From the IMG/VR virus record IMGVR_UViG_3300045135_001556, positions 1 to 29,319 of that record: a stretch of DNA of 29,319 nucleotides, one strand, 5' to 3'. The notes beneath the pieces were generated by a model. It had not been told where the DNA came from. It searched no databases and saw only the letters and a program-made list of their open reading frames with translations. This document shows positions 1 to 29,319 of this stretch, piece after piece; position 1 is the first letter of the stretch, and each line of letters begins with the position of its first letter. The translations under genes were made by a program, and so were the position numbers. This stretch comes from a virus.

Positions 1-1133
1 CTATTATTAACAAATCTAAAAGAATCTATAAAACCTTTTAAATGTTCCTTAGTATCTCCTGCGGTAGCAATACGTCCTATTTCAAAAGCACCGGTAGGGT
101 TGATTGTATAGGTGCTACTAGCGTCAAACTGAACCGCGGAACCGTTGACAAATAAAGCAGTGTTTCCAGTTTCTTTGTTATGAGCAACGGCAACATGAGT
201 AAAAGTATCTGCACTAATAGAGCCACCTTGTATATCTGCTACAACCGAGCCGCTCTCTTTTACTAGCCACTGCATTTTATTATTGGCTAGTCTACTGAGT
301 TTTACAAAATTATTATCATCTGTTCTATGAGAAAAAACTGTATTAGCCTGACTTGCATCTTCAAAACGAGCAAAACATTCAATACAAAAACTACCTTCAT
401 ATTTAAAATCGGCACTGTCCGCAAAACTAATTAAATCACCTGTTCCATCAAAAGAAGCAGAAGAGTTTCCAAATTGTTTCGTGCTACTTAACACAACATC
501 TCCAGTGACGGTGGCTGCTCCACGAGCTTTATCGCTTTCATCTGTAAAATTTGTGTCAAAATTTAGAAGTAAAACTGTATCTTCAAAAGTACCAATACTA
601 ATACCAGCATTACCTAAATTAAGTGCCGTGTTGCCTGTGGTTACTTCAGGAGCAGAATTTATTGCTGGATGAAAATACTGACTAGAAGCTTGTTCTACAC
701 CAGAAACTGTAACTAGTAATTGGTCCGTGCTATTTACATTTTCTTGAAAAGGTAGAGAAAAGTTTTGAGTTACCCCATTAATTGCGTATGTGTTAGCTTG
801 AACTACTGAAGCAGTATTACTATATTCAATATATTTTACTGTTTGAGCGCTCCTAGTAGTTCTAAATCTAGTGGGAACTGTAATAATTTTTAAACTTAAA
901 GAGGAAGCACTAGGAGCAGTCACAAAAGTAACTGTAGCCCCAGAATTGCTAATTGAATAAGTAGAGGTAGCCTGTTCAATACCATCTGCAGTAGCAACTA
1001 CCTCACCAACGTGATCAACAGTATGGGGATGAAGATTAAAGTTAGTGGCACTTCCTGTACTTGAAAAAGTTACAGTGTCAATAGTATCAAAAGCTGTTGT
1101 AGTTATAGTTGCGTCTGTAGGATAAGTAGCCAT
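1..1133 (-). CDS. LamG-domain tail appendage protein (C-terminus outside window)
   Basis: Partial gene: 377 codons are readable from ATG at 1133 to the left edge with no stop. The start shares one base with the tape-measure stop (TAATG), which implies translational coupling. Residues 1-180 are Thr/Ser-rich beta material with two related stretches ending in GIEQATSTY and GVEQASSQY, a style seen in phage fibre N-termini. From about residue 186 a concanavalin A/LamG-type jelly roll begins: VLLLNFD, KQFGNSSASFDGTGD, then CIECFARF, THVAVAHNK and KGFIDSFRF in the usual order. LamG domains bind glycans or proteins. A gene directly after the tape measure usually encodes a distal tail or tip component, so host-surface binding is inferred. 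The domain is related in motif order to the insert in the connector at 10002-11315. Confidence 0.8.
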   Translation of the reverse strand, partial: MATYPTDATITTTAFDTIDTVTFSSTGSATNFNLHPHTVDHVGEVVATADGIEQATSTYSISNSGATVTFVTAPSASSLSLKIITVPTRFRTTRSAQTVKYIEYSNTASVVQANTYAINGVTQNFSLPFQENVNSTDQLLVTVSGVEQASSQYFHPAINSAPEVTTGNTALNLGNAGISIGTFEDTVLLLNFDTNFTDESDKARGAATVTGDVVLSSTKQFGNSSASFDGTGDLISFADSADFKYEGSFCIECFARFEDASQANTVFSHRTDDNNFVKLSRLANNKMQWLVKESGSVVADIQGGSISADTFTHVAVAHNKETGNTALFVNGSAVQFDASSTYTINPTGAFEIGRIATAGDTKEHLKGFIDSFRFVNN

Positions 1134-4100
1134 TATGATAAGTTTCCTCTAATTGATCTTCTAATTGGTCCGTTATTTTGCATATCTCTAGTAACAATGT
1201 CTACAATAATAGCTTCTGGAGTAACTTGGACATTTGGTTTACCTTCTGATTCTTGTGGGGTTCCTTGGTTATTCATGTTAACCACTACATTAGGACTATT
1301 AGGCATGGTCCCATGAGCATTCATTGCATTTAGGGCGGGACCACCAATTACTTTTGCCATTGGTTTGCGAACTACAAACTCACCTGGCTCTAACATGGCA
1401 GGCACTCTATCTCTTAACATCCCACCAGCGGCCATTTGTCTAACTGAACCACCGCTGGCCGCCGTTAAGCCCACAATACCGGCGCCCATAGCGCTGCCGC
1501 CGCCTCCACCAAAAATACCACTAAAGAAGTCTCCAACACCTCCTATAATACTTTTACCAAATCCTAATATAGTGCTAAAGAAACCTCCTCCTCCGCTTCC
1601 GCCTCCGAGGGAACCAAGACCTTGGAATAAACTTCCAACGAAATCAAACACTCCTTTTCCTGCGTCTAACAAGGCGTTTCCAAAATCACCTAAGACAGTC
1701 CCAACTTTACTAAACATTTGTTCCAAAAAGTTTCCGCCTGTGTCTGTAGACGTTCCTAATTTATCAACGTCAAGAGCGGCATCGTCACATGAGTTTTTCA
1801 ATTTTTGAACAGGGTCTGTAATACCTGTTGGGCTAGCACCCATCACTACTCTCATAGCAGTTCCGTCAGGTGTTAATGCGTTTTCAATCTTTTTCTCTGG
1901 TCCAAATCCAAAAAGTCCTAGCACTTCTTCATTGATAAAGTTTTCTACAGGTTTAACTACCATTCTATCAAATATTTTTCCTTGAATGTCTTTTGCAATA
2001 TTTAAAAAGGTATCTTTAAATCCTTGTTTAAAGTTCTCCATTGTTAGAGTGCCTTCTATCATAGCCTCGTTTAAGTCTCGTAATCCTTGCGCAACTCCGC
2101 CAGATAAAGAAGAAGCAACATCTTTAGCAATTTGTAACATTTCATTATCTGCATCTCTAAATTTAGCGGCTAAGTTTGACGTACTGAGTCCTGCTTCTTT
2201 TAACTCATTATCTAATTTTTGAAGCTCAGTGGCTGTAATAGTTGTGTTATTTGTTATTTTCTGAATTATATCATTGAGAGCTTCTTGTGCTTTAAGACGT
2301 GCGTCAGCTTGAGCAGCGTTTCTTTTACCACCAACATTTTCTTCTTGTAATCTAGCAATCTCGTTTGATTGATTTTTAATATTAGTAAGAAGTTGAATAA
2401 GTCCCCCACGTCTGCTACCAAGCGCACCCATTATATCTTCTATTTCTTTTGAAACACCTCCCATTTGTTGGTCCATCCTAAACTTTCTTTCTTCTTCAAC
2501 AGTACGACGACGACTACCGAAATCGAAGTGCTCAAAGCCAGTAAATTTATCTTCTCCTTCCAACATAAGTTGTCTTTCAATTCTGTCAGCTGCCAGAATA
2601 CGGGCTAATCCTTCAACATGATTTTTAAAACCGTTCAACTGTTCGTCAAGCAACTTTACTTGTGCCTTAGTTTGTTCTATCTGTAACTCTCGGGTTGCTT
2701 TATCAGAGGCAATTTTTGCATCATCAAGTTTTTTCTGTGCTGCAAACCTTTTTGCTATTAAACCACCACTTTGATCCATAGGAGATTGACTAAATAATTG
2801 ATTCTGTAGCTCTTTCTTTTGTCTCTCTAAAGAAGCTTTTTCTAGTTTTGCTCTTTCTCGGATGGTTTCTTTTTGAGCTTCTATTGACTTTGCTAAAGCT
2901 GCTAAGTCATCTCTAGCTATTCTAAGTTCTAATGCTCTTTGTTTTTGAGGACTTAATAAATCACCAAATTCTTCAGCGATATCCGTTGCTCTCTGATTTC
3001 TGGCTTGTCTATCCAAATCAGCCCCTTCTGCTTTTGCTTTTGCCAAAGCTTTTTCAACGTCAAGTCTTTTTAAACTATTGCTAAGAGTTTTTTGTTCAGT
3101 TTTAAGTGCTTGCTCACTTAGTTTAAGTGCTCGGTCTGCTGCTTGTAAAGCGTTTTGTTGTTTTAAAAGAGTAATTTGATTTTTATAGGATAAAGTTTGT
3201 TTATCTAAACTATCTTTTAGTTTGTCACTTTGTTCTACAATAGCTTGGAATTGTCCAACAATAGCTAGTTCTGCATCTCTAGCTAAAGCGGCTCTTTGTT
3301 TCTCAACCTCTGTAAGGTCTCTGCCTATATCTAAGCGACCTCTTTCAACATCTAAAAACTTTTTACCTTCAGTAAATGCGCGTTGTAATGCAACTAGTTG
3401 AGCAGCTGACTGTTCTTTTTTACTCGTTGCTATTCTAAACTCTCCCTTTTCGTTCAAAATATTCATTTTACTAAGATCAGAAGCAGCTTTAATTTGGGCA
3501 GAAAAAGTTTCTCGTATTTGCTTTCTTGTTCTTAGAATTGCAAGCTGCACCTCTGCATTTCTATTTAAATTATCTAAATCTTGTTCAAGTAAAAAGGCTG
3601 TTTTTGTGGACTCAAAATTACCTTCTTTCTTTAATTTATTAATTTTAGCTAGTATTGCTCCACGCTTTTGTTCAAGTTGTTCTATAGTAGCTGTCCCACT
3701 ACGTAACGCTTCTAAAAAGTTAACTTGAAGTTGTTGAGATTGTAAAATGCTTAATTGAGCTTTATCTTTTTTGTCCATCAATTCTCTTTCTTCTTTTGAC
3801 TTCTTATTGAATTCTTGCTGTGAGTGAAATTTTGCTCCTAATCTTTGTAGAGCGAGGTCTTCATTTTCGAGTATCTCATTTTTAACTCGCAATTCTCCCT
3901 TACTTGTTTCTAAAACTTTTTCTGCTGCTTTTAAAGTCATACCTCCAGCTTCAGCAAACAACTGTTGTCCACGTAAACTTCCACTAGTTCTTTCTGCGAA
4001 TTTTGGTGCAAGTTTTTCTAAAGCTGCCCTCAACTCAGGATTAGTATCCAAATTTACCTTCAGTTGTTCAGCCATAGCTTCAACAAAAGCGTCTGCAGAA

Positions 4101-5947
4101 GCAAAACCTGAACCTTGGGCAGCTGTTACAACAGTTTTAAGAGCACTTTCAATATCAGATTTATCAATGGTTAGCTTCTTTGAGTAAGAAGCCAGCCCGC
4201 GTTGCGTTTTGATTATTTCTCTTTCAATCTGCACAATTCTGTTATTAATATTTCTTTTCTGCATCGAATTTAACTCTTCATAAAGAAGCCTCTCCTGATG
4301 CACTGCTATTTTTCTACGTTTTTCACCTATCGTCTTTTCAGCTGCCTCGACAATGACTGGGTTTATTCTTGATTTTGCCTCAAATTTAGCATCAGCTTCT
4401 ATGCCTGTGTCAAGAGCATCAAAAGCGTCTTTTGCTTGCGTTGCTTCTTTTGTGACATTTAAAAGTTCTTTGAAAAATCTAACTGCTGCTCCAATTTTTT
4501 CAACAACAGGGTCTAACCAACCAAAAGCGTCTAATACAGTAGAACCAATAGCAACGATCATGGATAAATAGCTAATAATTAAACTAAGCCAAGAAAGTGC
4601 TCCAAGAGCTATTTTACCAGCAAAACCGATAGCCCTACCTAGTCCTATTGCTGCTCTTCCTGCATTTCTAGCTATGAAACCGAAAGCATTTAGCCTAGTA
4701 TTAGCAGCGGCTTGAGCTTGTTCAAGCTGCGCAATTCTTCTAGTAAGTCTTCCGTCTTCTCTTGCTAATGCTTTTGCAGCCATGCCTGAGTTTTGTAAAG
4801 CCTTTTGTTCTTGTTTCAGGCTTTTTATTTCTTGTCTTAATATTGCATCATATCTACGCGTTTCAGCAGTAGTTATTTCTTGCGCTCTAGCTTTTTGAGT
4901 TAAAGTTTTAAACTCTTGTTCGTTTGCGGCAGAAACCCTAGCAACATTTAAGTTAACTCCTTTTAATCCTTCAACAAACTGTGCATTAGCGACTGCAGCT
5001 CTTTTTTGGCTACCAATAGAGTCTTGAACATTATCTGCAAAACTTCTAACACCTGCGTTGAATCCTGATATTTTTGTAGTGGCTTCTCTTAAAGCTGTTC
5101 CAAAAACTGTTTTAATCAAAACACCCATCACACCAATCGCAGCAATAGGAGAAGTTAATGCTTCTGCAAGAGGTGCGAGTGCTCTAGCTATTATTCCACC
5201 AATATTGGTGGCTAGATTACTAACTGTAGCTGCTAATTTTTCAAGGGATTGGGCGGCGGTATCCGCTTCGACATCAATATCTTTATACTTTCTTGCACCT
5301 TCTTCTGAAACTGCATTAGCAAAAGCTTGTCTCTTTTCAAATCGGGATAATTGACTTGCGACTTTACCTACAGAGGCAGCGTAAGCTTCTGCGGCAGGTT
5401 CAATTCTAGTAAAAATACCTAATTCGTCTAAAAGTTCTGGTTCTAACTTAACAGCACCTCGAACAAGGCGTTGGAAAGAATCTGTTAAGTCTCTACCTAA
5501 TGCTCTAGAAGCTCTCATAGCAACATCAGTAAAACCTTCTAATTGTTCAGTGCTAAATCCTGAAGATAGGGCTAAGTTAGCAAGTTCAGCTGATTGAACT
5601 AGTGATAGTTGCCCTTTAGTGATTCTTTGAATCATATCTAACACTTCAGGCCCGCTTTCTCCAACAGCACTAGCTAGAGCATTAACACCTGCAAGAGTTT
5701 GTTCAGCTCTTGCTGCTCTGTTCAAAGCATCAAAAGCGGCAGAAAGAGCAAAGATAGTAGCAGCCGCTCCTGCATACGCAGAAACAAGTCCGCCCAAACC
5801 TGATGCTTGAGCAGAGAATTGACGACCTGCAGAAGCACTTGCCTGTCCAAGACGAGTTTGTTGGCGGCCAATAGATTCCATTTCTTTGGCTGCTTTTTTG
5901 CTCCCTGTAGTCTCGACTGCAATTTGTACTTTGGTTTTTTTTGCCAT
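1133..5947 (-). CDS. Tail length tape measure protein
   Basis: At 1604 residues it is the longest gene in the window and follows the chaperone pair, the canonical place for a tape measure. It sets tail length inside the tube and assists DNA passage. The N-terminus (KTKVQIAVETTGSKKAAKEM) is the typical start of tape-measure proteins. An early Ala-rich region is followed by a hydrophobic segment near residues 440-475. Long Lys/Glu/Gln-rich coiled coils fill most of 350-1250. A Gly-rich hydrophobic stretch near 1445-1490 precedes a C-terminal block containing LEPGEFVVRK, which recurs at the end of many tape measures. It overlaps the chaperone ORF by one base (TAATG). No lysozyme or peptidase motif was recognised. 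A tail very roughly 240 nm long would follow from about 1.5 angstrom per residue; this is an estimate only. Confidence 0.93.
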   Translation of the reverse strand: MAKKTKVQIAVETTGSKKAAKEMESIGRQQTRLGQASASAGRQFSAQASGLGGLVSAYAGAAATIFALSAAFDALNRAARAEQTLAGVNALASAVGESGPEVLDMIQRITKGQLSLVQSAELANLALSSGFSTEQLEGFTDVAMRASRALGRDLTDSFQRLVRGAVKLEPELLDELGIFTRIEPAAEAYAASVGKVASQLSRFEKRQAFANAVSEEGARKYKDIDVEADTAAQSLEKLAATVSNLATNIGGIIARALAPLAEALTSPIAAIGVMGVLIKTVFGTALREATTKISGFNAGVRSFADNVQDSIGSQKRAAVANAQFVEGLKGVNLNVARVSAANEQEFKTLTQKARAQEITTAETRRYDAILRQEIKSLKQEQKALQNSGMAAKALAREDGRLTRRIAQLEQAQAAANTRLNAFGFIARNAGRAAIGLGRAIGFAGKIALGALSWLSLIISYLSMIVAIGSTVLDAFGWLDPVVEKIGAAVRFFKELLNVTKEATQAKDAFDALDTGIEADAKFEAKSRINPVIVEAAEKTIGEKRRKIAVHQERLLYEELNSMQKRNINNRIVQIEREIIKTQRGLASYSKKLTIDKSDIESALKTVVTAAQGSGFASADAFVEAMAEQLKVNLDTNPELRAALEKLAPKFAERTSGSLRGQQLFAEAGGMTLKAAEKVLETSKGELRVKNEILENEDLALQRLGAKFHSQQEFNKKSKEERELMDKKDKAQLSILQSQQLQVNFLEALRSGTATIEQLEQKRGAILAKINKLKKEGNFESTKTAFLLEQDLDNLNRNAEVQLAILRTRKQIRETFSAQIKAASDLSKMNILNEKGEFRIATSKKEQSAAQLVALQRAFTEGKKFLDVERGRLDIGRDLTEVEKQRAALARDAELAIVGQFQAIVEQSDKLKDSLDKQTLSYKNQITLLKQQNALQAADRALKLSEQALKTEQKTLSNSLKRLDVEKALAKAKAEGADLDRQARNQRATDIAEEFGDLLSPQKQRALELRIARDDLAALAKSIEAQKETIRERAKLEKASLERQKKELQNQLFSQSPMDQSGGLIAKRFAAQKKLDDAKIASDKATRELQIEQTKAQVKLLDEQLNGFKNHVEGLARILAADRIERQLMLEGEDKFTGFEHFDFGSRRRTVEEERKFRMDQQMGGVSKEIEDIMGALGSRRGGLIQLLTNIKNQSNEIARLQEENVGGKRNAAQADARLKAQEALNDIIQKITNNTTITATELQKLDNELKEAGLSTSNLAAKFRDADNEMLQIAKDVASSLSGGVAQGLRDLNEAMIEGTLTMENFKQGFKDTFLNIAKDIQGKIFDRMVVKPVENFINEEVLGLFGFGPEKKIENALTPDGTAMRVVMGASPTGITDPVQKLKNSCDDAALDVDKLGTSTDTGGNFLEQMFSKVGTVLGDFGNALLDAGKGVFDFVGSLFQGLGSLGGGSGGGGFFSTILGFGKSIIGGVGDFFSGIFGGGGGSAMGAGIVGLTAASGGSVRQMAAGGMLRDRVPAMLEPGEFVVRKPMAKVIGGPALNAMNAHGTMPNSPNVVVNMNNQGTPQESEGKPNVQVTPEAIIVDIVTRDMQNNGPIRRSIRGNLS

Positions 5948-6261
5948 TAACTTTTTCTCGCTTGTTGAGTTTTGCGTTGTTGCTCGTAGAATTTAGAAGC
6001 TTCTGCTATAATGTGCAAAAGCAAATTAAAGGCTTCTCTATTGCCTTCAATTCCGTAAAGTTCCATAATATCACCAAGACCAGAAAAATCTTTTCCTAAC
6101 CAAACTCCAGCCATACCCTCTACTTTATCTGGTAAGACTTGAAATAAAGTCATAGCAATTTGTGCTTCATAAGACAAATCTTTTGGTTCCAGCGGCATCT
6201 CATCCGGGTCAGGTTCCCAACCCATTTGTTCACACATTAAGAGATACTGCTCTTGGCTCAT
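5947..6261 (-). CDS. Tail assembly chaperone, downstream ORF (gpT-like, made by -1 frameshift)
   Basis: The 104-codon ORF is acidic in its first half and ends in a basic, Gln-rich tail. Position and size match the second half of the lambda G/GT chaperone system, whose fusion form helps load the tape measure with tube subunits. Its ATG is the codon immediately after a G GGG GGA slippery heptamer, in the -1 frame relative to the upstream ORF. A -1 slip would therefore join the whole ORF to the upstream protein, giving a fusion of about 260 residues. Independent initiation at the overlapping ATGA is the alternative. MGWEPDPDEMP and LSYEAQIAM are visible landmarks but carry no known catalytic function. 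The family assignment rests on context and the frameshift signal rather than on recognised sequence. Confidence 0.75.
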   Translation of the reverse strand: MSQEQYLLMCEQMGWEPDPDEMPLEPKDLSYEAQIAMTLFQVLPDKVEGMAGVWLGKDFSGLGDIMELYGIEGNREAFNLLLHIIAEASKFYEQQRKTQQARKS

Positions 6262-6728
6262 CCCCCCGCTTTGGAACTGGTGCTGGAGGTACTTGGTGAG
6301 TTTTTTTCGTCAGTCTCTCTTTTAGTAATAGAAAACTGCTCAAACTCATTCATAGTATCAGTAATAAATTGGTCAAAAATAGTAGAATTAGTTACCAAGT
6401 CGCGGGCTTCTTCTACAGAATATTCAATATCTTCTTCTGAATCCATTGAACTGATATCAACTGGTAAGAGCATTGGAAGATGCTTAACTTTAAGACCTTT
6501 CCAGTCTTTAATTGCTTTTTCTGTATAAGCTGCTAAAAACTTATCATTATCAATTTCTTCTTCTCTCTGACGAGTTCTTTTATTAAATTTAAAAGTTAGG
6601 CTCTGATTTCTAATTTTAACCAAATCCTCTCTATTTAAATATACTAAACTAATGATGAATCCTTCAATATCTGGGAATTCAACGTCGACAACTGTTTCAG
6701 TTGCCATTAGGGATGCGATCTTACTCAT
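6258..6728 (-). CDS. Tail assembly chaperone, upstream ORF (gpG-like)
   Basis: The 156-residue protein lies between the tube gene and the tape measure, where the lambda gpG homologue is expected. It is acidic with a central IDNDKFLAAYTEKAIKDWKG segment, followed by a low-complexity Ser/Thr end (SPSTSSTSSKAGG) that spans the slippery site. The zero-frame stop TGA at 6258-6260 comes right after the heptamer, so normal termination yields this short form and a -1 slip yields the longer fusion. An AGGAG-type ribosome-binding site sits just before ATG 6728. A downstream in-frame Met at residue 8 is possible but has no better signal. A promoter-like sequence lies directly upstream. Confidence 0.8.
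   Translation of the reverse strand: MSKIASLMATETVVDVEFPDIEGFIISLVYLNREDLVKIRNQSLTFKFNKRTRQREEEIDNDKFLAAYTEKAIKDWKGLKVKHLPMLLPVDISSMDSEEDIEYSVEEARDLVTNSTIFDQFITDTMNEFEQFSITKRETDEKNSPSTSSTSSKAGG
6261..6267 (-). promoter_or_regulatory. -1 programmed frameshift slippery heptamer
   Basis: On the minus strand the zero-frame codons read GCG GGG GGA TGA, so the heptamer G GGG GGA fits X XXY YYZ exactly. After a -1 slip both tRNAs re-pair with GGG, and the next codon is ATG of the downstream ORF at 6261. The zero-frame stop follows immediately, as often seen at pause-assisted frameshift sites. A -1 shift in the tail chaperone pair is conserved in long-tailed phages. No clear downstream pseudoknot was worked out. 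Confidence 0.75.
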
Positions 6729-6745
6729 TTTCCCCTCTCCTTTCT

Positions 6746-6774
6746 ATAATAAAAAGGGTGTTCACCGATTTCAA
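6746..6774 (-). promoter_or_regulatory. Sigma70-like promoter before tail chaperone genes
   Basis: Reading the minus strand, TTGAAA (6774-6769) is separated by 17 bases from TATTAT (6751-6746); each matches the consensus at five of six positions. Initiation would fall near 6739, immediately before or within the ribosome-binding site of the chaperone gene at 6728. It overlaps the 3' arm and T-run of the hairpin at 6751-6828. It could be fortuitous in AT-rich DNA. Confidence 0.45.
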
Positions 6775-6828
6775 CTTGAGTTCAGCCGAGGGGAAAAGCT
6801 AAACACATTGTTAACACGATGAACACCC
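6751..6828 (-). terminator. Terminator-like hairpin after tube protein gene
   Basis: GGGTGTTCA (minus strand 6828-6820) pairs perfectly with TGAACACCC (6764-6756), followed by TTTTT and an AT-rich run. The 55-base loop is long for a simple intrinsic terminator but contains smaller dyads, including TGTTAACA. The position after the highly expressed tube gene and before the chaperones suits partial termination. Confidence 0.5.
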
Positions 6829-6869
6829 ACATGAAATTTTATTTTAGTTACCCCTCTATAACTAAACTG

Positions 6870-8171
6870 TTATGCTGCTTCAACAACAAATGTTACGTTG
6901 GCACCATCACCCTTTTGGGCAGTTGTTTCTTGTGCCAAAAACTCAGCAGTAATACCAACAACGTCTTCAATTGTGTGTGTTGGGAAACTAAACTGAGTTG
7001 CCTGCATATCAATCGCAAAATAAGGAGCTGTGGTACCACCAATTTTAAGGTTGGCTTGAGTTCCTTGAGCGATTGAAGTTGAGGTATTTGCAACAATATC
7101 TCGTAAGAATGAAGCAGAGTTATCACTTGCTGTCGCGCCACTTCTTAGATAAGCACTAATTGACCCTGAAATTGTTTGCACACCTGTAAACTGCGAAATT
7201 GGTGAGTTAAGGCTTGCAAGTTCTTCTGGTGTTAAGTAAGTCATATTATTGTTAACATCAAAAGTTAGTCCTGTAACAGGGAATGTATAGCTTGCAGTAT
7301 CTCCGCTTGCTGTATCTGTAATGTCGATAGTTGATAGCCGGTTCTGAATAAATTCAGCACTAGTAGAAGCGGCTGCAACGTTATAAGAGTTCCAAGGATG
7401 ATACTTACTATTATTTACTGTATCACCATCAGTTTTATAGATAGTTATTGTAGATCCGCCAGCAGCTTCTGTACCATTATTTAGAGTACCACCAAAAACG
7501 TTAATAGCAACATCTCTAGGTGATCCTGTAAGTTCTACAAGGTTGGTAGCAAAACCAGTCCAAGTAGTAGTAGCGATTCCGTCAATAGCAGCGTCAATTG
7601 ATGCTTGGTTAACAGCAGCGTTAGCTAACTGATAAACAACGTTATCAACTTTCATATATAAATGTGCTTCAGTAGCGACTGCAAAGTTTGGATTACAAGC
7701 AGCAACGTTAGCAGTAGCCGCACGGTTGCGGTTTTCCCACTTAGCAATGGACGTATCTGCGGTGCCTTGCCAAGCGCTTTGCATTTTAGTTCCATCAGCA
7801 GGAGCAGTTGCGCTAAGCAGTGCTTGCCATAAGAACCAGTCTGCAACAGGAGTAACATTACCGTTTTCAAGTAAGTTAGTTGCAGTTGTACCTAAAGGTG
7901 AAGTGGCTCGTGTGGGTTTCAAATATGCCTGGAAGTTCCAGTCAACTGGGTTAATAGCTGTATTGAACCTCTGTTGAGAACGATCAGGTGATGTACCACT
8001 TTCGAGCGATGTGATGTCTTGAGTTGCCGCTGATTGACTAAATGCATATCCTGCAAGTACTTCAACCTGCCAAGTATTGGCGGGACTCATTGCAGTAGCG
8101 GCAGCGCCACCATTGATATCAACGGTGGAGTAGAAAATTTTTGTATTTCTTTGTAAGTTAAGCGATGCCAT
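6870..8171 (-). CDS. Major tail (tube) protein
   Basis: The 433-residue protein polymerises, by inference, into the tail tube. It sits between the tail-terminator gene and the chaperone pair, the standard location. The sequence is Thr/Ser/Ala/Asn-rich with predicted beta character throughout and no signal peptide. The stretch TGVQTISGSISAYL and the C-terminal FSFPTHTIEDVVGITAEF resemble the beta-sandwich framework of tube proteins. A strong ribosome-binding site (AAAGGAGC) stands before ATG 8171, and a terminator-like hairpin follows the stop, as expected for an abundant structural protein. It is longer than the roughly 150-250 residues of lambda-like tube proteins, so one or more extra surface domains are likely in the middle (about 90-260). 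Confidence 0.78.
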   Translation of the reverse strand: MASLNLQRNTKIFYSTVDINGGAAATAMSPANTWQVEVLAGYAFSQSAATQDITSLESGTSPDRSQQRFNTAINPVDWNFQAYLKPTRATSPLGTTATNLLENGNVTPVADWFLWQALLSATAPADGTKMQSAWQGTADTSIAKWENRNRAATANVAACNPNFAVATEAHLYMKVDNVVYQLANAAVNQASIDAAIDGIATTTWTGFATNLVELTGSPRDVAINVFGGTLNNGTEAAGGSTITIYKTDGDTVNNSKYHPWNSYNVAAASTSAEFIQNRLSTIDITDTASGDTASYTFPVTGLTFDVNNNMTYLTPEELASLNSPISQFTGVQTISGSISAYLRSGATASDNSASFLRDIVANTSTSIAQGTQANLKIGGTTAPYFAIDMQATQFSFPTHTIEDVVGITAEFLAQETTAQKGDGANVTFVVEAA

Positions 8172-8185
8172 TTCTTAAAGCTCCT

Positions 8186-8638
8186 TTAATCTTCTATTTC
8201 ATATCCAACGTTTATAAAGACTTCTCCAAGACCAAATGGTTCTATGAGTCCTTCGTCTGTTGAAATATTTGATATGTTAAATTGTAGTATTCCTTTATCA
8301 GATTGACTTGATATGCCATATATAACATGTTCCACGTCGTCTATCAAATTTTCTAGACCGTCTTGCGCCTCTTCTTGTTTTATATAACATCTAATAACTA
8401 TAGGAAGATTAGCTAAAGTAAATCCTTGAGTCTGATAATCTCTGGTTTCTGCTCCTGCACTTAAATATAAGGCAGGAAAATCGTTTACTTCGTCAATAAA
8501 TTTTAGCTGTCTAAAAACATTATTTGCTAAATCAAAGTTATAAGTGTAGGAGTCGTCAAAAGTTGAAGAGTCACCATTAATTTTTTTTAATTCTGTGACA
8601 AGGAAATTTACAATATCTCTTCTTCGACTGTTTGCCAT
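8186..8638 (-). CDS. Tail terminator-like protein, copy 1
   Basis: The 150-residue protein starts MANSRRRDIVNFLV. This ATG (8638) has an AAGGA site upstream; an 18-residue extension from TTG 8692 is possible but lacks one. Its place just before the tube gene and its size fit a tail terminator/completion protein, which caps the finished tube and joins it to the head. Recognisable blocks are FLVTELKKING, NNVFRQLKFIDEVNDFP, VIRCYIKQE and STDEGLIEPFG. All of these recur in the protein at 27487-27960, showing that the two genes are paralogues. The functional call is inferred from position; the paralogy is seen directly. Confidence 0.72.
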   Translation of the reverse strand: MANSRRRDIVNFLVTELKKINGDSSTFDDSYTYNFDLANNVFRQLKFIDEVNDFPALYLSAGAETRDYQTQGFTLANLPIVIRCYIKQEEAQDGLENLIDDVEHVIYGISSQSDKGILQFNISNISTDEGLIEPFGLGEVFINVGYEIED

Positions 8639-8724
8639 TAATTTTTTCCTTAGCCTATATAGAAGTATAGCAGACCATTTTCTTGTCTGCAATCTATAAA
8701 TTTTTACATCTAATAAATATCTAT

Positions 8725-10002
8725 TTAAAATCCTTTTAAAACATTAAATTGTCTTCCAACTCTTCGTTGGGTTATGTTTCTAATACTTCCCTCAATAGTT
8801 TCGTTAGGATTTCTTGAGGTATTTTGATGCACTTCGTAAATAGGGTTATAATAATATCTAATTAAGTTACCTCTAACCTGTGTTAGAACACTTCTAACGA
8901 AACGTCCACTTCTGTTTGTTAATATTTCGTCACTCAGAGGAGGTCCTTGTAAGGGTCCTTTAGGCATTCTCGCAAACAAAGATCTTTGAACTGCTGCAGT
9001 GAGTTGAGAAGAAGAAATAGTAGCTTGCATCTCCTTCTTTTTTCTTGGGCCTCTTTTACGTGAGCCTCTAACTTTACCCTTTGTCATCGGAATACTAGCG
9101 CCTGATGGGTATTCCATTATCATATCAAACTCAATACCTGCTGCTGTACCTCTTACTTTTGCTTTACCAGGTAAGGACTGTAATTGGTCCACAAAATCTT
9201 CTGTTGAACTTACTGCCATTGCTGGAGCAGTATCTAATAAACTATTAACTAACTGTTTTTCAAAAGATGAGGTTAATTTTAAAACAATAGCGGCGGGATC
9301 GGTTATTTCCATAGTAAAAGGTTGGGGAGCAGTAAATTTACTTAAAGGAAATGATATATTTATTACATCAACCGACGTAAGAGCGTCTCCCTTTTTACTT
9401 TTTGTAAACTTAGAGATTTGTAGAAGTTTTGCTTTACGATAAAACTTCATGAATAAATCGGGGTCATTTTCCTTAATTAAGTTAAAAAATTTAGGTCCTC
9501 CGCCTATAGCCTTTCTAGCGGCTCTTAATACTCCTCTTCTATCTTCAATATCTATTCCCGGGTCAACTTCTTGTGCTGCACTTTTTATTGCTTCTGTTAA
9601 AGATAGTGAGCCTACTTGTTGTCCTCCTTCAATGGTGAATGGAGAAGCTTGTCCAACAGTCGCTCCGCCTTTTTCGCTGCCGCGAGTTGCTTTTGCTTCT
9701 ATTTCTGTTACGTCTTCTAGTCCAAGAGCTGCAGCCAAAGGTGCAGATATTTCTTCTGCGTTAATCTCAAAATCTGGAATGAGACGGGCGTTACCACCTC
9801 TAACGGTTGCTTTAACAAACCTACCTAGTTCAGTTTCTATTGCTCTTTGTGCTTCCTCTCCTCGTAGTTTACTTTTTCTCTCTCCTCCAACAACAGGCTT
9901 ACCACCCCTTTTTATTCCACGTAAAAAATCAGCATAATTCTCTAGTAACTCTGGTTCTGTAATTCTTACTCTATATGCTGTAATTCCTGCAGGAGGTGCC
10001 AT
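8725..10002 (-). CDS. Neck / head-tail joining protein of unknown family
   Basis: This 425-residue protein was not recognised from sequence. It lies between the connector and the tail terminator and overlaps the connector stop by one base (TAATG), so a head-completion or tail-completion role is likely. It begins TAYRVRITEPELLENYADFL, has a Gly/Arg/Lys-rich region around 30-110, a middle section with FPLSKFTAPQPFTM, and a very basic patch (VRGSRKRGPRKKKEM) near 315-330. The C-terminus (IRYYYNPIYEVHQNTSRNP) is Arg/Asn-rich. Proteins of the HK97 gp10 type in this slot are about 110-160 residues, so this one is unusually long and may include extra domains. Confidence 0.6.
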   Translation of the reverse strand: MAPPAGITAYRVRITEPELLENYADFLRGIKRGGKPVVGGERKSKLRGEEAQRAIETELGRFVKATVRGGNARLIPDFEINAEEISAPLAAALGLEDVTEIEAKATRGSEKGGATVGQASPFTIEGGQQVGSLSLTEAIKSAAQEVDPGIDIEDRRGVLRAARKAIGGGPKFFNLIKENDPDLFMKFYRKAKLLQISKFTKSKKGDALTSVDVINISFPLSKFTAPQPFTMEITDPAAIVLKLTSSFEKQLVNSLLDTAPAMAVSSTEDFVDQLQSLPGKAKVRGTAAGIEFDMIMEYPSGASIPMTKGKVRGSRKRGPRKKKEMQATISSSQLTAAVQRSLFARMPKGPLQGPPLSDEILTNRSGRFVRSVLTQVRGNLIRYYYNPIYEVHQNTSRNPNETIEGSIRNITQRRVGRQFNVLKGF

Positions 10003-11315
10003 TATTCAATTATCCTATATAAATCTAAAACTCGTTTAATGTGGGGAGGAAAGTTTGCGGTAAGAGCAGGTCTTGTTACAGATTCTCCAGCAAGAGCAAA
10101 ACCAGAACGATCTTGTTCTTCTTTGTGCAATAGCTTTATATAGTCTAGAGTAGCTAATTTTAAATCTTGTGGTACACTACCAGATTCATACCCTGCACGA
10201 TAGTTAACACGCACAGCTTGAGGAAAATTTTGAAAAGTCTTTGGTCCGTGTAAAGTTAGTTTTTGATACCCCGCACCAGAACCAGTATTACGACTAATTT
10301 CTCCTGTGTCTTTTTTAAACACAAACTCTTCTTGAGAAGCATGAGTATCATTAACATCTACCGCTGCATTAGACCCCTCAAAATGAAGTAACAACACAGT
10401 TTCATCATCAGTTAAATGTTGATACTCAGGAGCAGTAAAGGCCCCGGTATAGTGTGCTGTTTTAGAAATTCGTAGTTCGTCCATATATCCTGTGAAATGA
10501 GCAGGTGTGGTATTACCTGATTTTGCAATAAGCAAATCTCCACTAAAGTTTGGAGCGTCAACTGTTTTAGCAATTGTTACTGTGCTACCAATTTGTCCCC
10601 CATCTCTAAATAATTTAAGAGAAGTTCCACTTTTACTCACTGCGAGATGGTGAAAAGTATTGGCTGTATAACCACTAGTAGCAGCATGAGCAACATTCAT
10701 AACTTCTGTGCCTGCGTCTACTACTCTAAACTGTAATCCTTCTACTGCATTGTATCTAAGTTGCCAAAAATCATTAGCATCCTGATATTGTTCCACTAAC
10801 ACTTGTGAAGTGCTAAAACTAGCAAACCTAGCTTGCACATCAATAGTAAAATCTCCTGTATCAAACCACCAGTCATCTCCGTTAGGTGCGGTCAAAAAAT
10901 CTCCATCTCCGTCAAAATACATAGAAGATTGTCCAAACTTTTTAACTCTTGTTGCTAAATGTGCGTCTCCACTTGTTGTTATTGTATGATTGTCCGAATC
11001 TTGGTCCACTAATAATCCATCCGCTGCAGGAGGATTTAAACTTTCATATCTTGTTCCATCGTACTCAAAAACTGAGTGTACGTTTGCAAGGGGTAAACGA
11101 GAGGTAAAAACTGAGCTGTAACCACCATCAAAAGTTTCCGAGTAGTTATTTGCCAATACCTCTCGTTCAATATAATGTTCTACCACACCACAAGCATAAT
11201 TAATTACATTAGCTAACCTACCATCATGTGTAGTACTATTAATACTTAGATAGTCTTTAGTTTCTACTAATGTAACATATGGATATTTACCTAAATTACT
11301 TTCTGTGATAGCCAC
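10002..11315 (-). CDS. Head-tail connector (gp6-like) with inserted LamG domain
   Basis: The 437-residue protein has split connector halves. Residues 1-100 (YPYVTLVETKDYLSI, then helices including VVEHYIEREV) and 328-437 (QAVRVNYRAGYESGSVP, DLKLATLDYIKLLHKEEQDR, FPPHIKRVLDLYR) match the alpha-helical gp6-like adaptor that docks onto the portal. Between them, about residues 105-325 form a LamG/concanavalin-like beta domain with KKFGQSSMYFDGDGD, GDFTIDVQARF, FHHLAVSKSG and GYMDELRISK, ending in VLLLHFEG. Known gp6-like proteins are about 100-200 residues, so the insert roughly doubles the protein. It likely projects a glycan-binding or decoration domain from the neck; that role is inferred. It follows the small acidic gene and overlaps the next gene by one base. 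Confidence 0.82.
   Translation of the reverse strand: MAITESNLGKYPYVTLVETKDYLSINSTTHDGRLANVINYACGVVEHYIEREVLANNYSETFDGGYSSVFTSRLPLANVHSVFEYDGTRYESLNPPAADGLLVDQDSDNHTITTSGDAHLATRVKKFGQSSMYFDGDGDFLTAPNGDDWWFDTGDFTIDVQARFASFSTSQVLVEQYQDANDFWQLRYNAVEGLQFRVVDAGTEVMNVAHAATSGYTANTFHHLAVSKSGTSLKLFRDGGQIGSTVTIAKTVDAPNFSGDLLIAKSGNTTPAHFTGYMDELRISKTAHYTGAFTAPEYQHLTDDETVLLLHFEGSNAAVDVNDTHASQEEFVFKKDTGEISRNTGSGAGYQKLTLHGPKTFQNFPQAVRVNYRAGYESGSVPQDLKLATLDYIKLLHKEEQDRSGFALAGESVTRPALTANFPPHIKRVLDLYRIIE
10341..11003 (-). other. LamG domain insertion within connector gene
   Basis: This segment encodes connector residues 105-325. The motif that normally opens this LamG type (LLLHFEG) appears at the end of the segment, after GYMDELRIS, so the domain is in a permuted order compared with the left-edge protein at 1-1133, where LLLNFD comes first. 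Confidence 0.65.
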
Positions 11316-11327
11316 CCTCTATTCTCC

Positions 11328-11621
11328 TTAATTTTTGCCAAATAAAGATTTTTTAGTTTTTACTGCGGGCTTAACTTCTTCTACTGCCTCTTCCTTAACC
11401 TCTTCTACAACAGGTTCAGGGGTTGGTTCAGGCTCAGGTTCTGGAGCAGGAGCAACTTCTTCAGCTGCTTTTGGCTCGCCTTTCCACTCAGCAACAAATT
11501 CATCAAGCACAGCTAAACCGTAACCATGTTTCATAGCCCAGTTTTTAACTTCTTCTTCTGTTTTTAAACCTTCTTCTTTGACTTTATCAACATCAGAAAC
11601 AACGTCTGCATAATTTGTCAT
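11328..11621 (-). CDS. Small acidic Pro/Glu-rich head-region protein
   Basis: This 97-residue protein of unknown family has an N-terminal half (1-50) that looks helical, with VKNWAMKHGYGLAVLDEFVA. Residues 52-80 are an Ala/Pro/Glu repeat (APEPEPEPTPEP) and the last residues are basic (KTKKSLFGKN). It has a clear AAAGGAG ribosome-binding site before ATG 11621. It lies between the capsid polyprotein and the connector, where small decoration or head-completion proteins occur. The C-terminal basic tip resembles that of small head proteins that dock by their ends, but no function can be assigned. Confidence 0.7.
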   Translation of the reverse strand: MTNYADVVSDVDKVKEEGLKTEEEVKNWAMKHGYGLAVLDEFVAEWKGEPKAAEEVAPAPEPEPEPTPEPVVEEVKEEAVEEVKPAVKTKKSLFGKN

Positions 11622-11640
11622 TTATTTTCTCCTTTTACTA

Positions 11641-11674
11641 GAAAGGGGAGGCAGATAAGAACACCTACCTCCCC
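11641..11674 (-). terminator. Hairpin after major capsid gene
   Basis: On the minus strand GGGGAGGTAG pairs with CTGCCTCCCC (ten pairs, one of them U-G) around a 10-base loop, followed by TTTCT. The T-run is short, so partial termination or 3' end protection of capsid mRNA is more likely than a full stop. Confidence 0.5.
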
Positions 11675-11707
11675 TGGGGCATAACTAAGTATGTTACCTA
11701 GTAAGTA

Positions 11708-14700
11708 TTAACCGCACTCAATTAGTGATGCATATGCGAAGTTTGTTGCATCAAGGGCAGCGTTACTGTTAGAGCTAAGTGCTTTGAAGTCAAAGCGGGT
11801 GCTCATATACATTGCTGTAACCTGCTGGCGTGGTTCATACTCGCTCTCAATCTCCATGCCACGGCGTTCCCCGATGAGGAATCCTGGTTTGTAGACTAGA
11901 ACACCGATTTCGTTTCCGGTAGAACCTACGTTATCCATGAACTCAGAGATAACAATTGGAATACCATAAATGGCACCTACTGCACCTGTGAGATACGTGG
12001 CATTTGGTCCGAACTTATCGACAGTGCGGAAGTCAGAGAAGCTAACTAGTTCGTTGTAGCCTTCAACAGAAGTTACATAAACTAGGTGATCTCCAAGCTG
12101 TAGACCATACTTACCCATCTTCGCACGGGCAGAAGCAATGTCTGAAGCATCAGCTTTATCGTTTCCACTACCTGTAGTGGTTCTTAGACCAGAAATGTCG
12201 TCGGCAAGAGTAACAAGACCTTTAATTACTGATGCATAACCAGCACCTGCTGTGATAGCATTGGTTGGGGATGCTGTAAACCCTGTAAGGGCGCCTGTTC
12301 CACGAAGGATTGCCTTGTCGATTGCGCGAGCAACACGGCGTGTAGCTGCACGACGGAGGAAGTCCATTAGAGGTAGAACTGTATCTTCCTCTTCGTCTTT
12401 GGCAAGGTGAGTTGTTGCCATGAACTTATGAGGTGTGAGTTCTACTGCACTAATTGTGTTCTGGTTTGAAGTCGGAACGTTTGTTGCGTCTGCAATGCCT
12501 GTGGCAAAAGTGCCAGAAGCAAACTGAGCAACATCACCGTCTGTGTCTTCCTTAGCAACAGGAATTCTGAAAGTCTTTGCATCAACTTGAATTCTGTCGA
12601 ACATAGGAGCAATAACGAGCTGCTGTTCCATTTCTTCGTATACATTAGATGAGAAATTTGAAAGGAACTGATCAACAGATGTGACCGCCTTAATTCTCTG
12701 ACCCATTTTGGTATCAAACGGATCACGACGGCCTAGAGCTTGAGAAAGCATATAGGAATTTGCCATGTCCTTTGCGGAGAACTGCTCTTTGCTTGTGTGA
12801 GAAGTTTCCTGATAGACCATCTTGGACTGTGTAAGAGCAGAAATTTGCTCTTCGTACTTTTTCATTTGAGCCTTAAGTTCAGCTACCTGCTCTGTTTCAG
12901 CAGGGGTGTACTCTGAACTCTTTTTGTCCTGGGCATCAGCCTCAGTTAGAATTGCCTCACCAGTCTTTTCAACAAGCTCGGCAACTCGTGGCTCGGAAAC
13001 CTGAGCAGGAGCACTCTTCTCTTCAACTGCAGGTGCAGCTTCTGGAGCAGGTGTTTCTGTCTCGGCTTCGGTTTTAACAACGATTGGTTCGCCAACGTCT
13101 TGTGTCGCCATTTTATCATTCTCCTTTGAATTAGTAGTTTTATGACCGTGAAGCATTAGAGCTAAATCTTTTTCCTCAACTTCACCTGATTTAATCGCAT
13201 TCAGCTCTTGAATTTGATTTATCATATGATTCGCAACTTGATAATTTGTATCAGTCCACTCATCGAATGGAGTGATCTTTAAATTAATAGTCTTGTTCAA
13301 TTTTTCTTGATCATCTTCGGTTTTTACCTTAGATTTCACATCGTAAAGCTCTTGCTCACTTAGAGTAACAAGTGACTCGAAGCTTTCTTTGATAGCTACT
13401 CTATCCTTGTCAGTAAATCTGATTTCTGGAACAGTTGTTAGTGTAATATCAAACTTAGTTCCTAAATCCCAGTTATTAACAACAGATAAAGTTTTTGCAT
13501 CAACGTTAATAGTATTATCCAATGATTCGCCATTTAAGTCAACTTCTAAAAGTTGATAAAATGGGTTTTGGGCAGTCGCAAGCTTTGTAACTTTCCACCG
13601 CTTATCATCGAATTTAACAAAATTTTCGTGTGTTAAACGTGATGTTTCCGCACTGAGAAGATTAACAAAAGGAATGGGTTCGTAAGGATCAGCACTAATA
13701 GCTTCGTCCTCATCTTCTATTTCCTCTTTCTCCGCTTCAATAATGTCTTCTTCCGAAGCAACTGTTACAGTCACTTCTTCTGACTTTTCTTCTACGGACT
13801 CTTCAACAGAAACATCGGATGACTCGGTAAGATCATCTTCAGTTTTAATTTCTGAATCTTCACTCATTTCTTCATCTCCTTTTCTGTTTTCCGATTCTGT
13901 TAAGAGATTCATAGACCCATTACCCATCGCCTCAGACGGGGATTGCGGTCTTTGTTCCTCTACACTTTGCTCATTTTGCATTTCACTAGGTTTAACCATA
14001 AAAACAAGCTCATGCTTATGAGAAGTAGGCTTTGTAGCCTCTAATAATTTATAATATTTAACATCATGGAAGTGTTTTTCTCCATGAGAGGTGTAAGTAG
14101 TGACCCCATTACCGTTCTCATCTACTTCCACAGTGTGATAATGTCCACCTACGTATGCAGTGACTCCTACACTAACATCCGCAGCTTTTTCAGTAATTTC
14201 AGTCTCATTTTTTTCAAATTGTTTCTTAAAAGTTTCATAATCTGTATCAGATTCAAAGTTTTTTCTGACACTAAATAAACTCTCTTGGTTACAAGGAACA
14301 GAAACAACACTAATTTCCATTAATTCTACATCAGTAATCAACATAGTATCTGATTCTCTATCATAGTTACCGTCTTTTACTTTAAATCCTACACTAAAAC
14401 TTTTTAGGGCACCGTCTTCAATCAAAGTTTGTACTCCATGTAGTTTTTCAGCCGCTTCACTGACTGCAGCCTCTACATAGATACCTTTTTTATCGACGGT
14501 AACCTTGTCAACACGACCAATAGGTTTTCCGTGGTCATGTTGATATAGTAATACAGGATTTTTTCTGTAGTTTTCAACACCTTTTGCCCAAGCAGTTGCA
14601 GGAATAATGTCACCTGCACGATCTTTATCAGCAGTGTTAGCATATCCAGCAATCTTAAGGGGTTTATTGTTTTTTCTTGCGCCTTTTGTTTCTAAAACGC

Positions 14701-14725
14701 TAGTTAAGTATAATGTTTTATTCAT
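11708..14725 (-). CDS. Prohead protease / acidic linker / HK97 major capsid polyprotein
   Basis: One uninterrupted 1005-codon frame holds three parts. Residues 1-160 match the S78 prohead protease family: LLYQHDHGKPIGRV with the candidate catalytic His (63 or 65), KSFSVGF with the candidate Ser, and ELMEISVVSVPCN. Residues 287-538 are highly acidic at first and scaffold-like. Residues 539-1005 form a complete HK97-fold capsid protein: a coiled-coil delta region (AELKAQMKKYEEQISALT), then NVYEEMEQQLVIAPMFDRI, HKFMATTHLAKDE, LRGTGALTGF and AVGAIYGIPIVISEFM. Strong internal ribosome-binding sites precede Met287 and Met539, so separate shorter products are likely. The start overlaps the portal stop (TAATG). 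Such fusions are known, but the retained internal signals are unusual. Confidence 0.9.
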   Translation of the reverse strand: MNKTLYLTSVLETKGARKNNKPLKIAGYANTADKDRAGDIIPATAWAKGVENYRKNPVLLYQHDHGKPIGRVDKVTVDKKGIYVEAAVSEAAEKLHGVQTLIEDGALKSFSVGFKVKDGNYDRESDTMLITDVELMEISVVSVPCNQESLFSVRKNFESDTDYETFKKQFEKNETEITEKAADVSVGVTAYVGGHYHTVEVDENGNGVTTYTSHGEKHFHDVKYYKLLEATKPTSHKHELVFMVKPSEMQNEQSVEEQRPQSPSEAMGNGSMNLLTESENRKGDEEMSEDSEIKTEDDLTESSDVSVEESVEEKSEEVTVTVASEEDIIEAEKEEIEDEDEAISADPYEPIPFVNLLSAETSRLTHENFVKFDDKRWKVTKLATAQNPFYQLLEVDLNGESLDNTINVDAKTLSVVNNWDLGTKFDITLTTVPEIRFTDKDRVAIKESFESLVTLSEQELYDVKSKVKTEDDQEKLNKTINLKITPFDEWTDTNYQVANHMINQIQELNAIKSGEVEEKDLALMLHGHKTTNSKENDKMATQDVGEPIVVKTEAETETPAPEAAPAVEEKSAPAQVSEPRVAELVEKTGEAILTEADAQDKKSSEYTPAETEQVAELKAQMKKYEEQISALTQSKMVYQETSHTSKEQFSAKDMANSYMLSQALGRRDPFDTKMGQRIKAVTSVDQFLSNFSSNVYEEMEQQLVIAPMFDRIQVDAKTFRIPVAKEDTDGDVAQFASGTFATGIADATNVPTSNQNTISAVELTPHKFMATTHLAKDEEEDTVLPLMDFLRRAATRRVARAIDKAILRGTGALTGFTASPTNAITAGAGYASVIKGLVTLADDISGLRTTTGSGNDKADASDIASARAKMGKYGLQLGDHLVYVTSVEGYNELVSFSDFRTVDKFGPNATYLTGAVGAIYGIPIVISEFMDNVGSTGNEIGVLVYKPGFLIGERRGMEIESEYEPRQQVTAMYMSTRFDFKALSSNSNAALDATNFAYASLIECG
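13109..13127 (-). promoter_or_regulatory. Internal ribosome-binding site and start for capsid protein alone
   Basis: AAAGGAG at 13127-13121 lies nine bases before an in-frame ATG at 13111 (Met539, followed by ATQDVGEP). Initiation here would give a 467-residue product containing only the delta region and capsid domain, close to the expected size of a stand-alone HK97-type capsid precursor. Confidence 0.75.
13865..13883 (-). promoter_or_regulatory. Internal ribosome-binding site and start before acidic linker
   Basis: AAAAGGAG lies eight bases before an in-frame ATG at 13867 (Met287, followed by SEDSEIKTEDD). Initiation here would give a 719-residue acidic linker plus capsid product. The signal is as strong as those of ordinary genes in this window. 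Confidence 0.65.
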
Positions 14726-15999
14726 TAATTTTCATCCTCTGTTGTGGCAGACTCCTCTAGACTTTCATCAGCAGGAGGTCTGCCTCCTTGAGTTGCGTCA
14801 GTAGCACTTCCTGTAATATTTTGAGGAATTCTGATGTTATCTGAGTCATCGTCTTCAAGTTTTGGAAATCTTAATCCAACTCTAGCCTCGTTCGGTGTAA
14901 TAATTCCGGTATTAACCAACGTTGAATAGTAAACAGCTTGAGTTCTATTATCAGGTTGTAAAGATAGTATAGCAGTTTTATCTGGACGTATACTAATGTT
15001 ATTATTAAAGAAGTGAGAAAAAGCACTACAAAATTGTTCTAAAATAGGTAGTACTGTGTGGTTATAAAATAAAACCTGATTAGCCTGAATGTTGGCATTG
15101 TTACCACTTTTTAACATAACATAAGGTACCCCAAGAGCTTTTGCCATATCTTGTTGAATTCGTTCAATTGAATTTTCAAAATCTAATTCATTGAAATTTA
15201 TTTGAGAAAATTTATCAATTTTTAGTCCACCATCTAAGATCGCAGGAGAACGTGCCCCATTAAATAAACTAGTGTAACTTTGTCTCCAAGATTCTAAAAG
15301 TCTATATTTAATTTTTTGACTTAACACATTGTCTGTTGTAAGAACAAAACCTGGAACAGCATTATTCTTAAAGAACTGTCTTTGGAAATTAATCATGTAG
15401 TAATATAGTTCAAAAAGTCTTTCTAGAGGACGAAGTCTACTATACCCTCTGAAAATGCTTTCTTCGTTTTCACTTTTAACATGAATTATTTCATTAGGTA
15501 AAAACTGAATGGCTTCAGACTTTCTTGATTTACCATATCCAAATAAATCTGATTCACTTTGGTTTCTTAAAAGATAATTATAATGAGAAACAAAAGCTTT
15601 TTCATCAGGAACAATTTCCATATCATTGGCAGGAATCACATAAAGTGCTCCTCCCTCTTGTTCTTTATCATAATAAAAAAAGGCGTTACCGTCTAGAAAG
15701 AAATCTAGAAAGGCACGCCTAAATAATCTAACTCTATCCTCAAAAGGATTTGGTTTATTTTGTAATAACTTGTTAACTTTTTTAGAAGGAGAGCCTCCCT
15801 CAATAATTAAAGGAACTTCTACTAAAGCATTAATAACCATGTCCACAGAGCGATGAACAATTTCAATCTCTCTATAAGCTTTTTCAAAGTCTACAATATT
15901 TTCTGGGCTTGAAAAAGGTTCCTGAGCGGCAATAGAAGGCTGCACAGGGTTAAGTTTTTCTGAAAGATATTGTCTCCACGCAGGAACATCATTTGCCAT
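14725..15999 (-). CDS. Portal protein (HK97/lambda-type family)
   Basis: The 424-residue protein forms the dodecameric ring at the capsid vertex through which DNA is packaged and leaves. Family features are visible in order: REIEIVHRSVDMVINALVEV near the N-terminus, LFRRAFLDFFLDGNAFFYY, LPNEIIHVKSENEESIFRG with YSRLRPLERLFELYYY, the wing/stem motif NFQRQFFKNNAVPGFVL, and IERIQQDMAKALGVPYVML. The length is normal for the family. A strong AAAAGGAG site is located inside the end of the HNH gene. The acidic C-terminus (ESLEESATTEDEN) overlaps the protease start by one base. Terminase, nuclease and protease-capsid neighbours confirm the call. Confidence 0.95.
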   Translation of the reverse strand: MANDVPAWRQYLSEKLNPVQPSIAAQEPFSSPENIVDFEKAYREIEIVHRSVDMVINALVEVPLIIEGGSPSKKVNKLLQNKPNPFEDRVRLFRRAFLDFFLDGNAFFYYDKEQEGGALYVIPANDMEIVPDEKAFVSHYNYLLRNQSESDLFGYGKSRKSEAIQFLPNEIIHVKSENEESIFRGYSRLRPLERLFELYYYMINFQRQFFKNNAVPGFVLTTDNVLSQKIKYRLLESWRQSYTSLFNGARSPAILDGGLKIDKFSQINFNELDFENSIERIQQDMAKALGVPYVMLKSGNNANIQANQVLFYNHTVLPILEQFCSAFSHFFNNNISIRPDKTAILSLQPDNRTQAVYYSTLVNTGIITPNEARVGLRFPKLEDDDSDNIRIPQNITGSATDATQGGRPPADESLEESATTEDEN

Positions 16000-16002
16000 T
16001 TG

Positions 16003-16368
16003 TTAATTCTTCTCCTTTTGAATTTCTACCCAATTTTTTACTTTTTTCACCACGGAATTATCATATCTTTGTCCAAATATGTTGTGTAACCTTTCGTGGT
16101 GCTGTTTACACAAAGTTAGAGCATTGTCATTAGATAGTTCCCAAAAATAATCTTTTTCAAATTGCTCTCTATAAATATTTATTTCTTCAACAGTAGTTAT
16201 TTCGCTTATTTTATTTTTTACACACCAAGAATTAAATAACTCAGAAACACTATAAAGATGGTGAAATTCTAATTTATCTGTAGAAGCACAAATGTAACAA
16301 TGATCTGTTTTTTGATATCGCTTCTTTAAATAATCTCTAATATATTTTACAGGAAATCTTTTTAGCAT
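16003..16368 (-). CDS. HNH endonuclease
   Basis: The 121-residue protein has a zinc-supported HNH fold: C24-Y-I-C27, the catalytic strand EFHHLYS with His36/His37, Asn82 in DNALTLC, then C87 and the H-x3-H pattern QHHERLH (His91/His95). HNH proteins next to terminase and portal genes are common in HK97-type phages, where some stimulate terminase cutting during packaging. That role is inferred here, and a homing endonuclease is the alternative. Against homing, it sits cleanly between genes rather than interrupting one. The start ATG 16368 has only a weak ribosome-binding site and follows the glycosyltransferase by 12 bases. Codon use is AT-rich like its neighbours. Confidence 0.9.
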   Translation of the reverse strand: MLKRFPVKYIRDYLKKRYQKTDHCYICASTDKLEFHHLYSVSELFNSWCVKNKISEITTVEEINIYREQFEKDYFWELSNDNALTLCKQHHERLHNIFGQRYDNSVVKKVKNWVEIQKEKN

Positions 16369-16380
16369 ACCAGATAAATT

Positions 16381-17049
16381 TTAATTATTTTGAAAACTAT
16401 GAAGATTTTGAAAATCCTCTACTACTTTCCATCTTAATCCCTCGTGATTTTTGTGTGTATTTAGTCCCACATCTTTTTCTGGTAATAATGTTACCTCAGT
16501 TGAGATGGTTTTGTGTTTAGTTTTATAAAAATGAGACATAGATAAAGATACTAGTATATCATCTCCTCTTTTTATAGTTCCCCAAGGTTTTATATAATCA
16601 TCAAAAACGGCTCTTAAGCGATTATTATCTATAGCAACACAAGAACCCACAGCTATATCCACATCTTTATCTACACACCACACATCTTTTAGCTCTTTAT
16701 AAGATTTTGCGTCTTTTAAGTTGTTTTTTCCATAAATACTCGCCAAAGAAGTAGGATATTTTTCAACTGTTTTTCTTAAAGTTAATAAACAATGCTTAGT
16801 TGGTAAAATATCATCATCTAAAATGATAGAGTATTTAAATTTAGATTTATTTGCCCAATACCATCGGTCAATACACCATTTATTTTCTTCATTATTATGA
16901 AATAACACTTTTGGTATTTCAAGTTTTGTGTTATTTCCATTGTTTACCACTAATATCGGTATAAATCCTTGAAAAGCATACGCTATTCTTAAAACATTGT
17001 CTAATCTTTTATAATTTAAGATTATCAATTGAGTATCTCGTAAAATCAT
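16381..17049 (-). CDS. GT-A type glycosyltransferase
   Basis: The 222-residue protein has the layout of a nucleotide-sugar glycosyltransferase: TQLIILNYKRLDNVLRI at the N-terminus, PILVVNNGN, the metal-binding ILDDDILPT with Asp78-80, a conserved-looking VDIAVGSCVAID, and RGDDILVS (161-168), which would place a second acidic pair near the acceptor site. This order recalls the exostosin C-terminal (GT64-like) or GT2 group. There is no membrane segment. It overlaps the terminase stop by four bases (ATGA). A sugar-transfer enzyme inside the packaging operon is odd; it could modify virion proteins, phage DNA bases or host glycans. The substrate cannot be told from sequence. Confidence 0.8.
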   Translation of the reverse strand: MILRDTQLIILNYKRLDNVLRIAYAFQGFIPILVVNNGNNTKLEIPKVLFHNNEENKWCIDRWYWANKSKFKYSIILDDDILPTKHCLLTLRKTVEKYPTSLASIYGKNNLKDAKSYKELKDVWCVDKDVDIAVGSCVAIDNNRLRAVFDDYIKPWGTIKRGDDILVSLSMSHFYKTKHKTISTEVTLLPEKDVGLNTHKNHEGLRWKVVEDFQNLHSFQNN

Positions 17050-18314
17050 GCAGCAAAAATTCCCACAGAGCGTTTTTGGTGAGTGTAAATTGCGTATCTT
17101 ACCGCGTCACTCGCGTGAGAAGCCCAATCATGTACAGGTTTTGGGTTTTCTGTTTTTGGATTCCACTTGTAACTACTTAAAGATGAGTATGTATGCCCAC
17201 ATTTATTAACATCAACTAATAATTTATCGTTTTCAATCAAAACCTGAACAGCCGCAATACCATCATTTACTGATTTTATAGCATTTTCGCAATATATATC
17301 GTAATCATATGCTAAATCTGCTTTTAATTGTTGAGCAGCACTATCAATATAGATAGAATCAATTCCCCACTCATCTACTTTTTCTTGTATTTCTTCTGCT
17401 AAAGTGCTAGTGGTAGTTTCGTTTGAAACATATTCATCAACTAAATAAAATTCTTCTCCATCAGTAGCCATTACAACGAAAACATTTTCATCTCTATACC
17501 CTACGTCTAGTCCAGCTATAAATTCATAACGTCTATCTCTAGCTTGAATATGTTCTAAATCTATTAAATGTTTTTCTTCATTTAAATCATAAACTTGTAA
17601 TTCAGTAGTTGTCCACTCACATTCATATTCTTGTGCAAAAAGTTTTCTGGTACTAGACTTTTTAGCTTCTTCAATATCTTTTTCTTTTAAAAAAGGGTTG
17701 GACCTCCAAGTGTATAACCCCGATCCCCAATCTGGGTACTCTTCATCTTCTGCTCTTAAAAAATAATTGTAGAGGTAATTACCTTTTCCTCTAGGAGTTG
17801 AAATAAATAAAGCTCTAGAGTCTTCATACGTTGATAGAGCAGGTCTTAAGTCTCTTGTAAAATACTCATCGTCATCAATGATCGCTGCCTCGTCCACAAT
17901 TAGTAAATTAGCTGCCCTACCTACCAAACTATCTCTATTATTAGCACTAAGTAGTCTAAATGTAGAGCCATTAATTAGTCTTACTACTTTATCTTTTTGA
18001 TTAAACCGATCTACTTCTATCTGTAAATTTTTAATAATGTCCGTCGTATAATCCCATATAATAGATGATAAAGAAAAATTAGGAGCAACAATCATAACTT
18101 GTTGATTAGGTTCTAGTAATTTAGCAAAAGCTAAAATAGATGCAGATAAACTTTTTCCTGTTCTTCTTGCTGAAATATGAACCCAAAAACGATTTTCAGA
18201 TAGCCCACTTACCATTGCCCACTGGGAATCGTTAAACTGAATACCTTGGTGCTCTCCTACAACAATTTTACCTAAAAGTCTCTCAATTGGGACTTTAAAA
18301 AAATTTTCTGACAT
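17046..18314 (-). CDS. Terminase large subunit
   Basis: This is the packaging motor ATPase and nuclease, 422 residues. The Walker A variant ARRTGKS (49-55) fits terminases that lack the first Gly. Walker B is LLIVDEA (137-143) with Glu142 catalytic, and the coupling motif is STPRGKG (172-178). The C-terminal RNase H-like nuclease shows GLDVGYRDEN with Asp270, IYIDSAAQQ with Asp324, and WASHASDAVRYAI with Asp403, the usual three metal-binding acids. It begins right after the small membrane protein at 18330-18626 with an AGGGG-type site and is followed by an overlapping glycosyltransferase. A candidate small subunit lies about 4 kb upstream rather than adjacent. Confidence 0.96.
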   Translation of the reverse strand: MSENFFKVPIERLLGKIVVGEHQGIQFNDSQWAMVSGLSENRFWVHISARRTGKSLSASILAFAKLLEPNQQVMIVAPNFSLSSIIWDYTTDIIKNLQIEVDRFNQKDKVVRLINGSTFRLLSANNRDSLVGRAANLLIVDEAAIIDDDEYFTRDLRPALSTYEDSRALFISTPRGKGNYLYNYFLRAEDEEYPDWGSGLYTWRSNPFLKEKDIEEAKKSSTRKLFAQEYECEWTTTELQVYDLNEEKHLIDLEHIQARDRRYEFIAGLDVGYRDENVFVVMATDGEEFYLVDEYVSNETTTSTLAEEIQEKVDEWGIDSIYIDSAAQQLKADLAYDYDIYCENAIKSVNDGIAAVQVLIENDKLLVDVNKCGHTYSSLSSYKWNPKTENPKPVHDWASHASDAVRYAIYTHQKRSVGIFAA

Positions 18315-18329
18315 TTCCCCTCGTCTTTT

Positions 18330-18626
18330 TTACTTAAATATATTTGTTAGTCCTGCTAGCATGGCCACAACAGCAGCAACCAAAGAGCCTACCCATAACA
18401 AAGTCCTAATACTAGTTTTTCCTTGAGTTGCCATTGTTTTTAGTTCTAAAATTTCTTTGTGTAAAGCATCAATTCTTTTATCCGTTTTATCTTGGTTTTG
18501 AAGGATTTTTTCGTATCGTTCTTTACATACAGCTTCGTGAGTACTCAAAGAAGCTTTAGTTTCTTGAGTTCTCTCGTGTAGTATATTAACGTCCTTCTCT
18601 AAATGGGTTGTAGTAACCTCTGCCAC
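18330..18626 (-). CDS. Coiled-coil protein with C-terminal membrane anchor (holin/XhlA-like)
   Basis: The 98-residue protein starts with GTG 18626 after a strong AAAGGAG. Residues 5-68 form a charged coiled coil (KTDKRIDALHKEILELK). A single hydrophobic segment at 74-95 (LLWVGSLVAAVVAMLAG) precedes a short end, NIFK. This plan is that of XhlA/hemolysin-type small phage membrane proteins, which assist lysis. A class III holin or a spanin-like component is also possible. No endolysin is seen nearby, so a lysis role is an inference from topology only. Its place between fibre genes and terminase is not decisive. Confidence 0.6.
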   Translation of the reverse strand: MAEVTTTHLEKDVNILHERTQETKASLSTHEAVCKERYEKILQNQDKTDKRIDALHKEILELKTMATQGKTSIRTLLWVGSLVAAVVAMLAGLTNIFK

Positions 18627-18643
18627 TAAACTTCTCCTTTTTT

Positions 18644-19207
18644 TTATGTTTTGATAATAAAGTTAACTACGACTGTTGGAAAAGTCATGTTAGGTGTGAT
18701 AGCTGAGTGAGCAGCTACCGCAGTGACCGCTGTAGACGTTGAAGAGTCTTTAGCTGACGTAGCAAAAGTTGCTGTTGTTAGTGAGTGAGCACTGATTGAT
18801 GTAGATTCTGAAGGTTTAACAGAACTTGCTGACATAGCGTGAGTAGTAGTACCTAGAGTGCTATTGTTAGCGCCTTTTCCTAATGCTAGTTTGTCCCTAA
18901 AATCTGGAACATTGAAAGTTGTATTACTATCTCCTGCCCCAAAACCTGTTCCTATTGTAGCAAAAAGATGAGCATATGTTGATCTTGAAACAGCACTGCC
19001 ATCACAAATAAGATAGTTAGCTGGAATAGTTGCTCCTCCAAACCCCATAATAGCTCCAGAAGGAATTACTTCAAAACCTCCAGCAGTAGACCCATCGTGA
19101 ATACGAATACTTTCGGTATCTGTATCTAAAGAAAGTTCTCCGACAGCTCCTGTGAAACTATCATTTTGTGATGTTGTGCCTCTTCTAAATTGTACCTGAG
19201 TGGCCAT
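18644..19207 (-). CDS. Tail fibre protein with phage collar domain
   Basis: The 187-residue protein begins with VQFRRGTTSQNDSFTG and GELSLDTDTESIRIHDGS, the N-terminal module that opens many phage fibres and major tropism proteins. Residues 50-115 form a phage tail collar domain: GAIMGFGGATIPANYLICDG, SRSTYAHLFATIGTGFGAGD and FNVPDFRDKLALGKG are close to the consensus. The last 70 residues are Ser/Thr/Ala-rich. Collar domains sit at receptor-binding tips. A strong GGAG site precedes ATG 19207. Together with the repeat fibre immediately upstream it probably forms the host-recognition apparatus. Confidence 0.88.
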   Translation of the reverse strand: MATQVQFRRGTTSQNDSFTGAVGELSLDTDTESIRIHDGSTAGGFEVIPSGAIMGFGGATIPANYLICDGSAVSRSTYAHLFATIGTGFGAGDSNTTFNVPDFRDKLALGKGANNSTLGTTTHAMSASSVKPSESTSISAHSLTTATFATSAKDSSTSTAVTAVAAHSAITPNMTFPTVVVNFIIKT

Positions 19208-19224
19208 TTGTTTTTCTCCTTAAA

Positions 19225-20877
19225 TTATAGTGCGCCTAAGTCTAGTGTTGCTAGAGTAGTTTCAAAAGGCATATCTAATAAATCGTTAATTACGGTAATT
19301 CCTTGTCCAAAAGCGTCTACTGTAGCATCTGTTAGGTTTCCTAAATCAATATTACTTGCCAAAGTTACTGAAGGGTCGGTTGCCCCTGATGCTGCAGCAG
19401 CAAAAGATAGAGTACCAGAACCATTTGTTGTAAGAACTTGGTCGGCATCACCATCTGCTGTAGGCATGTTAAACGCGACACCGTTTGATGTAAGAATAAG
19501 TTTACTTCCATCAGACGAAACAGCTTCACTAGCATCATGTAATTGTAACGAAACTGATCCTCCTGCGTCATTTAACAAAAGTCCGGCATCATGCACGTGA
19601 GTCAAAGTTATTTCACTATCTCCGCCAAACTTTAGAATAGAACCATCATGAGCAAGTAAAAGATTACCGCCAGTTACAGTAACATCACCACCAGAAGCAA
19701 TAGCAATTGCATCTGGATCAGAGGCAGAACCAATTGTGCCAGCGTCTTTAATAATAATGTCGTCTTTGAATGTAACGATACCACCAGAGGAAATTTGCAT
19801 AGCATCTGTCGCACCTGCGCTACCAATATTTCCATCATTTGGAACTTGCACGCCTCCATCTGTCAGTGCAGTAATGGTTGTTGCGGTAAACGCACCTGTA
19901 TTAGCTGTCCCTCTAACGTCTAAAGCATAAGGTGTAGTAGCAGTAGCGTCTCCAATAATAACATTACCTGACCCACTACCGTGTGTCCTAATTACAACAT
20001 TAGCAGGTTTTCCTAAAGAAAGCGAATTTGTAGCAGGACTAGTATTTTGAGCTAGCCCGATAGCGTCATCTACTCTAACATTTGCATGAAATCTATGATG
20101 TCGGTCAGATGCATCCAGAGTTAGCGCTGTGGTTGCAGCGCCGCCGTCATTAAGTTGGAATATAATATCTTTATCTGAAGTGGGGTTCTTCATAACCACA
20201 TTACCACTACCAGAATTTATAAAACGAAAATGTTCAGTTCCGCTATTCTTTACAATAACGTCATTACCTGCGGCGTCAAGTATGACATCTCCACCTGCAT
20301 CAATTGTAAAGTCTCCTGCGTGTGCAAGTGCTTGAGTAAAGGTTACCACACCATCAGCTGCAATAGCAATTGAGTCTGCGTCTGAAGCGCTACCAATAGT
20401 ACCACCGTCTTTAATCTTAATATCGTCTTTGAATGTAACGATACCTGCAGAAGATATCTGTATTGCGTCTGTAACACTCGCAGAGCCAATATCCCCATCA
20501 TCAGGAACTTTGAGTCCTCCACTAAATGTTGCTACATCACTAAATGTTACTTGTCCAGAAGCAGCAATTGTTATAGCAGCAGCGTCTGATGCTGAACCAA
20601 TGGTTCCTCCATCTTTAATCTTAATATCGTCTTTAAAGGTGACAATACCACCAGAACTAATTTGTATCGCATCTGTTGCCCCTACAGAACCTATATCACC
20701 ATCATTAGAAACAACAAAACCTGTTGTTGCTAAAACATCACCTATTACATGAACATTTGCAGTGGGATTAGTATCACCATGACCAAATGCGATTCTATTT
20801 TCAGTTGCATGTACATTCGCCACATTAGTAACGTCTGCACTAAGTCCACCTAAAAATTTATCGACTCTTGTTACCAT
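19225..20877 (-). CDS. Repeat-containing tail fibre protein
   Basis: The 550-residue protein is rich in Gly, Asp, Ile, Thr and Ala with beta-helix-like periodicity. It contains three copies of a 55-residue unit (residues 58-112, 126-180 and 347-401) whose cores read DAIQISSGGIVTFKDDIKIK and GTIGSASD. The first two are spaced 68 residues apart. The C-terminal part has HVHDAGLLLNDAGG and ADQVLTTNGSGTLSFA, motifs shared by many marine phage fibres. There is no chaperone or peptidase domain. A GGA-type site precedes ATG 20877. It is the likely shaft partner of the collar-domain protein that follows, with 17 bases between them. Confidence 0.8.
   Translation of the reverse strand: MVTRVDKFLGGLSADVTNVANVHATENRIAFGHGDTNPTANVHVIGDVLATTGFVVSNDGDIGSVGATDAIQISSGGIVTFKDDIKIKDGGTIGSASDAAAITIAASGQVTFSDVATFSGGLKVPDDGDIGSASVTDAIQISSAGIVTFKDDIKIKDGGTIGSASDADSIAIAADGVVTFTQALAHAGDFTIDAGGDVILDAAGNDVIVKNSGTEHFRFINSGSGNVVMKNPTSDKDIIFQLNDGGAATTALTLDASDRHHRFHANVRVDDAIGLAQNTSPATNSLSLGKPANVVIRTHGSGSGNVIIGDATATTPYALDVRGTANTGAFTATTITALTDGGVQVPNDGNIGSAGATDAMQISSGGIVTFKDDIIIKDAGTIGSASDPDAIAIASGGDVTVTGGNLLLAHDGSILKFGGDSEITLTHVHDAGLLLNDAGGSVSLQLHDASEAVSSDGSKLILTSNGVAFNMPTADGDADQVLTTNGSGTLSFAAAASGATDPSVTLASNIDLGNLTDATVDAFGQGITVINDLLDMPFETTLATLDLGAL
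19675..19839 (-). repeat. Fibre repeat, copy 3
   Basis: This encodes residues 347-401 of the fibre. It matches copies 1 and 2 closely in protein and visibly in DNA, but is separated from them by a 166-residue non-repeated stretch. Confidence 0.8.
20338..20706 (-). repeat. Fibre repeats, copies 1 and 2
   Basis: Copy 1 lies at 20542-20706 and copy 2 at 20338-20502, each 55 codons, joined by a 13-codon spacer. The shared block FKDDIKIKDGGTIGSASD is identical between them. Confidence 0.85.
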
Positions 20878-21009
20878 TTATTTTTTCCTTTTTCTAGTGG
20901 CAGCCTTCACATATCTTTGATTCTTTTTCATAGATTGTGTAGGTTTAATTCTTGCGAAGCCACTACGAACTGGCTGTAGTTTTTTATGTGCAGGACCGAT
21001 ACGTGGCAT
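20878..21009 (-). CDS. Tiny basic protein (43 aa)
   Basis: The preferred start is ATG 21009 (MPRIGPAHKKLQPVRSG): it shares a base with the previous stop (TAATG) and has AAGGA ten bases upstream. A 60-residue version reading back to 21060 would overlap the preceding gene heavily. The product is strongly basic, ending in ATRKRKK. It has no recognised family. It is one of a set of short Lys/Arg-rich proteins in this window that could bind DNA or act as minor virion components; that role is inferred. Confidence 0.65.
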   Translation of the reverse strand: MPRIGPAHKKLQPVRSGFARIKPTQSMKKNQRYVKAATRKRKK

Positions 21010-21236
21010 TAACGATATTTCCTTGTAACCATATTTTTGAATGGAGTTTTTGACGCACAAAATTCTTCCTCACTCATTCCTGTAGGACGGCGACCCACAG
21101 CTTTAGTCACCATTCTACCAAGAGGAGTATAAAAAGCACACCACGGTTGTGTTTTTTTCTTGCGTGTATCCCTACTCATCGTTTCCCAACGAGCAGGTCC
21201 GTAGTCTGACTTTGGAATCCTTTTCATTTTTGCCAT
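21009..21236 (-). CDS. Small basic protein (75 aa)
   Basis: This 75-residue basic protein has two cysteines (CAFYTPLGRM and EEFCASK) and no known family. A clear AAAAAGGA ribosome-binding site precedes ATG 21236, and an 81-base gap with a promoter-like sequence lies upstream. The motif GRRPTGMSEEEFCASKTPF suggests a compact folded domain rather than a disordered tail. It overlaps the next tiny gene by one base. Function is unknown; location beside fibre genes leaves virion or DNA-associated roles open. Confidence 0.68.
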   Translation of the reverse strand: MAKMKRIPKSDYGPARWETMSRDTRKKKTQPWCAFYTPLGRMVTKAVGRRPTGMSEEEFCASKTPFKNMVTRKYR

Positions 21237-21268
21237 AAAGTTTGTCCTTTTTAAAAAATGCTCTTTAT

Positions 21269-21297
21269 AATTTACTTCACACTGAACCAGAAGTCAA
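21269..21297 (-). promoter_or_regulatory. Sigma70-like promoter in fibre-region gap
   Basis: TTGACT (21297-21292), a 17-base spacer and TAAATT (21274-21269) lie in one of the few intergenic gaps, upstream of the basic protein and fibre genes. The -35 matches five of six positions and the -10 four of six. In AT-rich DNA this can arise by chance. Confidence 0.35.
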
Positions 21298-21317
21298 ATT
21301 AAAATTTGTAAACTATA

Positions 21318-21935
21318 TTAGAATTTGCGTATTTCCAGAGCTAAACCTGAAGCTAACGTAGCGTCCTTAAACTGTACATTATGTGTAGAGTTTCCTAGCA
21401 CATATTGATCTTCGTTTTGATATATTCCGTTTAAATAAACTAAAACTTTGTCTATATCGCTTGTTGTCCCGCCTGTTGCATAACTATTTGCAGTGCTAGT
21501 AGTATGAAGAATGTTAGATAACACTAAGTCAGTAGCAGCTGTTTTAGCATCTAATTGAGTTTGAATTGCTGAAGATACTCCATCAAGATATCCAAGTTCT
21601 GTAGCGGTGATATCTGATATAGAAACTTTTCCTGATCCACTAGAGACTAACGCTCTTGAAGCAGTTAAATCACTAGTAGTAATAGTAGAAACAGCGCCAG
21701 CAATATTAGCAACCCTTCTAGCCTCAATAGCTGTTTGTTCTGTTACATTAGAAGCTCTTCTAGATTCTACCGCGTCTACATTAGCACTGACCACATGAAC
21801 ATTACCTGCAGTGCCAATAAGGTTGGCATAGGTAAATTTTCTTGTCTCGTCTTCTCCTACGTCCACAACGAGAAACAAGTCATCATCAGCAAAAGTAGTC
21901 TGGTGATTTAATGCAGTAATTTTTACGTTTGCCAT
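21318..21935 (-). CDS. Tail fibre / structural appendage protein
   Basis: The 205-residue protein begins MANVKITALNHQTTFADDDL followed by FLVVDVGEDETRKFTYANL, an opening common to marine phage structural proteins. The middle holds ITATELGYLDGVSSAIQTQL, a widely repeated phage fibre motif, and the C-terminal 60 residues (VLVYLNGIYQNEDQYVLG) resemble a small beta domain found at fibre ends. An AAAGGAAA site precedes ATG 21935. Adjacent fibre genes support an appendage role; exact position in the virion is unknown. Confidence 0.75.
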   Translation of the reverse strand: MANVKITALNHQTTFADDDLFLVVDVGEDETRKFTYANLIGTAGNVHVVSANVDAVESRRASNVTEQTAIEARRVANIAGAVSTITTSDLTASRALVSSGSGKVSISDITATELGYLDGVSSAIQTQLDAKTAATDLVLSNILHTTSTANSYATGGTTSDIDKVLVYLNGIYQNEDQYVLGNSTHNVQFKDATLASGLALEIRKF

Positions 21936-21947
21936 AAGTTATTTCCT

Positions 21948-22124
21948 TTAATTAACAATCAAAATGTCACCAGATTGTGTAATTATCCGTAATCCGTCTT
22001 GTGTAGTGATAACATCAAGAAAAGCTGAGATATCTGCGTCTTCGCTTTCTTCTATGGCAGTGCTAGAAGCTACTTTAGTAGTAGAGGCTAAAGATATTCC
22101 TAATCCTGTGCCTAGACCAGACAT
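21948..22124 (-). CDS. Tiny structural-region protein (58 aa)
   Basis: The frame runs ATG 22124 to TAA 21948 and gives 58 residues starting MSGLGTGLGISLASTTKVAS. Its end, VITTQDGLRIITQSGDILIV, looks like two beta strands. The ATG shares its last base with the preceding stop (TAATG), and the next gene's ribosome-binding site follows its stop directly, so the frame fills the gap exactly between two real genes. No family was recognised; a short connector or fibre-associated peptide is plausible. Confidence 0.7.
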   Translation of the reverse strand: MSGLGTGLGISLASTTKVASSTAIEESEDADISAFLDVITTQDGLRIITQSGDILIVN

Positions 22125-22474
22125 TATTCTCTCTCGCTTATGTACACCGTTCCTGTTGTACTAACTGCAATAACACTTATATGTGTGTGATAATCTATAG
22201 TGCTTGATACATCTGTGCCCAGTGCCATATCTAACGGCACATTTGCAAGAATATAATGACTGTCAGAGGTAGCAGTTACACTAGAATCACCTGTTGCAAA
22301 ATACATAGGTTCTGTCGCTGTTACAGTAATTACTTGTGCACCTGTAGAAAAAGCACTGCTTCTTTGAGCAGTGCTAGAAGTTACCGAGGTTAGTTTTTGT
22401 GCAGCCCCGCTTCTAAATCGTAATACAGGAATAGCTGCTCCAGCAGCGTCTCTAGGTTGTTTAGCCGTTGCCAT
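22124..22474 (-). CDS. Structural-region protein, unknown (116 aa)
   Basis: The 116-residue Ser/Thr/Ala/Val-rich protein has beta-strand character (VITVTATEPMYFATG, HISVIAVSTTGTVYISE). It overlaps the preceding small-terminase candidate by 14 bases and the following tiny gene by one. Its composition resembles virion surface or fibre-associated proteins rather than enzymes, and it stands at the head of the fibre block. No family is recognised with confidence. Confidence 0.68.
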   Translation of the reverse strand: MATAKQPRDAAGAAIPVLRFRSGAAQKLTSVTSSTAQRSSAFSTGAQVITVTATEPMYFATGDSSVTATSDSHYILANVPLDMALGTDVSSTIDYHTHISVIAVSTTGTVYISERE

Positions 22475-22916
22475 TGAACAAATCCTTCATTAGCTTATCG
22501 TAGTTGTTAACTTGGATAGCTACTTGCGGTGATTGTTTTTTAGGTTTAGCTGTCTCCTCTAAATCATTTAAATGTTTCATCCAGTCTAACAAATCACGTT
22601 TAGACCAAACACCCGATTCTAGTGCATCCTGTACTTTTTGTTCAATTACCTGATTAACAAGTTTCATACGACGCACTCGATTTAAATATCCTTGTGTAAC
22701 ATAGACATTATCAATATACTTTTTAACGTCATCTTTTTCTAATACAGCAGCTACTCTGTCCTGAGTCACTCCATACTCTTCAGAAATCTTATCTAAATCA
22801 CGACCATCTAAATAATCATTTGCAATTGCTAATAGAACAGGGTCAAGTTTAGGAGTTTCTAAACTTTTATTTAAAGCATCTACATCATGTTTAGGAGCTA
22901 ATACTTCTTGAGACAT
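22461..22916 (-). CDS. Probable terminase small subunit
   Basis: This 151-residue helical protein has a helix-turn-helix-like segment at about 30-65: LDGRDLDKISEEYGVTQDRV followed by AAVLEKDDVKKYID. This fits the DNA-binding start of small terminases, which recognise the packaging site. After it come YLNRVRRMKLVNQVIEQKVQ and KRDLLDWMKHLNDLE, resembling the oligomerisation helices in TerS proteins. It lies upstream of the large subunit but is separated from it by fibre genes, an unusual order. Overlaps on both sides suggest coupled expression. A transcriptional regulator is the main alternative. Confidence 0.6.
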   Translation of the reverse strand: MSQEVLAPKHDVDALNKSLETPKLDPVLLAIANDYLDGRDLDKISEEYGVTQDRVAAVLEKDDVKKYIDNVYVTQGYLNRVRRMKLVNQVIEQKVQDALESGVWSKRDLLDWMKHLNDLEETAKPKKQSPQVAIQVNNYDKLMKDLFNGNG

Positions 22917-23275
22917 TACTTCTTCCTTGGGCCTCCCGGTTTAGGAGAGGCTTTTGAGCCTCCTTTACCTGCCCACAAAACTTTGCGTGCCCAATAATTA
23001 GCTGAAAATTTATCATTTTTGGTTAACTGACCACCCTTACCTCTAATGCCCGCACTTCGAGCCATATAAGATGCACGAGCTTTAGAAGAATAATTATGTC
23101 CATAACCTTTTTGACCAAATTCTACCACTTTAATTTGATCACCTTTTTTAGCTAAAACTCTCATTTTCTTTTTAGAGGAAGAGGGTGCTCGTTTTGGCTT
23201 GTTAAACCCAGGAAAACGCTCTCCTCGATAAACCACACCTCCTTTTGTTCTTTTTGTGTCTTTAGCTGTTGCCAT
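22916..23275 (-). CDS. Basic phage protein with FGQKGYGHNY-type domain
   Basis: The 119-residue, strongly basic protein has the core KVVEFGQKGYGHNY, SKARASYMARSAG and FSANYWARKVLWAGKG. The pattern (a hydrophobic strand ending in FG, a basic RAS/ARxSY segment, then SAxYWAxKxLW) resembles a short domain recalled from phages and some giant viruses whose function is unknown; this was not checked against a database. A strong AAAGGAG site precedes ATG 23275 inside the end of the SGNH gene. DNA or RNA binding is inferred only from charge. Confidence 0.7.
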   Translation of the reverse strand: MATAKDTKRTKGGVVYRGERFPGFNKPKRAPSSSKKKMRVLAKKGDQIKVVEFGQKGYGHNYSSKARASYMARSAGIRGKGGQLTKNDKFSANYWARKVLWAGKGGSKASPKPGGPRKK

Positions 23276-23835
23276 TAAAATTCTCCTTTAATTTTGTTGT
23301 ATACGTCTGTTGCAAAATGCTTATTGTCCTCTAGATTCATATGGTTTTTAGCGATAACTGAAGTTAAAACTAAATCACCTTTGCTATCTTTTTCATATAA
23401 ATTTGTCCAGTAATCGCACGATAAATTTTGTCCATTCGTAAATTTGTAGTGCTGTGCATCAGTCCAGTATATGTGCAAGCATGAATGTTTTTCTAAAGCT
23501 TTGTCCCATCTTTCATAGTCATGTAAAGTTAAATCTCTTAAATCATAATACTGATCTGATCTCGTAGGATGTGTGTGAAATATTATAGTATAATCACGAT
23601 TTTCATTATATGTTTGTTGATAGCAATACAGAGTTGTTGGTTCTGCGCCTCCTGATATACCATAAGAATGTATTTCTGCATCTAATTGCAAAGCTAAGTG
23701 ACTTATCCAAGATTCTTGCCTAACATGTTTTGGCATTCTTGCTAGTTGTGCAAAAGAGTCTCCAAAAACTAAAATTCGGTTAGCTGCGCCCTCATTTACG
23801 ATAGCGGGTAATTCATACTTAAAGTAAAAGTGCAC
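23275..23835 (-). CDS. SGNH/GDSL-like hydrolase
   Basis: The 186-residue protein shows the SGNH core: ILVFGDSFAQL places Ser27 as nucleophile, SYGISGGAE (57-65) could be the Gly block, and the C-terminal LEDNKHFA has Asp170 and His173 in the DxxH spacing of the catalytic dyad. The usual Asn block is unclear, possibly replaced around HTHPTRSD, so activity is not certain. SGNH enzymes remove acetyl groups or cleave esters on glycans. In a phage this may trim host surface sugars or modify virion glycans. The start is GTG 23835, overlapping the previous stop as TAGTG, with only a weak ribosome-binding site. Confidence 0.72.
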   Translation of the reverse strand: MHFYFKYELPAIVNEGAANRILVFGDSFAQLARMPKHVRQESWISHLALQLDAEIHSYGISGGAEPTTLYCYQQTYNENRDYTIIFHTHPTRSDQYYDLRDLTLHDYERWDKALEKHSCLHIYWTDAQHYKFTNGQNLSCDYWTNLYEKDSKGDLVLTSVIAKNHMNLEDNKHFATDVYNKIKGEF

Positions 23836-24023
23836 TAGCGTCTCTTTTTAAATCCAATGGGTTTTGTATATTTAATAGGATAACCCAATTTGCGTGTTTG
23901 TTCAATAAATTTTTCCAAACGTTTAGTTGAAAGCTTTCCTCGCACGGCTAGTTTTCTTATACGATGTGCGCCGGGTACGTTCATAGGACGACCCGGCGCT
24001 GTCTTTTTATTAAGTCGTGCCAC
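23835..24023 (-). CDS. Tiny basic protein (62 aa)
   Basis: The 62-residue protein starts from GTG 24023, immediately after the preceding TAA. About a third of residues are Lys or Arg (RLNKKTAPGRPMN, HRIRKLAVRGKLSTKRLEKF, ending GFKKRR). No family was recognised. Its tight coupling with the SGNH gene and other basic genes suggests co-expression. A DNA-condensing or minor head protein role is a guess. Confidence 0.65.
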   Translation of the reverse strand: MARLNKKTAPGRPMNVPGAHRIRKLAVRGKLSTKRLEKFIEQTRKLGYPIKYTKPIGFKKRR

Positions 24024-24287
24024 TTAGCTTCCCACACCTTTGCGGTATGCCCGCGTTTTTTTCGCGATTTTACGAGGTTGCTTCACAAATTGACGACCTT
24101 TTTTGGTGCCCTTGCGTTTAGCGGCGTTCGTTGCCCTTTTCTCCCCAGGAGAAAGAGCAGCCCAAGCAGCTTTAGGCAGATACCTTCCGCGTTTAGCACG
24201 AGGCTTTTTAGATTCACCTTTAGATGAATATCCCCATTTCTGTTTAGTCCAAGCTTTCAAGGACCGTTGGGATTTCTTTAAAGCCAT
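24024..24287 (-). CDS. Small basic protein with WTKQKW motif (DUF5872-like)
   Basis: The 87-residue protein begins with SLKAWTKQKWGYSSKG, continues with GRYLPKAAWAALSPGEK, then KRKGTKKGRQFVKQP and ends RKIAKKTRAYRKG. This block order matches a short domain recalled as DUF5872, present in phages and in nucleocytoplasmic giant viruses; the database name was not checked. No catalytic residues are evident. The start ATG 24287 directly follows the preceding TAG. Composition suggests nucleic acid binding. Confidence 0.78.
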   Translation of the reverse strand: MALKKSQRSLKAWTKQKWGYSSKGESKKPRAKRGRYLPKAAWAALSPGEKRATNAAKRKGTKKGRQFVKQPRKIAKKTRAYRKGVGS

Positions 24288-24434
24288 CTACTTCTTCTTC
24301 TTTTTAGCCATAATTGCTTTTTGAAGTGCGGGAGGAAGTTTCTTTTGAGCGGCGGTTAGACCGTTTCCATTCTTTTTCGCTCCGTTTTTCTTCATTGTCT
24401 TCTTTTTTCCATTTGCTTTTTTATGCATAGCCAT
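24288..24434 (-). CDS. Tiny Lys-rich protein (48 aa)
   Basis: The chosen start is ATG 24434 (MAMHKKANGKKK), nine bases or so after a strong AAAGGAG. A longer frame back to 24479 would overlap the previous gene and has no better signal. The sequence is very Lys-rich, with the recognisable tail LTAAQKKLPPALQKAIMAKK, a motif recalled from several environmental phages. That tail forms a plausible amphipathic helix. Function is unknown. Confidence 0.7.
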   Translation of the reverse strand: MAMHKKANGKKKTMKKNGAKKNGNGLTAAQKKLPPALQKAIMAKKKKK

Positions 24435-24447
24435 TATCGTCTCCTTT

Positions 24448-24804
24448 TTACGCCCAAGGCGCTTCTTTTGTAGTAACATAAGATTTTAGTTCAATTAGTT
24501 GGTTAACTTGCTCCTCTTTACGAGCCTGCGCTTCTTCAAGAGACTCGCCTTCTACATCAGCGTAAGTCTTTAAAATCCATTCAAGAGCTTTTTCTTCTGT
24601 AACATCTTCAAATGCAATCCAATTCTCTACGTCAACAGGTTCAAGAGCAGCAGACCCATAAATCCAAGCTTCTGTGTCTTCAGTTGCGCCAGTAAACTTC
24701 CAATGAATAGCACGGATAGCATCTTCTAAATCGTTGACATCATCTCCCATAAGCTCGTTGGACACGTCCATTGGACCGATTTCCCAAGTATAAGTAACTT
24801 CCAT
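24448..24804 (-). CDS. Acidic conserved phage protein (118 aa)
   Basis: The 118-residue acidic protein reads MEVTYTWEIGPMDVSNELMG and IRAIHWKFTGATEDTEAWIY, then NWIAFEDVTEEKALEWILKT, ending KEAPWA. This arrangement (MEVTYTW at the start, an IHW strand, a beta-rich first half, a helix and a PWA end) is recalled from cyanophages and other marine phages as a conserved protein of unknown function. A GGAG site precedes ATG 24804. It contrasts sharply with its basic neighbours and could be a partner for one of them, though nothing shows this directly. Confidence 0.75.
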   Translation of the reverse strand: MEVTYTWEIGPMDVSNELMGDDVNDLEDAIRAIHWKFTGATEDTEAWIYGSAALEPVDVENWIAFEDVTEEKALEWILKTYADVEGESLEEAQARKEEQVNQLIELKSYVTTKEAPWA

Positions 24805-24814
24805 TTTTTTTCTC

Positions 24815-25420
24815 CTATTTTAAGAGTTTTTGACACTCTTCATTGTGTAAAGAAACCCAGTAATCTGTAAAGTCTTGACACTTTTTATTTGAAGCACATC
24901 CTAGAGGTTGTAATAAAGAGTCTCCAGCAGTTTTTATAACATCTTGTAAATAGCACGACTGATCACAGTACTCCCAAAGTCTTTGATTGTTCCAAACTTG
25001 ATGATTGTTCCACTCGTACATATACTCATCTGTATAATATTCATCCATCATTTCATCAAGACTATTATATCTAGGCCACGCACTATTTAACCAAGCACGT
25101 TTATACCAAGATAAAGTTAGTTGAGTCTTTAAATCCGTATAAAGCCAGATTGAAGTCACATCGTTCAGTGCCTGCACACGTTTTAATTGACGACCTCTAG
25201 GGTTACAAATAAAAAATAATTTATGATCAATATCACTCTCACTAGTTTCTTGGTTATTAGGCCACTGTTCTGATGCTTTCCACGTTTCCATTGAACTAAT
25301 GTCCCAATGTTTTGACCAGTCATTATTAGGTAACCAACGATAGGATGTTGCCAGTGATAACAAAGTTAGAGCGTAAAATCCTCCAGAAGCTCCTTCATAA
25401 TACAAACAGATGTCTTTCAT
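24815..25420 (-). CDS. Trp/Tyr-rich protein, possibly sulfotransferase-like
   Basis: The 201-residue protein is unusually rich in Trp, Tyr, Asn and Gln. It opens DICLYYEGASGGFYALTLLS, a strand-loop-helix that resembles a degenerate nucleotide-binding loop; LFFICNPRGRQLKRV and VTSIWLYTDLKTQL then suggest alternating strands and helices. This pattern loosely recalls phage sulfotransferase-like proteins, but the Lys of a true PAPS loop is not seen. The start overlaps the preceding stop as ATGA. Another six cysteines lie in the C-terminal half (for example YCDQSCYL). Assignment is tentative; treat as unknown. Confidence 0.55.
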   Translation of the reverse strand: MKDICLYYEGASGGFYALTLLSLATSYRWLPNNDWSKHWDISSMETWKASEQWPNNQETSESDIDHKLFFICNPRGRQLKRVQALNDVTSIWLYTDLKTQLTLSWYKRAWLNSAWPRYNSLDEMMDEYYTDEYMYEWNNHQVWNNQRLWEYCDQSCYLQDVIKTAGDSLLQPLGCASNKKCQDFTDYWVSLHNEECQKLLK

Positions 25421-25719
25421 TTTTTCTTTTTTCGTCGTGCAGTTATCTTTTTCTGTTGATTAATGAATGCTCTATATACACCAGCTGCGCTTGGCTTGCC
25501 CGCTACGCGGGCACGCTGCTCCATAGCGATAGCAGCTTGTGTCTTATGAGCATGACTTTTGCCACTTCGACGAATGCGAGACACGCTGGCCCGGGCGTCT
25601 TTCACGGTGGCAAACTTTAACCGCTTAATTGTGCCCTTGGGATTTTCATCGGTATACAAGTCCGAGTGCTTTTTTGAGTTGGCCCGCTGGCCCTTACGTC
25701 TGGGAATTCTTGGCGCCAT
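25417..25719 (-). CDS. Basic protein with DLYTDENPKGTIKRLKF motif
   Basis: The 100-residue basic protein has blocks DLYTDENPKGTIKRLKFATV, KDARASVSRIRRSGKSHAHK, TQAAIAMEQRARVAGKP and AGVYRAFINQQKK. The same block order is recalled from small proteins of unknown function in phages and giant DNA viruses (not checked in a database). The His/Lys-rich SHAHK centre and the helix AIAMEQRA are likely conserved landmarks. GC content here (53% on one 60-base line) is well above neighbouring genes, mainly from CGC/GCC codons, hinting at separate origin or strong codon selection. It overlaps the TTG-started gene before it as TAATG. Confidence 0.75.
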   Translation of the reverse strand: MAPRIPRRKGQRANSKKHSDLYTDENPKGTIKRLKFATVKDARASVSRIRRSGKSHAHKTQAAIAMEQRARVAGKPSAAGVYRAFINQQKKITARRKKKK

Positions 25720-25892
25720 TAGCTTTTGCCCCTACGTCCTAAATCTTTCTTCTTGCCTTTATATGGCCCCGACTTTCTCGCAATTAAACCTCGTGCAACT
25801 AGGCGAGCACGGTTCGTAGAACCGATAGCCTTGCCTGCACGGTGCTTGCGGAGCAAGGCAGCGTAGTTGATACGTGGTTTACGTTTTTTCAA
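25719..25892 (-). CDS. Tiny basic protein, TTG start (57 aa)
   Basis: The frame fills the gap between two basic genes exactly. It starts with TTG at 25892, overlapping the previous TGA as TTGA, and ends with TAA sharing a base with the next ATG. A strong GGAGG lies nine bases before the TTG, within the end of the upstream gene. The protein reads KKRKPRINYAALLRKHRAGK and ends KKKDLGRRGKS, highly basic with a possible helix. No family was recognised. Without accepting TTG it would be missed. Confidence 0.75.
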   Translation of the reverse strand: MKKRKPRINYAALLRKHRAGKAIGSTNRARLVARGLIARKSGPYKGKKKDLGRRGKS

Positions 25893-26089
25893 CGATATCC
25901 GCCTCCGGCACGTTTGTAAGCTGCGGCTAACATTTGAGCCTTACGGGCAGACCACTGCCCTGGCGCTCCCCCTTTGCCGCCAGCTTTGATTCGACTGAAA
26001 AGTCTTTTTCGCATCGTTGGCTTCGTATAATTACCTGCCTGATTCACACGACTTTTTGTTTTACGCTTAACCTTTTTTCTAGCTGGCAT
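25889..26089 (-). CDS. Small basic protein (66 aa)
   Basis: The 66-residue protein has a basic N-terminus (MPARKKVKRKTKSR) and a folded-looking second half, MRKRLFSRIKAGGKGGAPGQ, WSARKAQMLAAAYKRAGGGY. The latter resembles a short motif recalled in many phages and some bacteria; function unknown. A strong GGAG site precedes ATG 26089. It overlaps the next gene by four bases (TTGA). Nucleic acid binding is likely from charge alone. Confidence 0.75.
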   Translation of the reverse strand: MPARKKVKRKTKSRVNQAGNYTKPTMRKRLFSRIKAGGKGGAPGQWSARKAQMLAAAYKRAGGGYR

Positions 26090-26091
26090 TG

Positions 26092-26268
26092 TTATCTCCT
26101 TCTTTTTGGGCCAATAGAAGAAACTCTCTTCTTCCAGTCCTTATATTGTTTTTCGTCCTTTGAATTTTTAATTATTATTTTTGGTTGTTTAATTTTTGTC
26201 CCAACCCAGATTCCTATTCCATAAGAAAGAATTATAAAGCTAAAAAATAAGAGTCCAATCGCAGTCAT
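26092..26268 (-). CDS. Small N-terminally anchored membrane protein (58 aa)
   Basis: The frame ATG 26268 to TAA 26092 gives 58 residues. Residues 3-22 are hydrophobic (AIGLLFFSFIILSYGIGI), followed by a basic soluble end (DEKQYKDWKKRVSSIGPKRR). This is one N-in membrane anchor with a short cytoplasmic tail by the positive-inside rule, or a signal anchor with the tail outside. It immediately follows the lipoprotein-like gene and precedes a basic gene with its ribosome-binding site inside its end. It could be a lysis accessory protein, but it is too short for a typical inner-membrane spanin. Confidence 0.65.
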   Translation of the reverse strand: MTAIGLLFFSFIILSYGIGIWVGTKIKQPKIIIKNSKDEKQYKDWKKRVSSIGPKRRR

Positions 26269-26523
26269 TTAGCATGGATTAGCTGTTTTGACTGGTCCAA
26301 TCTTTCCAGTTTCGGTTTTTGTATTAACCTGTTTAAAATAAAGTTTATCACCTTTTTCTAATTTCCATTCTTTAACAAGGAAAAAAGCGGTTTCTCCACT
26401 AGGAGCAGGGTTGGTATGTACTTCATGACATCCTACCCAGTGATAAGCAATCTCTCCTTTTTTATATATAGGAGTACATGCTGTTGCTACTAACGTAGCT
26501 GTTAAAATTAATATTGTTTTCAT
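26269..26523 (-). CDS. Secreted or lipoprotein-like small protein
   Basis: The 84-residue protein begins MKTILILTATLVATAC: a short basic start, a hydrophobic core and Cys16 in a lipobox-like ATAC context. This suggests export and possibly lipid attachment, though the -3 position is Ala rather than Leu. The mature part contains Cys33 and Cys84, compatible with one disulfide, and a beta-like AFFLVKEWKLEKGDKLYFKQ. It is neither Pro-rich nor long enough to call an outer-membrane spanin. Superinfection exclusion lipoproteins and host envelope modifiers are alternatives. It precedes a small membrane protein. Confidence 0.62.
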   Translation of the reverse strand: MKTILILTATLVATACTPIYKKGEIAYHWVGCHEVHTNPAPSGETAFFLVKEWKLEKGDKLYFKQVNTKTETGKIGPVKTANPC

Positions 26524-26526
26524 TTT

Positions 26527-26685
26527 TTATCCCCAATCAGGTGCTTGACACTTTTCGCACCTACATGATTTACATACTTCAATTTCTCTATGAACATCAT
26601 CCACACGCTTCCATAAGGGGTTACCGCAGTGAGATTCGTGTCCACAATTTTTACAATAGAATACGCCCCATTCATCGGCCATCAT
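26527..26685 (-). CDS. Mini zinc-ribbon protein (52 aa)
   Basis: The frame ATG 26685 to TAA 26527 gives 52 residues starting MMADEWGVFYCKNCGHESHC. Cys11-x2-Cys14, His16, His19 and Cys20 form one knuckle; Cys38-x2-Cys41, Cys43 and Cys46 form the second. Two zinc sites, or one site plus spare ligands, are likely. The first ATG shares a base with the stop of the 247-residue gene (TAATG); a second ATG follows at once. Zinc ribbons of this size often bind DNA, RNA or a host polymerase or nuclease. The target is unknown. Confidence 0.75.
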   Translation of the reverse strand: MMADEWGVFYCKNCGHESHCGNPLWKRVDDVHREIEVCKSCRCEKCQAPDWG

Positions 26686-27428
26686 TACGCTTTACCTGAC
26701 ATGCCTTTTGGTGCAATCTTTTCACAGACGAGTTGAGCAACAATTGGAGAAATAACACTACCAACAAAGATGCCAACGCCTGCAGGAGTAGCAAGACTAA
26801 CACTAAGCATTGCAGGATTACAAGTTGCAATCACATTCACAATAACATTTGTCAGCATTTTTTTATCACAGTTACCTTTTACTCCGGGAATCAACCACAT
26901 GCTTTCTGCAATTAGATGACCGACTGCAGTAGCCATTGCAGCGTTTGCACCTTGTGTTGTAATATAACCAAGATAGGTTGCGCTAACAGCAGTGCTCGTA
27001 ACGGTTCCTGGATCGGCAGGATCTGGTTTTGGAGTAAAGTACATAACGCAACCAGTGGTGAGTGCAAAATTAAGACCTACATAACAAGCATTAGCATCAG
27101 CCCATTCATATGCTTCTGTCGCAGCCCACTCGACTGCTTCGACTCCATGACTTACAGCATTACACGCCTCTTGAGTACCCTGTTTCCACTCCTTACTTGC
27201 AACATCAAATCCCTGCTTGGAATATTCTGTTGCCTGTGCTGCGCAGGTATCTGCGGTATGTTTAACTGCTTTTCCTGTATCGTTTACAAGTCCTGTAACG
27301 AAATCAGAAGTTTGATTGGCTGCATCAGTAACACCATCGGCTACTGTATTACCAACATCTGTTGCTGTGTCTTCAATCGTCTTACCAATATCAGTCCAAG
27401 ATTTCTTTTTAAATGGATTCCATCCCAT
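26685..27428 (-). CDS. Helical membrane-active protein of unknown function
   Basis: This 247-residue protein was not recognised. Residues 10-110 form amphipathic helix with a near 11-residue rhythm (TDIGKTIEDTATDVGNTVAD), like apolipoprotein or LEA-type repeats. Residues 115-130 and 145-180 are moderately hydrophobic. Two stronger hydrophobic stretches at about 191-213 and 215-235 (VGIFVGSVISPIVAQLVC) form a possible hairpin. Eight cysteines are spread through the protein. The plan suits membrane insertion, as in an ejection or pore-forming protein, but nothing proves it. A strong AAGGAG site precedes ATG 27428. Confidence 0.65.
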   Translation of the reverse strand: MGWNPFKKKSWTDIGKTIEDTATDVGNTVADGVTDAANQTSDFVTGLVNDTGKAVKHTADTCAAQATEYSKQGFDVASKEWKQGTQEACNAVSHGVEAVEWAATEAYEWADANACYVGLNFALTTGCVMYFTPKPDPADPGTVTSTAVSATYLGYITTQGANAAMATAVGHLIAESMWLIPGVKGNCDKKMLTNVIVNVIATCNPAMLSVSLATPAGVGIFVGSVISPIVAQLVCEKIAPKGMSGKA

Positions 27429-27442
27429 AACTTTTCTCCTTA

Positions 27443-27448
27443 ATTATA
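27443..27448 (-). promoter_or_regulatory. Possible -10 element
   Basis: A perfect TATAAT (minus strand) lies in the 58-base gap before the 247-residue gene, next to a TATAC half-dyad. No matching -35 hexamer is visible 16-18 bases upstream, so it is weak on its own. Confidence 0.25.
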
Positions 27449-27486
27449 GTATACGCTGTTTTGCCCTATACCTCTAATTGTTTTTT

Positions 27487-27960
27487 TTAAACTGTAGCAT
27501 CCTGCTGATAACGAAGAAGGCCGTTAACAATAACTACTCCAAAAGGAGTCATTAGGCCCTCATCAGTTTCTGTTGACGTAATTATAACATCAGTAATTTC
27601 TCTAGCTTGTGATGTAGCTTCTGACGTTAAATTTTCTAACACAAACTCAATGTCATCTGCCAAGTCTTCTTCTGTTTCTATAGTTGCTTCGTCTTTAATA
27701 TATGCCCTAATTTCAAAACCAAAAGTTCCAAATCTAACACCTGCGCCAATCTCAAGTCTATCTTCTCCAGCTGCAGTTACGCAAAGAGTAGGAAAATCAT
27801 TAATCTCATTTAAGAATTTCATGCGGCGAAATACATTGTTAAAGACGTTTGTTTTATAGGTGTACCCATTACGGGCAGGAACTGTCCTTGCATCCTGTTG
27901 TCCATTTATTCTTTTTAGTTCTGTCACTAAAAAATCAATTATCTGTGTTCTGCGACTCAT
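27487..27960 (-). CDS. Tail terminator-like protein, copy 2 (paralogue)
   Basis: The 157-residue protein is clearly homologous to 8186-8638: FLVTELKRING, a YTY block, NNVFRRMKFLNEINDFP, EIRAYIKDE, DLADDIEFV and STETDEGLMTPFG align one after another. It has its own ribosome-binding region (AAAAGGG) and start ATG 27960. It sits about 19 kb from copy 1, outside the tail gene block, among unknown proteins. It may be a second tail or neck component with an altered role, or a relic of duplication or acquisition. The frame is intact and codon use resembles copy 1. Confidence 0.75.
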   Translation of the reverse strand: MSRRTQIIDFLVTELKRINGQQDARTVPARNGYTYKTNVFNNVFRRMKFLNEINDFPTLCVTAAGEDRLEIGAGVRFGTFGFEIRAYIKDEATIETEEDLADDIEFVLENLTSEATSQAREITDVIITSTETDEGLMTPFGVVIVNGLLRYQQDATV

Positions 27961-27961
27961 A

Positions 27962-28408
27962 TTAGTACACCCTTTTTAATAATTCACTCATGGATATGAG
28001 TTCATCTCTTATGATTTGTAGTATTGCGTATTTTATTTTACTTCTTATCTTATTATAATCTGATTTGTGTAGTACCCATTTAAATAATAATTTTTTAGCC
28101 TGTTCTGGAGTGCATCTTAAATTATTTTTTTTAAACCATTCAACATAACAGTTATAATCAGGAATACTAAAACCTAAATACTCATTGTATATCATTTCAG
28201 TCTCTAAAGGTTTCCAATCAGGGTGTAAAGGGCAACGTAAATCTAAGCACTCTAATCCTTCCTCATCAACAGGAACACCTTGTTCGTTATAACTAACAGG
28301 AGGATGGCCTGGCCAAAAGTAATTAGCTATCCCATCATCTTCGAAAAAATCTTTTGCATAAATTAGAGGTCCATATATTATATAACCTTCAGGACTTTTT
28401 GCACTCAT
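27962..28408 (-). CDS. Unknown protein (148 aa)
   Basis: The protein starts MSAKSPEGYIIYGPLIYAKD at ATG 28408; a TTG extension to 28432 is possible. It overlaps the previous gene by 20 bases. It is rich in aromatics and Pro in the first half (YFWPGHPPVSYNEQGVP), with a CLDLRCPLHPDW segment that could bind metal weakly, and has a helical basic end (KIRSKIKYAILQIIRDELIS). The stretch IPDYNCYVEWFKKN resembles LPKDYVNYVLWCQKN in the preceding gene, a possible shared element. No function can be assigned. Confidence 0.55.
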   Translation of the reverse strand: MSAKSPEGYIIYGPLIYAKDFFEDDGIANYFWPGHPPVSYNEQGVPVDEEGLECLDLRCPLHPDWKPLETEMIYNEYLGFSIPDYNCYVEWFKKNNLRCTPEQAKKLLFKWVLHKSDYNKIRSKIKYAILQIIRDELISMSELLKRVY

Positions 28409-28838
28409 GAGTATAGTTTTCCTCTCCCTCAAAACTACTAGGCATCTCTAGTTCTATCACATTTACCTCATCAAAAAAAATTTCAGCGTATTTTATAAAG
28501 TTTTCTACAGACAAGTCATCTATATTAATTTCATGATGTTCTAATCTTTCCACACTATAGTTTGGATTTTTTTGGCACCATAAAACATAATTAACATAAT
28601 CTTTTGGTAAAGTAAATTGTTGAGAATCTGATTCTGACGTAATTTTAATTACTCTAATTTTTCCTTTAGCTAAATGGGCTAATAAACTAGGTTCTACTGG
28701 TCTATAAAATATTTTATCAGTTTCTTTTGATTTAATATACATATCGTATCTAATATGTTGATCTTGTAATCCTACTATTTTTTTGACACTTAATAGTTGG
28801 AATCTGTCATTTTCATAAATCATTTGTAATGGTATCAT
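28389..28838 (-). CDS. Unknown protein (149 aa)
   Basis: This is the first AT-rich gene after the right-hand hairpin region. It starts at ATG 28838, with AAGG ten bases upstream within a palindrome, or at Met6 (28823). The sequence is mixed alpha/beta (IVGLQDQHIRYDMYIKSKET, IRVIKITSESDSQQFTL) with an acidic end (FEGEENYTHECKKS). No domain was recognised. It may form a pair with the next gene: both contain a similar (L/I)PxDYxxYVxW short motif. Confidence 0.6.
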   Translation of the reverse strand: MIPLQMIYENDRFQLLSVKKIVGLQDQHIRYDMYIKSKETDKIFYRPVEPSLLAHLAKGKIRVIKITSESDSQQFTLPKDYVNYVLWCQKNPNYSVERLEHHEINIDDLSVENFIKYAEIFFDEVNVIELEMPSSFEGEENYTHECKKS

Positions 28839-28901
28839 ACCAAGGTTACCTTGTCAAGAATTCTCTTGCAGATTTTTCAAAAATCCCGTCTCGGGGCCGA
28901 G
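28831..28901. repeat. Run of five short palindromes
   Basis: In 71 bases lie GGTAT-C-ATACC (28831-28841), CAAGGT-T-ACCTTG (28841-28853), CAAGA-ATTC-TCTTG (28855-28868), GATTTTT-C-AAAAATC (28871-28885) and CTCGG-GG-CCGAG (28890-28901). The arms differ from each other, so these are separate dyads rather than one operator repeated. They overlap the start of the gene at 28838 and could bind regulators or fold in RNA. Confidence 0.6.
28879..28895 (-). terminator. Minus-strand terminator-like hairpin
   Basis: CCCG-AGA-CGGG followed by A and TTTTT would end transcripts of the GC-rich gene that stops at 28968. The stem is only four pairs, so it is weak alone; larger upstream hairpins may help. Confidence 0.4.
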
Positions 28902-28917
28902 CGGAGGTGCCCAAATC

Positions 28918-28969
28918 GGGCGGTGCAGGTCAAGTCCTGCTAACCGCCCCATGTCAAGGGGTTTTTTTT
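28918..28969 (+). terminator. Strong stem-loop plus intrinsic terminator
   Basis: GGGCGGTGCAGG pairs with CCTGC-TA-ACCGCCC (12 pairs, 2-base bulge, loop TCAAGT) at 28918-28949. It overlaps CCCC-ATGTCAA-GGGG followed by eight T at 28947-28969. The two stems share the CCC at 28947-28949, so they compete, as in attenuators. No plus-strand gene lies upstream in this window, so an unrecognised small RNA or a bidirectional boundary is possible. Confidence 0.55.
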
Positions 28970-29319
28970 AATGCACCGTCTCAAACCAGCTTGCAATCAC
29001 GTCAGGGTTGGCGCGAAAGCTCGTGCCCTTGCTTCGCAACTCGATACGAACTTGGCCGTTGCGAATGCTGTCAAGGAAACGGCTAGGGATGATCTGGCGG
29101 CAGACGGTCAGCGCGTCGAATGTTACTTGGTCGCCTTGCTTGGTCGCCTTGACCATCGCGAGGTTCGGCATCTTTTCAACGATGCGAGCGACCAGCGTTG
29201 CCTTGTCCCATGCGACCAAGGTCTCGCCATTATGCTCGACAACAAATTGACCGCCGCGCTCGGTCAGGCCGTCGCCTACGCGAACCGTTGACTTGTTGCG
29301 CTTGGCTTTGATCTCGGCT
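28968..29319 (-). CDS. GC-rich partial ORF of unknown function (N-terminus outside window)
   Basis: The frame is open from the right edge to TAA at 28968, giving 116 residues. It reads STVRVGDGLTERGGQFVVEH, then NGETLVAWDKATLVARIVEK, ending NPDVIASWFETVH. The composition is mixed and soluble with no motif recognised. Codons are GC-ending (CGC, GGC, ACC), unlike every other gene here; a representative line is 55% GC against 23% in the adjacent gene. It is therefore either newly acquired DNA, host DNA or an assembly join. The minus orientation agrees with the phage genes. Confidence 0.65.
   Translation of the reverse strand, partial: AEIKAKRNKSTVRVGDGLTERGGQFVVEHNGETLVAWDKATLVARIVEKMPNLAMVKATKQGDQVTFDALTVCRQIIPSRFLDSIRNGQVRIELRSKGTSFRANPDVIASWFETVH

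Follow-up and report, generated by a model that had tools for sequence, protein, structure and literature searches.

The gene at 10002..11315 on the minus strand of the window (the whole stretch of viral DNA that was analysed, 29,319 nucleotides) encodes a 437-residue head-tail adaptor with an internal LamG domain, an architecture that is widespread, old, and conserved in a group of uncultured bacterial viruses. Adaptors connect portal and tail at a joint under tight constraint. This widespread lineage nonetheless carries a whole lectin-type domain inside one, and a loop of the adaptor's attachment domain evidently tolerates large insertions. An earlier note had placed a LamG domain within a head-tail connector at these positions; both the domain and the coordinates proved right, with the gene lying on the minus strand.

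The adaptor gene and its neighbourhood

The open reading frame (ORF) starts with a GTG codon at 11315, preceded by a Shine-Dalgarno-like motif that can be read directly from the sequence, and ends with a stop codon at 10002-10004. In the direction of transcription, the gene order runs from the portal protein over a fused protease-capsid protein, a 97-residue ORF, the adaptor, and a 425-residue ORF to the tail terminator, followed by the major tail protein, a tail chaperone, the tape measure, and a LamG-bearing protein at the contig end. The adaptor gene sits between the genes for the capsid protein and the tail terminator, and this order is identical in the related loci L053 and L038.

14725..15999, minus strand: portal protein (PF04860, E=6.6e-51)
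11708..14725, minus strand: prohead protease apparently fused to HK97-type major capsid protein, 1005 residues (phrog_80 at 16-318, phrog_10 at 531-986)
11324..11329, minus strand: AAGGAG, Shine-Dalgarno-like, 5' of the GTG start of the adaptor gene
8725..10002, minus strand: 425-residue ORF directly after the adaptor gene, family unassigned
8186..8692, minus strand: tail terminator (PF23818, E=4.7e-23; phrog_3907)
3..1133, minus strand: separate protein with a LamG of its own, distinct from that of the adaptor; its gene directly follows that of the tape measure and is truncated at the contig end

Long ORFs akin to the protease-capsid fusion are also present in L053 (955 residues) and L038 (995 residues). 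The 425-residue ORF gave no match in Pfam, PHROGs, or isolate phages; ORFs resembling it follow the adaptor gene in L053 and, in shorter form, in L038.

Domain composition of the adaptor

The protein divides into two adaptor halves with the LamG insert between them:

11016..11315, minus strand: N-terminal adaptor half, residues 1-100, with two helices and the first strands of the attachment beta-barrel (phrog_442 match; AlphaFold2)
10338..11015, minus strand: LamG insert, residues ~101-326, between attachment-domain strands 90-92 and 331-333 (VIA-align range 107-324; absent from L037 and L053)
10455..10913, minus strand: Laminin_G_3 core, residues 135-287 (Pfam)
10005..10334, minus strand: C-terminal adaptor half, residues 328-437, with the last attachment-domain strands and the C-terminal helices (phrog_442; HCP of Pfam at 366-434; DT57C HCP, 8hqo)
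10059..10109, minus strand: low-confidence loop, residues 403-419 (pLDDT <50)

As a whole, the adaptor matches phrog_442, annotated as "head-tail adaptor" in PHROGs (E=4.5e-21). Searches with each flank alone place residues 1-104 at positions 78-166 of this profile (E=6e-8) and residues 325-437 at 171-262 (E=1e-11), which makes the two pieces adjacent halves of one profile. In Pfam, Laminin_G_3 (PF13385) at residues 135-287 scores 52.1 bits against a curated cut-off of 27.6 (E=1.1e-13), and the head completion protein family HCP (PF24163) at 366-434 scores 35.1 bits against a cut-off of 27 (E=1.9e-8). The gp6-like family Phage_connect_1 (PF05135) gave a weak match at 14-57 with 13.6 bits, below its cut-off of 21.2 (E=0.09). 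Judged by these sequence profiles, the adaptor is related to classic HK97 gp6 and Phage_connect_1 but is not a member by the curated cut-off. Across the 42 aligned proteins of the family, PF24163 was matched by all 42, Laminin_G_3 by 40, and Phage_connect_1 by 25 (E<=0.001).

The earlier proposal that both halves are gp6-like holds with one refinement: The flanks are indeed neighbouring stretches of phrog_442, but Phage_connect_1 stays below its cut-off and the branch is that of the T5/DT57C head completion proteins. The domain of about 220 residues and LamG type that had been placed between the halves is confirmed at residues ~101-326 by the Pfam match and by the structural comparisons below. 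The insert is acidic, with a net charge of -17 in the window protein and a mean of about -11 in the family, which fits a charge-based contact and a solvent-exposed surface alike.

Predicted folds and the insertion site

AlphaFold2 was run on the alignment of 42 sequences. The model of the window adaptor reaches a mean pLDDT of 83 (near 90 in the LamG part) and a pTM of 0.75, and its N-terminal part is predicted to form helices at 16-23 and 31-49 followed by strands at 56-92. Compared by VIA-align, the insert (model residues 107-324) resembles PAPP-A, AbnA domain 4, PTX3, and CBM40 with Z scores of about 16-18.6; the matches to PAPP-A, AbnA domain 4, and PTX3 (Z 18 over 176-184 residues, rmsd 2.5-3.0) identify the predicted fold as a jelly roll, and Foldseek matched the insert to laminin alpha2 LG5.

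A VIA-align search with the full window model returned LamG-like matches only, and the adaptor fold was therefore tested through the insert-free relative L037. Its model (pLDDT 79) superimposes on the neck protein of phage DT57C (8hqo_P) with Z 12.1 over 166 of 170 residues, and on the adaptors of Mycofy1 (Z 11.9), T5 (11.8), RcGTA (11.3), phage 812 (10.7), and Milano (8.8). The model of the window protein shows the same order of helices and strands. In L037, a loop at 83-102 links strand 80-82 to strand 103-108, while in the window protein the LamG domain occupies the place between the equivalent strands 90-92 and 331-333. LamG is thus predicted to replace a loop between neighbouring strands, which makes the insertion ends adjacent in the parent fold. 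That the flanks fold together as one adaptor domain with adjacent insertion ends, as the earlier note would have it, is borne out at the level of these models.

Since L037 models as a T5/DT57C adaptor, we assign the scaffold to the branch of T5/DT57C head completion proteins within the gp6-like adaptors and not to classic HK97 gp6. Aligned to a T5-like head completion protein, the insertion site falls within the attachment domain (T5 residues 46-110) near the IGP-EQF turn, in a comparison whose profile match is strong only over the C-terminal part. A profile comparison with Milano neck 1 gave no match, so that the site is unmappable on the Milano structure by sequence, and a hand-typed consensus of gp8-type adaptors, which as a query matched phage genes of the gp8 family, carries no weight here. 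The low-confidence loop at 403-419 likely corresponds by position to the lumen-facing hairpin of the DT57C head completion protein (138-149), judging from the alignment and the published structure (PMC10713586).

Relatives and a natural empty site

Close relatives with the full fusion, 47-99% identical, were found at the first search, and further loci came from one scan with the C-terminal half and another with the family alignment. The widest scan of IMG/VR yielded 338 confirmed related stretches, and we read the distinct ORFs among the 80 that were kept. Every complete distinct ORF read bears LamG at the same site, except those of L037/L038 (one contig) and L053. The fusion is intact with the same boundaries in many independent contigs, and the length of the insert is stable at 216-237 residues. 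Since the architecture recurs unchanged in these contigs, with an unbroken frame and strong matches to the families, the probability that the frame is an assembly join or a chance open frame is negligible.

With a length of 207 residues, the insert-free proteins of L037/L038 and L053 continue without a break through the insertion site, which in them is a short loop between two strands. L037 and L053 on one side and all other relatives on the other constitute a natural comparison with and without LamG. In six contigs of 50-174 kb (G002, G003, G006, G007, G008, and G010), the LamG of the adaptor is the only LamG match.

An ORF of about 210 residues that looks beta-helix-like by eye lies between the capsid and adaptor genes in L053 (4920-5585), L038 (5001-5627), and L072 (~738-1343); it had no tblastn match in the other loci compared, and the L053 and L038 copies had no PHROG match. 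A simple swap of LamG for this separate gene is ruled out because L072, which bears the insert, also has the ORF.

No isolate phage record had one place covering 80% of the adaptor protein. The N-terminal flank and L037 were without any match among isolate phages, the C-terminal flank matched only T5-like phages at ~26% identity, and adaptor flanks surrounded LamG in none of the isolates. Prophage relatives, sought in genome contigs as a clue to the host, were not confirmed in any case.

Evolution of the insert

The insert is under purifying selection, with a median dN/dS of 0.086 compared to 0.077 for the flanks (simple counting method over 40 non-independent pairs with usable synonymous distances). 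Its pairwise identity tracks that of the flanks (r 0.89 with the N-terminal and 0.85 with the C-terminal flank), and with mean pairwise identities of 42% for the insert, 60% for the N-terminal flank, and 55% for the C-terminal flank, it evolves faster than the flanks at depth. Between the window and contig G001, identity amounts to 87% for the LamG of the adaptor and to 63% for the tail protein that bears a LamG; between the window and the closer G011, the two are about equally conserved (90% and 89%).

In a tree of LamG domains, the tail LamGs of the same genomes cluster apart from the adaptor LamGs (98/96). The latter are not forced into one clade, and nine of them stand on a long separate branch; the insert may have had one origin or several. 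L067 is placed with one lineage by its flanks and with another by its LamG, which may reflect one replacement of the domain. In the flank tree, the insert-free proteins cluster with insert-bearing L072 (98/95 for the wider group) on a topology that involves long branches, a placement compatible with gain as well as loss of the insert.

Probable position and role of the LamG domains

The solved relatives of this adaptor are dodecameric in DT57C (PMC10713586), T5 (PMC11313276), and RcGTA (PMC7296036). In solved necks, the outer domain contacts the portal or the capsid: The attachment domain of T5 (46-110) is located on the outer surface of the portal (PMC11313276), the equivalent small beta-barrel of DT57C contacts the portal (PMC10713586), and the beta-sandwich of phage 812 is found at the outer neck in contact with the capsid (PMC12886913). 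The RcGTA adaptor holds on to capsid proteins with its attachment domain and the beta3-5 loop therein (PMC7296036), and the Milano adaptor is bound to the capsid protein via a head-joining loop. The Ig-like attachment domain of the marine siphophage R4C contacts the capsid as well, and its authors favour local stability over adsorption as its role (PMC10276861). By analogy, we infer that each ring would carry twelve LamG copies and that these likely sit on the outer face adjoining the portal vertex.

We picture a siphovirus whose adaptor, probably dodecameric and of T5/DT57C type, has a complete LamG jelly roll in place of one loop of its outer attachment beta-barrel, such that the ring would bear twelve LamG domains on its outer face beside the portal vertex. 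There, LamG would enlarge the attachment domain and either clamp the neck, with its twelvefold symmetry, onto the fivefold vertex of the capsid or shield the joint. With moderate confidence, we consider such a structural role as clamp or shield at the portal vertex to be the probable one. It is favoured over host adhesion by the site within the attachment domain, by the evolution of LamG along with the flanks, by purifying selection, and by the conservation seen in the G001 pair. That six of the larger contigs have no LamG match besides that of the adaptor also counts in favour of the structural role. Several observations speak against a clamp: The structural matches of the insert include the sugar binders AbnA domain 4 and CBM40, LamG is also found in cyanophage and Rhizobium phage proteins of the baseplate and tail, the insert evolves faster at depth, two relatives lack it, and the G011 pair shows about equal conservation. 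LamG folds often bind glycans.

The earlier note had suggested a second host-adhesion site or an anchor for whiskers, and neither gains support from this analysis; the location, the purifying selection, and the tracking of the flanks by LamG make this the less likely reading. An adhesion ring would consist of twelve lectin-like domains at the neck whose binding to host glycans or to surface polymers would help a first, reversible attachment, similar to the carbohydrate-binding modules (CBMs) in the neck passage proteins of 936 phages. The LamG/pentraxin/CBM40 fold of the insert (Z about 18) agrees with this idea, its net charge of -17 would suit a polyvalent surface contact, and 936 phages have published CBMs in their neck passage proteins as well as inserted into Dit, with binding of CBM-containing proteins assayed (PMC6669499). 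Nevertheless, we regard adhesion as unlikely, given that the attachment domain of homologues adjoins the capsid, that the insert is under purifying selection with no general swapping of LamG between lineages, that in one genome pair the tail protein with LamG is less conserved than the adaptor LamG, and that published neck CBMs are found on long fibres and not on the adaptor. Slightly less probable still is that the adaptor ring itself would be a twelve-fold lectin for host or environmental glycans, a second adhesion organ within an essential protein of the DNA channel.

The LamG ring could instead dock another virion protein at the neck, be it a collar, whiskers, side fibres, or a protein that decorates the capsid. 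In T4, XM1, Milano, and phage 812, neck collars and whiskers are docked close to the adaptors, and adjoining genes without an assigned role exist, for example the 425-residue ORF at 8725-10002. This neighbour also follows the adaptor gene in insert-free L053 (and is shorter in L038) and hence does not track LamG. We found no partner gene co-occurring with the insert and consider docking to be improbable.

Very improbable is a neutral decoration, that is, a mobile LamG module kept in a permissive loop without a specific job. It would accommodate the relatives that do without the insert (L037/L038 and L053), a flank tree compatible with gain and loss alike, and the wide occurrence of LamG domains in phage structural proteins. 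Against it stand the single site that LamG occupies across almost all distinct relatives that were read, its stable length, and its low dN/dS; one would expect a functionless cargo of 225 residues, present twelve times per ring, to decay. The outer adaptor domain can in this system be tested for a role in capsid clamping across the 12:5 symmetry mismatch or in neck-borne adhesion.

Relation to known adaptors and neck domains

The T5/DT57C head completion protein (PF24163, phrog_442; PDB 8hqo, 9ilp) shares the sequence family, the insert-free fold, and the place of the gene between those for the capsid protein and the tail terminator with the window protein but has 170 residues and a tight loop where the latter has ~225 additional LamG residues. 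The adaptors of RcGTA, phage 812, Mycofy1, and Milano have the same overall fold, and in those described an outer beta domain bridges to portal or capsid; unlike the window protein, they have no more than a small beta domain there, and Milano has a 16-residue head-joining loop and no lectin domain. The adaptor of roseophage R4C (PMC10276861) is dodecameric and carries an extra beta-sandwich domain outside the head that contacts the capsid, but this domain is N-terminal and Ig-like instead of LamG, and its authors report no similar known structure.

The lactococcal 936 phages (PMC6669499) likewise display carbohydrate-binding folds at the neck and have a CBM inside a ring-forming tail protein (evolved Dit), though on other carrier proteins and with the neck CBMs at fibre tips. 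LamGs of the same domain family, with up to 38% identity, are found in structural or baseplate proteins of cyanophages and in the tail region of Rhizobium phages, where they are part of large fibre or baseplate proteins and lack adaptor flanks. Extra beta domains on adaptors (R4C, phage 812) and neck CBMs on other proteins (936 phages) were hence already known. A limited literature search found no report that pairs LamG with a head-tail connector, an absence that is no proof of novelty.

Other features of the window

A second gene of the tail terminator family PF23818 is located at 27487-27960 on the minus strand, ~19 kb from the copy at 8186-8692 and outside the head-tail block. The region at 22916-26089, also on the minus strand, contains a row of small ORFs that are very rich in lysine and arginine.
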